Shown: positions 1 through 64,000 of the stretch, piece after piece
How the letters are laid out: each line of letters starts with the position of its first letter
How positions within the stretch are numbered: the first letter of the stretch is position 1
Assembly (NCBI GenBank): GCA_902610815.1
Contig: CACLXG010000001.1
Location: forward strand, 140,775-204,774
Origin: an uncultured Candidatus Actinomarina sp.
GTDB taxonomy: Bacteria; Actinomycetota; Acidimicrobiia; Actinomarinales; Actinomarinaceae
Reading direction: 5' to 3'
Length of the DNA stretch: 64,000 nucleotides
Position numbers and translations under genes: made by a program
The notes under the pieces: model-generated
Seen by the model: the letters and a program-made list of their open reading frames with translations, nothing else
Told to the model about the DNA's origin: nothing
The model's database searches: none

Positions 1-686
1 TAGAAGCAGGTGTGCATTTTGGCCATCAAACTCAAAGATGGAATCCTAAAATGGACAAATACATTTATGGCGCAAAAAGCGGTATTCACATTCTTGACTT
101 AAGAATCACATACGAAGCTTTAGAACAAGCTCAAGAGTATGTTCAAAAATTAGTAGCTAATAGTGGAAAGGTTCTTTTTGTTGGAACTAAACCTCAGGCT
201 CAACAAGTTATAGAAGATCAAGCAAGTAGAGCAGGAATGCCATATGTCAATTTTCGATGGCTTGGTGGAATGCTTACGAATTTTAAAACAATTATTAAAA
301 GGGTTGTTTATCTCAAAGAATTAATTTCTTTAGAGTCTTCGGGAGAAATTAATGCTTATACAAAATCTGAAAGACTTAAGATAAAAAGAGAAATTGAAAA
401 ATTGAATAAATCTATTGGGGGTATAGTTAATTTAAACAAACTTCCAGATGCATTATTTGTTGTAGATCTTGCAAACGAAACTACTGCCATTACAGAAGCG
501 CAAAAACTAGGTATTCCGGTAATTGGATTAGCTGATTCTAATGTAAATCCTGAAGGAATAGATTTCTTGATCCCAGGAAATGATGATGCAATTAGATCAA
601 TAGAACTAATAACTTTAGCGATAGCTGATGCTTGCTTAAAAGGTTCAGGTAAAAGAGACCAAGTCGAAAATAAGGAGAGTGAGTAA
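1..686 (+). CDS. rpsB: 30S ribosomal protein S2, 5' truncated
   Basis: S2 sits between the head and body of the 30S subunit. The reading frame is open from base 3 and reads E-A-G-V-H-F-G-H-Q at the window edge, the conserved N-terminal S2 motif, so the gene starts upstream. The GTG at 12 is only the Val of that motif, not a start. The remaining 228 or so residues cover almost the whole family length (about 240), including the conserved FVGTK and RWLGGMLTNF motifs. The TAA stop shares its last base with the ATG of tsf, so the two are translationally coupled, as in most bacteria. Identity is certain; only the first few residues are missing. Confidence 0.97.
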   Translation, partial: EAGVHFGHQTQRWNPKMDKYIYGAKSGIHILDLRITYEALEQAQEYVQKLVANSGKVLFVGTKPQAQQVIEDQASRAGMPYVNFRWLGGMLTNFKTIIKRVVYLKELISLESSGEINAYTKSERLKIKREIEKLNKSIGGIVNLNKLPDALFVVDLANETTAITEAQKLGIPVIGLADSNVNPEGIDFLIPGNDDAIRSIELITLAIADACLKGSGKRDQVENKESE

Positions 687-1294
687 TGACAATCTCAGCT
701 TCTGATGTAAAAAAATTACGTGATATGACAGGTGCAGGAATGATGGATGCTAAAACGGCCCTTTCAGAAAGTTCTGGTGATTTTGATAAAGCAGTCAAGT
801 TTTTAAGAGAAAAAGGATTAGCAGATTCAAAGAAAAGAGCTGATAAAGAAGCTAATCAAGGAACAATTGGTGATTACATACATTATCAACAAGATAGAGC
901 CGTATCAGGAGTATTAGTTGAACTCGCATGTGAAACTGATTTTGTAGCTAAATCAGAAGAGTTTAAAAATGTTGCAAAACAAATTGCTATGCATATTGCT
1001 GCATTAAAACCAGAATTTGTAAATATTGACGAAGTTCCTCAAACCAGAATAGATGATGAAAAAGACATAATACAAAAACAATCTGAAAACGAAGGAAAAC
1101 CTGCTGAAGTGATTGAAAAAATTGTTGAAGGTAAAATTTCATCTTTTTATAAAGATTATGTTTTAAATGAACAAACATTTTGCAATCCAGAGTTTTACGA
1201 AGGTCAAGTAGGTACGATGATTGAAGAACTTTCTGGTAGATTAGGTGAAAAAATATATATTAAGAAATTTTCACAGATAGAAGTAGGAGCCTAA
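686..1294 (+). CDS. tsf: Translation elongation factor Ts (short form)
   Basis: EF-Ts recycles EF-Tu by driving GDP release in the cytoplasm. The N-terminal UBA-like segment (LRDMTGAGMMDAK, residues about 11-23) and the core motif CETDFVA around residue 79 are clear. At 202 aa it is much shorter than the E. coli form (about 280) and matches the short class, with one main core subdomain as in Thermus. It overlaps rpsB by one base and is followed after 3 nt by pyrH, so it lies inside one operon. The start is set by the overlap and by the preceding GGAGAG Shine-Dalgarno-like sequence in the end of rpsB. Confidence 0.97.
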   Translation: MTISASDVKKLRDMTGAGMMDAKTALSESSGDFDKAVKFLREKGLADSKKRADKEANQGTIGDYIHYQQDRAVSGVLVELACETDFVAKSEEFKNVAKQIAMHIAALKPEFVNIDEVPQTRIDDEKDIIQKQSENEGKPAEVIEKIVEGKISSFYKDYVLNEQTFCNPEFYEGQVGTMIEELSGRLGEKIYIKKFSQIEVGA

Positions 1295-1297
1295 ATT

Positions 1298-1999
1298 ATG
1301 AGCAGGATTCTTCTCAAGCTTTCCGGAGAATCTTTTGCAGATCCGGATTCTAATTTTGGTATCCAACCAGAAATTATTGAAAGAATTGCTTCTGAAATAA
1401 CAGAATCTAATAACAAAGGTATTGAAATTGGTGTTGTTGTAGGTGGAGGAAACTTCTTTAGAGGAGTACAAGAATCAGCAAAAAATATGGCACAGGCTAA
1501 TGCTGATTACATGGGAATGTTAGCAACAGTAATAAATGCTATAGCTTTAAAAGATGCTTTGGACAAAAACGGAACTCAAACAAGAGTTCAATCCGCAATC
1601 ACAATGACAGCAGTTGCTGAACCTTATATTAGATTGAGAGCTATCAGGCACTTGGAAAAGAGAAGAGTTGTAATTTTTGCAGCAGGTACTGGAAATCCAT
1701 ATTTTACTACCGATACAGCTGCTTCTTTAAGAGCTGCTGAAATAGAAGCAACTTTAATGCTCAAATCAACAAGAGTGAATGGTGTGTTTAATAAAGATCC
1801 TGAAAAAGATAAAGATGCAGAGAAATATGATGAAATATCTTATAAAGAAGTTGTTTCAAGCAAACTTAAAGTGATGGATCTTACAGCTATTACATTATGC
1901 GAAGAAAATAAAATGCCTATAAGAGTATTCGATGGTACAACAAAAGGTAATATATACAAAGCTTTAACTGGTGAATCTCTAGGAACATTAATAAAATAG
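1298..1999 (+). CDS. pyrH: Uridylate kinase (UMP kinase)
   Basis: PyrH phosphorylates UMP to UDP with ATP in pyrimidine nucleotide synthesis. The 233-aa length is normal for the bacterial amino-acid-kinase fold enzyme. Visible motifs are LLKLSGESF at the N-terminus (phosphate binding), [10 protein letters not shown] around residue 50, and [13 protein letters not shown] near residue 129, which binds nucleotide. It lies 3 nt after tsf and 4 nt before frr, in the standard tsf-pyrH-frr order. Nothing is unusual. Confidence 0.97.
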
Positions 2000-2003
2000 A
2001 CTT

Positions 2004-2555
2004 ATGTCCGATACATTAATCAAACAAGTTGAGAATAAAATGCTCACCACTATTAATCATTTAGTAGATGAGTTTTCAACAATCAGAACCGGAAGGGCGA
2101 ATCCAGCATTAGTAGATAAGCTCACAGTTGAATATTATGGAACAAAAACACCCCTTCAACAGCTTGCAACTATATCAGTTCCTGATCCAAAACTTCTAGT
2201 TATCCAACCTTTTGACAAAAATTCATTAGATGAAATTGAAAAGTCAATATTTAATGCTGATATAGGTCTTAACCCAACTAATGACGGAGAAGTTGTGCGT
2301 ATACCAATCCCTCCTCTTTCAGAAGAAAGAAGAAAAGAATTGGGAAAGGTAGCATCAAAAGCTTCAGAAGATGCAAAAGTATCAATCAGGGCTCACAGGA
2401 GATTCGGTATTGATGAAATATCTAAATTAAAAGATGATCATTCTGCTGATGAGATTAAACGTTTAGAAACTCAAGTACAAGACATCACTGACAATTTTGT
2501 TAGTAAAATTGATGAGTTGCTTACGGTAAAGCAAAATGAACTTCTTGAAGTTTAA
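2004..2555 (+). CDS. frr: Ribosome recycling factor
   Basis: RRF splits post-termination ribosomes together with EF-G. The 183-aa protein has the full family length, the RTGRANPAL motif near residue 30, the YYGTKTPLQQLA motif, and the C-terminal helix with R-R-K-E-L. Start ATG 2004 is four bases after the pyrH stop. The 3' end overlaps the proposed cdsA start by 20 bases in another frame. Confidence 0.97.
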   Translation: MSDTLIKQVENKMLTTINHLVDEFSTIRTGRANPALVDKLTVEYYGTKTPLQQLATISVPDPKLLVIQPFDKNSLDEIEKSIFNADIGLNPTNDGEVVRIPIPPLSEERRKELGKVASKASEDAKVSIRAHRRFGIDEISKLKDDHSADEIKRLETQVQDITDNFVSKIDELLTVKQNELLEV

Positions 2556-3456
2556 TAAGTATTTACAGTCTGACAACGACGGAACATTTTGGCCTGGTTA
2601 TATTGAAATCCCTGATGATGAGGGCTTGCAAGATGAATTTAAACTAGACAATGGAGATAAAGGAAATAAGTTCGCATTAAATCCTAGAGTTTTTACCGGT
2701 TTAGGCTTACTCTTAGTTGTATCTTTATTATTTATAAATAAAACTTCAGCTTTCATTTTATTAATCCTTATTGCATTAATTTCAACGAAAGAATGGTTTG
2801 ATATCTTTGATTATGGAGTAATTATTCCATATCCTTTATTGCTTTATGCATCTCTTGCTCCTCTTTTAATTGCTTACTTTTATGGTTTAGAAAATATTCA
2901 TGTCCCGCTTTTTATTTTTCCCATAGGCGTGATTGTCTATACAGGAACTTTTGTAACTTACGGAATATATGAAAAATTTGGAAGTTCTTTTTTATTTTTA
3001 ATCTGGTTTGGTACAGGGTTAGCTTGCATAGGCTATGTACTTCAAAACTTTGGATCGTTATTTACATTCTTAGCACTTATTTCTATATCCATTTCTGATA
3101 TTGCTGCATATGAATATGGCAGAAGATATGGTAAAAGAAAACTATATGAAGAAATATCACCCAATAAAACTGTAGAGGGTTTTTTTGCTGGTTTAATTGC
3201 TGGATCATTAGCTATGTACATTGTTATTAGTAATAATTTCGATATAGATGTTATCCCTACTTTGTTGATTTCATTTATTTTTATTTTATTTGGTGTACTA
3301 GGAGATTTATTTGAATCAAAAATTAAGAGGTCATTAGATGTAAAAGATTCAAGTGACTTCCTACCAGGCCATGGTGGTGTTTTAGACAGGGTAGATTCTC
3401 AAATACTTAGTTTTCCTGTCTTAGTTCTTTTCATACAGTTTTTAGATTTAATTTAA
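2536..3456 (+). CDS. cdsA: Phosphatidate cytidylyltransferase (CDP-diglyceride synthase)
   Basis: CdsA makes CDP-diacylglycerol from phosphatidate and CTP in the cytoplasmic membrane, the precursor of phospholipids. The signature of the family is intact near the C-terminus (SKIKRSLDVKDSSD, then FLPGHGGVLDRVD), preceded by about eight hydrophobic segments. A charged, acidic extension of about 45 residues precedes the first membrane helix, which is longer than usual. The start ATG 2536 overlaps frr by 20 bases. A later start is possible, but the frame is open and no better-placed ATG is evident before the membrane part. It is followed directly by rseP; the dxr gene often found between them in actinobacteria is missing. 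Confidence 0.94.
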   Translation: MNFLKFNKYLQSDNDGTFWPGYIEIPDDEGLQDEFKLDNGDKGNKFALNPRVFTGLGLLLVVSLLFINKTSAFILLILIALISTKEWFDIFDYGVIIPYPLLLYASLAPLLIAYFYGLENIHVPLFIFPIGVIVYTGTFVTYGIYEKFGSSFLFLIWFGTGLACIGYVLQNFGSLFTFLALISISISDIAAYEYGRRYGKRKLYEEISPNKTVEGFFAGLIAGSLAMYIVISNNFDIDVIPTLLISFIFILFGVLGDLFESKIKRSLDVKDSSDFLPGHGGVLDRVDSQILSFPVLVLFIQFLDLI

Positions 3457-3463
3457 TTAATGT

Positions 3464-3475
3464 AATAATTAATAT
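3464..3475 (+). promoter_or_regulatory. Putative leaderless promoter of rseP
   Basis: TG (3461-3462), one base, then AATAAT (3464-3469) form an extended -10-like element ending 7 nt before the ATG at 3476. There is no Shine-Dalgarno sequence in the 19-base gap after cdsA. The same spacing recurs at many genes here, so transcription is predicted to start at or next to the A of ATG. Confidence 0.5.
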
Positions 3476-4579
3476 ATGAATGCATTTTTAACAATTGCTT
3501 TATTGACACTTTTTGTAGTTTTACATGAATTAGGCCATTACATATCAGCAAAAAGATCAAAAATTGCAGTTTCTGAATTTTTTGTTGGTTTTGGACCAAA
3601 ATTGTTTTCGATTAAAAAAAATAATACTGAATATGGACTTAAAGCACTTCTTCTTGGAGGTTATGTAAAAATTCCTGGTATGGATGAGAATGAATCTGTT
3701 GAGGGTTATGAATCAGAAGAATTGTTTCATACTGCTTCTTGGACAAAAAAGCTATACATTGCTTCATCAGGAATTATTGTAAATTTTGTTTTAGCTTGGT
3801 TGATACTCTTTTCAATATTTACTTTTTATGGAGTTGAGCAACCAACTTTGCAAATTGAAACTATTGGAGTATCTTCAATAGTTTCATCTTCAGAGGCACC
3901 ATCTTCTAAAGCAGGTCTGAAAGAGGGGGACATAATAACAAGTTTTAACGGAAACCAAGTTGCAAACTGGAAAGAACTGGTTGGTTTTATTGAGAAAAAT
4001 CCCAATTCTCAAGTCACTATTGGATATACAAGAAATGGGCAAAGCTATATAACTACTGCAGTTTTAGAGTCAAGAAAAGTTGCAAATAAAGAATCTGGTT
4101 ATTTAGGTGTCTCACCTTCTATAGAAAATCAAAAAATGGGAATAATCGATTCAATTTCCGCAACAACTTTAGTTGAAATTGATATGACCAAAGCAGCTGT
4201 AGAAGGAATATTTACCTTATTTAGTCCTCAAAATTTACAGACACTTTTAGGAACCTACACTGGGGAAGTTGTTCCAGACGAAGCAAGACCACTTAGCCCA
4301 ATTGGATTAGCTCAAGCAGGCAACCAAATTGCCGAAGGTGGATATGTAAATTTATTCACTCTTTTAGCTTTTGTAAATATTTTTCTTGCTGTTTTCAACT
4401 CTATACCACTCGTGCCATTAGATGGAGGAAGGGTAGTTCTAGCTTTATATGAAGGGATAACCGGTAAAAAAATACCTGATAGAAAACTTTATCCTCTTGC
4501 TGCAGTTGTAATCGTTATTTTCGTTTTTTTAGGAATCACAGCCTTTTACCTAGATATCACGCAACCAATTAGATTATGA
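3476..4579 (+). CDS. rseP: Site-2 intramembrane zinc metalloprotease RseP/RasP
   Basis: RseP-type proteases cut membrane-anchored substrates such as anti-sigma factors within the bilayer. The zinc site HELGH lies at residues about 18-22 in the first membrane helix, and the third ligand region, PLDGGR, is near residue 320 before the last helices. A PDZ domain (S-K-A-G-L-K-E-G-D and following, about residues 145-205) lies between, as expected. The length of 367 aa fits the family. The TGA stop overlaps the ispG start in ATGA, so ispG is coupled. A leaderless-type promoter precedes it. Confidence 0.95.
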   Translation: MNAFLTIALLTLFVVLHELGHYISAKRSKIAVSEFFVGFGPKLFSIKKNNTEYGLKALLLGGYVKIPGMDENESVEGYESEELFHTASWTKKLYIASSGIIVNFVLAWLILFSIFTFYGVEQPTLQIETIGVSSIVSSSEAPSSKAGLKEGDIITSFNGNQVANWKELVGFIEKNPNSQVTIGYTRNGQSYITTAVLESRKVANKESGYLGVSPSIENQKMGIIDSISATTLVEIDMTKAAVEGIFTLFSPQNLQTLLGTYTGEVVPDEARPLSPIGLAQAGNQIAEGGYVNLFTLLAFVNIFLAVFNSIPLVPLDGGRVVLALYEGITGKKIPDRKLYPLAAVVIVIFVFLGITAFYLDITQPIRL

Positions 4580-5796
4580 ATAAACGAAGACAAACATCGC
4601 AAATATATGTTGGAAATGTTGGAGTAGGTTCTGATTTTCCTGTATCTGTTCAGTCTATGACAACAACTAAGACTAGAGATACTGATGAAACCTTGGAGCA
4701 AATTTATGAATTAGCCAATAATGGTGCAGATATTGTAAGGGTTACGTGTAATGAAATAGAAGCTGCAGAATCACTTGTAAAAATATGTGCCAGAAGTCCA
4801 GTACCAATTGTTGCTGATATTCATTTTCAATATAAATTAGCTCTTGCAGCTGTTGAAGCAGGAGTACATGGTTTGAGGCTAAACCCTGGAAATATCAGAA
4901 ATGAAAAACAAATAAAAGAAGTAGCTAAAGAATGTTTGAATGCAAATATTCCAATTCGTATAGGAGTTAACGCTGGTTCCTTGGATAAAGATATTTTAGA
5001 AAAATATGGGGATGCTGTTCCAGAAGCACTTGTTGAGTCCGCATTATTAGAAGCAAGATATCTTGAAGATGTAGAATTTCATAATATTAAAATCTCTGTA
5101 AAACATTCTAATGTTCCATTAATGATTGAATCCTACAGACTACTTGCGGAATCAGTAGAATACCCTTTACATTTAGGCGTTACTGAAGCTGGTCCTTTAC
5201 CTGGCGGATTAATTAAAACTACTGCAGGAATTTCCACACTTCTTTCTGAAGGTATAGGGGATACTATAAGGCTTTCACTTACAACAGACCCAGTAGAGGA
5301 AGCTAAATATGGACGACAATTACTTGAATATCTAAATTTAAGAGAAAGAAAGTCACTTGACTTGATAGCTTGCCCTAGTTGCGGTAGGGCCGAAGTTGAT
5401 GTTATAAAAATTGCAGGCGAAGCACAAGAAGTTCTTGAAAAAGAAGGTTTTCCAATACAAGTAGCTGTTATGGGGTGTGTTGTTAATGGTCCAGGCGAAG
5501 CAAGGTCAGCAGATCTTGGTATTGCTGCTGGTAAAAAAAGAGGACATTTGTTTATAAAAGGACAGGTTGTAAAAGTTGTTGATGAGAAAGACATGGTTGA
5601 TGCACTGGTTAAAGAAGGAAGATTAATTGCTGAGGAAGGCATTGATGCAAGACTTGCAGCAGCTGATACTGACGCTGCTCAAATTGCTGAAGAAGATGTT
5701 CAAGCTCTACTTAACATCCAGGGGGATATTAATAATTTTGAAGAAAAGACAAAGTCAGTAATAGAGATTACAACAAATAAAGATATTGACAATTAA
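4576..5796 (+). CDS. ispG: 4-hydroxy-3-methylbut-2-enyl diphosphate synthase (flavodoxin/ferredoxin type)
   Basis: IspG converts MEcPP to HMBPP in the non-mevalonate isoprenoid pathway, using a 4Fe-4S cluster. The N-terminal TIM-barrel motif (VQSMTTTKTRD) and the C-terminal cluster Cys residues (CPSCGR near residue 269, GCVVNGPGEA near residue 302) are present. At 406 aa it carries a C-terminal tail of about 45 residues past the usual end (after EGRLIAEEG), acidic and of unknown role. It is coupled to rseP by an ATGA overlap. The pathway partner dxr is absent here, so it must lie elsewhere if the pathway is complete. Confidence 0.95.
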   Translation: MNKRRQTSQIYVGNVGVGSDFPVSVQSMTTTKTRDTDETLEQIYELANNGADIVRVTCNEIEAAESLVKICARSPVPIVADIHFQYKLALAAVEAGVHGLRLNPGNIRNEKQIKEVAKECLNANIPIRIGVNAGSLDKDILEKYGDAVPEALVESALLEARYLEDVEFHNIKISVKHSNVPLMIESYRLLAESVEYPLHLGVTEAGPLPGGLIKTTAGISTLLSEGIGDTIRLSLTTDPVEEAKYGRQLLEYLNLRERKSLDLIACPSCGRAEVDVIKIAGEAQEVLEKEGFPIQVAVMGCVVNGPGEARSADLGIAAGKKRGHLFIKGQVVKVVDEKDMVDALVKEGRLIAEEGIDARLAAADTDAAQIAEEDVQALLNIQGDINNFEEKTKSVIEITTNKDIDN

Positions 5797-5814
5797 AACC
5801 TTTAATATATAAAC

Positions 5815-7245
5815 ATGGTTGAAAAGCTTACTCCAATGTCTGAAGACTTTAATGAATGGTATACAGATATTATTCAACAAGCACAATTAGCTGATTATTC
5901 ACCAGTTAAAGGAACCATGGTCATAAGACCATATGGATATTCTATTTGGGAGAGTGTTCAGACGTATTTAGACAAAAAGTTTAAAGAAACAGGACATCAA
6001 AATGCTTATTTTCCATTATTTATTCCAAATTCATTCATCCAAAAAGAAGCAGAGCATGTAGAAGGTTTTTCTCCTGAACTAGCGATGGTAACCCATGCTG
6101 GCGGAAAAGAGCTCGAAGAACCATTAGTTGTAAGGCCTACCTCTGAAACAATAATCAATCATATGTTTGCAAAATGGATTAAAAGCTACAGAGATTTACC
6201 TATGTTAATAAATCAGTGGGCAAATGTTGTTCGTTGGGAAATGCGAACCAGATTATTTTTAAGGACATCTGAATTTTTGTGGCAAGAGGGACATACCGCA
6301 CATGCAACAGAATCTGAAGCAAGCGAAGAAGCTGTCCGAATGTTAGATATTTATTCTGATTTTGCAGAAAATGCAGCTGCAGTATCTGTTGTAAAAGGGA
6401 TCAAGTCTGCAAATGAGAGATTTGCTGGTGCTACAAGAACATACTCTATTGAAGCAATGATGAAAGACATGAAGGCTTTACAAGCAGGTACTTCCCACGA
6501 ATTAGGTCAGAATTTTTCAAAAGCTTTTGAAATTCAATTTTCAGATGAAGAAAATAATTTACAACATCCTTATCAAACTAGCTGGGGAGTAAGTACTAGG
6601 TTAATCGGCATGATAATTATGGCGCATGGTGATGATAAAGGATTAAATCTACCTCCCAAGCTAGCACCACATCAGGTTGTAATTATTCCTATTATCCCTA
6701 ACGATGATTCCAAAAAATCAGTATTAGATACTACAAATAGAATCAGTGAAGAATTAAGTCAAAGTTTTAGGGTCTATGTTGATGACAGAGATAATATTTC
6801 TCCAGGATTTAAATTTAATGAATGGGAATTAAAGGGCGTACCTTTAAGAATTGAAATTGGACCTAGAGACGTTGAAAATAAATCAGTTGTATTCTCAAGA
6901 AGAGATGGTGTTGATGGTAAATTCAATATAAGTCTTGATGATGTTAACGCTAAAGTTTCTGAATCATTAGATGATATACATAATAATTTACTTGAATCAT
7001 CAAGAAAATTTCGTAAAGAAAATACAGTTCATGTTAATTCATATGAAGAACTTATTACCGCATTAAATGGAGATCCAGGCTTTGTTACATGTTATTGGGA
7101 TGAAAATAGTAAAGATGAAGATAAAGTTAAAGCAGAAACTAAAGCTACGCTCAGGTGTTACGTTTTAGATGAAGAAAAAACAGATAAAGCTGTAAATAAT
7201 GAAAATACTAAAGGAAAATTAGCTATTTTCTCAAAAGCTTATTAA
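5815..7245 (+). CDS. proS: Prolyl-tRNA synthetase, archaeal/eukaryote-like type
   Basis: ProS charges tRNA-Pro with proline. The 476-aa length, lack of a bacterial editing (INS) insertion and a C-terminal Tyr mark the short archaeal/eukaryotic class. Motif 2 is visible in QWANVVRWEMRTR and FLRTSEFLWQEGHTAH. The C-terminal zinc-type domain is recognisable (KAETKATLRC), but the expected CG-x-x-x-C-E pair has changed to C-Y-W-D-E-N-S-K-D, so at least one zinc Cys seems lost. ATG 5815 has a TAATAT element ending 7 nt upstream and no Shine-Dalgarno, which suggests a leaderless start. It is the last gene before the rimP leader. Confidence 0.95.
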   Translation: MVEKLTPMSEDFNEWYTDIIQQAQLADYSPVKGTMVIRPYGYSIWESVQTYLDKKFKETGHQNAYFPLFIPNSFIQKEAEHVEGFSPELAMVTHAGGKELEEPLVVRPTSETIINHMFAKWIKSYRDLPMLINQWANVVRWEMRTRLFLRTSEFLWQEGHTAHATESEASEEAVRMLDIYSDFAENAAAVSVVKGIKSANERFAGATRTYSIEAMMKDMKALQAGTSHELGQNFSKAFEIQFSDEENNLQHPYQTSWGVSTRLIGMIIMAHGDDKGLNLPPKLAPHQVVIIPIIPNDDSKKSVLDTTNRISEELSQSFRVYVDDRDNISPGFKFNEWELKGVPLRIEIGPRDVENKSVVFSRRDGVDGKFNISLDDVNAKVSESLDDIHNNLLESSRKFRKENTVHVNSYEELITALNGDPGFVTCYWDENSKDEDKVKAETKATLRCYVLDEEKTDKAVNNENTKGKLAIFSKAY

Positions 7246-7272
7246 AAATCCCTTTTAATAACTTTCTAAATT

Positions 7273-7332
7273 TGATATAATTGTTATTGACAATTTAGCT
7301 ACGTAAAGTGGGTGTCAAACCCGCTTTTTTTT
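7273..7332 (+). promoter_or_regulatory. rimP-nusA-infB leader: extended -10 promoter and attenuator-like terminator
   Basis: An extended -10 element, TG-A-TATAAT, lies at 7273-7281, giving a predicted start near 7288. Downstream, AAAGTGGGT (7305-7313) and ACCCGCTTT (7319-7327) form a 9-bp stem, with one G-U pair, over a 5-base loop, ending in eight Ts (7325-7332): a textbook intrinsic terminator only about 15-20 nt from rimP. TTGACA at 7287-7292 is exactly complementary to TGTCAA at 7313-7318 in the loop and stem, so an alternative anti-terminator pairing is possible. The terminator would also stop transcripts coming from proS. Confidence 0.6.
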
Positions 7333-7346
7333 ATGAGGAGGTTTTT

Positions 7347-7820
7347 ATGGTTTCTGAAATCGAAATCCAACAACAAATTGACTCATATCTAAAAGATGAA
7401 AATTTAGAACTCTATGATCTTAACATTGTCAATTTTCCAAATATTTCAAAAATTGAAGTATTTATATATTCCGTTGAAGATGTAAATATCGACATCACTA
7501 CAAGATTAAATAAACAATTAAATAGATTAGTTGAAGATCTAGGGTTCGAAAAAGGCTCATTCGATATGATTGTTTCAAGTCCAGGAATTGAAAGAAAACT
7601 TAAATCCTTTAGGCATTTTGAACTTTCAATAGGAGAGTTAATAAAAGTTAAATTATTTGATCCGATAAATGATGTATATACATTTGAAGGGGACCTTGTT
7701 TCAGTTCGAGAAGAAACTATAGTTTTAAAAACAGAAATAACTGAAATTGAAATAAATTTTTCAAACATTAAGAATGCAAAAATAGAATTTAAACAATTTA
7801 AAGAAAGAGTAAAGGGATAA
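7347..7820 (+). CDS. rimP: Ribosome maturation factor RimP
   Basis: RimP helps assemble the 30S head. The 157-aa protein shows the two-domain pattern with DMIVSSPGIERKLK (about residues 72-85), the family hallmark sitting between the alpha/beta N-domain and the SH3-like C-domain. I start at ATG 7347 because AGGAGG lies 6 nt upstream; the longer GTG reading from 7308 would cross the terminator hairpin and adds nothing conserved. It heads the rimP-nusA-infB-rbfA operon and lies 2 nt before nusA. Confidence 0.93.
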   Translation: MVSEIEIQQQIDSYLKDENLELYDLNIVNFPNISKIEVFIYSVEDVNIDITTRLNKQLNRLVEDLGFEKGSFDMIVSSPGIERKLKSFRHFELSIGELIKVKLFDPINDVYTFEGDLVSVREETIVLKTEITEIEINFSNIKNAKIEFKQFKERVKG

Positions 7821-7822
7821 TT

Positions 7823-8857
7823 ATGAAATTAGGTAGTGATAGCAAACAAGCAATTGAATCTTTAGCACTGGATAAGGGTGTCGCTGTTGAAAGCATGTAT
7901 GAAGCTTTAGTTTCTGCTTTTAGATCTGCATACATGAGGATTCCCGGAGCGGCAGAAGAAGCAAGAGTCACATTAAATCCAGATAGTGGTGAAGTATTAA
8001 TCTATGCTCAAGAATTAGATAATGAAGGAAACGTTATTGAAGAGTGGAAAGTAGAGCTTGATGAAGATGAATTTGGAAGAATAGCTGCTCAATCCTTCAA
8101 GCAAATGATGACTACAAAAATTCGTGATGCAAAAAGAGCTACTGTTTTAGATGCATATATCGGAAGAGAGGGTGAACTTATTACTGGAATAGTAACTCAA
8201 TTTGATCCTAGGTTTAATCAAACAATTTTGGACCTACAAGATGCAGAAGCTGTTATCCCATCTAGTGAAAGAGTACCATTCGAGCGTCTCGAAAGAGGAA
8301 ATAGAGTAAAAGCTTTAATAACTGAAGTAAGGGAAGACGCTAAGGGAATTCCAATAATTGTAAGCAGAAGTAAAGCTGAATTTGTCCAAAGAATGCTCGA
8401 ATTAGAGGTTCCAGAATTAACTGATGGTACTGTTGAACTTAGAGCAATAGCAAGAGAAGCAGGAAGTAGAACCAAGATTGCAGTATTCTCTAATGATCCT
8501 AATGTTGATCCAAAGGGTGCATGTGTTGGCTCTAGAGGTAATCGTGTAAGGCAGATAGTCAATGAACTACGAGGAGAAAAACTCGATGTTGTTGAATGGA
8601 GAGAAGACAAAGTAAGGTTTATCAAAGAAGCTCTTGGGCCTGCTGATATTGACGAAGTTGAAATTGATGAAGATTTAAAAACAGCAAGAGTAGTTGTAAA
8701 AGATAGTCAACTTTCCTTAGCAATAGGAAAAGAAGGCCAAAATGCTCGATTAGCTGCAAAATTAACTGGATATAAAATAGATATAGAAGGACTTGGAGAC
8801 TCTCCACAAATAGAGGAATCTGACGAAGAAGAGAGTGCGTCAAAAGAGGAAGAGTAA
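7823..8857 (+). CDS. nusA: Transcription termination/antitermination protein NusA
   Basis: NusA binds RNA polymerase and nascent RNA to control pausing and termination. The 344 aa contain the N-terminal polymerase-binding domain (residues about 1-115), an S1 domain (GELITGIVTQFD onward), and two KH domains with DPKGACVGSRGNRV and SLAIGKEGQNARLAAKLTG. The acidic-repeat C-terminus of E. coli NusA is absent, as in actinobacteria; instead there is a short acidic tail. The usual ylxR (rnpM) gene between nusA and infB is missing: the nusA stop at 8857 is followed at once by the infB ATG. Confidence 0.97.
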   Translation: MKLGSDSKQAIESLALDKGVAVESMYEALVSAFRSAYMRIPGAAEEARVTLNPDSGEVLIYAQELDNEGNVIEEWKVELDEDEFGRIAAQSFKQMMTTKIRDAKRATVLDAYIGREGELITGIVTQFDPRFNQTILDLQDAEAVIPSSERVPFERLERGNRVKALITEVREDAKGIPIIVSRSKAEFVQRMLELEVPELTDGTVELRAIAREAGSRTKIAVFSNDPNVDPKGACVGSRGNRVRQIVNELRGEKLDVVEWREDKVRFIKEALGPADIDEVEIDEDLKTARVVVKDSQLSLAIGKEGQNARLAAKLTGYKIDIEGLGDSPQIEESDEEESASKEEE

Positions 8858-10867
8858 ATGGCTAAAAAGCGAATTCATCAAATCGCTAAGGAACTTGATT
8901 TAGCATCAGCTGACATTCTACATCAAGCAAAAGAGCTTGGTTTAGAAGTAAAAACTGCATCATCTGGTTTAACTGAAGAGGAAGAAGAATTAATTAAATT
9001 AGCTTTAATGCCAGAAGATGAACCTGATGCTGAGTCTGAGGAAGTCAATGAACAAGAAGAATCTAATCAGGATGAACCAGAAGCTGAATCTGAAGAAGTT
9101 GTCGAAGATGATGTACAGATTATTCAAGTGTCCAGGAATTCATCTCCAGAAAAAATTAGCTCACTTATAGAAATTGAAGCTACACAAATTGTTGGTGATT
9201 TAATGGGTCTAGGAATAATGAAAGCTATAGATACACCATTAGATGATAGTGATATAGAAATACTTTTTGAAAAGTATAATCTAATTCCTGATTTGATAGA
9301 TGAAGTAACAATTTCAAGAGAAGATATTATTGAATTTCAAGATTTTGAAGACGATCCAGATAAATTAAATTTAAGAGCACCAATAATTACAGTTATGGGT
9401 CATGTGGACCATGGTAAAACTAGCTTGTTAGATTATATAAGAAATGAAAAAGTTGCAGATGGTGAGGCTGGCGGTATAACACAACACGTTGGAGCTTATA
9501 AAGTAGATACTGGAGAGTCAGGAATTACTTTTATTGATACACCTGGTCACGAAGCATTTACACAAATGAGAGCTAGAGGTGCAAATGTTACTGATATAGT
9601 TGTCTTGGTAGTAGCTGCTGATGACGGAGTAATGCCCCAAACAATTGAAGCAATCAACCACTCAAAAGCTGCAGATGTACCTATAGTTGTCGCCATAAAT
9701 AAGTGTGATCTACCTGAAGCTAATCCATCAATGATTAAAGCTGAGCTTACAAAATATGAAGTAATTTCTGAAGACTTAGGCGGAGATACACCTGTAGTTG
9801 AAGTTTCCGCACTTAAAGGTGATGGAGTTGATGATTTGCTTGAAACACTTGCACTCGTAGCAGAAATAGAAGAACTAAAAGCAAATTTTAATACAAATGC
9901 TTCTGGGTATATTGTTGAATCACGAATGGAAGTTGGTAGAGGCAATGTAGCTACAGTAATAGTTACAAGAGGTACTCTAAAACAAGGTGATTTTCTTTAT
10001 GCTGGTCAGGCATTCTGTAGAGTGAAGTCAATGTTTGATCATAATAATAAAACAGTAAAGTCTGTAGAGCCAGGTTCTCCAATAGATATTATTGGCTGGG
10101 ATGAATCACCAACTGCTGGTGATCAATTTGTTGCTGTTAAAAATCAAAAAGAGGCTAAGGCAAAAGCTGAAGAAAATAAAACTAAATTAAAAGAGCATGA
10201 AAACTCATCATTTTCAGTTGAGTCACGAGTTAGTGACATGATGAAACTTTTACAAGAAGGTGAATTAAATACAGTAAATGTAATTTTAAAAGCTGACACC
10301 AACGGTTCAGTTGAGGCAATTAAAGATGGTATTAGCAAATTAGCGACAGATGATGTAAATATTCAAGTTGTTCACTCAGCAGTAGGGGGAATTGTATTAT
10401 CTGATGTTGATTTAGCTAGTGCCACAGCGTCTCTTATTATTGGTTTTAATGTTAGACCTGATAGTCAGGCGAGAAATATGGCTCAAAATAAAGGTATTGA
10501 CGTAAGAACATACAATATTATTTATGAATTGCTAGACGATATTTCTGAAGCGGTACTTGGACAAATGACTATAAAAACTGAAGAAGCAATTATTGGAATG
10601 GTTGAAGTTAAAACTACATTCCGTGCACCAAAAGTTGGTGTGGTTGCAGGTTCTATAGTTTCTGAAGGTAAAGTAGAGCTCGACGCAAAGGCACGACTAC
10701 TCAGAGACGGAGTAGTAATTTATGAAGGCACAATAGTTTCATTAAGGAGATTTAAAGACAATGTTGAAGTGGTTAACGAAGGTCTTGAATGCGGTATAGG
10801 ACTATCAGACTATAAAGATATTAAAGAAGGCGACACAATAGAGATACTTGGAGAAGTAGAAGTTTAG
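8858..10867 (+). CDS. infB: Translation initiation factor IF-2
   Basis: IF-2 is the GTPase that delivers initiator tRNA and joins the subunits. An IF2_N domain covers residues 1-50, followed by a short acidic linker, then the GTPase domain with GHVDHGKTS (G1, about residue 181), DTPGHE (G3) and NKCD (G4), and domains II to IV. At 669 aa it is a short form, as the long linker of actinobacterial IF-2 is cut to about 60 residues. It directly abuts nusA and is followed by rbfA after 9 nt. Its IF2_N domain resembles the start of the membrane protein at 25916. Confidence 0.97.
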   Translation: MAKKRIHQIAKELDLASADILHQAKELGLEVKTASSGLTEEEEELIKLALMPEDEPDAESEEVNEQEESNQDEPEAESEEVVEDDVQIIQVSRNSSPEKISSLIEIEATQIVGDLMGLGIMKAIDTPLDDSDIEILFEKYNLIPDLIDEVTISREDIIEFQDFEDDPDKLNLRAPIITVMGHVDHGKTSLLDYIRNEKVADGEAGGITQHVGAYKVDTGESGITFIDTPGHEAFTQMRARGANVTDIVVLVVAADDGVMPQTIEAINHSKAADVPIVVAINKCDLPEANPSMIKAELTKYEVISEDLGGDTPVVEVSALKGDGVDDLLETLALVAEIEELKANFNTNASGYIVESRMEVGRGNVATVIVTRGTLKQGDFLYAGQAFCRVKSMFDHNNKTVKSVEPGSPIDIIGWDESPTAGDQFVAVKNQKEAKAKAEENKTKLKEHENSSFSVESRVSDMMKLLQEGELNTVNVILKADTNGSVEAIKDGISKLATDDVNIQVVHSAVGGIVLSDVDLASATASLIIGFNVRPDSQARNMAQNKGIDVRTYNIIYELLDDISEAVLGQMTIKTEEAIIGMVEVKTTFRAPKVGVVAGSIVSEGKVELDAKARLLRDGVVIYEGTIVSLRRFKDNVEVVNEGLECGIGLSDYKDIKEGDTIEILGEVEV

Positions 10868-10876
10868 AAACAAACA

Positions 10877-11227
10877 ATGAGTAATCAAACACGTGGTGGA
10901 AGAATAAATAGAATAAATCCTCTCATTCAAAAAATTATCTCAAGTGCACTTTTAAGAAATTCTGATCCAGTCCTAAACAAAGCAACTATTACTCATGTTT
11001 CTACTTCACCAGATCTAAAAAAGTCAATGGTATTTGTTTCAACACTCGATGGTAATGAAGGCTCTTTAAAAACTGCACTTGAGAAAAATAGAACAAAAAT
11101 TCAAAAAGTATTAGCAAGAGAAATGACAACAAAAAATGTTCCAAAAATCATTTTTGAAGTAGATAGCACATTTAATAACGTTCTAAGAATCAACGAACTG
11201 TTAGATAGGACTACTGAGAATGAGTAA
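10877..11227 (+). CDS. rbfA: Ribosome-binding factor A
   Basis: RbfA binds the 5' region of 16S rRNA during late 30S maturation. The 116-aa protein has the KH-like core with THVSTSPDLKKSMVFVS and the C-terminal P-K-I-I-F-E-V-D segment followed by R-I-N-E-L-L-D. It lies between infB and the DHH phosphoesterase, overlapping the latter by 8 nt, in the standard order. Nothing unusual is seen. Confidence 0.94.
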   Translation: MSNQTRGGRINRINPLIQKIISSALLRNSDPVLNKATITHVSTSPDLKKSMVFVSTLDGNEGSLKTALEKNRTKIQKVLAREMTTKNVPKIIFEVDSTFNNVLRINELLDRTTENE

Positions 11228-12161
11228 ACTTTTTGAAGATATTAAAGATTCTTCTAATTTAATAACAGGTCATATAAACCCTGACGGCGATGCTTTAGGT
11301 TCTGCCTTAGCTTTTAAATTAATACTGGACAGCAAAGGCGTAGATTCCGACGTATCTTTTGATATGAAAGGTAATGTTCCCTCTAATTTAAATCATTTAC
11401 CTATTAAATTAATTATGGATAAGCCAAAGGAAAATTATGACAATGTATATGTTTTTGATTGTGGCAACTCAGAAAGACTCGGAGATTTAGAAGATTTAGC
11501 GTTAAATTCTAAAAGAGTCATTGTAGTAGATCACCATATCAATCCTTCCTTTGGTGATATTCAGATTATTGATTCTAATGCTGCTAGCACTACACAAGTA
11601 CTTTTCAGAGAAATTCTTTCTGCAAACATAGACATTGACAAGAATATCTCTAATTGCCTTATGACAGGATTAATCACAGATACAGGTAGGTTTCAATACT
11701 CAAATACAGATAATGAGGTATTTGAAATCGCATCAAAACTAATGTTAAGTGGTGCTGAGCTTACAAGTATTAGTGATAACATTTATGGGTCTATTCCTAT
11801 GAATGCAATCAAGCTACAAAGTGAAGTTTTAAACAGAATTGAATTACATGAAGAAGAAGAATTAGTTGTTTCGTATGTTTTACAAGAAGATTATCTCAAT
11901 TACAATATCGAATCTTCTGAAACAGATTTTTTAATTGATTCAATTAGATTGGTGAAAGAATCAAGTGTGGCTTTATTGTTAAAAGAACAACAAGATAAAT
12001 CATTTAAAGGAAGCTTAAGGTCCCGTAATGCATTAGACGTTCAACAGATTGCTTCTCTGTTTGGTGGTGGAGGACACAAAGCAGCTTCAGGATTTTCGTC
12101 AAACTTAAGTATGGAAGAAATAAAAAATAAAGTAAAGAATGCAATTAAGTCACAAATCTAA
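11220..12161 (+). CDS. nrnA: DHH/DHHA1 phosphoesterase, NrnA-like
   Basis: NrnA-type enzymes degrade short oligoribonucleotides and, in some species, pAp. The 313 aa show the DHH domain (GHINPDGDALGSALA near residue 17, VVDHH near residue 102) and the C-terminal DHHA1 motif GGGGHKAASGF near residue 281. Metal-binding Asp and His residues are all present. The position between rbfA and truB is the normal one for this gene. It overlaps rbfA by 8 nt and truB by 23 nt. The exact substrate (nanoRNA, pAp or c-di-NMP breakdown products) cannot be read from sequence. Confidence 0.92.
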   Translation: MSKLFEDIKDSSNLITGHINPDGDALGSALAFKLILDSKGVDSDVSFDMKGNVPSNLNHLPIKLIMDKPKENYDNVYVFDCGNSERLGDLEDLALNSKRVIVVDHHINPSFGDIQIIDSNAASTTQVLFREILSANIDIDKNISNCLMTGLITDTGRFQYSNTDNEVFEIASKLMLSGAELTSISDNIYGSIPMNAIKLQSEVLNRIELHEEEELVVSYVLQEDYLNYNIESSETDFLIDSIRLVKESSVALLLKEQQDKSFKGSLRSRNALDVQQIASLFGGGGHKAASGFSSNLSMEEIKNKVKNAIKSQI

Positions 12162-13020
12162 CTTTTATCTTTTAGACAAACCAAAAACATGGACCTCTCA
12201 GGATTTGTGTACTAAATTAAAAAAGAGTTTTAAATTTAAAAAAGTAGGACACTCAGGCACCCTAGATCCAAACGCTGATGGTTTAATGCTTCTTGCAACT
12301 AATGGGTATACAAAATTATTTGATTACATCGATAACACAAATAAAACTTATAAAGTAATTGCAATATTAGGTTACTCTTCTCCAACTCTTGATGTGGACT
12401 CAGAAATTACAAAACATGATGATATAAGTGCAGAGAAGTTAAAACCTCAAATACAAGAATTTCTAACTAAGTTACTTGGCGAGTCTACCCAGACTCCACC
12501 AATTTATTCAGCAATTAAAGTAAAAGGAAAACGATTATACAAATATGCACGTCAAAATCAAGATGTAGAAATTCCTGATAGAAAAATATTTGTTGGTAGC
12601 ACTGATTTGTTAGAAGTAAAAGATAATAAGGTTACTTTTGAGATAACAGTAAGTAAGGGAACATATATCAGAAGTATTGTTCAACAATTAGGTGAGTATG
12701 TTAATACTTATGCAATAGTAGAAACTCTTACAAGGACAGCCATTGGTAATTTAAATATTGATAACAAAAATCTGAATACAAATGTTGAAGATTTAAATTA
12801 TAACTCAAAAATAATGTCAATAGATTGGGCAGAAGTTATAAATTTACCAAAAATTGAACTGGATGTTGAAATGAATGAAACAATAAAGAATGGTCAACTT
12901 CTCCCTAGAAATATGTTTTCAAATGAAGAAAATTATATAATATCTATCGAGAACAATATTGTTGCAATTTATAAACCTTTTAATGAGAAATATTACAAAC
13001 CAGAAAAAGTACTCGTATGA
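12139..13020 (+). CDS. truB: tRNA pseudouridine(55) synthase TruB
   Basis: TruB makes pseudouridine 55 in the T-loop of tRNAs. The catalytic motif GTLDPNADG with its Asp is near residue 41, followed by the family segments KTYKVIAILG, TQTPPIYSAIKVKGKRLYKYAR and SKGTYIRSI. The 293-aa length fits. ATG 12139 overlaps the preceding gene by 23 nt and leaves only about seven residues before the conserved F-Y-L-L-D-K-P start, so it is the likely initiation site. It ends in an ATGA overlap with ribF, the usual truB-ribF coupling. Confidence 0.95.
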   Translation: MQLSHKSNFYLLDKPKTWTSQDLCTKLKKSFKFKKVGHSGTLDPNADGLMLLATNGYTKLFDYIDNTNKTYKVIAILGYSSPTLDVDSEITKHDDISAEKLKPQIQEFLTKLLGESTQTPPIYSAIKVKGKRLYKYARQNQDVEIPDRKIFVGSTDLLEVKDNKVTFEITVSKGTYIRSIVQQLGEYVNTYAIVETLTRTAIGNLNIDNKNLNTNVEDLNYNSKIMSIDWAEVINLPKIELDVEMNETIKNGQLLPRNMFSNEENYIISIENNIVAIYKPFNEKYYKPEKVLV

Positions 13021-13910
13021 ATATATATAAAAATTTTACTTCTGAGAATTATATTGACGATGATTTTCCAGCTGTGTGTATTGGAGGATTTGATGGGGTA
13101 CATTTAGGTCACCAGGAATTATTAAAACTAACAAAAGAGTCAAGTAATTTATTTCAAATAGTTACTTTTGATACACTTCCAAAAAAATATTTTAATAAAG
13201 AGCATAAGTTACTTACAACCAATAATGAGAAGATTGAATTATTCAAAAAATTTGAACCTAGTAATTTAGTATTTATCAATTTTGAACATGTAATGAAGTT
13301 TTCACCTAAATCTTTTTGTGACATGTTAAAAAACAATATGAAAGCTAAAAGTATTTATGTAGGTAATGATTTTAAATTTGCTGCAAACCGTGAGGGTGAT
13401 GTAGATTATTTAATAAAATCTTTTGGGGAAGATTCTGTACATACTATTGAAGATTATGAGTACAACAATGAAAAAATATCTTCAACTTTAATTAAATCAT
13501 TTTTAAGTGAAGGTCTTGTTGAACAAGCTAATGAAGCTTTGGGTTATGAATATTCTTTAAGTGGAACTGTTATCAAAGGTAATCAAAGAGGTTCTCAGAT
13601 TGGATTTCCTACTGCAAATTTGAATATTGATAAGAAAATTCAAATACCCAAAAATGGAGTATACAAAGTAGACGTGCTCTTAAATCAAAATCTTTATAAA
13701 GGAATTATGAATATCGGATATAAACCTACTGTATCTAAAGGGACCAAGCAAAGTTTAGAAGTACATATTTTTGATTTTAATGACGATATTTATGATTCAG
13801 ATTTAACTGTACATTTTAAAAAATTTATAAGAGATGAAATAAAATTCTCAAGTATTGATGAATTAACTCAACAAATATCTAAAGATATTGAAGAAATTAA
13901 TAAAAATTAA
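13017..13910 (+). CDS. ribF: Bifunctional riboflavin kinase / FAD synthetase
   Basis: RibF turns riboflavin into FMN and then FAD. The N-terminal nucleotidyltransferase has GGFDGVHLGHQ near residue 23 and S-S-T-L-I-K near residue 157; the C-terminal riboflavin kinase domain has KGNQRGSQIGFPTANL near residue 187. At 297 aa both domains are complete. It is coupled to truB by a 4-base overlap. No FMN riboswitch is visible upstream, and none would be expected inside this operon. Confidence 0.95.
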   Translation: MNIYKNFTSENYIDDDFPAVCIGGFDGVHLGHQELLKLTKESSNLFQIVTFDTLPKKYFNKEHKLLTTNNEKIELFKKFEPSNLVFINFEHVMKFSPKSFCDMLKNNMKAKSIYVGNDFKFAANREGDVDYLIKSFGEDSVHTIEDYEYNNEKISSTLIKSFLSEGLVEQANEALGYEYSLSGTVIKGNQRGSQIGFPTANLNIDKKIQIPKNGVYKVDVLLNQNLYKGIMNIGYKPTVSKGTKQSLEVHIFDFNDDIYDSDLTVHFKKFIRDEIKFSSIDELTQQISKDIEEINKN

Positions 13911-13952
13911 ATAATCTCACATTAGATAAAGCATCTACTATTATTATCTCGA

Positions 13953-14210
13953 ATGAAAACAAAGCAAGAAATTATAAAAGAATACGGTAAATCCGATACA
14001 GATACTGGTTCTGCTGAAGTTCAGGTTGCTTTATTGAGTAGTAGAATTGATCATTTAACAGATCATTTGAAAACACATAAAAAAGACCACCACACAAGAA
14101 GAGGTTTATTAATGCTTGTTGGTAAAAGAAAAAGATTACTTGAGTACCTTCAGAATCAAGATGTTCAAAGATATCGTGATCTAATAGATAAACTTGGCTT
14201 AAGAAGATAA
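13953..14210 (+). CDS. rpsO: 30S ribosomal protein S15
   Basis: S15 binds the three-way junction of 16S rRNA early in assembly. The 85 aa match the normal length, with [15 protein letters not shown] and the [19 protein letters not shown] motif. A TATTAT hexamer at 13942-13947 ends 6 nt before the ATG and no Shine-Dalgarno is seen, so the mRNA may be leaderless. pnp follows after an RNase III-like hairpin, the classical rpsO-pnp arrangement. Confidence 0.97.
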
Positions 14211-14217
14211 TAAATTT

Positions 14218-14275
14218 GACCTTGCGTTGTTAATTGAGAGCTTTTGTTGAAAGCTGACAATTAATAACCTTGGTC
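14218..14275 (+). promoter_or_regulatory. Long rpsO-pnp intergenic hairpin (RNase III-type processing site)
   Basis: The stem is built of GACC (14218-14221) with GGTC (14272-14275), then 11 unbroken pairs between 14226-14236 and 14258-14268 (one G-U), a 2x2 internal mismatch, and 6 pairs between 14239-14244 and 14250-14255 around a TGTTG loop. In E. coli, RNase III cuts a similar hairpin ahead of pnp and PNPase then represses its own mRNA. The layout suggests the same autoregulation. No T-run follows, so it is not a terminator. Confidence 0.6.
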
Positions 14276-14289
14276 ACGAAAGAGGTTAT

Positions 14290-16593
14290 ATGTCGATCGA
14301 TAATGTAAAAGTAAATATTGGTAATGCAGAAATTGGATTTGAAACAGGTAAATTAGCTCTGCAAGCACCTGGTTCTGTAGTTGTTACTTCAGGTGATACA
14401 ACAGTATTAGTGACAACAGTTGCTAACAAAAGTGTAAGGGATGGTATTGATTTTTTCCCTTTAACAGTGGATGTAGAAGAAAGAATGTATTCCGCAGGAA
14501 AAATTCCTGGAGGATTTTTCAGAAGAGAGGGTAGGCAAACGGAAAAGGCTATATTAGCTTGTCGATTAATAGATAGACCACTGCGACCTTCTTTTAAAGA
14601 AGGATTTAGATGTGAAACACAAATTATTGCAACTGTTTTAAGTGTTGATAATGAAAATGAATATGATATTTTAGCTCTTAATGCTGCATCATTAGGTCTT
14701 CAATTAGCAGGGGTTCCACTTGAGTCAGCTGTAGGTGCTGTAAGAATGTCTTTAATTAATGACAACTGGGTAGTTCAAGCTACGAGTACTGAATTAGAAG
14801 AATCAGTATTTGATATGGTTGTTGCAGGAAGTCTTAATCCTAAAGGTGAAATAGATATTGTAATGGTTGAGGCTGGAGCAACAGACAATGCCTTTAATAA
14901 AATTGATGAAGGTAGTACTGCACCATCTGAAAATATTGTTGCTGATGGAATTGATATGTCCAAAGAATTTATTTCTAAATTAATTGAAGCTCAAAATGAT
15001 TTAGTTGCTAAGAGAGATGTACCTGAGATTGACTGGCCTATTATTGAAGATTACTCAGAAGAGCTAAAGTCACAAATTAGTGAAGCATTTGGTTCCGATA
15101 TTGAAGTAGCAATGTCCATAACAGATAGATCTGAAAGAAGTGAAAAACAAAGTGAGCTTGAAGAACAAGCTGTTGAAAAATTCTTAAATGAAGAAGATGA
15201 CAATACTAAAGCAATTAAATTAGCTTTCAAGTCAATCGTTAAAAACACAGTTAGAGATAGAGTTTTAAGTGGGGGTACTAGACTAGATGGACGAACACCA
15301 ACAGATATTAGAAATATATCTGCTGAGATAAACTTACTTCCAACTGTTCATGGTTCTTCATTATTTTTAAGAGGAGAAACACAGGTTTTGAACGTTACAA
15401 CTTTGGGTATGTCAAGACTTGAGCAGATGTTAGATACCATTGATACAGTTACATCAAAAAGATACATGCATCATTATAATTTTCCTCCATATTCAACTGG
15501 AGAAGCTTATCCAATGAGAGGTCCAAAAAGAAGAGAAATTGGACACGGTGCTTTAGCAGAAAAAGCATTGGTACCTGTAGTACCCCCTAAAGTTGACTTC
15601 CCTTACACTATCAGAGTTGTTAGTGAGGCAATTTCATCCAATGGATCTACATCACAGGCATCAGTATGTGCTTCTAGTTTGTCATTAATGGCTGCAGGTG
15701 TTCCTATTAGAGAGCACGTTGCAGGTATTGCAATGGGATTAATTTCTAAAGATGACACCTATGTTACTCTTACAGATATATTGGGTGCCGAAGATGCTCT
15801 TGGAGATATGGATTTTAAAGTTGCAGGAACAAGAAATGTGATAACTGCGTTGCAATTAGATATGAAAATTGAAGGACTTCCTGCAGATGTATTAAGAAAA
15901 GCTCTAAATCAAGCCATGGATGCAAGAAATCACATACTTGACATTATGGAAGACACAATTTCTGAACCAGCAGAAAGTCTTTCTGGTAATGCACCGAGAC
16001 TTGAGACAATTGAATTGCCAAAGGATAAAATTGGTGAAGTAATTGGTCCAAAAGGAAAAAATATCAAGAAGATCGAGGAAGAAACAGGATGTTCTGTTGA
16101 AATTGATGATGATGGCATTTTAACTCTAGGATCAACGGAAGAGGAAGCTATAGCAGCTGGAAAAGAAATGGTTATGTTGATTATAGATCCACCAGAAGCT
16201 GAAGTTGGGGTAGAGTATGATGGCGAAGTTGTCAGTGTTGCAGCTTACGGTGCATTCATTAATATCCTTCCTGGTAGAGATGGTTTATTACATGTTTCAA
16301 AATTCCATTCTTCTAAAAGAGTTAATAATACTGAGGCAGTTGTTTCGGTTGGGGATAAAATTAGGGTTAATGTAGATTCAATTGAAAATGGAAAAGTCAG
16401 TCTTTCTCCAGTTGAAGATTTAGAAATACCAGAAGAAGCTGAAGGTGGGGAATCAAATAATTCTCGTGATAGAAAACCTTCAAGATCTAGAAATGGTAAC
16501 AGAAATGGAAGAGATAAAAAGTCAGAAAATCGCGGAAAGCCTTCAAACAGAAAAAGAGTATCTTTTGAAGACGATTTTGAAAAAGGTCTCTAG
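14290..16593 (+). CDS. pnp: Polyribonucleotide nucleotidyltransferase (PNPase)
   Basis: PNPase degrades RNA 3' to 5' with phosphate and forms part of the RNA degradosome. The 767 aa contain the first RNase PH domain (EERMYSAGKIPGGFFRREGR, near residue 60), the all-alpha linker, the second catalytic RNase PH domain (D-A-L-G-D-M-D-F-K-V-A-G-T near residue 501), a KH domain (VIGPKGKNIKKIEEE near residue 583), an S1 domain (EVVSVAAYGAFINILPGRDGLLH), and a basic Ser/Asn/Arg-rich tail of about 50 residues. ATG 14290 has AGAGG upstream. It lies head-to-tail with rpsO and convergent with the DUF2179 gene, one base apart. Confidence 0.97.
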   Translation: MSIDNVKVNIGNAEIGFETGKLALQAPGSVVVTSGDTTVLVTTVANKSVRDGIDFFPLTVDVEERMYSAGKIPGGFFRREGRQTEKAILACRLIDRPLRPSFKEGFRCETQIIATVLSVDNENEYDILALNAASLGLQLAGVPLESAVGAVRMSLINDNWVVQATSTELEESVFDMVVAGSLNPKGEIDIVMVEAGATDNAFNKIDEGSTAPSENIVADGIDMSKEFISKLIEAQNDLVAKRDVPEIDWPIIEDYSEELKSQISEAFGSDIEVAMSITDRSERSEKQSELEEQAVEKFLNEEDDNTKAIKLAFKSIVKNTVRDRVLSGGTRLDGRTPTDIRNISAEINLLPTVHGSSLFLRGETQVLNVTTLGMSRLEQMLDTIDTVTSKRYMHHYNFPPYSTGEAYPMRGPKRREIGHGALAEKALVPVVPPKVDFPYTIRVVSEAISSNGSTSQASVCASSLSLMAAGVPIREHVAGIAMGLISKDDTYVTLTDILGAEDALGDMDFKVAGTRNVITALQLDMKIEGLPADVLRKALNQAMDARNHILDIMEDTISEPAESLSGNAPRLETIELPKDKIGEVIGPKGKNIKKIEEETGCSVEIDDDGILTLGSTEEEAIAAGKEMVMLIIDPPEAEVGVEYDGEVVSVAAYGAFINILPGRDGLLHVSKFHSSKRVNNTEAVVSVGDKIRVNVDSIENGKVSLSPVEDLEIPEEAEGGESNNSRDRKPSRSRNGNRNGRDKKSENRGKPSNRKRVSFEDDFEKGL

Positions 16594-16594
16594 T

Positions 16595-17110
16595 CTATTT
16601 TCTATTTCCAGTTAGCTTTGTTGGATTTGTAGGTTCAGTAGTTATGTAAGCATCAGGATTGATTTCTGATACAATCTTTAAAACTTCTTTAAGCCTTTTC
16701 CTTGGTGTTACACACCATGCAATGCTAACTTCTCCTTGCATGCCTTCTCCATTAATGATTGTTACACCAAAACCATTATTTCTTAAAGCCTCAGCCACTT
16801 GCATACTATCACTATCTTTTGGTGCAAAAATCCTCACAACTATATCACCGATGGCAATTGTGTTTTCAATGTAGGATCCCATTATTGTTCCTGCTGCAAA
16901 TCCAAGTGCATAACCAAATATTAAAAATGGATCATTTAAATCTTGAATAACTTGAGATATAGCAACAACCCAGATTGCTGATTCTATAAATCCTAAAATA
17001 GCACCAAATCCTGGTTTTCCTTTGTTCACATAAAGTATTCTTAAGGTACCAAGTGTCTGGTCAAGTAATCTCAATACAAAAATAGAAAGTGCTGCCAATA
17101 AGATGTTCAT
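16595..17110 (-). CDS. DUF2179/DUF5698 (UPF0316-type) membrane protein
   Basis: The 171-aa protein has three hydrophobic segments within residues 1-85 (including LGTLRILYVNKGKP and the GAILGFIESAIWVVAISQV segment) followed by a soluble C-terminal DUF2179 domain (about residues 90-160) with alternating beta/alpha pattern. This matches the UPF0316 family of small membrane proteins, whose biochemical role is not established. It is convergent with pnp and lies 21 nt downstream of the plsC-like gene, probably in one transcript with it. Confidence 0.8.
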   Translation of the reverse strand: MNILLAALSIFVLRLLDQTLGTLRILYVNKGKPGFGAILGFIESAIWVVAISQVIQDLNDPFLIFGYALGFAAGTIMGSYIENTIAIGDIVVRIFAPKDSDSMQVAEALRNNGFGVTIINGEGMQGEVSIAWCVTPRKRLKEVLKIVSEINPDAYITTEPTNPTKLTGNRK

Positions 17111-17131
17111 ATTCGTATTGTAAGATTTATT

Positions 17132-17863
17132 TTATTTTATGGAAGCAGTTAATTCTTTATAGACTTTTGACATTTTCTCATATGTTTCTTCTACAAGTTG
17201 ATCAATTGTTTCTTTTGTATGTTTTGACATATCAATTGGTTCTAATGTATTTATAATTGCTTTACCACTGGTCATAAATTTTTTGCCTCTAGGCCATATG
17301 TCTCCAGTACCTGCAATTACAACAGGAAGAATCGGAATATTATTTTCTAATGCAATATGAAATGCGCCGCTTTTAAAAGGTAGAAAATTATCTTTTTTTG
17401 CTCTTGTGCCCTGAGGATAGACCATAAGTGACCATCCATTTTTGAAAAGGGTTTTTGCCTGTTCATTAATACTTTTTCGATCGTTTTTGTCTGATCTATC
17501 AACTTTTATAAAATTAAACGACCTTGCTGCAGTACTAAAGACAGGTAGTTTATACACTTCTTTTTTAGCCATAAATACCCATTTAATTTTAAGATATCTA
17601 AATTGCATCATTGGATCTAAATTAGATAAGTGATTTGAAATAACAACATAAGGCTGATTTTTTTTATAATCAAAATTTTTAATCAATGTTACTTTTGATC
17701 TAGCAGCCCACATCCAGGGGATTGTCCAGCTTTGAGCAATGTAGTACTTTAATTTTGTGAACCTATTAAACAAACCTACAAACCAAATAGAGTATGTGAC
17801 TGGGATTGTGTATATACCCATAATCAACAAATTGAACCATGTAAGTAATTTGTTCTTCAACAT
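17132..17863 (-). CDS. plsC: 1-acyl-sn-glycerol-3-phosphate acyltransferase
   Basis: PlsC-type enzymes acylate lysophosphatidate at the membrane to make phosphatidate, the CdsA substrate. Of the 243 aa, the catalytic H-x(4)-D motif is SNHLSNLD near residue 77, the substrate motif is YPQGTRAKK near residue 150 (Q in place of the usual E of EGTR), and PVVIAGTGDIWP follows. One or two hydrophobic segments lie at the N-terminus. A TACACT hexamer on the minus strand (17875-17870) ends 7 nt before the ATG. It is divergent from the 5-formyl-THF cyclo-ligase gene. Confidence 0.88.
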   Translation of the reverse strand: MLKNKLLTWFNLLIMGIYTIPVTYSIWFVGLFNRFTKLKYYIAQSWTIPWMWAARSKVTLIKNFDYKKNQPYVVISNHLSNLDPMMQFRYLKIKWVFMAKKEVYKLPVFSTAARSFNFIKVDRSDKNDRKSINEQAKTLFKNGWSLMVYPQGTRAKKDNFLPFKSGAFHIALENNIPILPVVIAGTGDIWPRGKKFMTSGKAIINTLEPIDMSKHTKETIDQLVEETYEKMSKVYKELTASIK

Positions 17864-17875
17864 GTTGTAAGTGTA
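17864..17875 (-). promoter_or_regulatory. Putative leaderless promoter of plsC
   Basis: On the minus strand TACACT (17875-17870) is followed by six bases and the ATG at 17863. This is the same -10/N6/start layout seen at other operon heads in the window, and no Shine-Dalgarno is visible. Confidence 0.4.
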
Positions 17876-17901
17876 ATGTAGAACTATCTAGATAATAAAT
17901 T

Positions 17902-18414
17902 ATGTTAGAAAAAATAGAATTAAGGAAGAAACTAAAAAATATTTCATTGGTCAATGCTGAACACTCTCAGATTGTCATCGAAAAGTTGCAAAATATTATC
18001 AGAGATAAAATTGTTTGCACATATGTACCCCTAGAAAATGAAATAAACATCAATATGCATTTAAAGGGACAAGAAGTATTGTCTACAACTTGTCTTCAAG
18101 ATGAAGAAATAAGAATTTGTATTTATGAAGAACCATTTGAAAAAAATAGTTTTAATGTTTTTCAGCCAGTTAATTTAAAAATAATTGATCATGTTGATGT
18201 ATTTTTAGTACCTGGTGTAGGATTTGATAAACAAGGTACTAGGCTTGGCAAGGGTAGTGGTATTTACGATAAGCTTCTTTCGAATCATTTAAATTCACAA
18301 TTTATTGGCATAACAGATAAAAATCATCTAGTAGATCAAATTCCTTTTGAAAATCATGATATTCAAATGCATAGTTTGTTAATGCATGATGAATTTATTG
18401 ATATTAATTTATAG
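17902..18414 (+). CDS. 5-formyltetrahydrofolate cyclo-ligase
   Basis: This enzyme turns 5-formyl-THF into 5,10-methenyl-THF with ATP, clearing an inhibitory folate. The 170-aa protein has the family's C-terminal nucleotide motif, VPGVGFDKQGTRLGKGSGIYD, at about residues 105-125, with Arg and Lys residues for phosphate binding. The N-terminal RKKLKN segment also fits. It is divergent from plsC (38 nt gap) and 12 nt upstream of the luciferase-like gene, though that gene seems to have its own promoter. A GATAAT hexamer ends 6 nt before its ATG. Confidence 0.9.
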   Translation: MLEKIELRKKLKNISLVNAEHSQIVIEKLQNIIRDKIVCTYVPLENEININMHLKGQEVLSTTCLQDEEIRICIYEEPFEKNSFNVFQPVNLKIIDHVDVFLVPGVGFDKQGTRLGKGSGIYDKLLSNHLNSQFIGITDKNHLVDQIPFENHDIQMHSLLMHDEFIDINL

Positions 18415-18426
18415 TATCCTTTACAT
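18415..18426 (+). promoter_or_regulatory. Putative leaderless promoter of the LLM oxidoreductase
   Basis: TATCCT at 18415-18420, starting one base after the previous stop codon, is followed by six bases and the ATG at 18427. No Shine-Dalgarno is seen. The hexamer is identical to the one before cinA. Confidence 0.45.
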
Positions 18427-19467
18427 ATGGAAGTAAGTGTAAATGTAGGCTATTTTGGTCCACATATTTCAAGTGAAAAAAACTTAATTAAAGAATTAGA
18501 TGAAATAGGTATTTCTTGTATCTGGACAGCTGAAGCATATGGGTACGATGCGGTTACTCCACTTTCATATTTCGCTGCATTGACAGATAATATAAAGTTA
18601 GGTTCTGGCATCATGCAAATTCCTGGGAGATCTCCTGCTATGACTGCAATGACAGCTGTTACCATTGATAAACTTTCAGGTGGTAGGTTTAGGTTGGGTA
18701 TTGGTGTTTCTGGACCCCAAGTTGTTGAAGGTTGGCATGGAGTTGCTTATGGAAAGCCATTAAAAAAGACAAGAGAGTACATCCAAATAGTTAAAGATAT
18801 ATTACGCAGAGAAGGAAAAACTTCATTTGACGGTGAGTATTATAACTTACCTTACAATGGTGATGATGCATCTGGATTAGGAAAGCCATTAAAACTAATT
18901 GAACAACCTCTTAGAAGTGATATTCCAATATATCTTGCAGCTATAGGACCAAAAAATATTGAACTCACTGCTGAGATTGCAGATGGATGGCTTCCTTTTA
19001 TGTATTCACCTACTCTTGGAGATAAATTTTTTAATCAATTTTTACAAAAAGGTTTTGAAAAATCTGGTGATCCAAACAAAAAAGAAAAATTTAATATATC
19101 TGCACCTGTTTTTGCAAAAGTGTGTGATGAATCTGAAAGAGATGCATACTTAGCTCCAGCCAGAAATAACTACACATTATATGTTGGTGGTATGGGAGCT
19201 AAAGATAAAAATTTTTATTTTAATTTGATGTGTGAATATGGCTATGAAGAAATTGCTACGCAGATTCAGGAATTGTATCTAAAAGGAGAAAAAGCTGAAG
19301 CAGAATCAATCTTTCCTGATGAATTGATAGACGATCTAACTCTTGTTGGCTCCAAAGAACGGATAAAAGAAAAGCTTGAAGACTGGAAAAAATGTAATGT
19401 TACAGAACTTTCTATAGCAATACCACTAGATATTCAAACTATAAAATATATTAAAAGTTGTATTTAA
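18427..19467 (+). CDS. LLM-class, probably F420-dependent oxidoreductase
   Basis: Luciferase-like monooxygenase fold proteins of actinobacteria often use reduced F420. The 346 aa form a TIM barrel with the family pattern: A-E-A-Y-G-Y-D near residue 38, KLGSGIMQIPGRSPAMTAMTA (strand 3 and helix), GGRFRLGIGVSGPQVVEGWHG near residue 85, and PIYLAAIGPKNIELTAEIADGWLP near residue 177. The length and these motifs fit the F420 subgroup better than FMN-dependent alkanal monooxygenases. The downstream gene, starting on the next base after the stop, is a flavin reductase-like protein. The substrate is unknown. Confidence 0.85.
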   Translation: MEVSVNVGYFGPHISSEKNLIKELDEIGISCIWTAEAYGYDAVTPLSYFAALTDNIKLGSGIMQIPGRSPAMTAMTAVTIDKLSGGRFRLGIGVSGPQVVEGWHGVAYGKPLKKTREYIQIVKDILRREGKTSFDGEYYNLPYNGDDASGLGKPLKLIEQPLRSDIPIYLAAIGPKNIELTAEIADGWLPFMYSPTLGDKFFNQFLQKGFEKSGDPNKKEKFNISAPVFAKVCDESERDAYLAPARNNYTLYVGGMGAKDKNFYFNLMCEYGYEEIATQIQELYLKGEKAEAESIFPDELIDDLTLVGSKERIKEKLEDWKKCNVTELSIAIPLDIQTIKYIKSCI

Positions 19468-19974
19468 ATGAGTGATTTAACCCCAGAAGATATAAATGTT
19501 TCTACATGGAAAATACCAAGTCCTCTTGGAATAATTGGAAGTCATGCAGATGGTGAATTTAATGGTATGACAGCAAGTTGGATAACTCAAGTTAGTATGG
19601 AGCCAGCCTTAATCGGTGTAGGTATTGATAATAAGAGCGTAACTTTCAAGCTTATGAATCAAAGCGAATATTTTACTTTAAATATGTTTTCGCCTGACTA
19701 CACAAAAGTATTTGTAAAATTTTCTAAACCTGCTGAATACACGGAAGGCTTTCTTAATAAAGAACCCATTTTTTTAACTAAAAATAATGTACCTATCTTT
19801 CAAAATGCAACAGTATGGTTTGAGTTAAAAACAACACAAAAAATTGACTTTGGCACTCATACATTTTTTCTTGGAGAAATAATTGATTGCAAAACATTGA
19901 ATCCTGAAGATAGAGTTGCCTATATGGGTGATACTCGTATGAAATATGGTGGTGTTCCAAGGGGAGGGCACTAA
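19468..19974 (+). CDS. Flavin reductase-like FMN-binding protein
   Basis: The 168 aa match the flavin reductase-like domain: a split-barrel with N-G-M-T-A-S-W-I-T-Q-V-S (FMN phosphate region, about residue 30), the P-A-L-I-G-V-G-I strand, and the S-E-Y-F-T-L-N-M-F segment. Members reduce flavins with NAD(P)H or bind FMN as redox proteins. The gene begins on the base after the LLM oxidoreductase stop, so the two are surely co-translated and may act together, though a F420 enzyme would not need a flavin reductase. A direct test of cofactor would decide between the two roles. Confidence 0.85.
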   Translation: MSDLTPEDINVSTWKIPSPLGIIGSHADGEFNGMTASWITQVSMEPALIGVGIDNKSVTFKLMNQSEYFTLNMFSPDYTKVFVKFSKPAEYTEGFLNKEPIFLTKNNVPIFQNATVWFELKTTQKIDFGTHTFFLGEIIDCKTLNPEDRVAYMGDTRMKYGGVPRGGH

Positions 19975-20047
19975 TTTACAAATATTTAATATTTAGAAAT
20001 AGTTCTTTTCTGTTTTTCTTTTTATAATCAGGAAATATTTAAAAAAA

Positions 20048-20587
20048 ATGAAAATAAAAAAATATGATTTAATCAACGAACTTTCCTTACCTTCTATTGA
20101 TGGATCTGTTTTTGACTTAGAAAATATAAAAGGTAAGAAAGCTCTTATATCTTTTTATAGATATTCTTCTTGTCCATTTTGTCATCTGAGAATTAATGAA
20201 ACTATCAATAATAAAGATAATTTTGGTGAAAATTTTGAAACCATTGCTATATTTAATTGCTCAGTAGAAAGTTTGCAAAAAGCATCTACTAAACATGATT
20301 CCTCTATTTTCATACTTGCTGATGAAAATAGATTCTATTTTGATAAATATGATGTTGAAAAAAGTGCTTTTGGTGTTTTTCTTGGCTCGATTATTGGTTT
20401 TTTTAGATTTATGAAAGCAATATTCGTAAAAGGTTTCAACCCATTAACAAGCATGAGTGGTGCGTTTACAGGTTTACCAGTTGATGTATTAATTGATGAA
20501 AATGGGGTAGTTCAAAATATAAAATATGGAAAAACTACCATTGACCACATTTCAATGGCAGAGGTAATTTCATTCTCAAAGGATTAA
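20048..20587 (+). CDS. Peroxiredoxin-like (AhpC/TSA) thioredoxin-fold protein
   Basis: The 179 aa have a thioredoxin fold with the redox motif SSCPFCHLRI near residue 41, so a C-x-x-C pair, and the later S-G-A-F-T-G-L-P-V-D-V-L-I-D-E-N-G segment with the cis-Pro. It resembles the peroxiredoxin-like family of redoxins rather than typical 2-Cys AhpC. No signal peptide is seen, so it is probably cytoplasmic. TATAAT at 20023-20028 is a likely promoter, giving a leader of about 13 nt. A methyltransferase gene follows after 4 nt. Confidence 0.75.
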   Translation: MKIKKYDLINELSLPSIDGSVFDLENIKGKKALISFYRYSSCPFCHLRINETINNKDNFGENFETIAIFNCSVESLQKASTKHDSSIFILADENRFYFDKYDVEKSAFGVFLGSIIGFFRFMKAIFVKGFNPLTSMSGAFTGLPVDVLIDENGVVQNIKYGKTTIDHISMAEVISFSKD

Positions 20588-20591
20588 TAAA

Positions 20592-21284
20592 TTGAAGAAA
20601 TATATTTACTTGTTTGTTTCTAATTTACTTCTTTTTTTTATTTTTCCAATAATTCGACTTTTAAATAAATCATTTTACGAAAAAAATATTCTTCCTAAAT
20701 TAATAAATTTTACATGCAATTCAAGGCCAATTGATTACCAAAGAAAAAAAGTAATTCCTGACGCTACAGGTAAAGTTCTTGAGATAGGGATTGGACCTGG
20801 TTCAAATTTAAAACATTATGACAATGAAAAAGTTTCAAAAATTATTGGAGTTGATCCTTCAAAGGAGCTGAACACTATTGCAAAAAAAAGAGCTGATTCA
20901 AAAGAATTAAATATTGAATTTTTAATAGAATCTGCAAGTAAATTATCGGTAGATTCTGAATCAATTGATACTGTTGTTAGCACCTATGCTTTATGCTCAA
21001 TTCCTGAACCCAATAAAACTTTACAGGAAATAAAAAGAGTTTTAAAAAAGAATGGTGTTTTTATTTTCAGTGAACATGGTTTATCACCGGATAAATCTGT
21101 TTCATTTATACAAAATTCTACTGATTTTTTCTATCCCAAAATTGCTGGTGGATGCCATACAAATAGAAATATTAAAGAATTACTAATTGAAAATGGATTT
21201 AACTTATTAGAAATGAATAATATTTATTTGCCAGGTACACAAAAATTTCTTGGTTACAACTATTGGGGAAAAGCTACAGTTTAA
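20592..21284 (+). CDS. Class I SAM-dependent methyltransferase with N-terminal membrane anchor
   Basis: The 230-aa protein starts with a hydrophobic segment (residues about 4-22) followed by a class I methyltransferase domain: motif I is VLEIGIGPGSN near residue 66, the acidic motif II is I-I-G-V-D-P-S, and motif IV is TVVSTYALCSIP. This order resembles the METTL7/UbiE-like Methyltransf_11 group. The start is TTG 20592, the only initiation codon that keeps the N-terminal helix; it sits 4 nt after the previous stop. The 3' end overlaps the convergent hydrolase by 4 nt. The substrate is unknown; a hydrophobic thiol or lipid is plausible. Confidence 0.78.
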   Translation: MKKYIYLFVSNLLLFFIFPIIRLLNKSFYEKNILPKLINFTCNSRPIDYQRKKVIPDATGKVLEIGIGPGSNLKHYDNEKVSKIIGVDPSKELNTIAKKRADSKELNIEFLIESASKLSVDSESIDTVVSTYALCSIPEPNKTLQEIKRVLKKNGVFIFSEHGLSPDKSVSFIQNSTDFFYPKIAGGCHTNRNIKELLIENGFNLLEMNNIYLPGTQKFLGYNYWGKATV

Positions 21285-22177
21285 TAGTCCATTATTGACA
21301 AGATAGCTTTTACACATGCATCAGGATTATCTTCCTGTAAAAAATGTCCTGCATTCTTTATTGTTACATGAGGCATATTTTCACATCCTGGAATGTGTTT
21401 TAAAAATGAATTTTCTACACCTGCAAATATTGGATCATTATCGCTAAAAGCACATAAAAAAGGTTTATTCCATTTCTTTAATTTTTCCCAAGCTTCTTCA
21501 TTAAACTTTCTACTCGGAGTCATGGGTGATGAGGGAACAAGATTAGGAAATTGCCTTACACCTTGTTTGTAAGTTTCATCTGGAAAGGGTGCATTGTATG
21601 CATCTAGAGCTGATTGATCCAAACCGTTAGTCCCATTTCTAACTTGACCAGCTACATGTAGGTCATCTTTAATATTCATAAATTCTTTGAAGATTAAAAA
21701 ACCCGTATTTAATGGTGCTTTACCAGTCGGCAATCCTGTATTTGCTGCAACTATACGATTAAATCTATCATCATATTTTGCTGCCAACCTTAATCCAATC
21801 AAACCACCCCAGTCTTGACAAAATAATGTGACATTTTTTAGATTAACTCCTTCAATCCACTGGGACATCCAATCAACAAATTCTTCATATGTATAGTGAT
21901 ACCTTGAAGTAAATTTATCTGATTTTCCAAACCCTGGTAAGTCTGGAACAATAACCCTGTAACCTGCATCTTTGAGAGGATCAATCATATTCCTATACAA
22001 ATAACCCCAAGTAGGATTTCCGTGCATTAAAAGTATTGTTTCATCCTTATCTGAATTTTCATCTACATAGTGAATATTTATATCACCGTGCCGTGAATTA
22101 ACGTTATAAAAATTCTCTTTATATCCCCAGTTTTCGATATTTTTAAAATCTTCTAAATTTGTTTTTAATATTTCCAT
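21281..22177 (-). CDS. Haloalkane dehalogenase-like alpha/beta hydrolase
   Basis: Haloalkane dehalogenases remove halide from alkyl halides by an Asp nucleophile. The 298-aa sequence has HGNPTWGYLYRNM at residues 52-64 (oxyanion region), the nucleophile elbow Q-D-W-G-G with Asp122 and the adjacent halide-binding Trp123, a catalytic acid candidate at Asp246/248 (FSDNDP), and His278 in NAGHFLQED. The Q-D-W-G-G elbow and acid position fit subfamily HLD-I (DhlA-like). The closest alternatives are epoxide hydrolases and fluoroacetate dehalogenases, which have different elbow residues. It is convergent with the methyltransferase and tail-to-tail with no operon partner. Confidence 0.8.
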   Translation of the reverse strand: MEILKTNLEDFKNIENWGYKENFYNVNSRHGDINIHYVDENSDKDETILLMHGNPTWGYLYRNMIDPLKDAGYRVIVPDLPGFGKSDKFTSRYHYTYEEFVDWMSQWIEGVNLKNVTLFCQDWGGLIGLRLAAKYDDRFNRIVAANTGLPTGKAPLNTGFLIFKEFMNIKDDLHVAGQVRNGTNGLDQSALDAYNAPFPDETYKQGVRQFPNLVPSSPMTPSRKFNEEAWEKLKKWNKPFLCAFSDNDPIFAGVENSFLKHIPGCENMPHVTIKNAGHFLQEDNPDACVKAILSIMDY

Positions 22178-22228
22178 CTACAATTATTTTACAATTTATC
22201 TTTGGTCCATTCAGCTATATTTTGAAGT

Positions 22229-22744
22229 TTATAAGTTATGGATAACATTTGTAACGACTCCCCAAACGAAAGCTTCACTTTCATGAGGAATAACAATTGG
22301 ATCAAACGCATTATTTTCTGGTTCTAAGATTATGCTCTTCCCTTTTTTACGGTATCTTTTTACAGTCAGTTCATTGTCTACAACAGCAATGACTACTTTT
22401 CCATCTTCAGCTTTTAAGCTTCTGTCTACTACTAAGATATCGTCTGGAAATATACCAGCATTAATCATGGACTCTCCAGAAGCTCTTACTAAAAATGTTG
22501 ATGCAGGATGCTTAACTAAGTATTGATTTAAATCTATTTTGTCTTCTAAATAGTCATCTGCAGGGGATGGGAATCCAGCTGCAACTTTATTACTATACAT
22601 TGGTACTTCATATAGCCCTTTGTTGATGACCTCAGAGATATATTTCACCTTACTTACAGGAATACGGACAGCTTTTGTTTGCTCTCCATACTTCCCTTGA
22701 CCTTTTGGTCTACCGGCTCCTTTTCTTGCTCCACCTCGTGGCAT
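22229..22744 (-). CDS. umuD: UmuD-like S24 self-cleaving protein of DNA polymerase V
   Basis: UmuD, after RecA-stimulated self-cleavage, activates UmuC for translesion synthesis. The 171 aa start with a basic G-A-R-K-G-A-G-R-P-K-G motif common in UmuD-type proteins, then the cleavage site A56-G57 (KVAAGFPSPADDYLED), the Ser92 nucleophile in ASGESM, and Lys129 in ELTVKR. All catalytic residues are intact. It is divergent from umuC, rather than in the usual umuD-umuC operon, across a 55-nt gap with an 18-bp palindrome. No GAAC-N4-GTTC LexA box is present there. Confidence 0.93.
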   Translation of the reverse strand: MPRGGARKGAGRPKGQGKYGEQTKAVRIPVSKVKYISEVINKGLYEVPMYSNKVAAGFPSPADDYLEDKIDLNQYLVKHPASTFLVRASGESMINAGIFPDDILVVDRSLKAEDGKVVIAVVDNELTVKRYRKKGKSIILEPENNAFDPIVIPHESEAFVWGVVTNVIHNL

Positions 22745-22767
22745 AAAAATGTCTTTCTTTTTTCTTA

Positions 22768-22785
22768 GAATAGTGTACAGTATTC
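22768..22785. promoter_or_regulatory. Palindromic operator candidate between umuD and umuC
   Basis: The 18-bp sequence GAATAGTGTACAGTATTC matches its reverse complement at 16 of 18 positions. It overlaps a TAGAAT -10 candidate for umuC (22766-22771) on the plus strand and a TATTCT -10 candidate for umuD on the minus strand, so a bound protein would block both. It differs from the SOS box seen at recA and lexA in this window. Confidence 0.5.
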
Positions 22786-22799
22786 AAAGGAGTAAGTAA

Positions 22800-24065
22800 G
22801 TGAATAATAAAATTTTTGCCCTAGTGGACTGTAATAATTTTTATGCGTCTTGTGAGAGAGTATTTAACCCAAAGCTAGAAGGAAAGCCCATTGTTGTTTT
22901 GTCTAACAATGATGGATGTGTTGTTGCTAGATCAAACGAAGCAAAAGCTTTAGGCATACCGATGGGAGCCCCGTACTTTAAATACAAACAACTTATCAAT
23001 AGAAACAGAGTTCATGTATTTTCATCAAATTACACCTTTTATGGTGATATGTCGGCCAGAGTGATGACCTCACTGAAATCTCTTGTAAGCGATATAGAGA
23101 TTTATTCTATCGATGAAGCGTTTCTCGATATCAGTAGCTTTTACTACTGTGATTTAGAAGAGACGGCTCAAGAGATACGAAGATTAATCAAACAGTGGAC
23201 AGGGATTCCAGTTTCTATAGGTATAGGCCCAACAAAGACATTGGCAAAAGCAGCAAACAGACAAGCTAAAAAATATACAACATCTAATGTCTTCGACATA
23301 CGAGATCAGAGTGTAAGAGATGAGATTTTAAAAGATCTACCACTTGAAGAGATATGGGGAATCTCGACAAGATGGGGAAGAAGGCTTCGAAAAATTGGAG
23401 TAGACACTGCTTATGATTTAACGCAGGCAAATGCTCGTCATGTTAGAAAAACGATCAGCATTGTAGGGGAGAGGATACATCATGAGCTAAATGGGATTTC
23501 CTGTATTGGTATAGAAGAAGTAAAGAATAAGAAAAACATCATATCCTCTAAGTCATTTGGTAGAAAAGTAATGCTAGTAAGTGAGTTAGAGGAAGCTGTT
23601 TCCAACTATGTTGCTAGAGCATGTGAGAAGCTGAGAGCACAGGGTTCTAGAGCCCAAGGCTTGTATGTATTCTTAAGAACCAGTCCATTTGTTGATCCAG
23701 AGAAAAGATACAGCAACGGTATGAGTACATTTTTTTCAATACCAACAAGCAATACGTCAAAGATTGTCAAAGAAGCAAAACATCTAACACGAAAACTCTT
23801 TGTCTACGGATATGAATACCAGAAAATTGGTGTAATGCTGTTAGATATTACTGACGCAGAGAACGAACAGTATAGTTTTTATGAATATGAGAACTACGAT
23901 CAATCAGACCGTGTCATGGAGGTACTGGATGGCGTTAATAGCAGGTATGGATCAAGCACATTGACACTGGGAGCACAGGGTATAAAAAAAGACTGGAGAA
24001 TGAAGTCGGAAAGAAAGTCTGCTGCTTACACAACAAATATGCTTCAAATACCAGTTGTGAAGTAA
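22800..24065 (+). CDS. umuC: DNA polymerase V catalytic subunit UmuC (Y family)
   Basis: UmuC copies damaged DNA. The 421 aa contain the Y-family core: [16 protein letters not shown] at residue 7 with the first catalytic Asp, the [12 protein letters not shown] motif near residue 101 with the Asp-Glu pair, the helix-hairpin-helix segment [17 protein letters not shown], and the long C-terminal UmuC-specific domain ending with [10 protein letters not shown]. It starts at GTG 22800 with AGGAG 8 nt upstream. The base composition looks higher in G+C than its neighbours, which would fit lateral gain, but I could not measure it. Confidence 0.95.
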
Positions 24066-24099
24066 GAAAAGTGTGAAGTAATCTGTTTAAATTAAAGTT

Positions 24100-24966
24100 A
24101 TGGTTTTAGAGAATCCATATGCACACTCACTAGATGGTCTTGAAATAGAGGACCCAGTACAAAGCTTTTTTGATTACTGCAAGAAACGTGAAGCTGTGCG
24201 TGTAAAAAGAGAGTCAGGAGAAGCATATCCTTGGAGTGATGACCCTATTCTACAAAAAGGACGTTTTTTAAATGTTTTTAGAGAGGATGACAAAGTAAGT
24301 AAATCCATTATTAAATTTGCTGAACCAGTAAAAGAAGACTTACCTTTGTTAATCCAAGCTCTATTTTTTAGTAGGTGGTGCAACAGAGATTTAACTATTG
24401 ATCAACTAACGATAAATGATTTAGGTAATCCAGTAACTTTAAAAGAGAAACTTCTTGATTTAGAGCAATGGGAGAACTACACAGCATATCCAGTAGAAAA
24501 TTCTTATTGGAATGAAAAGCTATTCAGCAGGATAGATGCAGCCACATACAAATTTTATGAAAAAAAAGAAGAGTTAGTTGAAATAGTTTTGAATTCTAAT
24601 AGAGATGTTATTACTGCTACAAACAATGTAAATAAGCAATTTAGAATGAATAATGACTTCCCAATATTTATGGCTTTGATAGATATTGCCTGGTTTAGAG
24701 AAGATGTTATACCAATGACCACTGATGTTCCAACTGGTATTGGTGCAGAACCATATTTAGACAGGCTACAAAATTTTCTTAATTTAAATAGCCACCAAGA
24801 TGTAGGCCTTAAAATGATAGAACTTCAAAAAGAGTATTGGCCTGAAGCTAAAAGAGAATTTTATCCTATTGACATAGAGTATCAATCTTGTGAATGCAGA
24901 AAATACTTCAGTTATGTGAATGGTACAAAAAAGTTTGAAGGAAAGAATCTTTTTCAGTCTAATTAG
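24100..24966 (+). CDS. 5-hmU DNA kinase-like helical domain protein (putative DNA base hypermodification)
   Basis: The 288-aa sequence carries the pattern of the helical domain found in phage 5-hydroxymethyluracil DNA kinases and alpha-glutamyl/putrescinyl thymine pyrophosphorylases: R-E-A-V-R-V-K-R-E-S-G near residue 30, PWSDDPILQKGRFLNVFRE-D-D near residue 44, and C-E-C-R-K-Y near the C-terminus. Those enzymes act on thymine bases in phage DNA. Here it is a stand-alone protein in a cellular chromosome, 34 nt after umuC. TGTTTAAAT ending 8 nt before the ATG may be its own promoter. No kinase P-loop is visible. The family call rests on memory of these motifs, and the activity is unproven. Confidence 0.7.
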   Translation: MVLENPYAHSLDGLEIEDPVQSFFDYCKKREAVRVKRESGEAYPWSDDPILQKGRFLNVFREDDKVSKSIIKFAEPVKEDLPLLIQALFFSRWCNRDLTIDQLTINDLGNPVTLKEKLLDLEQWENYTAYPVENSYWNEKLFSRIDAATYKFYEKKEELVEIVLNSNRDVITATNNVNKQFRMNNDFPIFMALIDIAWFREDVIPMTTDVPTGIGAEPYLDRLQNFLNLNSHQDVGLKMIELQKEYWPEAKREFYPIDIEYQSCECRKYFSYVNGTKKFEGKNLFQSN

Positions 24967-24999
24967 TAATCGTTTAGCTAAAAATTTAGAATACTTTTT

Positions 25000-25911
25000 G
25001 TGAGAAAAACTTTTCTAATTTTAATCCTATTAATTTTCTTGATTTTAATAATTTCATACATATTTGATCTAGATATTATGACAGTTTATGAAAATGAAAT
25101 TATAACCAAACCTCAAAATGATATCGTTACTATCAATGAAACACGTATAGATATAAAATCGTTAAAAAATGATGTCTTTTTTGTTTTTGACAAAAGTTGT
25201 AAAAAATACGGTCCATTTTCACTTGAAGAAGCACTTTCTGAGGTAAATAAAGGCTTTGATTCTTATTGCTCTAATCCAAATCTAAATATTAGATTGATTG
25301 AAATTCATGAAAGAAAAGAATCTAATGACAGTAGTTTTAAAACCCTAACTAGCAACTTAGCTTACTCCATACCTGGAATCGAGGGTGATGAAGATACAGG
25401 AATAAGAATAGATCTTGCTATATACCAACTTCCAGAACCTTTTAGAAGTATTGTCAAGGATGAAGTTAAAGTTATAAATGGCTGCCATCCCTATGGAGAA
25501 GCATTGTTTGGAAGATGTGTATATGGTGTGTTTGATCCTGTTGGTTATGATGCTGAAGGTAATTATGGTAATGATTGGGCAAATTCAATATGGATATCAG
25601 ATAGAGGGATAAGCTCTGGAAGGCTAAATGATATTCTTTTACATGAAGCAGCTCATGCTTACTCTTATTTAAAACTTCAACATTGTATGTTGGATACAGG
25701 AGTTAGTTTTAGAGACACTGCTCATAAAAGGTTTGGGAATGAAGAGTATTTAGCTGATGCATTTGTTTACTATTTTGGTGGTAAATGGACGAATTACTAT
25801 CAGCTTGAAAACTTATCAATAGAAGATACAAATTGGATAAGAGATATGATTACTTACTGTGATTGGTACATCGAGAATAAAGAATATTTAGAAAAAACTT
25901 TAGGAAGATAA
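25000..25911 (+). CDS. Membrane-anchored HExxH zinc-peptidase-like protein
   Basis: The 303 aa begin with an uncleaved-looking membrane segment (residues about 3-22: FLILILLIFLILIISYIF) that would leave the rest outside the cell. The active-site motif HEAAH lies near residues 215-219, followed about 30 residues later by E-E-Y-L-A-D, a plausible third zinc ligand as in gluzincins. Several Cys (GCHPYGEALFGRC and others) fit an extracellular protein. I do not recognise the family. It starts at GTG 25000 with TAGAAT ending 8 nt upstream, and ends 4 nt before the IF2_N membrane protein, so those two form an operon. Confidence 0.65.
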   Translation: MRKTFLILILLIFLILIISYIFDLDIMTVYENEIITKPQNDIVTINETRIDIKSLKNDVFFVFDKSCKKYGPFSLEEALSEVNKGFDSYCSNPNLNIRLIEIHERKESNDSSFKTLTSNLAYSIPGIEGDEDTGIRIDLAIYQLPEPFRSIVKDEVKVINGCHPYGEALFGRCVYGVFDPVGYDAEGNYGNDWANSIWISDRGISSGRLNDILLHEAAHAYSYLKLQHCMLDTGVSFRDTAHKRFGNEEYLADAFVYYFGGKWTNYYQLENLSIEDTNWIRDMITYCDWYIENKEYLEKTLGR

Positions 25912-25915
25912 AAAT

Positions 25916-28171
25916 ATGAAAGTTTACGAGCTAGCTAAAAAGTTAGGAAGATCATCAAAAGAGATTTTACAAGCTGCTGAACGTCTAGAAATATTGGTAA
26001 AGACCCATCTGTCTAGCTTAAGTGATGATGAAGTTAAGCAAATTATTAAATATTTTAGAAAAAGAAGGTTCCTCTTCTTTTTTAAAAGATATTTTTCACT
26101 GTTTCTTTTGATATTTTTAATAACAGTATTATTTTTTATTATTAATCCCCAGTCTGTTGTATCTGGTGAAGTGAATGCATCTGTAAATGAATTAGGAGAA
26201 TTAACTTTAGATTGGAAATTTGATGATTCCATAGAAAGTGGAACCTTGGTTATTGAAACAGATTCAGAACTATTTTTAATAGAGGTGTTTGAGAGTGGTG
26301 GAAACACAATAGAGTGTTGTTATGATGAAAACTTAGCCGTTACTTTATTTTTAACTGATAAAAACGGTAATGAAGAAGAGCTCGAAACTAAAAATATAGA
26401 AGTATCAAATAATATTTCAACTACTTCTACTTCTTCAACATCAACAACTATTTTTACGCCATCAACAACACTCCCAGAATGTAATGATGAAGATTTTAAA
26501 CCCTACACACTTTATGATTCTGATGGGAATGCTAACACAGTATTGACCTGTAGAAACGAACAAGATGCTCTTGACTTAGGTTATATATATACTACTAATC
26601 CAAAACCAACAACTACAACTACAACTACAACTACAACTACAACTACAACTACTCAGCCAACAACTACAACTACTCAGCCAACAACTACAACTACAACTAC
26701 AACTACTCAGCCAACAACTACAACTACTGCATTTAATTTCTTACCTGCTTCTGAGGAGATATATCGAACAGTTATAAAATGTAATGAAGGAATCAAAAGC
26801 GGTAAGCCAACTTACTATTTTTTGCTTAATTCAGTTATAAAAAGTGATAGTAGAGATATAGAGTATAGGCTCGCATACACTTTTAATTCAAAATCCAAAT
26901 TAACTAAGTGGAAAAAATTTCCAAAAAAACAAAATAAAAATTTAACACTAAAGGCTAAAAGATGGATTTCTAAGGACAAACATCAAATTAATACTTTTGA
27001 ATATTATTTTATATATAAATTACCGAACGGAGATATTAAAAAAACATCTTCTTATACTGTGGATAAAAAACTACCGTGTGGTACAAATGGGGTATTAACC
27101 ACTACAACTTCTATTGACATAAGCGATAGAAAACTAAGATTTACAGATGAAACTGATGGATGGCGTCCAAACTTGAGAATATTAACGCCAACTACTCAGC
27201 CAACAACTACATCCTCTACAACTACATCCTCTACAACTACATCCTCTACAACTACATCAACACTCCCAGAATGTAATGATGAAGATTTTAAACCTTACAC
27301 TCTATGGGATTCAGATGGTAATGGAAATACAGTAATGACTTGTAGTAATGAACAAGATGCTTTAGGTTCTGGATATACATATACTGTTAATCCAAAACCA
27401 CCCCCATCTACAACAACAACTACCTCTACAACTACATCTTCTACTACAACAACTACTATTCCTGATCCATCCTCAACAGTCTCACAATCTCTTGGTTCAT
27501 GTTCTGGCCCTTCAGGCACTAGAACTTCAACTTTAAGCATTACAAATAATGAAAGCTATACAGCTTATTATTTAGTTGAGTACTCTACAAATAGTGGAGG
27601 TAGTTTCACGACTGCACAAACAAATCAATCTATTTCGGGTGGTGCAACAAATACAGCAAATACTCTTACTGTATCAGATGGTGCGTCAATTATTTGGAGA
27701 TATAAAGACTCAAGAACATCAAATGATTTTTCAAATTCAAGTTATGTTACCTTAAGTACAAGCGACACAGTGGACTGTCCAGATGGATACTATGTAAATG
27801 TTGATGGGTCCAATACATATGCTTTAACTTTGGATTGTAAAAGATGGAATAGCAATACTAGATCTTTATTCCGTGGGAATCCATGGTGGGGGAGCCAAAG
27901 TACTGCTAGAAGTTATATGTTTGCACTTATTGCACTAACAGGTGATTATGACGATGGTGATTCAGATGTAGAAGTAACAGATTACTTCAATTATCCTGAT
28001 TCTGGTAATTGTTTTGGGATTGTAAATGAAGCATGGTTCCCTTGGAAACGACAAAATGATGCATATGTAGGTTGGAGTTTTTATGCACCGGAGTGGAATT
28101 CTTCAAGTACTTCATCTTCTTGGAGTAGTAATGACCATGAAAATTTTGTTTTTGCTGAACTCGTCCCTTAA
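25916..28171 (+). CDS. Surface protein with cytoplasmic IF2_N domain, membrane helix and Thr-rich repeats
   Basis: This 751-aa protein has an IF2_N-like domain at residues 1-45 (KVYELAKKLGRSSKEILQAA), close in pattern to the start of IF-2. A membrane helix follows at about 55-75, then an extracellular part: a beta-rich segment, Thr-rich linkers (T-T-T runs near 232-275 and 500-520), two copies of a 46-aa Cys-containing cassette (L-P-E-C-N-D-E-D-F-K-P...N-P-K-P), a domain between them with K-R-W-I-S-K-D-K, and two C-terminal domains, the last Trp/Tyr-rich with several Cys. The topology is type II-like, with the IF2_N part in the cytosol. The function is unknown; nucleic acid binding by the IF2_N part or surface adhesion are guesses. 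Confidence 0.7.
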   Translation: MKVYELAKKLGRSSKEILQAAERLEILVKTHLSSLSDDEVKQIIKYFRKRRFLFFFKRYFSLFLLIFLITVLFFIINPQSVVSGEVNASVNELGELTLDWKFDDSIESGTLVIETDSELFLIEVFESGGNTIECCYDENLAVTLFLTDKNGNEEELETKNIEVSNNISTTSTSSTSTTIFTPSTTLPECNDEDFKPYTLYDSDGNANTVLTCRNEQDALDLGYIYTTNPKPTTTTTTTTTTTTTTTQPTTTTTQPTTTTTTTTTQPTTTTTAFNFLPASEEIYRTVIKCNEGIKSGKPTYYFLLNSVIKSDSRDIEYRLAYTFNSKSKLTKWKKFPKKQNKNLTLKAKRWISKDKHQINTFEYYFIYKLPNGDIKKTSSYTVDKKLPCGTNGVLTTTTSIDISDRKLRFTDETDGWRPNLRILTPTTQPTTTSSTTTSSTTTSSTTTSTLPECNDEDFKPYTLWDSDGNGNTVMTCSNEQDALGSGYTYTVNPKPPPSTTTTTSTTTSSTTTTTIPDPSSTVSQSLGSCSGPSGTRTSTLSITNNESYTAYYLVEYSTNSGGSFTTAQTNQSISGGATNTANTLTVSDGASIIWRYKDSRTSNDFSNSSYVTLSTSDTVDCPDGYYVNVDGSNTYALTLDCKRWNSNTRSLFRGNPWWGSQSTARSYMFALIALTGDYDDGDSDVEVTDYFNYPDSGNCFGIVNEAWFPWKRQNDAYVGWSFYAPEWNSSSTSSSWSSNDHENFVFAELVP
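26471..26608 (+). repeat. 46-aa cassette repeat, copy 1
   Basis: This 138-bp unit encodes LPECNDEDFKPYTL and onward to T-N-P-K-P with two Cys. The second copy at 27263-27400 has exactly the same length, and the encoded peptides match at 38 of 46 positions by eye. Both are followed by Thr-rich linkers. Confidence 0.8.
26608..26728 (+). repeat. ACAACT hexanucleotide microsatellite encoding Thr tract
   Basis: Runs of the hexamer ACAACT, interrupted by ACTCAGCCA units, encode T-T-T-T with Q-P breaks. Because the unit is six bases, changes in copy number keep the frame and alter only linker length. Confidence 0.8.
27203..27259 (+). repeat. 15-bp tandem repeat encoding TTTSS linkers
   Basis: The unit ACAACTACATCCTCT occurs three times in perfect tandem from 27203 to 27247, followed by a partial fourth copy. 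It encodes Thr/Ser linkers just before the second cassette copy. Confidence 0.75.
27263..27400 (+). repeat. 46-aa cassette repeat, copy 2
   Basis: This is the second 138-bp copy of the cassette at 26471-26608 in the same gene and frame. It differs at eight encoded residues, for example Trp for Tyr after P-Y-T-L. Confidence 0.8.
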
Positions 28172-29400
28172 GCTCTATCTAAATTTTTCCAGATATTTCT
28201 TGTGGATAAATACCAGACAAATCCGAATAAAAAACCTAATACTGGAAATAGTTTAAAGACAAAAAGTACGCCATAAACAGTTGCAAGGTATCCAATCATT
28301 AGCGTTGAAATTGTATTCATTAAAAAATAAAGTGAATAATCAATCCCAGCAATCCTTCCCCTGAGCCTATCTGGTGTCAGTACTTGTAAACCATATGTAG
28401 AAAATGCCCATTGTGATCCACCACCAGAATGTCCAAGAATTAATAACAATACTGTTAGGTATAGAGATAGTGAGAACGGTATAAAGAAATAGAATAAACC
28501 CCAGGCCATGATGGTTATGCCGATTGTATTCAGTAGTTTTCCATCAGTACTTCCAAAAAAATATCGAATGGCAATTGGACCAATTAGTGCTCCAACACCC
28601 CTTGCACCAAACATAAGGCCTGTCCCAAAGTCACCAGTTTTATATATATCGTATGAAAGAACAGTAAATAGAGAAAGTAAACCACTAGCTGAGATACTGA
28701 ATGTAGCTTTAGTAATAATTAAGGAAAAAATTTCTCTCTTTGATGCTGCATATTTAAGACCTTCTTTATAAGTTATATCCTCTTCTGCATTTTTATCTTG
28801 AGATTTTTCACTCAAATTTTTCTTTATCGAGAACACTATTAAAGCTGAAAGCACAAAGGTTAAACTATCGATTGCAAATAACATATTTCTACTGATTACT
28901 GTTGTTAAGTAACCTCCAAGACCAGCACCTAGTCCGGCCATCACACCCCAACTTGAAAAAAATATAACATTTGCTTCAGCTAAATTTTCTTTTTTGACAA
29001 CGTTTGGCAAAGCTGCATCAGAAGTAGGCATGTACGGAGAACCTACAACGGAAAGCAATCCAAATGAAAACAAAATAAATGCAACATTTTCGGTTGTAAC
29101 TGCATAAAGAATCAACAACACAGTCATTCCTGATAAGAACTCTGAGATTGCGATTATTTTTTTCCTATCAAATCTATCTGCTAAGTAACCACCAAAGCTT
29201 CCAAGAATAAATAACGGTGCACTCTGAACCACCAAAACGAGAGAGGTGATAAATGGATTTTCAGTTAACTCGTAAATTATACCTAAGAGAGGTACGGTTA
29301 ATAACCAGTCTCCACCTAGTGTGATTAAACGAGCAGCAAAAAGTTTACGAAAGTTTTGGTTTTGCGTGAGTAATATTCTATATTTTTGAAAATTTTCCAT
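28168..29400 (-). CDS. MFS transporter (MFS_3-like efflux type)
   Basis: The protein has about 12 hydrophobic helices and the MFS loop 2-3 motif G-G-Y-L-A-D-R-F-D-R-K near residue 74, typical of the macrolide/enterobactin exporter-like group (MFS_3). A second G-R-I-A-G-I-D-Y segment lies in the second half. I start at ATG 29400 (410 aa); a TTG at 29406 would add two residues. The -10 candidate TACAGT lies about 10 nt upstream on the minus strand. It is convergent with the IF2_N protein gene (4-nt overlap) and divergent from the SDR gene. The substrate cannot be told. Confidence 0.82.
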   Translation of the reverse strand: MENFQKYRILLTQNQNFRKLFAARLITLGGDWLLTVPLLGIIYELTENPFITSLVLVVQSAPLFILGSFGGYLADRFDRKKIIAISEFLSGMTVLLILYAVTTENVAFILFSFGLLSVVGSPYMPTSDAALPNVVKKENLAEANVIFFSSWGVMAGLGAGLGGYLTTVISRNMLFAIDSLTFVLSALIVFSIKKNLSEKSQDKNAEEDITYKEGLKYAASKREIFSLIITKATFSISASGLLSLFTVLSYDIYKTGDFGTGLMFGARGVGALIGPIAIRYFFGSTDGKLLNTIGITIMAWGLFYFFIPFSLSLYLTVLLLILGHSGGGSQWAFSTYGLQVLTPDRLRGRIAGIDYSLYFLMNTISTLMIGYLATVYGVLFVFKLFPVLGFLFGFVWYLSTRNIWKNLDRA

Positions 29401-29452
29401 TTGCAACTCAACTGTAACTGAATTTAGAAATAACTACTATACTTTAACAATA

Positions 29453-30160
29453 ATGAAAACTGCACTTGTAACCGGTGGGACAAGAGGTATAGGTCTTTCC
29501 ACTGCTCAAAAATTTATTGATCAAGGGTGGAATGTATACATCACATCTAGAAAAGTAGAGAATCTAGAAGCGGTACTTTCTGAAAATTCACAGTTAAAGG
29601 GTTTTGTTGCAAGAGCTGATGATCTTGTTGCTGCAACTGAGACTTGTAAAAAAATTGTGGATGAAACAGGATCTTTAGATGTTTTAATTAATAATGCTGG
29701 CACAAATCCTTCTGGTGGTAGCTTGCTTGAAGTTGATTTATCAGCAGTACAAAAAACATGGGATGTAAACTTAATGGGTCCTTTAATGTGGACACGAGAA
29801 GCTGTAAAAGCTGGATTAAAAGAATCTGTTCTGAATGTTTGTTCTGTTGGTGGAATAAAGCCAGCACATTACATGGGAGCTTACAATATTTCAAAAGCTG
29901 GATTAATTTATATGACAAAACAACTAGCAATGGAACTTGCACCTGATATTAGAGTGAATGGCATTGCTCCAGCGGTTGTAAAAACTAAGCTTTCAGAAAT
30001 GCTTTGGGCAGGGGATGAGCAGGGAAGTGCAGACCTTCATGCTCTTAAAAAATTAGGAGAACCAGAAGATATTGCTAGTTTGATTTACTTTCTTTCAAGT
30101 GATGATGCATCATGGATTACAGGTGAAGTTGTAACCATTGATGGAGGCTTCCTTCTCTAA
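29453..30160 (+). CDS. SDR family NAD(P)-dependent oxidoreductase
   Basis: A classical short-chain dehydrogenase of 235 aa with the cofactor motif TGGTRGIG near residue 7, N-N-A-G near residue 83, catalytic Ser near residue 130 (N-V-C-S-V-G-G) and Y-x-x-x-K at about residues 143-147 (YNISK). The C-terminal I-T-G-E-V-V-T-I-D-G-G-F motif is present. The Arg at T-R-G suggests NADP(H). The substrate is unknown. A TATACT hexamer at 29438-29443 is a likely promoter for a nearly leaderless transcript. Confidence 0.85.
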   Translation: MKTALVTGGTRGIGLSTAQKFIDQGWNVYITSRKVENLEAVLSENSQLKGFVARADDLVAATETCKKIVDETGSLDVLINNAGTNPSGGSLLEVDLSAVQKTWDVNLMGPLMWTREAVKAGLKESVLNVCSVGGIKPAHYMGAYNISKAGLIYMTKQLAMELAPDIRVNGIAPAVVKTKLSEMLWAGDEQGSADLHALKKLGEPEDIASLIYFLSSDDASWITGEVVTIDGGFLL

Positions 30161-31099
30161 TTAGCCAATAAAGTATTTAGCTAATTCGTTATATAAAGGT
30201 ATTCCAACAATGATATTGAATGGAAATGTGACACCCAAACTTAGCCCTAGGTAAATAGCAGGATTTGCATTTGGGATAGCGTCTTTTACAACTGCTGGTA
30301 CTGCAATATAGCTTGCGCTTGCTGTTAACACCATAAGCAATGTTGCGTTACCGACAGAAAAATTAAAGTTTATAGATGCCAATAAAGCAATAATTGAACC
30401 AATCAATGGGGTACATAAAGCAAAAGCAATTAGGCTAGCTCCTTTTCCTTTAAGTTCTCCAATTCTCTTTGCGACCCGAGTTCCCATTACAAATAAAAAC
30501 ACATATAAAATGTAATCGAATATTTCAACAATTATGAAATCTAAATTAGATAAAAGTGTTTGATTGACAAAATATCCTATAAACAACGATGAGATCAAAA
30601 TAATATTTGGTACTTCTAAAAATGCTGTCTTAATAGTTTCTAAATTATTACTTTTAATTTGCTTGTTTTTAGTAACTAAATAGAGTGCCATAAATATTGC
30701 TGGAAACTCCATTACAACCAAAACAGCAGACATATAGTTATCAAAGTTTTGATTAGTAGTTGTAAGATATGCAATAGCTGTCACAAACGTAACAGCACTT
30801 ACTGAACCGTAAGTTCCTGAGAGTGCTGCTGCATCGTCACTATTAAGTAAATTTTTAAGATAAAAATAAGCAATAATAGGAATAAAAAGAGCAAATACTA
30901 CTCCAAGTGTTAATGCACTCATAACTTCACTTATAAATCCATTTTCTTGAAGGCTTGAACCACCTTTAAGCCCTAGTGAAAGCAGCAAATAATATCCCAA
31001 GTATTTAGAAACAGAGTTGTGAAGGATTAATTTAAATAGAGTTCCAATCAGTATTCCTGAAAGGAACAATAGTAGTGCTGGATTAAGTATGGCTTCCAT
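30161..31099 (-). CDS. SbtA-like sodium-dependent bicarbonate transporter family permease
   Basis: The 312-aa membrane protein has about ten hydrophobic segments and matches the SbtA family (former DUF897): Y-L-L-L-S-L-G-L-K-G-G near residue 36, the G-T-Y-G-S-V-S-A-V-T-F-V-T-A segment near residue 94, and the second half repeat with T-A-S-A-S-Y-I-A-V-P-A-V near residue 264. Cyanobacterial SbtA takes up bicarbonate with sodium. Many heterotrophic bacteria carry family members whose substrate is untested. No SbtB regulator gene is adjacent. It is convergent with the SDR gene, with zero spacing. Confidence 0.82.
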   Translation of the reverse strand: MEAILNPALLLFLSGILIGTLFKLILHNSVSKYLGYYLLLSLGLKGGSSLQENGFISEVMSALTLGVVFALFIPIIAYFYLKNLLNSDDAAALSGTYGSVSAVTFVTAIAYLTTTNQNFDNYMSAVLVVMEFPAIFMALYLVTKNKQIKSNNLETIKTAFLEVPNIILISSLFIGYFVNQTLLSNLDFIIVEIFDYILYVFLFVMGTRVAKRIGELKGKGASLIAFALCTPLIGSIIALLASINFNFSVGNATLLMVLTASASYIAVPAVVKDAIPNANPAIYLGLSLGVTFPFNIIVGIPLYNELAKYFIG

Positions 31100-31149
31100 T
31101 CAAATCAAAATGATAGTTAAGTATTAGATTTGTATTGTTGTAATAAAAA

Positions 31150-31911
31150 TTATTTTATTTTTCTTACTAACTCTTCAACTCTATTGATGTCAACCCGTTT
31201 AGCAACATCATTATCAAATTTAAAACTAGTACCTACAATCAGTATGTCTGCCAAATCTTGATAAGCGTCTACATTTGTCGAGGTTACTCCAGATCCAATC
31301 GCTAATTTTCCTGTTGGAACGATATTTCTTACTTTTTGTAAATCTTCAATATTTATTTCATGTCCAGTACCATCTCCTGTAACAATCACTACATCTGCAC
31401 CAGCTCTATGAATCAATTCTTCTGCATGATTTTCAATTTTTGAACCCGGAGGAGGCACAGCATGTTTAACAAATACATCAGCATAGATTTCTACATAACT
31501 ATTGAGGCTTGATTTAAACTGATTAACTCCGTGAGCATCACCTTCTATAACACCCTGATCGGTAAACATAGTGTTATTTAAAACATTGATTCTTACAAAC
31601 TGAGATTTAGTAGCTTCCGCAATTGCAAGAGCAGCAATACCGTCATTTCTTAAAACATTTATTCCAACTTTAATATCTCGTTCTATTGATAAATTTTCTA
31701 CAACTGTAGTAAAGCTAGCAAGCGTACGTTTAGAAATATCATCTTTCACAAAAGGAGTGTCACCAAAATTTTCAATTATGATTCCATCAACACCACCATA
31801 AACTAAGCTATTAACATCTTCTTGAGCTGAATCTATAATTTCATCAATAGATAACCTGTTAGAAGGAGAGCCAGGAAGGCTTTTTAAGTGAACTACGCCG
31901 TAGACTTGCAT
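31150..31911 (-). CDS. BtpA/SgcQ family TIM-barrel protein
   Basis: The 253 aa begin V-Y-G-V-V-H-L-K-S-L-P-G-S-P, the typical opening of the BtpA family, followed by Y-G-G-V-D-G-I-I-I-E-N-F-G-D-T-P-F and the C-terminal A-I-G-S-G-V-T and V-G-T-S-F-K segments of a TIM barrel with phosphate-binding loops. BtpA was named for a role in photosystem I stability in cyanobacteria, but homologues are common in non-photosynthetic microbes and probably are enzymes of unknown reaction. Its ATG shares a base with the stop of the upstream gene at 31911, so it is co-translated. Confidence 0.8.
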   Translation of the reverse strand: MQVYGVVHLKSLPGSPSNRLSIDEIIDSAQEDVNSLVYGGVDGIIIENFGDTPFVKDDISKRTLASFTTVVENLSIERDIKVGINVLRNDGIAALAIAEATKSQFVRINVLNNTMFTDQGVIEGDAHGVNQFKSSLNSYVEIYADVFVKHAVPPPGSKIENHAEELIHRAGADVVIVTGDGTGHEINIEDLQKVRNIVPTGKLAIGSGVTSTNVDAYQDLADILIVGTSFKFDNDVAKRVDINRVEELVRKIK

Positions 31912-32675
31912 TATATTTTTACGTGGTTTAACTTAAGAAATTTTTTAGCAAAATCTCCTTCAGTAGAAAGTGTAAGTTTATGACCTTTAGGGACCCTGCC
32001 AGTTACAACTCTACACCAATCACTTGCATTTCCTTTTATAGTATTTTTACTTTCCTCGTCACCAAATTGCCAAGCTTTATATTCTGGTCCGATTAGTTCT
32101 ATCCTTAAATCTTGATATTTAGTTTTATTAGCTTTACTAGCTTGCTCTGCATTTAACCATCCAAAAAGAGCTACGTGCTCAACTCGTACAGTGTCTTCGT
32201 AATTTTTTTTCATTGCATCATAAACGTCTAAGCTGTGTGCCCATGTCTCTGCTAATTTTGTAACTGCGAATGTTCTACAATCAATTTCATTTTTCCACCA
32301 AGTTAATTTTTTTCCTGGAGATGATTTAGCTAATGTTTCAATGACAGAAGCTCTAGACATCCTCCACCACTCAATAACATCTTGAGGTCTCATATCTTTT
32401 CCTTTTTTGATTGCTTCTTTTTCAAACTTTTCTAAACCCTTAGGTCCCTTATATTTATTAAAGTCATTACCTTTTTTCTTTAGTGCGTTGTGAGCAAGAT
32501 CTTCAAGAGCAGCAAGATAACTAACATGTGCTGTGATGTCCCAATTTTTATAAGTAGTTTTAGTATTCCAATTTCTAACAGGAATACTTTGTAGGTATTG
32601 GTCTAATAATTGCTGTTCTGCGACTAGATTACTTAATATTTCTTGCACTATATTAAGTTTACTTGAGGTCAACAA
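31911..32675 (-). CDS. TIGR03084/maleylpyruvate isomerase-like (DinB fold) protein
   Basis: The 254 aa resemble actinobacterial TIGR03084 proteins: an N-terminal DinB-like four-helix bundle with W-D-I-T-A-H-V-S-Y-L (metal-binding His), the central K-L-A-E-T-W-A-H-S-L-D segment, and a C-terminal part with I-K-G-N-A-S-D-W-C-R-V-V-T-G-R. Relatives use mycothiol or bind a metal, but the reaction here is unknown. The frame starts with TTG 32675; GTG 32648 is an alternative that would match the family start better. It is co-transcribed with the BtpA-like gene. Confidence 0.7.
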   Translation of the reverse strand: MLTSSKLNIVQEILSNLVAEQQLLDQYLQSIPVRNWNTKTTYKNWDITAHVSYLAALEDLAHNALKKKGNDFNKYKGPKGLEKFEKEAIKKGKDMRPQDVIEWWRMSRASVIETLAKSSPGKKLTWWKNEIDCRTFAVTKLAETWAHSLDVYDAMKKNYEDTVRVEHVALFGWLNAEQASKANKTKYQDLRIELIGPEYKAWQFGDEESKNTIKGNASDWCRVVTGRVPKGHKLTLSTEGDFAKKFLKLNHVKI

Positions 32676-32730
32676 TTAACTCCAGTGCCAATTTCATCAA
32701 AAAAAACTTTTTTTAAAATAATTTTGTATT

Positions 32731-32742
32731 TATGATGCATTT
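32731..32742 (+). promoter_or_regulatory. Putative leaderless promoter of the 71-aa protein
   Basis: TATGAT at 32731-32736 is followed by six bases and ATG 32743, the same layout as elsewhere in the window. No Shine-Dalgarno is visible. Confidence 0.4.
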
Positions 32743-32958
32743 ATGAAGAAATTCTTTAAATTTGTTCTTTTAATACTTGGGTTCAGATACGTTTTACGAC
32801 TCATGGATGAAAACATCGATATTAAGATTCAAATTAAAAAGCTCAGAAATGAATTAGCTAATTTAGAAACTGATGATTTAGAAAATAAATTAAAGGATTT
32901 TTTCAAAAAGTACGATCCGAAATATAAAGATCAAGAAGAAAATCAGGAAGATTTTTAA
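32743..32958 (+). CDS. Small hypothetical protein with N-terminal hydrophobic helix and coiled coil
   Basis: This 71-aa protein has a basic, hydrophobic N-terminus (KKFFKFVLLILGFRYVL) and a charged heptad-like helix (I-K-K-L-R-N-E-L-A-N-L) ending in an acidic tail. It could be a membrane-attached coiled-coil peptide. No family is recognised. A leaderless-type promoter and tight spacing (12 nt) to the Ddn-like gene support it as real and co-transcribed with that gene. Confidence 0.5.
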   Translation: MKKFFKFVLLILGFRYVLRLMDENIDIKIQIKKLRNELANLETDDLENKLKDFFKKYDPKYKDQEENQEDF

Positions 32959-32970
32959 ATTAAATAATAA

Positions 32971-33420
32971 ATGTGGAGATTACTAGGTAAGTCAGCACAC
33001 CTCTGGCCGGAATGGTTTTATAAATTAATCTCAAAAATTCACTCAAAAATTATAAGATTCAATCACTCTTCCCTTGGTGAAAAAATAATAGGGGACCAAA
33101 TTCTCTTACTTGAAACTGTTGGCAGTAAAACTAATCAACTTAGAAAAACTCCCTTAACTTATGCAAATTTTGAAAATTACTTTATAGTTGCAGCTTCATA
33201 CAGTGGAAATGATAAAACACCAGATTGGTTCTATAACCTTTCAACTGACAATCCATTTATCACAATAAACAATGAACGCTTTGAAGCTACCTACGAATTA
33301 ATCGAGTCTTCCGAAAAAGAATATTTCTGGGGTTTATTAGACGAAGTGTATCCAACTTTTCAAATGTACAGAAAAAGAACTAACAGAGATATCCCTTTAA
33401 TAAAATTTTCTAAAGCTTAG
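32971..33420 (+). CDS. Deazaflavin (F420)-dependent nitroreductase family protein
   Basis: The 149-aa protein has the Ddn/TIGR00026 split-barrel pattern: L-L-L-E-T-V-G-S-K-T-N-Q-L-R-K-T-P-L near residue 46, the F420-binding core, followed by Y-F-I-V-A-A-S-Y-S-G and N-P-F-I-T-I. Members reduce nitro compounds or quinones with F420H2. This supports F420 use in the organism together with the LLM protein at 18427. The end overlaps the convergent AAA gene by 11 nt. Confidence 0.85.
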   Translation: MWRLLGKSAHLWPEWFYKLISKIHSKIIRFNHSSLGEKIIGDQILLLETVGSKTNQLRKTPLTYANFENYFIVAASYSGNDKTPDWFYNLSTDNPFITINNERFEATYELIESSEKEYFWGLLDEVYPTFQMYRKRTNRDIPLIKFSKA

Positions 33421-34399
33421 GTTTTATAGAAGGCCCTTTTCTAACTATTGTGTTCCATAGTGTTTTGTAATGATCTAAATCTTCTTTATTAACATGAGGC
33501 AATACAAAATTTTCCCAGGTATCTTTTAATGGATCTGCTGAGTCTGCATATACATCTAAGCCAATAGGTATTCTCTCTACTATTGTTCGCAAACTCATGG
33601 GGGTTTCTATATTGATACTTATATCATCCGACATAAATGAGTTGTTAATTTCTGTTGCTAATTTGATTATTAGTTCTCTATATTCTTTTTGAAGTTTGGG
33701 ATATCTTTTTTCAAAAATTGCATCTAATTGTTCTTTATTTGGAAAAGGTTTATCCCATATGACCCACCTATCGGCGAATGCTTTATTTAATGACTGGGTA
33801 CCTGCATAATCCCTTAAGCTTGTTGGGTTCATGGTTCCAAAAATATATGTATCTTCTCTTAATGAAAGAACTTCTCCGTTTGGTAGTTCTAATTTCCTAT
33901 GTCTATCAAGTAATGAATGAAGAGCAAATAAAACTTCAGGACCCGCTGCATTAAGCTCTGACAGATTAACAATTGCTGGTCCTCTCAAAGCCCTTGTTAA
34001 CTCACCATCTTGCCATCTACTTTCGGTTCCTCCCATACCATCTCCATACAACTGAACAGATCCTAAAAGTGTTACATCTCTAACTTCTCCTGATAAAGGA
34101 ATTCTGTAATATGGGAACTTTAGCTTTGCTGCGAATTGTTCTATATCGTGATCTTTTCCTGTACCCATATGTCCCATCAGAGCAATGTGTATAGGAATCT
34201 CATTTTTAAAAGATTTACTTTTTGAATTCATAACTTGTGCAAGTCGGTACTGCATACCTAGGTCTACATAAAATTCATCAACTCCAGGAATTCGGTTGCT
34301 GCGAGACTCAAAATCATTTAATTTTTTATCTAATTTACATTCTTCTATTTCAACCGAATGCTTTTTATTATCAGGATTTATAAATTTTTGTGAACCCAT
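33410..34399 (-). CDS. MoxR/NorQ/CobS-like AAA+ ATPase with altered Walker motifs
   Basis: The 329-aa protein is of the MoxR/CbbQ/NorQ/CobS kind of AAA+ ATPase that works with VWA partners. The P-loop reads G-H-M-G-T-G-K-D (residues 76-83), with Asp where Ser/Thr normally binds Mg. The Walker B strand reads I-V-N-L-S-E-L-N (Ser147-Glu148), with Ser where Asp is normal. Sensor 1 (FGTMNPT) and the Arg-finger segment (L-N-K-A-F-A-D-R-W) look normal. It is translated right after the VWA gene (1-nt overlap at 34399). Either the two swapped residues keep Mg binding, or the protein is an ATP-binding but weak hydrolase. Confidence 0.8.
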   Translation of the reverse strand: MGSQKFINPDNKKHSVEIEECKLDKKLNDFESRSNRIPGVDEFYVDLGMQYRLAQVMNSKSKSFKNEIPIHIALMGHMGTGKDHDIEQFAAKLKFPYYRIPLSGEVRDVTLLGSVQLYGDGMGGTESRWQDGELTRALRGPAIVNLSELNAAGPEVLFALHSLLDRHRKLELPNGEVLSLREDTYIFGTMNPTSLRDYAGTQSLNKAFADRWVIWDKPFPNKEQLDAIFEKRYPKLQKEYRELIIKLATEINNSFMSDDISINIETPMSLRTIVERIPIGLDVYADSADPLKDTWENFVLPHVNKEDLDHYKTLWNTIVRKGPSIKPKL

Positions 34400-36351
34400 T
34401 ATGCGACTCCGGATGTTAATTTAATGTTTTTAATAAGTATATCCTTTGTGATGTTTACTATGGAATGAATTAACTGTTCGGGTTTTTCAATTTGAACGTT
34501 ATTAATATATTCTCTCCAAGAACCTCTACCGCCAATTCCAATTCCTATTACATCTACACCATTTTTAGTAGCAAAGTTTATACTATTTTGAAGTTCACTT
34601 AATGACCCTCTAGTCATCCCATCAGACAGTACAACCAACATCTTTGTATTTGATGGATGATTTAGTAATCTTTTTGTTGCATGCATTATATTTATTTCAT
34701 CGATGTTAGTACCTTTTTCAAACATACTTACTGGTGGAATTGAATCTTTACTTATTCCTATATCAATCGAATCTCTTAAGTTTCTTGAAAATTCAATTAA
34801 TCCTATAAATTGTTGATAGTTCTCTCTCCATGAATCATTGAATTCTTTAATAAAATAATGATTTGCCGTACTGTAAAGCTCCTGTGCTGAAGATCCGTAA
34901 GTTCTATTTAACATTGATGAAACTGCAAATTTTCTCTTATTATAAGTTTCTTCATTTTCAGTATGCTCTGATGCAAAGGCTCTGTTAAATATAGAAACTT
35001 CAAAATCGATATCAAGTTCAAAACATATTTGGGAGAGATAACTAGCACCAATTAATGCTGAGGCTAAAGACCAGGGATGGAGTTCATCTTTATTTTTCTC
35101 AATCATCGAACCACTTCCATCAATTAAAAGGGATATTGCATATGATTTATTGGATAGTCTCTGTTTCTGTTCAAACATTCTCTCGTATCTCCCAGACGCA
35201 AGCATGATTGGAACGTGTGGTGACAAATCTCCTTGATCAAATCCACTAATTCTTTGTCTTTTTTGGTTGTGTATAAAGTAGGGTTTTATCTTATTTGTAA
35301 CTTTATAGATAGGTAAATTCCATTGTTGCAGTAAGGATTCATACGTTTCTAGACCATTTTTGTATAAATTTTTGTAATTGTTTGGAATTTTATTTTCAAC
35401 AACTTTTGCAGTATTTCCAGATGGAAAATAGATTGTAGTTGATGCTCCTACTTTGGATATATGATCATCCATTAGATTTAATTTATCATCATTGGATTTA
35501 GACTCTGTTTGACCAAGAAATTTCTGCAAAGTATTGCCTGTTGTCACGTTGTTGGAGGAGGGGATAAGAACTTTACTCAAATCATTTACCACACTTTCAT
35601 CAAGCGACTCCTCAATTTCTTTTTGTTCCCCAAGTGTGTAGTTGTCTAAGTCTGGAAGAATATTGTATCGTCTACATATATCAACCATCTGAACTGTAGC
35701 TTCTATTAATTCAGATACGTTCACATTTTCATAGTTCAACGTTTTTAAAATATGTAAAGATTTATTCAATGAACTTATTACAGGCTTTTTATAGTTTTCA
35801 AATTCAGGATCTATATAAGAAGTTATTGAGTGGAATAACAAAGAAAGATACTGACTAAAATTACCAAGCTTTTTTATTTCTGAAAATGACTCAGTATAAA
35901 TATCTTCAAGAATTGAATTTAAACCTTCATATTGTTTCACAAAGATTTTTTCTTCAATTGAATGGATTAAGATGTCAAAAACATATTTTCCAAAGGGACC
36001 TGTGAGTATTTCGAGAACATCATCAATATCTTCTACATCATCGAGTTCGTCAGGGAATAGTTTGTTTAAGGATTCAGAGTCAAAACTATAATTATTTGTT
36101 GCATGTATAGCTTCGTGCACAACTGTACCAATCATAACCTCATCTCTATCAAGATTTGTTTTTGAAATTGTATTAACAAGTATTGATGGATTAATTACAA
36201 TATCGTTTTTACTGTTTGATTTTGATCTTCCATATCGAAGAGATAAATCATCATTTTTCATTTGAGTTTGCAATAGCCTAGTAATTGCAGGTCTGATTTT
36301 TTCAAAATCTTCTACTATTTGGGCTTCGATGTTTTTTTTCTTTGAATTCAT
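34399..36351 (-). CDS. VWA-domain protein (NorD/CobT-like) with N-terminal HExxH segment
   Basis: The 650-aa protein has a C-terminal VWA domain with an intact MIDAS motif D-G-S-G-S (residues 411-415), T-K-M-L-V-V-L-S-D-G near residue 575, and the preceding K-R-Q-R-I-S-G-F-D-Q-G-D-L-S-P segment that resembles NorD/CobT proteins. The N-terminal half has VVHEAIHATNN (HEAIH, residues 79-83), and S-I-E-E-K-I at about 131-136 could give the third zinc ligand. The partner AAA gene follows with a 1-nt overlap. NorQ/NorD and CobS/CobT pairs insert metals or remodel proteins; the client here is unknown. Confidence 0.75.
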   Translation of the reverse strand: MNSKKKNIEAQIVEDFEKIRPAITRLLQTQMKNDDLSLRYGRSKSNSKNDIVINPSILVNTISKTNLDRDEVMIGTVVHEAIHATNNYSFDSESLNKLFPDELDDVEDIDDVLEILTGPFGKYVFDILIHSIEEKIFVKQYEGLNSILEDIYTESFSEIKKLGNFSQYLSLLFHSITSYIDPEFENYKKPVISSLNKSLHILKTLNYENVNVSELIEATVQMVDICRRYNILPDLDNYTLGEQKEIEESLDESVVNDLSKVLIPSSNNVTTGNTLQKFLGQTESKSNDDKLNLMDDHISKVGASTTIYFPSGNTAKVVENKIPNNYKNLYKNGLETYESLLQQWNLPIYKVTNKIKPYFIHNQKRQRISGFDQGDLSPHVPIMLASGRYERMFEQKQRLSNKSYAISLLIDGSGSMIEKNKDELHPWSLASALIGASYLSQICFELDIDFEVSIFNRAFASEHTENEETYNKRKFAVSSMLNRTYGSSAQELYSTANHYFIKEFNDSWRENYQQFIGLIEFSRNLRDSIDIGISKDSIPPVSMFEKGTNIDEINIMHATKRLLNHPSNTKMLVVLSDGMTRGSLSELQNSINFATKNGVDVIGIGIGGRGSWREYINNVQIEKPEQLIHSIVNITKDILIKNIKLTSGVA

Positions 36352-36399
36352 CTAATTATCATTATCATTAACAACTATAAGTATAAGGAATTATCAAAG

Positions 36400-37149
36400 A
36401 TGAATGAAATTGCACAAAACACTGTTTTGATATCTGGTGGCGCGGGCGCAATGGGTCAACTTGTTTCAAATTACATAAATTCAAGAGAGGATTTTACCCT
36501 AACAGCAATTTATGATCCTAATTACAAAGGCCAGGAATATAAAATCTATAAAGATTTAACGAATATAGAAGAAGATGTTGTCTTAGAGTTTTCTCCTGCC
36601 TCTGTAATAAACGAAAATATAGAATCACTACTGAATTCAGATGCAAATTTAATAATTGGTTCATCTGGTGTGAGTTCAGAAATGTTATCAAAATTAAAAA
36701 CAATCGCAGATAGAAAAGTTATAGTGATACCAAACTTTTCTATTGGCGCTGCTTATCAAAAGCTTTTCTCGTTAGCTCTTTCTGATAATTTTAATTCAAT
36801 AAATATTACCGAAAAACATCATGGCAAGAAACAAGATGCACCTTCTGGTACTGCAATAGATTTAGCAAATTCTTTGCCATCAGAAACAAGTTCTCACGAA
36901 CAAGATGGAGACTTTTATCAAATTAATAACGTGAACAACAAAAATATATATTCCTTGAGAGATGATAAATTTCTAGCAGAACAAGAGGTAGGTTTCCTAA
37001 ATGAATATGAATCTTTTAATTTAGATCACAAAGTATATGATAGGAAAGCATACCTCTATGGAGTAAAAGTTGTTCTCGACCTTTATCACGATTTAGAAGG
37101 TTTTAATCTGGGTTTAGAAAATTTAATAGCTAAAAAGATTAATATCTAA
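36400..37149 (+). CDS. dapB: 4-hydroxy-tetrahydrodipicolinate reductase
   Basis: DapB reduces the DapA product in lysine and meso-diaminopimelate synthesis. The 249 aa have a nucleotide motif variant (S-G-G-A-G-A-M-G-Q near residue 12), the catalytic E-K-H-H-G-K-K-Q-D-A-P-S-G-T-A motif near residue 138 with His and Lys, and P-N-F-S-I-G-A near residue 111. It starts at ATG 36400 with AAGGA about 10 nt upstream and a TATAAG -10 candidate. dapA follows after 2 nt. It is divergent from the VWA gene. Confidence 0.94.
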   Translation: MNEIAQNTVLISGGAGAMGQLVSNYINSREDFTLTAIYDPNYKGQEYKIYKDLTNIEEDVVLEFSPASVINENIESLLNSDANLIIGSSGVSSEMLSKLKTIADRKVIVIPNFSIGAAYQKLFSLALSDNFNSINITEKHHGKKQDAPSGTAIDLANSLPSETSSHEQDGDFYQINNVNNKNIYSLRDDKFLAEQEVGFLNEYESFNLDHKVYDRKAYLYGVKVVLDLYHDLEGFNLGLENLIAKKINI

Positions 37150-37151
37150 GT

Positions 37152-38033
37152 ATGAGCGATTTCGGCAAGCTATTAACAGCAGTAATAACTCCCTACGATA
37201 ACAATGGAGTGCTTAACACCGATACTTTGTGGAGACTTTGTAAAAAATTAGTTCACGAGAAATCTGACGGTTTAGTTTTATCAGGAACAACTGGTGAATC
37301 ACCAAATTTAACAAAAGAAGATAGAAAAATTATTTATTCAACAGCTAAAGACTCTGTTGGAGATAAGGCAAAGATAATCGCTGGTACGGGTACTTACTCT
37401 ACTAGAGAATCTTTAGAGTATACAAAAATGGCAAGTGACTTAGGTGTCGACGGCATAATGATTGTGACACCATATTATTCAAAACCATCACAATTTGGAA
37501 TTTTGAAGCATTTTGAAGAGATTTCTAAAAATACTGATTTACCAATTATGGCTTATAACATTCCTGGTCGAACAGCAACTTTAATTGAAATTGATACTTT
37601 GGAAAAACTTGTTGATGATATTGGGATACATTCCATCAAAGATGCGGTAGGGGATTTGGAATTCTCTAAAAATGAATTAGATGCACTTAAAGGTAGAGTT
37701 GATATTTATTCAGGTAATGATGGTGAGACTATAGAGTTCTTGAAGATGGGTGGAAAAGGTGTTGTCTCGGTTGCTTCGCATGTTGTTGGAAATGAAATTT
37801 ACGATTTAATAAATCATGTTCTTAATGATGAAATTGAATCAGCTGAACACTTGCAAAATCAACTTTTACCTCTTTTTGATTTATTATTTGAAGAACCAAG
37901 TCCTGGTCCAGTTAAGTACTTACTTACACATACATGGGAAGATGTTGGATCACCATTAATGCCTATTACTGAAATTTCTAGTGAATTAGCCAATAAATTA
38001 TTGGCTAATTTCCAAAAAATTAAGAATAATTAA
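37152..38033 (+). CDS. dapA: 4-hydroxy-tetrahydrodipicolinate synthase
   Basis: DapA condenses pyruvate with aspartate semialdehyde to open the diaminopimelate pathway. The 293-aa TIM barrel has SGTTGESPNL near residue 44, the catalytic Tyr in M-A-Y-N-I-P-G-R-T near residue 134, and the Schiff-base Lys in S-I-K-D-A-V-G-D near residue 162. It follows dapB after 2 nt, making a dapB-dapA operon, the typical actinobacterial order near ftsK. Confidence 0.96.
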   Translation: MSDFGKLLTAVITPYDNNGVLNTDTLWRLCKKLVHEKSDGLVLSGTTGESPNLTKEDRKIIYSTAKDSVGDKAKIIAGTGTYSTRESLEYTKMASDLGVDGIMIVTPYYSKPSQFGILKHFEEISKNTDLPIMAYNIPGRTATLIEIDTLEKLVDDIGIHSIKDAVGDLEFSKNELDALKGRVDIYSGNDGETIEFLKMGGKGVVSVASHVVGNEIYDLINHVLNDEIESAEHLQNQLLPLFDLLFEEPSPGPVKYLLTHTWEDVGSPLMPITEISSELANKLLANFQKIKNN

Positions 38034-38053
38034 GCTTTTTCTACCTTTTTTTA

Positions 38054-38068
38054 TGGTATAATTCTTTC
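38054..38068 (+). promoter_or_regulatory. Extended -10 leaderless promoter of ftsK
   Basis: TG-G-TATAAT (38054-38062) is a perfect extended -10 ending exactly 7 nt before the GTG start at 38069. No Shine-Dalgarno lies between, so the transcript should begin at the GTG itself. This is the clearest example of the pattern in the window. Confidence 0.7.
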
Positions 38069-40441
38069 GTGGCTGTAAAGACATCCACTCGCAAAAGGGT
38101 GAATGGGCGTAAGCGGGTGTCTAAACAAAACAAGTTAATAAATGTAGACAGGGCAGTAACTACACTTAAATCTACAACTTCTAGTACATTATCTAAATTC
38201 GTCCAATCTTATCAAGCTGTAGCAGTTTTTATGTTTTCCTTTGGAATGCTTACTGTATTATCAATATTCTCTCAAGGAGGACCTGTTGGTGAAGTTGTTT
38301 TCAATGTGCTTCAGTGGGCATTTGGTTATGGTGTGTTTGCTTTACCAGTATTCTTTTTTTACGGTTCCGCAATACTCATAAGAGATCGTAAAACAGTAAA
38401 AGCACAAAGAGTATTAGTCGGAACATTTTGGGTTCAAATATTTTCAGCTTCTATGTTTCATTCTTTAATACATTCACAACCTTTATCATTAAGCGCTGGT
38501 TCTGAACTGTTATTAAAGTCTGGGGGTCATATTTCAGCCTTTATTGTTTATCCACTAACCAACAGTGTTGGTCTACAAATGACACATACAATCCTTTTAT
38601 TAGGATTAATCATGTCAGTGCTTTATATGATTGATATAGAATTAAAAGATTTAATTGGTGGTATCCAAGCAATTTTGAAGTACATTTATAAATTTATTTA
38701 TGCATTTGTTTTAGCAAGAAAAGAAGCCAGAAATATTTATCTCGATGATCTTTATAAGAAACCTGATAAAAACGAAGAGCAATCTAAGACTGTTTCAACA
38801 GCAGCATCAAAAATTAAAAAGAAAGTTACAAATGTATCAGATATAAAAGATTTTAAAGATAAGAATAGTAAATCCATTAAATCAAAAGTTAAGAAACAAA
38901 GTACATCTACTACTTATAAATTACCTCCAGTTAAATTGTTGAAAAATGGATCTTCTGTTTCTACTTCAAAAAAATTATTACAAGAAACTGCTAGTGATTT
39001 AACTAAACTATTAAAAGAACATGGCGTAGAAGCAGAACTCACAAATGTTGTTCCTGGTCCAACTGTAACTCGTTATGAAATTGAGTTAGCACCTGGTGTT
39101 AAAGTTTCAAAAGTAACTTCTCTTTCTCACGATATTGCTTATGCTTTGGCAACTCCAGATGTACGTTTGCTTGCACCTATTCCAGGAAGAAGTGCTATCG
39201 GTATAGAGATACCAAACAGGCAAAGAAAGCTTGTTTCTCTTGGTGATGTTCTTTCTTCAAAGGAAGCAGAAAAATCTGAACATCCTTTGAGCGTTGGTCT
39301 TGGCTTAGATATATCAGGAAAACCTAGATTACTGAATTTATCTGAACTTCCACACGTTTTAATTGCTGGACAAACTGGAGCTGGTAAATCTTCATGTATT
39401 AACTCAATTGTCACATCACTTCTTGTAAGAACTAATCCAGATGAAGTAAAAATGGTTATGGTTGATCCAAAAAGAGTTGAGTTAGGACAGTACAATAATG
39501 TTCCTCACTTGCTTACAAAGGTTATTACAAATCCTAAAAAAGCTGTCGATGCACTTGGATGGGCAGTTTCAGAAATGGACAGAAGATATGATTTATTAGC
39601 TGACGGTCAAGTAAGGGATATCAATGGTTATCACGAAAAATATGATGCTGGACTACTTGATGAGGAAAAGTTTGACAGGTTCCCCTACATAGTTGTATTT
39701 ATAGATGAGTTAAATGACTTGATGATGGTTGCTGGTAGGGAAGTAGAATCCGCAATTGTAAGACTTGCACAAATGGCAAGAGCAATTGGTATACACTTAG
39801 TAGTTGCTACACAGAGACCATCAGTAGATGTTATCACTGGTGTTATGAAAGCAAATATACCTTCACGACTTGCATTTTCAGTAGCTTCAACAACAGACTC
39901 TAGAGTTATTCTTGATCAATCCGGTGCAGAGAAATTAATCGGATTAGGAGATATGTTAGTAGTTACTGCATCAAACCCCCGATTAGAACGAATCCAAGGT
40001 GCTTGGGTAACTGAAGGTGAAATTAAAGATGTTGTTTCATGGGTAAAAGATCAAAAAGAAGCAGTTTATAATCCAGCAGTTACAGAAGAACAAAAAACTA
40101 GTTCTACATCATCATCTGAAGATTTTGGTGAAGATGAAGAACTATTAGTAACTGCTAAAGAACTAGTGATACGCTCACAACTTGGTTCAACATCAATGCT
40201 TCAACGTAAATTAAGAGTAGGTTTTGCAAGGGCAGGTAGATTGATGGACATTCTTGAAGCACAAGGTATAGTTGGTCCATCTGAAGGATCCAAAGCTAGA
40301 GAAGTTTTAATAACTGTTGATGAATTCGAAACTAGTCTTTTAACTTCTGTAGATGATCATCCTGAAGTGGACATATCTGAAGATGAAACTTCTACAGAAG
40401 AGACTCAAGATTCTTCAGAGGAAAATTGGTTCGAAGAGTAA
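38069..40441 (+). CDS. ftsK: DNA translocase FtsK/SpoIIIE
   Basis: FtsK pumps chromosome dimers through the division septum. The 790-aa protein has a basic N-terminus, four hydrophobic helices (about residues 45-195), a Lys/Ser-rich linker, and the motor domain with alpha/beta/RecA parts: Walker A is G-Q-T-G-A-G-K-S near residue 434, and Walker B is Y-I-V-V-F-I-D-E-L near residue 545. The C-terminal gamma winged-helix domain (Q-L-G-S-T-S-M-L-Q-R-K-L-R-V) is present, followed by an acidic tail. The GTG start is set by the extended -10 seven bases upstream. It is convergent with the phosphonate transporter operon. Confidence 0.95.
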   Translation: MAVKTSTRKRVNGRKRVSKQNKLINVDRAVTTLKSTTSSTLSKFVQSYQAVAVFMFSFGMLTVLSIFSQGGPVGEVVFNVLQWAFGYGVFALPVFFFYGSAILIRDRKTVKAQRVLVGTFWVQIFSASMFHSLIHSQPLSLSAGSELLLKSGGHISAFIVYPLTNSVGLQMTHTILLLGLIMSVLYMIDIELKDLIGGIQAILKYIYKFIYAFVLARKEARNIYLDDLYKKPDKNEEQSKTVSTAASKIKKKVTNVSDIKDFKDKNSKSIKSKVKKQSTSTTYKLPPVKLLKNGSSVSTSKKLLQETASDLTKLLKEHGVEAELTNVVPGPTVTRYEIELAPGVKVSKVTSLSHDIAYALATPDVRLLAPIPGRSAIGIEIPNRQRKLVSLGDVLSSKEAEKSEHPLSVGLGLDISGKPRLLNLSELPHVLIAGQTGAGKSSCINSIVTSLLVRTNPDEVKMVMVDPKRVELGQYNNVPHLLTKVITNPKKAVDALGWAVSEMDRRYDLLADGQVRDINGYHEKYDAGLLDEEKFDRFPYIVVFIDELNDLMMVAGREVESAIVRLAQMARAIGIHLVVATQRPSVDVITGVMKANIPSRLAFSVASTTDSRVILDQSGAEKLIGLGDMLVVTASNPRLERIQGAWVTEGEIKDVVSWVKDQKEAVYNPAVTEEQKTSSTSSSEDFGEDEELLVTAKELVIRSQLGSTSMLQRKLRVGFARAGRLMDILEAQGIVGPSEGSKAREVLITVDEFETSLLTSVDDHPEVDISEDETSTEETQDSSEENWFEE

Positions 40442-41245
40442 TTAACTCTTAACTACTTTTCCTTGAATAATTCTATTCCTAATTGAAGCCGATATAGCAT
40501 CTGCAATTAAAACTAAGACAATTGTGCAAATTAATACTGTTCCTGCTCTTGGAAAATCTCTAAATCTTAATTGATTTATTAACTCTTGGCCAACACCTCC
40601 AGCACCAATAACACCAAGAACTGCTGATGCTCTTAAGTTTATTTCAAATCTGTAAAGCCAATATGAAGTTATTGTCGGCATAACTTGCGGAATTACACCA
40701 AAAATTAGTTCATTTATTTTTGAACCACCGGAAGATTTTATAGCTTCAAGAGGTCCCTCGTCAATTCCTTCTATTACTTCTGAAGATAATTTGCCTAGAG
40801 TTCCAATAGAGTGAATTCCTAAAGCTAATGTTCCTGTAAACGCGCCTAAACCAGTGATAGGCAAAAATACAAAAGCCAATATTAATTCTGGAAAAGCACG
40901 AATAGCATTTAATATTTGCTTTGTTATTCTACTAACAGCTCCGACAGCAACATTTTGCGCTGCTAAGAATGATACAGGAAAGCTAAAAATTGCTCCAATT
41001 ACTGTTCCAGCCCAAGCAATAAATAGAGATTCAAACACTTTTGGTATGATTCTATCTATAGCCTCTTGACTGGTGTCTAATGGAAACATTGCACCTACGA
41101 GTATTCCTATTTGTCTTGGTGCATCTAAAATTCGTTCAATTGTTATTTCGAGTCCAGCTGCTGACCATAATGAAGCAAAAATAATCGCAGTAGTTAAAGT
41201 ATATTTTAAAATTCTCTGACTAATTGGTTGCTTAGGTATGTTCAT
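40442..41245 (-). CDS. phnE: PhnE-type ABC transporter permease, second copy
   Basis: This 267-aa inner-membrane permease has about six helices and the EAA-type loop (P-L-E-A-I-K-S-S-G-G-S-K-I-N-E-L near residue 168) followed by G-V-I-G-A-G-G-V-G-Q-E-L near residue 221, both typical of PhnE. It overlaps the preceding permease by 4 nt. Together with PhnC and PhnD it forms a phosphonate, phosphite or related anion importer. It is the last gene of the operon, abutting the ftsK end. Confidence 0.88.
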   Translation of the reverse strand: MNIPKQPISQRILKYTLTTAIIFASLWSAAGLEITIERILDAPRQIGILVGAMFPLDTSQEAIDRIIPKVFESLFIAWAGTVIGAIFSFPVSFLAAQNVAVGAVSRITKQILNAIRAFPELILAFVFLPITGLGAFTGTLALGIHSIGTLGKLSSEVIEGIDEGPLEAIKSSGGSKINELIFGVIPQVMPTITSYWLYRFEINLRASAVLGVIGAGGVGQELINQLRFRDFPRAGTVLICTIVLVLIADAISASIRNRIIQGKVVKS

Positions 41246-42024
41246 AATATTTTTCTTCTAATCCATACACTAAACTGTTCAATTAGTATAACTACAACAA
41301 GAATGATGACAATAATTGGTGAAATTCTATCAAACCTCAAAAATATTCTCTGAGTCTCGATAATCCTACCAACACCACCAGCACCAACTAAACCAAGTAT
41401 TACACTTGCCCTTATGCATAATTCAAAGATATATAGAAAATATGCTGTGAAGTTTGGGAGCACTTGAGGCAAAGCTGAAGTAAATACGGTTTGATTATGA
41501 GTAGAGCCTGTTGCTTTTGCAGCTTCCATTGGTCCTGGATCTATACTGTCAATAGTCTCTGACAGTAATTTACCCATTATTGCGAGAGAAAACATGATTA
41601 GTGCTAATACTCCTGCGAATGGGCCAATACCAACTGCAACAGTGAAAAGCATTGCCCAAAACAAATCAGGAATTGTTCTAACTAAATTTAAAAATGATTT
41701 GTATAAAAAATAAGAATACTTGTTTAAGTTTGTTGCTCTTGACGCATAAAAAGATAAAGGTAAAGCTAATGCACACCCAACGATACTGGCAAGAATTGCA
41801 ATTTGAACAGTTTCTATCATAGCATCAGCAGTATTTTCCCAAGCCCAACTCCATTTAGGGTTGAATAAAGGGTCTGTCACTATAGCTCTATTAGCTAAAT
41901 TTTCTCTAAAATCTTGAAGGTTAAATCCAACTCGTTGAAATGAAAATACTGTAAAAAGCATTGCAAAAGGAATTCCAATTGTAACTAAATACGAAGGAGG
42001 TGGTTTTTTAGGTAAATTAATCAT
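41242..42024 (-). CDS. phnE: PhnE-type ABC transporter permease, first copy
   Basis: The 260-aa permease is a paralogue of the next gene, with the EAA loop P-M-E-A-A-K-A-T-G-S-T-H near residue 166 and G-L-V-G-A-G-G-V-G-R-I near residue 218. Two permease genes suggest a heterodimeric channel. It overlaps phnC by 8 nt and phnE2 by 4 nt. Confidence 0.88.
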   Translation of the reverse strand: MINLPKKPPPSYLVTIGIPFAMLFTVFSFQRVGFNLQDFRENLANRAIVTDPLFNPKWSWAWENTADAMIETVQIAILASIVGCALALPLSFYASRATNLNKYSYFLYKSFLNLVRTIPDLFWAMLFTVAVGIGPFAGVLALIMFSLAIMGKLLSETIDSIDPGPMEAAKATGSTHNQTVFTSALPQVLPNFTAYFLYIFELCIRASVILGLVGAGGVGRIIETQRIFLRFDRISPIIVIILVVVILIEQFSVWIRRKIL

Positions 42025-42784
42025 TACCGATTAAATCAGAAGATTTAATAGAACGTCCATAGATATTTTCAAAATCTTCATCAGATACACCATCAACATT
42101 TCCATCAAAAACTAACTTTCCATCTCTAAGGCCAATTAGTCTATCTCCAAACTCTTTTGCTAAATCAAGAAAATGTAAATTTACAATTGTAGTTATACCT
42201 AATTCTGTATTTATCTTTTTTAAATAATTCATAACAACTCTTGATGTAATAGGATCTAGTGATGCCACAGGCTCATCTGCAAGCATTACTTTAGGTTTCT
42301 GTGATAATGCTCTTGCTATACCAACCCTCTGTTGTTGCCCTCCAGAAAGGTTAGATGCTCGTACATAAGCTTTTTCTAATATCTCTACTTGATCGAGTGC
42401 TTCAAAAGCTAGTTGTTTTTGATCTTTTGGCCATAATCCAAATATAGATCTAAAAGTAGATACAGTGCTTAATCTACCAGTTAATACATTTTTTAAAACT
42501 GTTGATCTGTTGACTAGATTAAACGTTTGAAAAATCATTCCAATTTGTGAACGTATGTTCTTTAAGTCTCTTTTCTTTGCATTTGTAACATCCTTACCTT
42601 CAAGGAAAACAGTTCCATTTGTAGGCTTAACAAGATTATTAATGGTTCTTAGTAAAGTCGATTTACCAGCTCCAGAGAGTCCGACAATAATAATAAAATC
42701 GCCCTCATTTATTTCGAGATCTAGATCTTTCAGGGCTTCAACTCCACCTGGATAGGTGACACTTACATTTTCAAATTTAATCAT
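42017..42784 (-). CDS. phnC: PhnC-type ABC transporter ATP-binding protein
   Basis: The 255-aa ATPase has Walker A G-L-S-G-A-G-K-S near residue 36, the ABC signature L-S-G-G-Q-Q-Q-R near residue 145, and Walker B V-M-L-A-D-E-P near residue 165. The spacing and S-V-T-Y-P-G-G N-terminus fit PhnC. It energises the two PhnE permeases. It lies 52 nt downstream of phnD, with a strong 11-bp hairpin in the gap. Confidence 0.9.
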   Translation of the reverse strand: MIKFENVSVTYPGGVEALKDLDLEINEGDFIIIVGLSGAGKSTLLRTINNLVKPTNGTVFLEGKDVTNAKKRDLKNIRSQIGMIFQTFNLVNRSTVLKNVLTGRLSTVSTFRSIFGLWPKDQKQLAFEALDQVEILEKAYVRASNLSGGQQQRVGIARALSQKPKVMLADEPVASLDPITSRVVMNYLKKINTELGITTIVNLHFLDLAKEFGDRLIGLRDGKLVFDGNVDGVSDEDFENIYGRSIKSSDLIGND

Positions 42785-42794
42785 TTTAGATAAA

Positions 42795-42828
42795 TTTTAA
42801 CCGGGCTGTAAAAACAACCCGGTTAAAA
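42795..42828 (-). promoter_or_regulatory. Intra-operon hairpin between phnD and phnC
   Basis: TTTTAACCGGG (42795-42805) and CCCGGTTAAAA (42818-42828) pair perfectly over 11 bp around a 12-base loop. On the minus strand it lies just after phnD and 11 bases before phnC. It is followed only by a short A/T stretch, so it may be a partial terminator or a stabiliser that raises binding-protein over permease output. Confidence 0.55.
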
Positions 42829-42836
42829 ATAATTTT

Positions 42837-43973
42837 TTATTCGTCGTAAAGACCGAATTCTTCAGCAGCTTGTTTAACTACATCAAATTCTGAATTGTCT
42901 GCAGGAACAACATCTGTCCAGCCATAAATTTCATCCATTACAGCAGCACCTTCTTCGGTAGCCATGTAATCAGACAAAATTTGATATATCTGTGATTTTA
43001 TATCTTCTGGAAGATCGCTTCTTACAGCAACAACGTCATTTGGAATTTCAGCTGAAATACCAATAGCTATAACTTTTTCACCAACATCAGGATTGGTTTT
43101 TCTTAAAGTTCTTCTAGCATCGTCATAAGTAACACCAAACTTAGCATCACCGTTATACAGACCTGAAATAACTCCATCATGTGAACCAGCAAAAACTTGG
43201 GTAATATCATTTTGATAATCAATTCCCATATTTTTTAGCTGTAAAGAAGGATATAGGTATCCAGATGTTGAACCTTCTTCAACAAATAATACTTTTTCAC
43301 CTCTTAGTACATTTAAATCAGCTTCACATGCATATCCTGGGCTGACTGTTACGTCAACACCATCAATATTTCTTACTTCTGGAATCTTTCCGTCATCACC
43401 AAAGGTCCAACCAACTTGTAATGCTTTCACATCAGGAGATTCTGTTTCAGAACCTAAAATTAGTTGTGGAACACCATCAATATTTTCAAATGCTCCAATT
43501 ACAGGTGGTGAATCACAGACACTTGGATCAGTTGTCCAAAAATTAGCATGGTATGAACCAGAGCCGTATCTTACAACTTTTGCAATTGCCTCAATTCTTG
43601 TTGGGAACACATTTAATGCATTAACATAACCTAATGTGTTGAATGCACCAATGTCTGCTTGACCAGATCCCATTGCAACCAATAATCCTGAAAAGTCACT
43701 AGTTACAAATCCTTCAACTTCAATTCCAAGACCATCTGTTAAAACTTTCATTAATGGTTTGATATTGTCTTGAAGATCAGCTTGTTCTGCACTTGGAATA
43801 AAGCCGAAAGTTATTTTATCTAGTGTTTCAGCAACAGTAGTAGCTGGTGAGTCTAGAGTTTCAGCCTCTTCAACAACTGCAGGTTCTTCTACAGTCTCTT
43901 CTTCAGCACTACCGCCACAGGCAGCAAAAGCCAAAGATAAAACAAGTAGAAGTATAAATGATTTTTTAGTCAT
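42837..43973 (-). CDS. phnD: PhnD-type phosphonate/phosphite substrate-binding lipoprotein
   Basis: The 378-aa protein has a lipoprotein signal (F-I-L-L-L-V-L-S-L-A-F-A-A-C) and an acidic linker, then the PhnD-type binding fold: I-T-F-G-F-I-P-S-A-E-Q, L-L-V-A-M-G-S-G-Q-A-D-I-G-A-F near residue 110, and V-E-E-G-S-T-S-G-Y-L-Y-P near residue 238, where the S-T-S motif of PhnD relatives binds the anion. It captures the substrate outside the membrane and passes it to PhnE. A GGAGGA Shine-Dalgarno precedes the ATG, in contrast to many neighbours. No C-P lyase or phosphite dehydrogenase gene is visible nearby, so the anion imported is open. Confidence 0.88.
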   Translation of the reverse strand: MTKKSFILLLVLSLAFAACGGSAEEETVEEPAVVEEAETLDSPATTVAETLDKITFGFIPSAEQADLQDNIKPLMKVLTDGLGIEVEGFVTSDFSGLLVAMGSGQADIGAFNTLGYVNALNVFPTRIEAIAKVVRYGSGSYHANFWTTDPSVCDSPPVIGAFENIDGVPQLILGSETESPDVKALQVGWTFGDDGKIPEVRNIDGVDVTVSPGYACEADLNVLRGEKVLFVEEGSTSGYLYPSLQLKNMGIDYQNDITQVFAGSHDGVISGLYNGDAKFGVTYDDARRTLRKTNPDVGEKVIAIGISAEIPNDVVAVRSDLPEDIKSQIYQILSDYMATEEGAAVMDEIYGWTDVVPADNSEFDVVKQAAEEFGLYDE

Positions 43974-44036
43974 TCTTCCTCCGCTAGCTTATAAGCCAAT
44001 CATACTTGTTTCAAACTAAAGGGTATGGTTTTTCAG

Positions 44037-44519
44037 TTAAAAATTTGTTAAATCAATTTCTCCATATGTACGAGAAATTACTTCACCATTGGTGTCAAGC
44101 ACTATAGAAATTGGTTGACCAACAATCTTAAAATAGTCTCGTAGCTCAGGAGTTGAGAAACCAATTTTAAGCTGGCCATTAAGATTCTCATTCACCCATT
44201 CCATAGTTGGTTCGTACTGACTGTGTGCTAGAGCAATTACATCATACTCATCAGAAATGTTAGCTAATTCTTTTTCTATGACAGGTAACTCCCGCCTACA
44301 CACACCTCAGTAATCAGCCCAAAAAATTATGATTGTTTTTTTATCTGTATAGTTCTCAGTAACAACAGCTTCAGATGTATCAACATACACAAAAGAAGTT
44401 TCAGTAATAGCATTTGTAGATTCTGACACTGCTTCTTGTAATTTACTTTCTGGTTCTTCACCAACTCCATACGAACAAGAAATAAATAATATGATAAATA
44501 TTGGAAAGTATTTTTTCAT
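44037..44519 (-). CDS. Putative selenocysteine-containing TlpA-like lipoprotein (UGA at first catalytic Cys)
   Basis: Read through the TGA at 44309-44307, this is a 160-aa lipoprotein (signal about residues 1-15, lipobox F-I-S-C) with a TlpA/redoxin domain: I-I-I-F-W-A-D-Y, then UGA (residue 71), then G-V-C-R-R-E-L-P. In TlpA-like proteins this position is the first Cys of W-C-x-x-C, so UGA sits exactly on the nucleophile, giving U-G-V-C. The frame continues without break to a normal C-terminus (F-S-T-P-E-L-R-D-Y, V-G-Q-P-I-S-I-V-L-D-T-N-G). TATGAT ends 7 nt before the ATG, a leaderless promoter. A GC-rich patch follows UGA. Alternatives are a pseudogene or sequencing error. It would act outside the membrane; phnD lies 63 nt downstream on the same strand. 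Confidence 0.65.
44276..44309 (-). promoter_or_regulatory. Candidate SECIS-like hairpin region after the UGA codon
   Basis: On the minus strand the 24 bases after TGA hold 14 G/C and use rare G-rich codons (AGG CGG GAG). Two weak folds are possible: GTAGG with CCTGT around CGGGAGTTA, or GTA with TAC around GGCGGGAGT, each with G in the first two loop positions. Bacterial SECIS elements lie in this position inside the coding sequence. The fold is marginal by eye. Confidence 0.3.
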
Positions 44520-44525
44520 AACTTA

Positions 44526-44531
44526 ATCATA
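44526..44531 (-). promoter_or_regulatory. Putative leaderless -10 of the TlpA-like gene
   Basis: On the minus strand TATGAT (44531-44526) is followed by TAAGTT and the ATG at 44519. This is the window's recurrent leaderless layout and suggests that the gene is expressed. Confidence 0.45.
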
Positions 44532-44551
44532 ATATTATTGATGAATAACCT

Positions 44552-44566
44552 TGCTATCCTAATTAT
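44552..44566 (+). promoter_or_regulatory. Extended -10 leaderless promoter of cinA
   Basis: TG-C-TATCCT (44552-44560) ends 7 nt before the GTG start at 44567, with no Shine-Dalgarno. It is back-to-back with the promoter of the TlpA-like gene. Confidence 0.55.
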
Positions 44567-45760
44567 GTGAATATTGCACTTTTAAGCATTGGAACTGAAA
44601 TTTTATTAGGTGATACTATTAATACGAATCTTGCTTCACTGGGTCAAACTTTATATAACAATGGATTTATTCTCTCAACTGAAAAAACTGTTCCTGATGA
44701 TAAAAATTTAATACAAGATGCTGTAAATGAACTACTCAAAAACAATGATGTCATTATTACATGTGGAGGAATTGGACCTACAGAAGATGATTTTACTAAA
44801 GAAGTCATATCTGAAATGTTTGACTTGGAACTTGTTGTTGACAAAGATCATCTGAGTTGGATGAAATCTAGATGGGAGAGTAGAGGCATGACTATGCCTG
44901 AAACAAATGTAAAACAAGCAGAAATCCCAGAAGGCGCAACTAAATTAAACAACACAAAAGGAACTTCACCAGGGATTTATATTGAATACAAAAGTAAACA
45001 TGTATTCATACTTCCTGGACCACCAAGAGAGTTCATACCACTGGTAACAGATGACTTAGTACCATTTTTAAAAGATAACTTTAAAAAAGTAGAAAAAGAT
45101 TATGAATTTATTTTATTTTTTAATGAAGCAGAGTCTGCTTTGGCAGAAAAGATTGATAAGTTTAAACCCGAAGGTTTAGATATTGCTTATTTAGCTAGCA
45201 AGGGAATAATTAAATTACGAATCGATAATAATTCGGTCAGTAATGATGCGTTAAAAGATTTTAAAAATCAAATAAAAGAAACATTAAGTCACAATGTATT
45301 AAGTTATGAAAATATCCCAGCTTCGAAAGTTTTATTAAGGGAATTAAAAGCTAAGAATTATACAATATCGCTAATAGAGAGTATTACTGGAGGGTCATTA
45401 TCTAAAGAGCTTGTTTCTCATCCAGGTGCAAGCGAAACATTAATTGCATCCAATGTCTTGTATTCTATGAATTCAAAAAAAGAATTATTGAATGCTGAAC
45501 CTAACGAGGACTGGGCTCTACTCGCTGAAGAGTTAGCAGTTGCGTCTATGAATAAATATAATTCTTCAGTTGGTCTAGCAGTATTAGGTGAAGCCGGACC
45601 AGTTCCTTCAAGTAAATATAAAATAGGTGAAATATTTATATCCATCTGTATCAATAGTAAGATATCTAATTTCACACACAATTTACGAGGTAATAGGGAA
45701 GATATAATAAATAGAGCAGTAAATAACTGTATTTGGGATCTATTAAATTCAATTAAATAG
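44567..45760 (+). CDS. cinA: CinA-family protein (NMN deamidase type)
   Basis: CinA proteins combine an N-terminal MoCF-like domain (I-A-L-L-S-I-G-T-E-I-L-L-G-D near residue 3; T-C-G-G-I-G-P-T-E-D-D near residue 65) with a C-terminal PncC domain that deamidates nicotinamide mononucleotide (S-L-I-E-S-I-T-G-G near residue 269). The 397-aa length fits. The GTG start is fixed by the promoter seven bases upstream. It lies 87 nt upstream of recA, the normal actinobacterial neighbour, but recA has its own SOS promoter. Confidence 0.92.
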   Translation: MNIALLSIGTEILLGDTINTNLASLGQTLYNNGFILSTEKTVPDDKNLIQDAVNELLKNNDVIITCGGIGPTEDDFTKEVISEMFDLELVVDKDHLSWMKSRWESRGMTMPETNVKQAEIPEGATKLNNTKGTSPGIYIEYKSKHVFILPGPPREFIPLVTDDLVPFLKDNFKKVEKDYEFILFFNEAESALAEKIDKFKPEGLDIAYLASKGIIKLRIDNNSVSNDALKDFKNQIKETLSHNVLSYENIPASKVLLRELKAKNYTISLIESITGGSLSKELVSHPGASETLIASNVLYSMNSKKELLNAEPNEDWALLAEELAVASMNKYNSSVGLAVLGEAGPVPSSKYKIGEIFISICINSKISNFTHNLRGNREDIINRAVNNCIWDLLNSIK

Positions 45761-45767
45761 TTGTATT

Positions 45768-45781
45768 CGAACAAATGTTCG
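45768..45781. promoter_or_regulatory. LexA (SOS) box upstream of recA
   Basis: CGAACAAATGTTCG is a near-perfect palindrome of the GAAC-N4-GTTC class used by actinobacterial and Firmicute LexA. It lies 80 nt before recA, with a TATAGA -10 candidate at 45796-45801. Thirteen of its 14 bases recur at lexA. Confidence 0.85.
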
Positions 45782-45847
45782 ATTAAAATTTGTCATATAG
45801 AGATGTTTTAATAGTTATTAATTATTGTTAATAAATAGGAGAGAATA

Positions 45848-46900
45848 ATGGATAAAGACAGGGCAAAAAAACTAGATACAGTTTTTTCGCAAATAGAAAA
45901 ACAATTCGGTGAAGGTTCTTTGATGAAGCTTGGTTCTGACCAAGTTAGAAAAATACCTTCAATATCTACAGGAGCACTATCAATAGATCTTGCATTAGGT
46001 ATAGGTGGTGTGCCTAAAGGTAGAGTTATAGAAATTTATGGTCCTGAAAGCTCAGGTAAAACAACATTATCTTTACACATTGCTGCTGAAGCGCAAAAAG
46101 CTGGAGGAGTAGCAGCATTCATTGATGCAGAACATGCTCTTGATCCCATCTATGCAAGCGCCCTTGGTGTTGATGTAGATGAATTACTTGTTTCACAACC
46201 TGATACAGGAGAACAAGCTCTTGAGATTGCAAATATGCTGATCGATTCCGAAGGAGTTGATGTAGTAGTTATTGACTCTGTTGCTGCTTTAGTTCCCCAA
46301 GCTGAAATTGATGGAGAGATGGGCCAATCCCATGTAGGTCTACAAGCAAGATTAATGTCACAGGCGCTAAGAAAACTAACATCTTCTATCAATAAAACAC
46401 AAACAACTGTTATTTTTATCAATCAAATTAGAGAAAAAATTGGTGTTATGTGGGGTTCTCCTGAAACTACAAGTGGTGGTAGAGCACTGAAATTTTATGC
46501 GTCAGTAAGAATTGATATTAGAAGAATTGAAACTCTTAAAATTGGAGCCGAAATGATTGGTAATCGCGTACGTGCAAAAATTGTAAAGAACAAAGTTGCA
46601 CCACCATTTAAAGAAGCTCAATTCGATATTATGTTTGGTCAAGGTATTTCTAGAGAAGGAAGTTTGCTTGATGTAGGCGTAGATCATGGAATCGTTAGAA
46701 AAGCTGGTGCTTGGTTTACTTATGATGAGATTCAACTAGGTCAAGGTAAAGAAAATTCTAAGAGATTTTTAAGAGAAAATGCTGATATTGCATTGCAGTT
46801 AGAAACTGATGTGTATAAGGCAGTTGGCATGATTGATTCTGATGAGGCTTCAAAAGAAGAAGTTGTAGAAGACTCAGAAGATGCAACACCTGAAAAATAA
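45848..46900 (+). CDS. recA: Recombinase RecA
   Basis: RecA forms the filament for recombination and triggers LexA and UmuD self-cleavage. The 350-aa protein has Walker A G-P-E-S-S-G-K-T near residue 66, the I-D-A-E-H-A-L-D-P segment, and the L1/L2 region (M-S-Q-A-L-R-K-L-T, then [19 protein letters not shown]). A GGAGAG Shine-Dalgarno precedes ATG 45848. It is followed by miaB; recX, usually next to recA in actinobacteria, is absent. Confidence 0.98.
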
Positions 46901-46926
46901 TATAGAGATTATTTAAAAAACAATTT

Positions 46927-46938
46927 TATAATTCAATT
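46927..46938 (+). promoter_or_regulatory. Leaderless promoter of miaB
   Basis: A consensus TATAAT (46927-46932) is followed by six bases and the GTG start at 46939. There is no Shine-Dalgarno. Confidence 0.6.
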
Positions 46939-48315
46939 GTGGAACAAACAGTTGTAATTAAGCCAAAAATGAACTTTACTCCTTCTCGTGAGGGTAAAAA
47001 ATATTTTGTAAAAACATTTGGTTGCCAAATGAATGAACATGATTCAGAAAAAATAGCAGGCATGTTCGAACTAGATGGCATGACTAAAGCAACCATTGAG
47101 GATTCTGCAGATATTTTGTTTATCAACACATGCACAATCAGAGAAAATGCTGATGATAGGTTATATGGAACACTTGGTCAGTTAAAAAAATGGAAAGATG
47201 AAGGTATTGATCGAAAATTACTTGTCGGTGGATGTGCCGCACAGAAAGACAAAGAACTAGTAAGAGAGAGAGCTCCATGGGTAGATGTAGTAATTGGTAC
47301 TCATAATTTAACAAATATCATTAATCTTCTCAATCAATCTGAAGACTGGGGTCCTATCACTGAAATAATTGATGAAATAGAAGATCTTCCAACAGATGCA
47401 CCATCAATCAGAGAATCTGAGCATTCTGCATGGCTAACAATTCAAATTGGTTGCAATAATTCTTGTACATTTTGTATTGTTCCATCTGTTAGAGGACCAG
47501 AAATAAGCAGACGACCAAGCGACATCATTAATGAAGCACAGGAATTAGTACAGTCAGGGATTAAAGAAATTACTTTATTAGGACAAAATGTAAATTCATA
47601 TGGTAGAGATTTAAAAATTGATAATAAGAGTAGACCATACTTTGCTCAGTTGTTACATAAGCTTAATGAAATAGAGGGACTTGAAAGAATTCGTTTTACA
47701 TCACCACATCCAAAAGATTTTAAAGAAGAAACTATAAATGCAGTCAAGTCACTAAGTAAAGTATGTAACCAAATACACGTACCATTACAAAGTGGAAGTA
47801 GTAATATTCTTTCAAAGATGCATCGTGGATACAATAAGGAAAAATTCACACAAAAAGTTGACATGATTAGAGACATTATTCCAGATGTTTCATTGACAAC
47901 AGATATCATAGTTGGCTTTCCTGGTGAAACTGATGAAGATTTTCTAAACACTATGGACATTGTAAAATATGTTGAATTTGACTCTGTATACATGTTTCAA
48001 TTTTCACCAAGACCAGGTACAAAAGCATACGATATGGAAGATGATTATGTTGACCAAGATATTATTAAAAAAAGATTTCAACATTTAAAAGACGTCCAAA
48101 CAGATATAAGTGAAAAAAGATTAAAAAGATTTGTTGGAACAGAACAAGCCTTATTAATTGAAAAAACATCTAAAAAAAATAATGAAGTCCTTACTGGCAA
48201 AATTGATAGTGGACAGATTACACATATTGATAGTAAGAATGTTTCTATTGGGGATATTGTTCAGGTTAAAATTATTGACTCAACTCCTTTTTATTTAAAA
48301 GCAGAATTAATTTAG
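46939..48315 (+). CDS. miaB: tRNA-2-methylthio-N6-dimethylallyladenosine synthase
   Basis: MiaB is a radical SAM methylthiotransferase that adds the 2-methylthio group to i6A37 of tRNAs. In the 458 aa the N-terminal UPF0004 cluster uses F-G-C-Q-M-N near residue 31 and G-G-C-A-A near residue 99; the radical SAM motif is C-N-N-S-C-T-F-C near residue 171; the C-terminal TRAM domain ends the protein. The GTG start at 46939 is supported by a TATAAT seven bases upstream. miaA, which makes its i6A substrate, follows after one base. Confidence 0.95.
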   Translation: MEQTVVIKPKMNFTPSREGKKYFVKTFGCQMNEHDSEKIAGMFELDGMTKATIEDSADILFINTCTIRENADDRLYGTLGQLKKWKDEGIDRKLLVGGCAAQKDKELVRERAPWVDVVIGTHNLTNIINLLNQSEDWGPITEIIDEIEDLPTDAPSIRESEHSAWLTIQIGCNNSCTFCIVPSVRGPEISRRPSDIINEAQELVQSGIKEITLLGQNVNSYGRDLKIDNKSRPYFAQLLHKLNEIEGLERIRFTSPHPKDFKEETINAVKSLSKVCNQIHVPLQSGSSNILSKMHRGYNKEKFTQKVDMIRDIIPDVSLTTDIIVGFPGETDEDFLNTMDIVKYVEFDSVYMFQFSPRPGTKAYDMEDDYVDQDIIKKRFQHLKDVQTDISEKRLKRFVGTEQALLIEKTSKKNNEVLTGKIDSGQITHIDSKNVSIGDIVQVKIIDSTPFYLKAELI

Positions 48316-48316
48316 A

Positions 48317-49141
48317 TTGATATATTTTCTCACAGGAATTACAGCATCTGGAAAGTCAGATTTAGCACACAGAATTGCTATTGAGAATAATATGTCTATT
48401 CTCTCAGTGGATTCTATGGCTGTCTATAAGGGCCTTGATGTGTTAACAGCTAAGCCATCTGATGTGATGCAAGCGCAAGTTAAATATTATGGTTTAGACA
48501 TTGCAGATTGCGATCAAAATTTTTCAATAATTGATTACTTAAATTATCTTATTGATCAAGATATCCCAGAAAAATCTTTTAAAGAAAATATATTAGCTGT
48601 TGGAGGTTCTGGATTATACGTTAAAGCAATAATTGATAGTTATGAATTTAAACCAACTGATCCAACAATAAGATCAGAATTGGAACAATTAAACTATGAT
48701 CAATTGATAAAATTTCATGATCTTAATGAGATACCTATTCCTGATATAGAGCTTAACAAAAGAAGATTAATGAGAAACATAGAAAACTTTATGTTGGAGG
48801 AATCAAAATATGTTTTTCCAGAAGTAAATATTCCGAAAGACATAGTTGGAGTATTTTGGAATCACCCTAATCATAAAAACAATATTGAAATTAGAACCAA
48901 AAAGATGATTGATAATGGATTGATAGAAGAAATAAACAAAATTAATAATCCTTCAAAAACAGTTCTTCAAGCTATTGGTATGAATTTATCTGATAATTTT
49001 GAAGAAAATATTAATATAAAAACAAAAAAACTTGCTAAAAAACAAATTACGTGGTTTAAAAAAGAACCAAAATTACATATGATTGAAACTGATGAAGAAG
49101 ACCTTGTATACAATTCAATGATGGAGATAATTAATGAATAA
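48317..49141 (+). CDS. miaA: tRNA dimethylallyltransferase
   Basis: MiaA transfers dimethylallyl to A37 of tRNAs reading UNN codons. The 274-aa protein has L-T-G-I-T-A-S-G-K-S-D (Walker A near residue 6), S-V-D-S-M-A-V-Y-K-G-L-D-V and L-A-V-G-G-S-G-L-Y-V-K-A near residue 96. It is slightly shorter than the usual 300. It starts at TTG 48317, one base after the miaB stop, without Shine-Dalgarno, so coupling is likely. It overlaps dapF by 8 nt. Confidence 0.93.
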   Translation: MIYFLTGITASGKSDLAHRIAIENNMSILSVDSMAVYKGLDVLTAKPSDVMQAQVKYYGLDIADCDQNFSIIDYLNYLIDQDIPEKSFKENILAVGGSGLYVKAIIDSYEFKPTDPTIRSELEQLNYDQLIKFHDLNEIPIPDIELNKRRLMRNIENFMLEESKYVFPEVNIPKDIVGVFWNHPNHKNNIEIRTKKMIDNGLIEEINKINNPSKTVLQAIGMNLSDNFEENINIKTKKLAKKQITWFKKEPKLHMIETDEEDLVYNSMMEIINE

Positions 49142-49868
49142 TTTTGCGTATATGTCCGGAACAGGGAATGATTTTTTAGTTGGTAAGTATGAAGGTCATG
49201 TATCAGAAATTCAAATAATTGCAATTGTTAGTGATGCTGAATATGAAGTTGATGGTGTTATATTTGTAGAACCATTGGATAATAATTCTGTAAAAATGCA
49301 TTATTACAATAATGATGGCTCTGATGCAGAACTTTGTGTTAACGGCGTACGATGTGTTGCTAAATATGCCATTGATAATAACTTTTTAGATGTTGCTAGA
49401 TTTATTGTTAAAGCACCAGTTGGGGATTTAGAAGTATATGTTGATGAAAGTATAGTTGAAGTATCTACTCCTATTCCTACTTATGAAGAAGAAAAGATCA
49501 AGGTAAAAACTTTCGAAGGTGTTAAATCTTCAGTTGGCAATCCCCATTTTATGATAGAAGTAGATGATGTAGACGGATTAGATTTAGAAATTTTGAATTC
49601 AGAAGTTGTTAATGAAGAAATATTCCCAGACGGTGTAAATGTTGAAATTTATCAAATAATTAGTAGAAATTATATTAAAGCTAGAGTCTACGAAAGAGGA
49701 GTAGGTGAAACAGACGCCTGTGGGTCAGGTGCACTATGTATGTTTAACTATCTAAATAAAACCAATCAAATAGATAATAATTCTTATGTTATGTACCCGG
49801 GTGGTGATTTAAATCTTAGATTTGAAAATGATAAGTTATACTTATCAGGAGAAGTTATATATCTCTAA
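49134..49868 (+). CDS. dapF: Diaminopimelate epimerase
   Basis: DapF interconverts LL- and meso-diaminopimelate for cell wall and lysine. The 244 aa have both active-site Cys: E-L-C-V-N-G-V-R-C near residue 65 (normally C-G-N-G) and D-A-C-G-S-G-A near residue 196. S-G-T-G-N-D-F opens the protein. Two 120-residue halves give the usual pseudo-symmetric fold. It overlaps the convergent lexA end by 14 nt. Confidence 0.93.
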   Translation: MNNFAYMSGTGNDFLVGKYEGHVSEIQIIAIVSDAEYEVDGVIFVEPLDNNSVKMHYYNNDGSDAELCVNGVRCVAKYAIDNNFLDVARFIVKAPVGDLEVYVDESIVEVSTPIPTYEEEKIKVKTFEGVKSSVGNPHFMIEVDDVDGLDLEILNSEVVNEEIFPDGVNVEIYQIISRNYIKARVYERGVGETDACGSGALCMFNYLNKTNQIDNNSYVMYPGGDLNLRFENDKLYLSGEVIYL

Positions 49869-50439
49869 ATAAACTAACAACTTTACCAATTGGTTGTACA
49901 TTTTCGTGAACTTCAAAATTTTCAAAATTTTTATTTGCTGGAATCAAATATTTTTTACCAGATATTGTGTCAACATATTTTACAGTTGCTTCGGTGTCAT
50001 TAATCATAAAAGCACCAATATCTCCATTTTTTGGTTCAATGTTTTTATCAACAACAACAATATCTTCATCATGAATACCGGCATCAATCATGGAATCACC
50101 ATTGACCTTTAATGCAAAGAGGTCCTTATTATATTTCTCTTCAACAATTGCAATCTCTCCAATTTTATTTTCCTCAGCCAGAAGGGGAGTACCTGCAGAA
50201 ATTTCACCAATTACTGGTACTGACATGAATATATTTAGTTTTTGATTATTTGATAACGATCTTGATAAGTTTGCTTTTTTAGTCAGAAAACCTTTTTTTA
50301 TTAAATTATCTAAGTGGTACTGTACTGAACTCGTTGATTTAAGATTGACAGCCTTTGCTATCTCTCTAACTGAAGGAGAGTAACCTTCAGTGGTTAATTT
50401 TTTATTTATGTACTCTAAAATCTCTGATTGTTTATTCAT
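49855..50439 (-). CDS. lexA: SOS repressor LexA
   Basis: LexA represses SOS genes until RecA triggers self-cleavage. The 194 aa have an N-terminal winged helix (about residues 1-65), the cleavage site Ala82-Gly83 in E-I-S-A-G-T-P, Ser116 in N-G-D-S-M, and Lys154 in T-V-K-Y. A box AGAACAAATGTTCG at 50463-50476 lies just upstream, so it autoregulates. An extended -10 TG-T-TATAAT on the minus strand ends 9 nt before the ATG, a near-leaderless promoter. It is divergent from the LysM gene. Confidence 0.95.
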   Translation of the reverse strand: MNKQSEILEYINKKLTTEGYSPSVREIAKAVNLKSTSSVQYHLDNLIKKGFLTKKANLSRSLSNNQKLNIFMSVPVIGEISAGTPLLAEENKIGEIAIVEEKYNKDLFALKVNGDSMIDAGIHDEDIVVVDKNIEPKNGDIGAFMINDTEATVKYVDTISGKKYLIPANKNFENFEVHENVQPIGKVVSLFRDI

Positions 50440-50462
50440 ATAAATAAATTATAACATAATTT

Positions 50463-50476
50463 AGAACAAATGTTCG
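50463..50476. promoter_or_regulatory. LexA (SOS) box between lexA and the LysM gene
   Basis: AGAACAAATGTTCG matches 13 of 14 positions of the recA box. It sits ten bases upstream of the lexA -10 on one side and about 26 bases upstream of the LysM gene -10 on the other, so it should control both. Confidence 0.85.
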
Positions 50477-50502
50477 AATAATTTTTTGTCGTACACAATT
50501 TC

Positions 50503-50514
50503 TAGTATTGTTTT
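50503..50514 (+). promoter_or_regulatory. Putative leaderless promoter of the LysM gene
   Basis: TAGTAT at 50503-50508 is followed by six bases and ATG 50515. The SOS box lies upstream, in the place expected for repression. Confidence 0.45.
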
Positions 50515-50787
50515 ATGAAGTTAAAAATTAAATTAATAATATATATATATTTTTTTAGTAGTTTAATGATATTTTTTGTTAAAAAACCGCTTAACGAACA
50601 ATATCACTTTGAAAATACACCAACTGTTGAGTATAAAATACAAAAAGGTGACACACTTTGGGGTATTTCTCGAAAATTTACAAACAAAAATCATCAAGAA
50701 TTCATTTATTTGATTAAAAAGATAAACAATTTACATAATTCATTACTTATTGAAGATCAAATACTGATATTACCCGTAAATATTTGA
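50515..50787 (+). CDS. LysM membrane protein, likely SOS cell-division inhibitor (YneA/DivS/ChiZ-like)
   Basis: The 90-aa protein has one N-terminal membrane helix (residues about 5-20) and a LysM domain (Y-K-I-Q-K-G-D-T-L-W-G-I-S-R-K-F, residues about 42-57, to V-N-I) that would bind peptidoglycan outside. The context is telling: a small LysM protein divergent from lexA across a SOS box is the layout of Bacillus yneA and of mycobacterial Rv2719c (ChiZ), which block division during DNA damage. The inference is a SOS-induced division inhibitor. It is followed by nrdR on the same strand. Confidence 0.75.
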   Translation: MKLKIKLIIYIYFFSSLMIFFVKKPLNEQYHFENTPTVEYKIQKGDTLWGISRKFTNKNHQEFIYLIKKINNLHNSLLIEDQILILPVNI

Positions 50788-50810
50788 TACAAGATTTAGA
50801 GGTAACTATA

Positions 50811-51260
50811 ATGACACTATATATGGTATGTCCTTACTGCAATAAAGAAGAAACCAATGTTGTTGATTCACGAAAAAACAATGAAGGTAACTCTATAAGA
50901 AGAAGAAGAGAGTGCCCAAAGTGTGAATTACGATTTACTACGTATGAAAAGGCTGAAATTGGTTTAATGATACAAAAAAGAAGTGGCGATATACAAGAAT
51001 TCAATTATGAAAAGTTGTATAAAGGTATAGAAAATGCGTTTGGCGGCCTAGACATTAATGACAAAAAGCTAAAAACACTTGTTGATAACATTCATAATGA
51101 AATAAAAACTCAAGGAAACAAAATTAAATCGGAAATTGTGGGGGAAACTGTTCTTAAATACTTAAAAGAGACAAACGAAGTTGCTTATTTAAGATTTGCA
51201 TCTGTTTACAAAGAGTTTTCTGATGCTTCTGACTTTGAAAAAGAAGTAGCAGAGTTATAA
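50811..51260 (+). CDS. nrdR: Transcriptional repressor NrdR
   Basis: NrdR represses ribonucleotide reductase genes in response to ATP/dATP. The 149 aa have the zinc ribbon (M-V-C-P-Y-C and C-P-K-C-E-L-R-F-T-T-Y-E) and the ATP-cone domain (V-I-Q-K-R-S-G-D-I-Q-E-F type segment from about residue 55). The start at ATG 50811 has AGAGG 8 nt upstream; ATG 50823 would give the more usual M-V-C-P-Y-C start and remains possible. It lies in the LysM-nrdR unit, so it may also rise in SOS. Confidence 0.94.
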   Translation: MTLYMVCPYCNKEETNVVDSRKNNEGNSIRRRRECPKCELRFTTYEKAEIGLMIQKRSGDIQEFNYEKLYKGIENAFGGLDINDKKLKTLVDNIHNEIKTQGNKIKSEIVGETVLKYLKETNEVAYLRFASVYKEFSDASDFEKEVAEL

Positions 51261-51261
51261 A

Positions 51262-52329
51262 TTAGGGTAAATTCTTAAAATTCGCAAAATTTATTAGTGC
51301 TTTTTCTTTAAATTCCAATAACGCATTTTCAAAAGTACTACTTTCAGTTTCTTTATTTAAAAAAATTGCTTGAGAAATTGATTGTGCTACTTCATATTCA
51401 TTATTTCTCAATGCTCCTAAATATCTACCATGCAAATTTTCAGCTGTTGTGACAGCATCATTTACAAGTGACTTGTGTCTTTCAAATTCATTAATCTCTG
51501 GCAAAGTGGCTATATTGACTTTACTTTGTGCAATAATATTTGATAAATTGTTTGTTATTTCCTCAATGTTTACACTATCTTCATCAATTGGAAGATCACT
51601 ATAAATTAAAACCTCTGAAATTGAAATTCTGTATGAAAGAACTAGGTCAAGCTCATTAACAAGTGTAAATATATTGCTTAAATTAGCTTCGACAGCACTG
51701 ATATCAGAGATATCAGCTCTATTAACTAAGTTATTTTGATACTGCAATAAAGAAGATTCAATCTGTTGCAAATTCGCACTAGCATTTGAAACATCATATT
51801 TTGAATAAAATGTATTTGTAGATATCTCAATTAAATCTGGTAGAAGTGCAACTAATTCATTCGAACTGTTTGTAACAACAACAGCTTCTTCCACAACAGC
51901 TTGTTGACTGCTCCTATAGTTTAAATAAGTATTTGTTGCAATTGTTATAACAAAGATCATTGATATTGAAATAAATGCTGGTATAACCCATTTTCTTCTA
52001 CTCTCAAGGTCAGACCAAACTCTTTGTATCTGTTCGGTTATATTTAAGGGGTTAAAAGTATCAGTTGGGGTTAGGTCAGCAGCATTAGTCGGTTCAGTAG
52101 TATTCGCAATGTATGTCTCAATGCTGTTTTGATGGACATATATTTCTTCTGTATTATTCAATAATGTTTCAAATGTTTCTTGATTAAGCTCTTCAACTTC
52201 TTCAGCTGTTTCTTTTGCATAAGATGTGGTTTCAATAAGGGAATCGCTTTCAAATCCAAGGAGATCTAAGATTTTTATTTTATTAACTTTTTTAGTTTTA
52301 TTTATTATGAAATAATCTCTAATATTCAT
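51262..52329 (-). CDS. Hypothetical single-pass membrane protein with long extracellular helical domain
   Basis: This 355-aa protein (start at ATG 52329, or the adjacent ATG 52332) has a cytoplasmic acidic N-terminal part of about 125 residues, one membrane helix (W-V-I-P-A-F-I-S-I-S-M-I-F-V near residue 128), and about 210 residues outside that are mostly helical and Asn/Ser/Glu-rich. No family is recognised. TG-G-TACCCT on the minus strand (to 52337) is a good extended -10 just before the paired ATGs. A longer frame to 52395 would run antisense over the dut start and is not credible. It is convergent with nrdR. Confidence 0.55.
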   Translation of the reverse strand: MNIRDYFIINKTKKVNKIKILDLLGFESDSLIETTSYAKETAEEVEELNQETFETLLNNTEEIYVHQNSIETYIANTTEPTNAADLTPTDTFNPLNITEQIQRVWSDLESRRKWVIPAFISISMIFVITIATNTYLNYRSSQQAVVEEAVVVTNSSNELVALLPDLIEISTNTFYSKYDVSNASANLQQIESSLLQYQNNLVNRADISDISAVEANLSNIFTLVNELDLVLSYRISISEVLIYSDLPIDEDSVNIEEITNNLSNIIAQSKVNIATLPEINEFERHKSLVNDAVTTAENLHGRYLGALRNNEYEVAQSISQAIFLNKETESSTFENALLEFKEKALINFANFKNLP

Positions 52330-52363
52330 CATTGAAAGGGTACCACTGCAAAATAATTTTAAT

Positions 52364-52789
52364 ATAAAAATAAAGATTCTTAATGAATTTGGCAAAATAC
52401 CTAGTAAAAGTCATGAAGATGATATAGGTTATGATCTCTATTCAGACGGAAAGTATGTTATTGAATCTCAGAAAGTTGTTGGTGTTAACTTAGGTATAGC
52501 AATTCAATTACCAAAAAATGTTGGAGGGTTTGTTTTGCCAAGATCTGGATTAGCAAGTAAAAACCTTGTTGCTCCAATAAATTCTCCAGGCCTTATTGAT
52601 CCAGGATACACTGGAGAATTAATAGTTCCTTTAATGAATTATTCAAACGAAACGTATACAGTTTCACATAATGAAAGAGTTGCTCAATTAGTAACTATTG
52701 CTACAGGTAATATTTCATTTGAGCAAGTTGAAGAATTAGATATCTCTGATAGGTCAACAGGTGGCTTTGGTTCAACAGGAAAAAATTAA
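52364..52789 (+). CDS. dut: dUTP diphosphatase, proposed AUA start
   Basis: dUTPase hydrolyses dUTP to dUMP. All five motifs are present: D-D-I-G-Y-D-L-Y-S, P-R-S-G-L-A-S-K, G-L-I-D-P-G-Y-T-G-E, R-V-A-Q-L-V and the C-terminal R-S-T-G-G-F-G-S-T-G-K. The frame is open from 52316 but has no ATG, GTG or TTG before motif 1; the first TTG, at 52535, would cut motif 1 off. The AUA at 52364 lies 7 nt after AATAAT (52352-52357), like other leaderless starts here, and gives K-I-K-I-L-N-E-F, the usual dUTPase opening. CTG 52346 is the main alternative. Length is then 141 aa. Confidence 0.85.
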   Translation: MKIKILNEFGKIPSKSHEDDIGYDLYSDGKYVIESQKVVGVNLGIAIQLPKNVGGFVLPRSGLASKNLVAPINSPGLIDPGYTGELIVPLMNYSNETYTVSHNERVAQLVTIATGNISFEQVEELDISDRSTGGFGSTGKN

Positions 52790-52814
52790 TTTTATTATTT
52801 ATATCCTTTATTAA

Positions 52815-52826
52815 TATATTACTAGT
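52815..52826 (+). promoter_or_regulatory. -10 element of the tRNA-Gly/tRNA-Cys unit
   Basis: TATATT (52815-52820) is followed by six bases and the first base of tRNA-Gly at 52827, so transcription should start at or within a base or two of the mature 5' end. Confidence 0.45.
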
Positions 52827-52900
52827 GCGGTAGTAGCTCAGCTGGCTAGAGCGTCTCGTTGCCAACGAGAAGGTCGAGGGTTCGAATCCCTTCTACCGCT
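52827..52900 (+). tRNA. tRNA-Gly (anticodon GCC)
   Basis: A full cloverleaf of 74 nt: acceptor GCGGTAG with CTACCGC, D-arm AGCTCAGCTGGCTAGAGC, anticodon stem CTCGT/ACGAG around TTGCCAA with GCC, and T-loop GGTTCGAATCC. The 3' CCA is not encoded. It lies 6 nt upstream of tRNA-Cys. Confidence 0.95.
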
Positions 52901-52906
52901 CTTCAC

Positions 52907-52977
52907 GGCGACGTGGCGGAGTGGCTACGCAGAGGTCTGCAAAACCTTGTACACCGGTTCGATTCCGGTCGTCGCCT
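52907..52977 (+). tRNA. tRNA-Cys (anticodon GCA)
   Basis: The 71-nt cloverleaf has acceptor GGCGACG with CGTCGCC, the anticodon GCA in C-T-G-C-A-A-A, and the T-loop GGTTCGATTCC. No CCA is encoded. The peptidase E start codon lies only 10 bases past its 3' end. Confidence 0.95.
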
Positions 52978-52986
52978 CAAATAATT

Positions 52987-53658
52987 ATGATTGCAATAAC
53001 AGGTTCTGGAGAGTTTTTACCATCTATTCTTGATGTTGATAAGAAACTTTTAAATTATCTAAATGATATTCCAAAAGTACTTACATTATCCACCGCTGCT
53101 GGTAAAGAATCTGACAAAAGACTTTCTTACTGGGAAAACCTTGCAATAGTACATTTCAAGAATTTAAATGTTAATCATAAACATATAGATGCTAGGAATA
53201 GAGAAGATTTAAATCATTATTCCGTAATTGAAGAGATTAGAAAATCCAATTTTGTATATTTTTCTGGTGGTTCACCAAATCACTTATATGACTCTATACA
53301 TGATTCAGACTTCTCTAATGAGCTACATGATTTAGAAAAGAGAGGGATTATTGCTGGATGTAGTGCTGGTGCGATGATTATGGGAGAAAAAATGATTAAA
53401 GGGGTTGGTTTAAACTATTTACCAAACACAATTGTTATACCACACTATGGTGAGAGTTTTTATTCCTGGATTTCAAATACTGTAAAGGTTTTAAACAGAG
53501 GTAATTACAAATTATTATGTTTAGAAAAAGACACATATTTTATTAAAGATGGCTATCAACTGAATGTTCTGGGTAAACAAAATGTTCATATCATATACAA
53601 AAAAGAACATCATACATTCTCTGATGGTGACACAATAGACGTTTCATTATTACAATAA
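52987..53658 (+). CDS. Peptidase E-like (S51) type 1 glutamine amidotransferase-fold protein
   Basis: S51 peptidases (dipeptidase E, cyanophycinase) use a Ser nucleophile. The 223-aa protein has I-T-G-S-G-E-F near the start, Y-F-S-G-G-S-P-N-H-L near residue 95, and G-C-S-A-G-A-M near residue 122, with Ser in the nucleophile elbow. It starts at ATG 52987; the open frame extends into tRNA-Cys and is not real. With no room for a promoter after the tRNA, the mRNA probably arises by tRNA processing, leaving about 9 nt of leader. Confidence 0.8.
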   Translation: MIAITGSGEFLPSILDVDKKLLNYLNDIPKVLTLSTAAGKESDKRLSYWENLAIVHFKNLNVNHKHIDARNREDLNHYSVIEEIRKSNFVYFSGGSPNHLYDSIHDSDFSNELHDLEKRGIIAGCSAGAMIMGEKMIKGVGLNYLPNTIVIPHYGESFYSWISNTVKVLNRGNYKLLCLEKDTYFIKDGYQLNVLGKQNVHIIYKKEHHTFSDGDTIDVSLLQ

Positions 53659-53662
53659 ATAC

Positions 53663-54307
53663 ATGTGTGGAAGATACTATATTGATATTGCAAAAGAGGA
53701 ACTGTCGTTTGTAAATAACTTTTCTGAAATCGAATATGTACAAAATTTCAACGTAGCACCACAGAATCAGGCTCCCTGCATTATTGATAACGATTTAGTT
53801 ATTGCTAACTGGGGATATTTTCCTGATTGGCTTAAGAGTCAATCAAACTCTAGGCCTTTATTTAATACTAGGTATGAATCGTTACTTGAGAAGAAAACAT
53901 TTACTTCCGCATTTAAAAACTCAAGATGCTTAATTCCAATCTCTGGATGGTATGAGTGGAAAGAAGAAGATGGTATCAAACAACCATATTATTTTTTCGA
54001 TACTTCTGAAAGTGTGTTGTTTGCTGCCGGTCTTTATTGGAATAGAAGTAGCGGCGATATTGAAACCTCTATTATTACAAGAGAAGCAGTTAGCTCCCTA
54101 CAACCTATTCATAACAGATCACCATTGTTGCTTAACGAAAAACAAAGAGAGCTATGGGTGTCTGAATTATCTAGTGAAGAGATTTATTCTGAGATTTTAG
54201 ATTATACGTATAATGATATAGAATTTTATAAGGTGGACAGAGCAGTTAATAACCCCAAAAATAATAATGACTCTCTTATACAGAAATATGAAGAAGTTCC
54301 GTTTTAG
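53663..54307 (+). CDS. SRAP (HMCES/YedK) domain abasic-site-binding protein
   Basis: SRAP proteins form a thiazolidine DNA-protein crosslink with abasic sites in single-stranded DNA through Cys2. The 214 aa begin M-C-G-R-Y-Y, keep N-V-A-P-Q-N-Q-A near residue 34, N-T-R-Y-E-S near residue 72, W-Y-E-W-K near residue 97, and the late H-N-R-S-P-L-L segment with the catalytic His. It lies 4 nt after the peptidase E gene in one transcript. No SOS box is seen. Confidence 0.93.
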   Translation: MCGRYYIDIAKEELSFVNNFSEIEYVQNFNVAPQNQAPCIIDNDLVIANWGYFPDWLKSQSNSRPLFNTRYESLLEKKTFTSAFKNSRCLIPISGWYEWKEEDGIKQPYYFFDTSESVLFAAGLYWNRSSGDIETSIITREAVSSLQPIHNRSPLLLNEKQRELWVSELSSEEIYSEILDYTYNDIEFYKVDRAVNNPKNNNDSLIQKYEEVPF

Positions 54308-54510
54308 TGAATAGTCAGTCACCTATATATTCTTTAAAATTTACAATTACATGGATCTTTGTTTACGGAATTATTGTGTTTGTATTGTGGCAGTTTATAC
54401 AGATATTTTTAGCTATATATTTAGGACTATGGGTACTAAATTTACTTATTGAAATTGTTGAGAGGTTATTTCTGAGGTTTGGCAAAAGAATTATTACTGT
54501 TGAGAAATAA
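54307..54510 (+). CDS. Small hypothetical membrane protein
   Basis: The 67-aa protein (GTG start overlapping the SRAP stop) has two hydrophobic helices (I-T-W-I-F-V-Y-G-I-I-V-F-V-L-W-Q-F-I and I-F-L-A-I-Y-L-G-L-W-V-L-N-L) and a basic C-terminus. No family is recognised. Its overlap suggests co-translation with SRAP. Confidence 0.5.
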   Translation: MNSQSPIYSLKFTITWIFVYGIIVFVLWQFIQIFLAIYLGLWVLNLLIEIVERLFLRFGKRIITVEK

Positions 54511-54534
54511 TCAATTTATAAAAAATATAAATGA

Positions 54535-54552
54535 TGCTATATTTCTAAATAC
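54535..54552 (+). promoter_or_regulatory. Extended -10 of tRNA-Val
   Basis: TG-C-TATATT (54535-54543) ends 10 bases before tRNA-Val, predicting a primary transcript with only about 3 nt of 5' leader. Confidence 0.5.
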
Positions 54553-54626
54553 GGGAGATTAGCTCAGTCCGGCAGAGCACTTGCTCGACACGCAAGGGGT
54601 CACAAGTTCAAATCTTGTATCTCCCA
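54553..54626 (+). tRNA. tRNA-Val (anticodon GAC)
   Basis: A 74-nt cloverleaf with acceptor GGGAGAT and ATCTCCC, anticodon stem CTTGC/GCAAG around TCGACAC with GAC, and T-loop AGTTCAAATCT. In many actinobacteria Gly, Cys and Val tRNAs are adjacent; here three protein genes separate Val from the other two. Confidence 0.93.
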
Positions 54627-54630
54627 CGAA

Positions 54631-55128
54631 TTAATCTTTATCATTATTAATCACAAAATTCACGTATGGAGTATTTAACCCAAGAATTTTCTGTTGCTCA
54701 TAATCAAATTTTTCAGCAAAACCTGCAATGTAATAATGTTCATTTAAATTTTCGTCACCATCTGTAAAGGAGTTCAATGCATTATCTCTTCTTTTCCAAT
54801 ATGAATTTTTAAAATCTGGATTCCCATCATAGGAAAGAGGATTGTAAGTGACATAAAAATTTTTTTTTGGAATCAAATCATCGCAAACACCTTTATATTC
54901 GTCACCTATTTGCACTTCATATCCGCCCAGTTCATATTTGAATGCTTTAATTACACAGAATTTATGATATTTGTATTCAGTCGTATTCCAAATTGACTCT
55001 ACATGAGAAGAATCTATAAATTCGTATTTATTATTCTCTTTAAAAACAATGTTTAATAAATACAACGCATCAAAATAATTTATAAACAATTTCTGTTCGC
55101 TACCGGATGCGTAATAATTTTCTACCAT
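54631..55128 (-). CDS. Hypothetical soluble protein
   Basis: This 165-aa sequence is rich in Tyr, Asn and Phe with an alternating beta pattern, and contains two Cys (K-F-C-V-I-K and G-V-C-D-D). No signal peptide, membrane helix or known motif is seen, and I do not recognise it. It is convergent with tRNA-Val and divergent from the DUF1295 gene. Being short and isolated, it is less certain than its neighbours, although its amino acid composition is protein-like. Confidence 0.5.
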   Translation of the reverse strand: MVENYYASGSEQKLFINYFDALYLLNIVFKENNKYEFIDSSHVESIWNTTEYKYHKFCVIKAFKYELGGYEVQIGDEYKGVCDDLIPKKNFYVTYNPLSYDGNPDFKNSYWKRRDNALNSFTDGDENLNEHYYIAGFAEKFDYEQQKILGLNTPYVNFVINNDKD

Positions 55129-55189
55129 ATCGTATACATTAATATTGTTAAGTCGTAACTAGTTTAGGAAGTAACGCCAAATACAGGTA

Positions 55190-55201
55190 TATAATTTGGA
55201 T
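55190..55201 (+). promoter_or_regulatory. Leaderless promoter of the DUF1295 gene
   Basis: A consensus TATAAT (55190-55195) is followed by six bases and ATG 55202. This places the start at the ATG rather than at TTG 55196, which would lie before the predicted transcription start. Confidence 0.55.
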
Positions 55202-56080
55202 ATGAGTAGACAAATTAAGAACATTATTGCAATTACAGTTTTCCTCATCTGTATTGGTTTAATAAATTTTGCAGGTCAAAATATTGAAATTGAGATAAGA
55301 GGTATTAATGCCTTTACGTTTATATTGATTGTTGCAGTATTACTTCAGATAATCTTTTTTATTCCTTCTTTTCTACTAAAAACTGAGAAATATTACGACC
55401 TAGTAGGAAGCTTGACATATGTTACAACTGTATCACTAGCGTATTTTGCTGTAGAAAGTAAAACTATGATTGATTCAATAATTTATTTTTACGTTATGGT
55501 CTGGGCTTCAAGACTTGGAATCTATTTATTTAGACGAGTCAGGAATGACGGCAAAGACGTACGGTTTGAAAAAGCAAAAAGACATTTTTTCTGGTTTCTA
55601 CAATACTGGATGGGACAAGCACTTTGGGTATCACTAACTGCATGCGCAGCAATTATTGCAATCTTATCTCCCGAAGAGGACACACTACCTGTGTTAGCAA
55701 TGGTTGGTATGGCGTTATGGCTCGCTGGGTTTACCATTGAATCTATATCTGATTACCAAAAACGAGTATTTAGAAAAGAGAACAATCCAACTGAATCTTT
55801 TATTCATACAGGCCTATGGGCAAGATCAAGACATCCTAATTATTTTGGAGAGATTACACTTTGGACTGGTATTGCTGTTATAGCTTTAAACACATTAACT
55901 GGTATTGAATATATAACTCTTATATCACCAGTTTTTGTATATATATTATTATCTCGTATGAGTGGCGTTAACTTACTTGAGGGAATTGCCGATGAAAGGT
56001 ACGGTCATTTAGAGGAATATCAACGCTATAAAAGAAACACTCCTGTATTAGTCCCTAATTTATTTAAAAATAAATCTTAA
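55202..56080 (+). CDS. DUF1295 membrane protein (steroid 5-alpha-reductase/ICMT-like)
   Basis: The 292-aa protein has about seven membrane helices and the DUF1295 C-terminal motif: F-R-K-E-N-N-P-T-E-S-F-I-H-T-G-L-W-A-R-S-R-H-P-N-Y with F-G-E following, near residue 200, then Y-Q-R-Y-K-R-N-T-P-V-L-V-P. The R-H-P-N-Y-x-G-E set is shared with steroid reductases and isoprenylcysteine methyltransferases and marks the NADPH or SAM site. The substrate is unknown. It ends 4 nt before the convergent PanB-like gene. Confidence 0.85.
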   Translation: MSRQIKNIIAITVFLICIGLINFAGQNIEIEIRGINAFTFILIVAVLLQIIFFIPSFLLKTEKYYDLVGSLTYVTTVSLAYFAVESKTMIDSIIYFYVMVWASRLGIYLFRRVRNDGKDVRFEKAKRHFFWFLQYWMGQALWVSLTACAAIIAILSPEEDTLPVLAMVGMALWLAGFTIESISDYQKRVFRKENNPTESFIHTGLWARSRHPNYFGEITLWTGIAVIALNTLTGIEYITLISPVFVYILLSRMSGVNLLEGIADERYGHLEEYQRYKRNTPVLVPNLFKNKS

Positions 56081-56084
56081 GGTA

Positions 56085-56915
56085 CTAAAAGCTATCAAGT
56101 CTTTCAAGAAGGACGTCTTTTTCCCCAGGTAACATCTCTACAGTATGATCATTATTTGGAAACTTACCTGAACCTACATCATCTTTGAATCCTTTTATGG
56201 CATTAGATCTCTCTTTGTTTAACTTATCTTTAATCTCTTGACCATTTCCCCATGACTTAGCATGACGTGGCATTTTAATTCCTGATGTTTCACCGCATAT
56301 ATCTTCAAAGAATAAAAACATTACATCTCCACCTGAACCTGAACCGAGTGAATTTATAACTAAGGAAGTATGTTTTTTAATTTCAATTAATGCATCTTCT
56401 GCAACACACTCAACTTCTGCACCAAAAGCGCCGGCATCTTCAAGTCTCTTCATGTCTTTTAATATTGATAAAGCTTCATCAGCAGTTTTACCAACCGTTC
56501 TAATACCACCATACTTAGTTGCCATTGAAGGAACCATCCCTACATGACCTTGTACCTGCATACCTTCTTTTGCTAGCATTTCTACTACATCAAAACTTCT
56601 TGGAGTAAGAACTGAGTCAGCTCCTTTCATCATCACATCGAAAGCGCCTCTAAGAATTTCTTCGTTGGTAATAAATCTTCCAGCAAATAACGCAGCTGTA
56701 ATGAATGTATTCGGTGCACCTTTTCTAACATCTTCATACCAATCACTTCCTGTGATAATCATGTCTATATTTTGATCGGCGACAATTGATGCTTCTTCTT
56801 GATTAGCTGATGTAACTTGAGTCATTTTTATATTGTCACTTTTGTTTGAGATAATATCACCTACTGTGATGTTTCGTTCAACTTGTTCATGGCCAAATGT
56901 ATAAATTTTCTTCAT
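56085..56915 (-). CDS. PanB-like (ketopantoate hydroxymethyltransferase family) protein, divergent
   Basis: The 276 aa follow the PanB plan: V-Q-G-H-V-G-M-V-P near residue 137, G-G-I-R-T-V-G-K-T near residue 150, M-K-R-L-E-D-A-G-A-F-G-A-E-V-E-C-V near residue 170, and S-L-G-S-G-S-G-G-D near residue 203. The catalytic Glu of L-E-C-V-P is kept as V-E-C-V. However, the metal ligands of true PanB (Asp in G-D-S-L-G, Asp in D-L-P-F, Glu in K-I-E-G-G) have no clear counterparts, with I-T-G-S-D-W and V-L-T-P-R-S at these places. It may be a paralogue on another substrate rather than the pantothenate enzyme. No panC is adjacent. Confidence 0.7.
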   Translation of the reverse strand: MKKIYTFGHEQVERNITVGDIISNKSDNIKMTQVTSANQEEASIVADQNIDMIITGSDWYEDVRKGAPNTFITAALFAGRFITNEEILRGAFDVMMKGADSVLTPRSFDVVEMLAKEGMQVQGHVGMVPSMATKYGGIRTVGKTADEALSILKDMKRLEDAGAFGAEVECVAEDALIEIKKHTSLVINSLGSGSGGDVMFLFFEDICGETSGIKMPRHAKSWGNGQEIKDKLNKERSNAIKGFKDDVGSGKFPNNDHTVEMLPGEKDVLLERLDSF

Positions 56916-57047
56916 CTAGGTATTATACGTGAGCACTTGTCTGAAAAACAAGGGGTCGGTAGTTTGATTCTGACTCTGGTCATTGGTTTTTTTCTTATTG
57001 TTATAAAACTGGAACAGAAACCGGGACATAAAACTACAATAACCAAT

Positions 57048-58478
57048 ATGAAAAAGTTATTTGTTCTTTCACTTCTATTTACAGTTGCTTGTTGTGGCTC
57101 TAATGAAGAAACTGTAGTTAAAGATATTACAACTACTACTAACACTGTTAAAGAAACAGATAACGAGAAAAAAGATTCTCAAGAATTTTCAGAAGGTAAT
57201 GAAATAGTTATAGCTATAAAAGAGGCTTCTGAGGAAGCGAAAAAATGCATAAATGATAAATGGCCAAATGGTGTTAAAACAGTTCTAGGAGGATACACTC
57301 CTAATGAAAATGAAATAGGACTTATATACGACTGTCTTGATGGTGCAGGAGATAATAATATCGTCTTGGAGAAACAAGGTCGAGATGAAGAATGGCGGGG
57401 AATGTGGGAAGGAAAGTGCGAAGGTACTGGTCCAGTAATGTTTAACAATTCACCAATGAATATTGAAGACATAAATTTTTTAATGCCTTATGGACAGATA
57501 GTTGGAGGCCATATAACTCCAATTGACCATATGTATTTTTATTCTTTAGAAGGCGAGGGTGGAAGAGAGGCTTACGAAGTTTTTGCTATACAAGATGCTT
57601 TTATTTTTAATATTGAAACTAGAGAAATAGGTGTTGAGTCACAACAAAAACAAGAGGCTGATTATAGATTAGATATGGTCCATACCTGTACTTTTGGAAG
57701 TTACTTTGATTTAGTAACAAAATTAAGTCCAGAATTAGAAAAAAAATGGAAAGAAAATAGAAATCAAAACGGCGATTTTACAGGAGTCTATGTGAAAGCA
57801 GGAGAACTAATCGGATATGTAGGTGAACAAAGTTTAGATTTTGGAGTTTATAACTATAACAATCCACTTGACTTTATTAACCCAGAAGCTTATGAAAGCT
57901 TAGAGCCTTGGAAAATATATACTGATGACCCCTTCCTTTATTTTCCAGATGATATCAAGGGAGAATTATTAAAGAAAATGATGAGAAGGGCTAAGCCAAG
58001 AATCGGAAGAATTAATTACGATGTTGATGGAACTCTATCTGGAAATTGGTTCGAAGTTGGAACTAATTTTTATGAAGGTATCGATAGAAGTAAGTATTGG
58101 GATGGCCATTTGTCTTTATCATTAAACGACATAGACCCTAATTATTGGCAAATTGGTATAGGTTTTCTTGAAGTGTATAAAAATACTTTTATCATCCAAG
58201 GAACCCCTTCGCCTCTAGAGGTAAAAGTAGGCTCAGGGAAGCAAATATATGAATTATTTAACTTCAGAATGTATATAGAAAATAATCCAGAAAAAGATTG
58301 GTTTAGAGAACCTCATGAGGAGAATGATATATTAAGCATTGCATTAGGTAACGCTGTAGAAGGCTACGTAATGTTTGAACTTATAGATACACGTTTACTT
58401 CAAGTAGAAGTGTTCCTTAATGTTGAAAGAGAAGAAATAAATGATTTTACAAATCAATCTAGAACTTACGAGAGGTAG
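57048..58478 (+). CDS. Lipoprotein with degenerate M23-like domain
   Basis: Starting at ATG 57048, the 476-aa protein opens with M-K-K-L-F-V-L-S-L-L-F-T-V-A-C-C, a clear lipoprotein signal. A Thr-rich linker follows, then a domain with G-G-H-I-T-P-I-D-H near residue 147 and V-K-A-G-E-L-I-G-Y-V-G near residue 245, which resembles the H-x-x-x-D and closing strand of LytM/M23 endopeptidases. The rest (D-D-P-F-L-Y-F-P-D onward) is beta-rich and unfamiliar. TACAAT at 57035-57040 is a near-leaderless promoter. An upstream start in the same frame at 56883 would bury the signal peptide. Confidence 0.65.
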   Translation: MKKLFVLSLLFTVACCGSNEETVVKDITTTTNTVKETDNEKKDSQEFSEGNEIVIAIKEASEEAKKCINDKWPNGVKTVLGGYTPNENEIGLIYDCLDGAGDNNIVLEKQGRDEEWRGMWEGKCEGTGPVMFNNSPMNIEDINFLMPYGQIVGGHITPIDHMYFYSLEGEGGREAYEVFAIQDAFIFNIETREIGVESQQKQEADYRLDMVHTCTFGSYFDLVTKLSPELEKKWKENRNQNGDFTGVYVKAGELIGYVGEQSLDFGVYNYNNPLDFINPEAYESLEPWKIYTDDPFLYFPDDIKGELLKKMMRRAKPRIGRINYDVDGTLSGNWFEVGTNFYEGIDRSKYWDGHLSLSLNDIDPNYWQIGIGFLEVYKNTFIIQGTPSPLEVKVGSGKQIYELFNFRMYIENNPEKDWFREPHEENDILSIALGNAVEGYVMFELIDTRLLQVEVFLNVEREEINDFTNQSRTYER

Positions 58479-58503
58479 ATTAAGTAAATAATTGTATAAA
58501 GCT

Positions 58504-58602
58504 ATGGAAAATTTTAAGAACAAAAAGGTTTCGATAAAAACTGCATTAATAATTCTCTTTATTACTTGGCAGTTAACAACGATTGTCCTTAGTTATTTAT
58601 AA
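58504..58602 (+). CDS. 32-aa single-pass membrane peptide (possible)
   Basis: ATG 58504 opens M-E-N-F-K-N-K-K-V-S-I-K-T, then a hydrophobic helix A-L-I-I-L-F-I-T-W-Q-L-T-T-I-V-L-S-Y-L, with TAA at 58602. It occupies the gap between two genes and has a positive-inside N-terminus. TATAAA at 58495-58500 lies close upstream. There is no family evidence, so it may be chance. Confidence 0.3.
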   Translation: MENFKNKKVSIKTALIILFITWQLTTIVLSYL

Positions 58603-58637
58603 TACTCATTTGTACGTTTCATATGGTTTAATTAGGT

Positions 58638-59237
58638 ATGAGCATCTCTATATACAAAAGTGCAAAGGAAATGTTTGAACACTCGAACACTCTATCACCA
58701 ATAAATGATTTTGTCGGAAAAATAGATTATTTTAATGAAGAAAATGCAATTATTGAAACAGATCTTTTCGATATAGATTCATTGCGATATTATGCAAAAA
58801 AAAATTGTGGTTTAGACGTAACAGAAAAAGAAAAAGAACTATTTGAAACAGAGTACAGGGGAGGTTCTCAAGGAGATTACTCTTCTGAGATGACACAAAA
58901 AATAAACAATGTAGTAGATTCTTTAGTAAATTTTCGTAATTCTAAACGAGCCGTTGTGATGATGAACAATCAATGGTGGCCTCACGACAATACAGATGAA
59001 GCTAAATGTTTACGAGAAATTCATTTCAGGCTTGAAGAAGAAGATAATAATTTTAAATTATGTTCAACAGGCTTTTTTCGAGCACAAGCAGTAGATATTA
59101 TGCCAAAAAATTTCTACTTTGTTTATACAATCATGAGTGAAGTTTTAGAGAAAGTTAAAAAAGAAGTTAAATTTGAAGTAAAGATGGGTTCATATACACA
59201 TTTTGTAACTATTTTAGTGCCAACTAGATTCGATTAA
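58638..59237 (+). CDS. Thymidylate synthase-superfamily protein, short
   Basis: This 199-aa protein aligns by eye with the thymidylate synthase core: S-K-R-A-V-V-M-M-N-N-Q matches R-R-I-I-V-S-A-W-N, E-A-K-C-L-R-E-I-H-F matches A-P-C-H-x-x-x-Q-F (catalytic Cys124), F-F-R-A-Q-A-V-D-I-M-P-K-N matches Y-Q-R-S-x-D-x-x-x-G-x-P-x-N (Arg148, Asp153, Asn158), and G-S-Y-T-H-F matches G-D-x-H-x-Y. It is 60 residues shorter than ThyA and lacks its N-terminal region, so it could be a pyrimidine methylase or hydroxymethylase. TG-G-TTTAAT ends 6 nt before the ATG. NDH-2 follows after 4 nt. Confidence 0.7.
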   Translation: MSISIYKSAKEMFEHSNTLSPINDFVGKIDYFNEENAIIETDLFDIDSLRYYAKKNCGLDVTEKEKELFETEYRGGSQGDYSSEMTQKINNVVDSLVNFRNSKRAVVMMNNQWWPHDNTDEAKCLREIHFRLEEEDNNFKLCSTGFFRAQAVDIMPKNFYFVYTIMSEVLEKVKKEVKFEVKMGSYTHFVTILVPTRFD

Positions 59238-59241
59238 ATTT

Positions 59242-60483
59242 ATGGAACATATAGTTATTATTGGCGGCGGTTTTGGTGGGCTAAGTTTTTTAAAAAAAGC
59301 GCGCAAAAGTAATAACAAATTTACTTTAATTGATAAAAAAAATCATCATCTATTTCAACCTCTTTTATACCAAGTTGCTACTGCGGTTTTATCCCCAGCT
59401 GATATAACAGTGCCAATAAGAAATTTATTTAAAGATGATAAAAACGTAACGATAAAGTTAGGCGAAGTAGTAGATATAAGAAAAGACAGTAAAAAAGTGA
59501 TCTTACAAAATGGTGAAGAAATAGATTATGACAAATTATTAATTAGTACTGGAGCAACTTATTCATATTTTGGTAATGATGAATGGGGAGAATACTCAAA
59601 TGGCCTTAAGAACATTAATGACGCATTAGATATTAGAGACAAAATTCTTAAAGCCTTCGAAAAAGCTGAAAATGAAATTGATAAAGTTGTAAGACAAAGA
59701 TACTTAAATTTTGTAGTCATTGGTGGTGGACCAACAGGTGTTGAGCTAGCTGGGTCAATAGCTGAAATTGCATTTAAAAATATTAATAAAGAATTTAGAA
59801 ACTTTAATAGTAATGATTCTAAAGTTTATTTAATTGAAGCGGGAAGTAGAATTCTTCCTGCATTTAGCCCAAAACTGTCTTTTAAAGCTCGTGTTTACTT
59901 AGAAAAACTTGGTGTGACTGTTAGAACTGGTGAAAAAGTTGAAAATATTGAAGAGATGATAGTTTTCACAGATAAAGGGAAAATAATAACAGATAATATT
60001 ATTTGGGCAGCTGGTAATAAAGCAAGTTCTCTAATAGAAAAAATAGATACTGATACAGATTCTGAAGGAAGGGCGTTTGTCAATCAAGACTGTTCAATTA
60101 AAGATGATGACAATATTTTTGTTATTGGCGATGCAGCTAACTTTAAAAATTCGAAAGGTGATCCACTACCAGGTATTGCTCCTGTAGCTATACAACAGGG
60201 GAGATATGTTGGATCAAATATCATAAAAGATGTTCCTCAAAATAAAAGAAAACCTTTTAAATACATGGACAAAGGGATAATGGCAACTATTGGTGGTTTT
60301 AAGGCGATAGGTGTAGTTGGAAAATATGAGATATCTGGTTTTATAGCATGGTTATTTTGGAGTCTTATTCATTTAGTTTATCTTATTGGGTATAAATCTA
60401 AATTTGTTGTTGCAATAGAGTGGATATTTGCTTTTTTCTTTAACAAGCGAGGAACCAGATTGATATATAGGGATAACTCGTAA
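59242..60483 (+). CDS. Type II NADH dehydrogenase-like FAD oxidoreductase
   Basis: NDH-2 passes electrons from NADH to quinone without pumping. The 413 aa have the FAD motif I-V-I-I-G-G-G-F-G-G-L near residue 4, the NAD motif F-V-V-I-G-G-G-P-T-G-V-E-L-A-G near residue 155, the F-Q-P-L-L-Y-Q-V-A-T segment near residue 40, and V-I-G-D-A-A near residue 294, typical of NDH-2. The C-terminal hydrophobic part (W-L-F-W-S-L-I-H-L-V-Y-L-I-G) would bind the membrane. It is 4 nt after the TS-like gene, probably in the same transcript. Confidence 0.9.
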   Translation: MEHIVIIGGGFGGLSFLKKARKSNNKFTLIDKKNHHLFQPLLYQVATAVLSPADITVPIRNLFKDDKNVTIKLGEVVDIRKDSKKVILQNGEEIDYDKLLISTGATYSYFGNDEWGEYSNGLKNINDALDIRDKILKAFEKAENEIDKVVRQRYLNFVVIGGGPTGVELAGSIAEIAFKNINKEFRNFNSNDSKVYLIEAGSRILPAFSPKLSFKARVYLEKLGVTVRTGEKVENIEEMIVFTDKGKIITDNIIWAAGNKASSLIEKIDTDTDSEGRAFVNQDCSIKDDDNIFVIGDAANFKNSKGDPLPGIAPVAIQQGRYVGSNIIKDVPQNKRKPFKYMDKGIMATIGGFKAIGVVGKYEISGFIAWLFWSLIHLVYLIGYKSKFVVAIEWIFAFFFNKRGTRLIYRDNS

Positions 60484-60491
60484 TCAATTAG

Positions 60492-60692
60492 TTAACAATT
60501 AAAATCTAGAAAAAAGCAACTATATCTCCAAAAAAAAATTGTAAAGAATAGAAATGCTATGCCAAAAATAACTTTGTAATTTTCAATTATAAAGTTATCA
60601 AAGTTACTTCTATTTTCCTTGTTTTCTAACTTTGAAATAATATTTGTAAAATTGATTATTAATAATGCCGCGATGATAAGTATATAAATCAT
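60492..60692 (-). CDS. Small membrane protein
   Basis: The 66-aa sequence has two hydrophobic helices (I-Y-I-L-I-I-A-A-L-L-I-I-N-F and V-I-F-G-I-A-F-L-F-F-T-I-F-F-W) joined by a charged loop, and two Cys near the C-terminus. No family is recognised. It lies 8 nt downstream of the DoxX-like gene, which supports co-transcription. Confidence 0.45.
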   Translation of the reverse strand: MIYILIIAALLIINFTNIISKLENKENRSNFDNFIIENYKVIFGIAFLFFTIFFWRYSCFFLDFNC

Positions 60693-60700
60693 CGTTGAAA

Positions 60701-61144
60701 TTAACTTTCATCTCTTACACTCGAACCAACTACAAGTGCTGCAGAAATAATAATTAAATTTTTAACAATATATTGACCCTCTAACGTCAATCCAAATGGG
60801 AAGGTTGTAAAACACACATCAGGAAAAAGTATTAAAGGTAAAAATGTTCCTGGCATTTGTATGAATAGGAGAACTATTGAAATTCTTATTAATGGTTTTA
60901 TACACATAGTTAATCCAATTAATACTTCCCACCAACCTAATATAGGAACAAAATCAGATGGATTATCAAACCAATAAACAGTATTTTCAACAAGCTCTTG
61001 TGCTGGGCTAAGTCCAAAAGGTTTAAGAATTCCAAACCATATATAAATTATTCCTAATGAATATCTCAATAAAGTTATACCCCAGCGAGACATAAAATTT
61101 GTTATAAATATATCTAAATCATTAAGTGAATGAATGTTCTTCAT
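60701..61144 (-). CDS. DoxX-like membrane protein
   Basis: The 147-aa protein has four hydrophobic helices and DoxX-family features: R-Y-S-L-G-I-I-Y-I-W-F-G-I-L-K-P-F near residue 27, G-W-W-E-V-L-I-G-L near residue 70, and a last segment with N-L-I-I-I-S-A-A-L-V-V-G. Family members appear in redox and thiosulfate contexts, but this one cannot be assigned a substrate. It pairs with the small gene at 60492. Confidence 0.7.
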   Translation of the reverse strand: MKNIHSLNDLDIFITNFMSRWGITLLRYSLGIIYIWFGILKPFGLSPAQELVENTVYWFDNPSDFVPILGWWEVLIGLTMCIKPLIRISIVLLFIQMPGTFLPLILFPDVCFTTFPFGLTLEGQYIVKNLIIISAALVVGSSVRDES

Positions 61145-61245
61145 ATAACAACCTTATTGCTTATTCTTATTTATAAAAAATCAGTAAATTTAAATATTTA
61201 CAAATTAAAATATAATAGTTTTGAAATAAATACTTATCTAAGTAA

Positions 61246-62148
61246 TCATTGAACTGCTAAAGGGTCACCATATTCCCAAGTTACACTACCGCCACGATCT
61301 AATTTTTTAATTAAATTCATATCACTTTCACTGATGGTGAAATTAAGATCAAAGTTATTTTTCATACGTTCTATTTGTATACTTTTTGGTAATATTGCAT
61401 AGCCAAGTTGAAGAGCCCATTTAAGAAGGATTTGCGCCTCTGTAACCTCATATTGAGTAGCTAATTTTTTAAAAGGAGAATCTGAATCTTCACTGTCTTT
61501 GTACATTTCATCAGTTTTTAAACTATTTTCTCCATCCTTATGTCTCCAAGTTGAAAGTGGGACAAGGCTACTATACGCAATAATATCAATACCTTTCTCT
61601 TTAAGATATAAAACTAGTTCCGGTTTTTGTGACCAAGGGTGTATTTCTATCTGATTTGCTGAAGGTAGTGGCAGACCATTCTTTACAAGCTCTTCGAGAT
61701 GGTTTATACCCCAGTTGGAAACGCCAATATTCTTTGCCTTTCCGATTTCTTGTAATGTTAATAATGTTTCCCACTGTTCAATTCTTTTCCCTTTGGCATG
61801 CGGAGAGTGGATTAAGTATAAGTCAACGTAATCTAAATCAAGATTTCTAAGACTTTTCTCAAGAGATTTGATAGTTCCTTCTTTATTTTTAACTCTATCT
61901 ACTTTGACCATACCACCAGGCCATAATTTTGTAGAAATAGCTATATCATTACGATTAAGATCTGTATCAGAAAATATTTTTTTCAGAGCTTTTCCAACGC
62001 CTTCTTCATTTCTATAAACAGCTGCTGTATCAATGTGTCTATATCCATACTTAATAGCTGCATAAGATAAATCTTCAGCTTCTTTGGAACTCATATTGTA
62101 AGTGCCTAAACCAATTCGCGGAACAATGTTATTTGTATTATTTTCCAT
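61246..62148 (-). CDS. Aldo/keto reductase
   Basis: The 300-aa protein has the AKR barrel with R-H-I-D-T-A-A-V-Y-R-N-E near residue 36 (catalytic Asp and Tyr), K-L-W-P (Lys) near residue 78, and L-Y-L-I-H-S-P near residue 110 (His). The C-terminal A-I-L-P-K-S-I-Q-I-E-R-M-K-N-N segment binds NADPH. Relatives reduce aldehydes and 2,5-diketo-D-gluconate; the substrate here is open. It starts 2 nt after the stop of the 26-aa peptide. Confidence 0.9.
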   Translation of the reverse strand: MENNTNNIVPRIGLGTYNMSSKEAEDLSYAAIKYGYRHIDTAAVYRNEEGVGKALKKIFSDTDLNRNDIAISTKLWPGGMVKVDRVKNKEGTIKSLEKSLRNLDLDYVDLYLIHSPHAKGKRIEQWETLLTLQEIGKAKNIGVSNWGINHLEELVKNGLPLPSANQIEIHPWSQKPELVLYLKEKGIDIIAYSSLVPLSTWRHKDGENSLKTDEMYKDSEDSDSPFKKLATQYEVTEAQILLKWALQLGYAILPKSIQIERMKNNFDLNFTISESDMNLIKKLDRGGSVTWEYGDPLAVQ

Positions 62149-62150
62149 AG

Positions 62151-62231
62151 TTAATATAACAAATATAACAGGCCAAAAAATAATGGGATTAGAAGGGCAA
62201 AACTTAGTAATAGTATTTTCTTTGGTTCCAT
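62151..62231 (-). CDS. 26-aa membrane peptide upstream of the aldo/keto reductase
   Basis: On the minus strand ATG 62231 opens M-E-P-K-K-I-L-L-L-S-F-A-L-L-I-P-L-F-F-G, ending L-L-Y-L-L-Y before TAA. It is a single hydrophobic helix with positive-inside charge. TAAAAT ends 7 nt before the ATG, the window's leaderless promoter layout, and the stop lies 2 nt before the reductase ATG. A translated leader or small membrane protein is likely, but the size makes it uncertain. Confidence 0.45.
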   Translation of the reverse strand: MEPKKILLLSFALLIPLFFGLLYLLY

Positions 62232-62237
62232 AATATT

Positions 62238-62243
62238 ATTTTA
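62238..62243 (-). promoter_or_regulatory. Putative leaderless -10 of the 26-aa peptide and aldo/keto reductase
   Basis: On the minus strand TAAAAT (62243-62238), directly preceded by TG, is followed by six bases and the ATG at 62231. Confidence 0.35.
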
Positions 62244-62401
62244 CAATTGGTTTTGAACAAAATTTCTTATTGATAGATAAATTATTATTATCCAAAATAT
62301 TTTTTTAGTCTATTAGAAACCAAAAATTTATCACATTTGTAATAGAGCATAAAAATAAAATTAGTTTATGCATTAGTGCACTTTTAAAATAATTTAGATA
62401 C

Positions 62402-62434
62402 AAAAAAGAGTCCAGTTTCCTGAACTCTTTTTTT
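62402..62434. terminator. Bidirectional intrinsic terminator
   Basis: AAAAAAGAGTCCAG (62402-62415) pairs with CTGAACTCTTTTTT over 13 of 14 positions, with a short loop and T-runs on both strands. On the minus strand it follows the YczE/YitT-like gene (stop at 62500) and should end that transcript. A second small stem, AGGTAA/TTACCT, lies at 62436-62455. The stretch 62232-62500 has no gene apart from these. Confidence 0.7.
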
Positions 62435-62499
62435 GAGGTAACAGGCTTATTACCTAATTACACAATAAACAGCTGTAATAAATAATGCTAGAAAAATGA

Positions 62500-63096
62500 T
62501 TATTTTCTTAAATCAAAATATGGCATAAATACTTGAAGAACTCTCCCTATCGACAAGACAATTATAATTGATGCAATTCCAATTTTTCCTCCTAAAAGAA
62601 AACCAATAGAAAATGCAACTAATTCTAACAGTGTTCTTGCGTTTCCAATTTTTAGACCAAGTTTTTCTAGACCTACCATAATCCCATCTCTAGGCCCCGC
62701 ACCAAGATCTCCACCAACATAAATTGCTGTGCCAAGTCCTATTAGGGTAATTCCAGTAACTAAATACAATACTTGAATTATGAGTGTCTCAGTTTGTGGA
62801 ATTATATTAATGATAAAATCTGCTGTTAAGCCAATCCAAAATGCATCAAAGATAGTTGCTATTCCAGGTTTTTGCTTTAATGGTATCCAAAGCAGCAGTG
62901 AAATAAGTGAAGTTAATATCCCTGCTTGGCCATATGTAATATTTATTGTTTTCGATATGCCATCGTGTAATACACCCCAAGGACCTAATCCAAGATTTGC
63001 CATATAATTAAAAGCAACCCCAATGCCAATCATTGTTATTCCAATCACAGCTTGTATATATTTACGTGCTAATAAGGGCATATAATAATGTAACAT
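62500..63096 (-). CDS. YczE/YyaS/YitT-family membrane protein
   Basis: The 198 aa form about five helices with a repeated motif, N-L-G-L-G-P-W-G-V-L-H-D-G-I near residue 33 and D-L-G-A-G-P-R-D-G-I-M-V near residue 130, typical of the YczE/YitT group of membrane proteins. The biochemical role is not established. It is followed by the bidirectional terminator. Confidence 0.78.
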   Translation of the reverse strand: MLHYYMPLLARKYIQAVIGITMIGIGVAFNYMANLGLGPWGVLHDGISKTINITYGQAGILTSLISLLLWIPLKQKPGIATIFDAFWIGLTADFIINIIPQTETLIIQVLYLVTGITLIGLGTAIYVGGDLGAGPRDGIMVGLEKLGLKIGNARTLLELVAFSIGFLLGGKIGIASIIIVLSIGRVLQVFMPYFDLRK

Positions 63097-63131
63097 TTTG
63101 TTCTAATTAGATTATTATTCAGATATAAATT

Positions 63132-63245
63132 ATGGCAGATAAAGAAATAGCAGAAGCTCGTCGGCAGGCTCGAAAGAAAAAACATATGTTGAAACGGAGG
63201 GGGAGACTCGATTGGAGAACAAACAGAACAGGTAAAAGAAAATAG
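63132..63245 (+). CDS. Very basic 37-aa protein
   Basis: ATG 63132 opens M-A-D-K-E-I-A-E-A-R-R-Q-A-R-K-K-K-H and continues with M-L-K-R-R-G-R-L-D-W-R-T-N-R-T-G-K-R-K to TAG 63245. Nearly half the residues are Lys or Arg, and it uses G/C-rich Arg codons (CGT, CGG, CGA) unlike the rest of the window. This suggests an RNA- or ribosome-associated peptide. It is not the small ribosomal protein bS22 or bL37 that I know. It fills the gap up to the convergent MGMT gene. Confidence 0.45.
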   Translation: MADKEIAEARRQARKKKHMLKRRGRLDWRTNRTGKRK

Positions 63246-63539
63246 TTATTCTTGTTCTTGTTTAAGAAGCATCTTTTTAGTCTTTATTCCGCCCTCGCCA
63301 CTGTATCCGCCTAGTTTTCCATCAGTGCGTATAACTCTATGACATGGAATTGTTAAAGGGTAAGGATTTTTACCACAGGCATTAGCTACTGCTCTCGAAC
63401 TATTAGGTTTTCCTATTGCGTTCGCAAGGTCTTTGTATGTACAAGTTTCACCATATGGAATTTTTGCAATTTCTTTCCATACTAATACTTGAAAATCAGT
63501 GCCTTGAATATCCCTAAATATATTATTCTTCAATTTCAT
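63246..63539 (-). CDS. Short methylated-DNA-protein-cysteine methyltransferase family protein
   Basis: The 97-aa protein is only the C-terminal DNA-binding and active-site domain of the O6-alkylguanine transferase family: F-Q-V-L-V-W-K-E-I-A-K-I-P-Y-G-E-T near residue 16, S-S-R-A-V-A-N-A-C-G near residue 47, and the active-site P-C-H-R-V near residue 65 with Cys intact. Alkyltransferase-like (ATL) proteins have this length but lack the Cys. It may repair alkylguanine without the usual N-terminal domain. It overlaps the upstream hydrolase gene by 17 nt. Confidence 0.88.
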   Translation of the reverse strand: MKLKNNIFRDIQGTDFQVLVWKEIAKIPYGETCTYKDLANAIGKPNSSRAVANACGKNPYPLTIPCHRVIRTDGKLGGYSGEGGIKTKKMLLKQEQE

Positions 63540-64000
63540 AAACTATATTGTCAGTTGTAATGCTTTTTGACGTTAAACTTTCTAAATTAAATCTATTATT
63601 TGATTTTAATGAATCTTCGTAATCAATTCTTCCTTTAAGAAAAGTGTATTTAGCTAGGGGGCTTATTGCACCAAATGCAATAAAATCATAATGAGCTGAT
63701 TGTGTCATATAATATCCTTTAGCTAAGTTTTTATTTGTAACATAAGTTCTATAGACTTCAATTTCACTTAGAGCATTAATATCTTCAAATCCGTTATACC
63801 AATCTTCACTGTAAATAAAGTATGAATCAGTTACTAAATCTATTGTTCCAATTTCCTCTAATAACGGAACAAAAAATGGGTCTTGAAGTATTAAAGAATT
63901 ACAATTATTTCTTAAGCAATACAGATGCGCTGAACCACCACCAGTAGAATGTCCAATAAGGTTGATATCTGAAAAATCAGCATAGTAATTTTTATTCTCT
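63523..64000 (-). CDS. Alpha/beta hydrolase, 5' part outside the window
   Basis: The frame is open from the window end (first full codon 63999-63997) and encodes about 158 residues, so the N-terminal part lies beyond 64000. Visible is the nucleophile elbow G-H-S-T-G-G-G (Ser) and I-L-Q-D-P-F-F-V-P downstream; the late S-A-H-Y-D-F carries a plausible catalytic His. The pattern resembles PAF-acetylhydrolase or chlorophyllase-like hydrolases. An ATG at 63708 lies inside the domain and is not the start. It overlaps the MGMT-family gene by 17 nt. Confidence 0.75.
   Translation of the reverse strand, partial: ENKNYYADFSDINLIGHSTGGGSAHLYCLRNNCNSLILQDPFFVPLLEEIGTIDLVTDSYFIYSEDWYNGFEDINALSEIEVYRTYVTNKNLAKGYYMTQSAHYDFIAFGAISPLAKYTFLKGRIDYEDSLKSNNRFNLESLTSKSITTDNIVYEIEE

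Follow-up and report, generated by a model that had tools for sequence, protein, structure and literature searches.

In the genome of Candidatus Actinomarina, an ultra-small uncultured marine actinobacterium, a gene for a thioredoxin-like lipoprotein is interrupted by a TGA codon. The gene lies in a stretch of 64,000 nucleotides, which we call the window. The question is whether this TGA ends a short gene, is an accident of sequencing or mutation, or is read as an amino acid. An earlier note had described two frames joined by the TGA in the active-site context of a TlpA protein, and it had proposed a candidate new selenoprotein. The coordinates, the frame and the flanking residues of that description all match our results. 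Our answer, with a probability of roughly 95%, is that the gene codes for one working selenium protein, not for two broken pieces, and that the TGA is read as selenocysteine (Sec). Only the word "new" has to be qualified, as regards the kind of protein, as discussed below.

The TGA codon at the active site

The gene and its internal codon are located as follows:

44037..44519, minus strand: gene for a probable UxxC selenolipoprotein with thioredoxin fold (ResA/TlpA-like); 160 residues, ATG to TAA, one internal TGA
44307..44309, minus strand: in-frame TGA, probable Sec71, first residue of U-G-V-C; TGA in all genus and in most class sequences read

The frame starts with the ATG at 44519, reaches the TGA at 44309-44307 and, without a shift of frame, runs on through 89 more codons up to the TAA at 44037. 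The TGA is flanked by FWADY and GVCRRELP. If it is counted as one residue, the product has 160 amino acids and its active site is U71-G-V-C74. This position is the first catalytic site of a ResA/TlpA-like lipoprotein, and it aligns with the catalytic Cys of homologues. The part which follows the TGA evolves as protein, with a median dN/dS of about 0.18, and about 0.06 for the closest pair shown: as judged from these ratios, the codons 3' of the TGA are under purifying selection.

The protein and its probable function

The N-terminus of the protein has the following feature:

44475..44519, minus strand: lipoprotein-type signal (MKKYFPIFIILFIS-C15), predicted from the sequence; Cys15 is the likely lipidation site

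Cys15 is invariant in an alignment of 10 sequences, which includes a distant relative from the class. The lipobox-like end is FIS-C15, with Phe at position -3. The Sec/Cys site 71, C74, E77 and P136 are also invariant in this alignment, which means that the protein has the Glu typical of TlpA as well as the Pro in the loop of the active site. The nearest NCBIfam models are ResA, then StoA and TlpA, none of them over its cut-off. The score with ResA (PRK03147) is 36.6 bits, while the curated cut-off is 170, so the protein should be described as ResA-like, not as ResA. An AlphaFold model has a mean pLDDT of 79.9, about 90 over the domain. Its closest solved folds are those of ResA; DsbE-type and TlpA structures are also found. 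The invariant Cys15 and the match with the ResA fold agree with the earlier proposal of an extracytoplasmic selenium redox lipoprotein in a streamlined actinobacterium, and the source is indeed a Candidatus Actinomarina with a genome of 1.10 Mb.

ResA of Bacillus shares with this protein the fold, the membrane-anchored extracytoplasmic location and the CxxCxxE pattern, with the Glu at the same offset. On the other hand, the window protein has Sec in the place of the first Cys, and its ResA score is far below the curated cut-off. The anchor of ResA is a transmembrane helix; the window protein would have a lipoprotein-type anchor instead.

By analogy with what is known of ResA and TlpA, the job of the protein is likely to be the reduction of extracytoplasmic disulfides. 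We consider it rather probable that it is a membrane-anchored extracytoplasmic thiol/selenol-disulfide reductase; its substrate, its partner and the direction of electron flow are what we infer from the modelled fold only. The source genome codes for one CcdA/DsbD-type membrane protein. A main role in protection linked to peroxide or methionine sulfoxide, instead of general disulfide reduction, is possible although we regard it as unlikely. Pfam finds Redoxin and AhpC-TSA in addition to Thioredoxin, and the TlpA-like paralogues without TGA which the same genome has (C4:24903-25244 and C1:377860-378198) could do the ordinary reductase duty, but the closest solved folds and models are those of ResA, TlpA and StoA, with their C-x-x-C-x-x-E pattern.

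A hairpin downstream of the TGA

A candidate signal for the insertion of Sec is found shortly after the TGA:

44280..44296, minus strand: candidate bSECIS hairpin; 6-bp stem, loop AGUUA (44290-44286), 16 nt from UGA to loop

The layout in the genus is UGA, a 10-nt spacer, six pairs and a loop AGUUR. It fits the bacterial SECIS model as quoted in PMC13188914, and the 16 nt between UGA and loop are the lower limit of the published spacing model. The stability of the window hairpin, taken alone, is no more than moderate (-7.9 kcal/mol, z = -1.95). The stem is complete, with its six pairs, in 30/30 genus sequences and in 29 of the 33 class sequences with TGA. The hairpin is lost in the Cys homologues: in all 7 which were read, just 2 to 4 of the six pairs form. 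Among 30 distinct sequences, 98.3% of the pairing cells are paired, against 48-61% for slid controls, and double compensatory changes are found in 3 of the 6 pairs. For example, where a pair has changed from C-G to G-C, the protein has E instead of R/Q and L instead of V. The Glu within the hairpin is encoded by GAG in 28/28 genus genes, compared with 72 of the 377 Glu codons elsewhere in the gene. The pattern of pairing and covariation is plain in these alignments; the p-values are indicative only, because the counts treat related sequences as independent.

These results bear on whether the TGA could be a real stop, with a short lipoprotein upstream and a separate thioredoxin-like fragment downstream. 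This is very unlikely. There is a GTG in the downstream piece, one codon after the TGA, as a separate fragment might have. Nevertheless, the active-site pair spans the TGA, the fold is continuous across the site, some homologues have Cys at this position, and a covarying hairpin is found at the place expected for a bSECIS. A split gene would need none of these features.

Selenocysteine machinery and genetic code

The source genome has 1,100,974 bases and is 93.7% complete; the GC content of the window is 32.6%. The genome contains selA (E 3.8e-116), selD (E 5e-112) and a tRNA-Sec with anticodon UCA (75.4 bits). Next to selA we find the fourth component:

L003 1501-3120 (G000:C2:42357-43976), minus strand: selB of Actinomarina; full length, under the NCBIfam selB cut-off

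The selB product is full length when compared with the solved SelB structure 4zu9 (E 7e-43), and it contains the winged-helix domain of SelB. Its score is below the curated NCBI cut-off (193 vs 242 bits), and automatic annotation may therefore overlook the use of Sec by these bacteria. All four components whose search had been recommended in the earlier note are therefore found. The presence of SelB and tRNA-Sec in a genome is the signature of Sec decoding (PMC1273633), and the source genome has both, plus SelA and SelD. Of 42 genomes of the genus, many of them incomplete, 34 have a selA which exceeds the cut-off and 40 have a tRNA-Sec.

The selD gene of this genome (L001, about 1500-2541; G000:C3:142387-143304) codes for a selenoprotein as well, with a TGA in the place of the catalytic Cys codon (GSG-U-ACK). 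A stable hairpin is found 3' of this TGA. The G which the bSECIS model requires in the loop is missing there, whereas the TlpA-like gene has it.

It is very unlikely that the TGA is read as a different residue, either as Trp by near-cognate decoding or because the code has been reassigned. The frame is open past the TGA, as such a reading demands. However, TGA is the stop of 4 of the 60 long ORFs in the window, including RseP (3476-4579) and TruB (12139-13020), and the in-frame extensions past these four stops have just 3-28 codons. TGA is thus a real, if uncommon, stop in the window, as had been claimed, and a reassigned code is excluded. Besides, homologues have Cys at the site, not Trp, and the full Sec machinery is present.

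TGA and cysteine forms in related genomes

An ortholog is found at E 1e-38 or better in 29 of 35 genomes of the genus, that of the window and 28 others, and each copy has exactly one TGA. The six genomes with no match are 60-82% complete. A profile search finds the gene in six further genus genomes, all of them with TGA; in one of these (G059), the copy is listed with an extra TAA and contains ambiguous bases. Whether relatives have TGA or a Cys codon at this position had been suggested as a check: the codon is TGA in 30/30 genus sequences read, and no Cys form is present among the genus orthologs found. The sequences read share the motif FWA[DE][YW]-TGA-x-x-C-x-x-E-L-P. Orthologs are found at 43-85% identity, and the named records are mostly Candidatus Actinomarina, Actinomarinales and OCS155-cluster genomes, some of them single-cell genomes. 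The earlier note had named a base-call error or a TGA private to this strain as a refutation. Such an error, or a nonsense mutation which would make the gene a pseudogene, can practically be dismissed, because all genus orthologs have the same TGA in dozens of separately assembled genomes, including single-cell ones, and the region downstream of it is under purifying selection.

A record titled Euryarchaeota archaeon MED870 (L151, PAEE01000009.1) also carries an Actinomarina-type copy of the gene. It is probably mislabelled or a mixed bin.

The situation is more varied in the class. We have read 40 class sequences at the level of single bases: the codon is TGA in 33 of them and TGC in 7. In the other families of the class, a form with one TGA is found in 65 of the 72 matching genomes. 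When an even sample of the phylum is searched at E 1e-18, the TGA form is found in this class only. In the class outside the genus, tRNA-Sec is present in 57 of the 65 genomes with the TGA form, compared with 2 of the 7 with the Cys form (Fisher p = 0.0016). No tRNA-Sec match was obtained in 8 class genomes with the TGA form; half of them are <90% complete, and the filters are strict.

The Cys forms do not appear as one group in the tree. Well-supported branches require three changes or more, and three of the Cys forms lie within groups of Sec forms. This scattered distribution suggests that Sec has been replaced by Cys in the class. Two of the seven Cys sequences (G038 and G048) sit on very long branches, and they may represent other paralogues. 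The branch which joins the genus to the other families is also very long (3.98 changes per column), so a single continuous Sec-containing ancestry of the genus and the other families is likely but unproven.

Genes near the selenoprotein gene

The next gene downstream codes for a transport protein:

42837..43973, minus strand: PhnD-type ABC substrate-binding protein, 63 nt downstream of the selenoprotein gene; TIGR01098 over cut-off

This gene is found beside the selenoprotein gene in most genus loci, but not in L019, L037 and L040. Its similarity to a putative selenate-binding family is weak. We have set aside a link between the selenoprotein and this transporter, because PhnD-type families match better and the two genes are not adjacent in some relatives. 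As a separate observation, the PhnD-type gene is 91-95% identical in distant Actinomarina (L034, L038, L039 and L046), while the flanking cinA is only 52-55% identical. Such a difference suggests that phnD has been recently exchanged between Actinomarina lineages.

In three class genomes outside the genus, the neighbourhoods present no shared or informative conserved context. In one of the three, L175, the gene is near CcmH/CcmF-type cytochrome c genes, weak evidence when taken alone.

Comparison with known selenoproteins

Selenoproteins of the TlpA-like superfamily (cd02966) with a UxxC motif have already been listed: they appear as "Thiol-disulfide isomerase-like protein" in the catalogues from marine metagenomes (PMC13188914, PMC1088965). 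Trx-like UxxC groups are also listed (PMC2398784). The kind of protein is therefore not new, although the Sec reading proposed in the earlier note is supported. The Sargasso Sea thiol-disulfide isomerase-like family (PMC1088965), which consists of a few metagenomic sequences, has the same UxxC and TlpA-like fold, comes from marine bacteria and has a downstream bSECIS hairpin. The comparison is by motif and superfamily. The description used here gives neither a host lineage nor a lipoprotein context for the family.

Two other families should be considered. The Rcas_1661 family (NF041057, the DsbG-like row of PMC13188914) is also a thioredoxin-like lipoprotein able to carry Sec. One class relative reaches 26.6 bits with this model, whose cut-off is 190, and the window protein has no match. 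The ResA-like WAxxUGC motif protein (NF041054) also has Sec in its active site, but the motif is UGC there and UxxC here, and the score is 21 bits where the cut-off is 300. According to an NCBIfam search, the window protein is not covered by any curated NCBI model.

None of the open papers searched joins Actinomarina with a selenoprotein, or Actinomarinales with selenocysteine; the one which names Actinomarina and selenium is about selenate reduction in a sister order. A class-wide selenolipoprotein and a complete Sec system in Actinomarina thus appear to be unreported in these papers.

Proposed mechanism

The sequences show the machinery, the conserved TGA, the covarying hairpin, the purifying selection and the fold class, whereas the insertion of Sec, the lipidation, the direction of electron flow and the substrate are inferred. 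SelA would make Sec-tRNA(Sec) with the selenophosphate provided by SelD. SelB, carrying Sec-tRNA(Sec), would bind the mRNA hairpin at 44296-44280, and the ribosome would thereby read the UGA at 44309-44307 as selenocysteine. After export, the product would receive a lipid at Cys15 and would be held by this anchor on the outside of the cytoplasmic membrane. In that place, thiol/selenol-disulfide exchange would be carried out by Sec71 and Cys74, within a thioredoxin fold of the ResA/TlpA type. Most likely, the protein would reduce oxidised extracytoplasmic proteins, and the CcdA/DsbD-type membrane protein of the same genome is the most likely source of its electrons. Sec in the place of Cys is expected to give a faster attack and a site which is easier to recover from over-oxidation.

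Significance

An annotation which does not consider Sec would split this gene into two fragments. In a wider context, we find it somewhat more probable than otherwise that these are class-wide, uncatalogued extracytoplasmic UxxC selenolipoproteins: they would be a main selenium user of one actinobacterial class, kept even in Actinomarina, a streamlined ocean genus of 1.1 Mb, while in other parts of the class Sec would have been repeatedly replaced by Cys and the hairpin lost, mostly where tRNA-Sec is missing. Since one enzyme exists there in related Sec and Cys forms, the class can serve as a natural experiment. A complete selenocysteine pathway has been kept in a genome of about 1.1 Mb, which implies that the benefit of selenium redox chemistry outweighs its cost and that Actinomarina populations depend on dissolved selenium.
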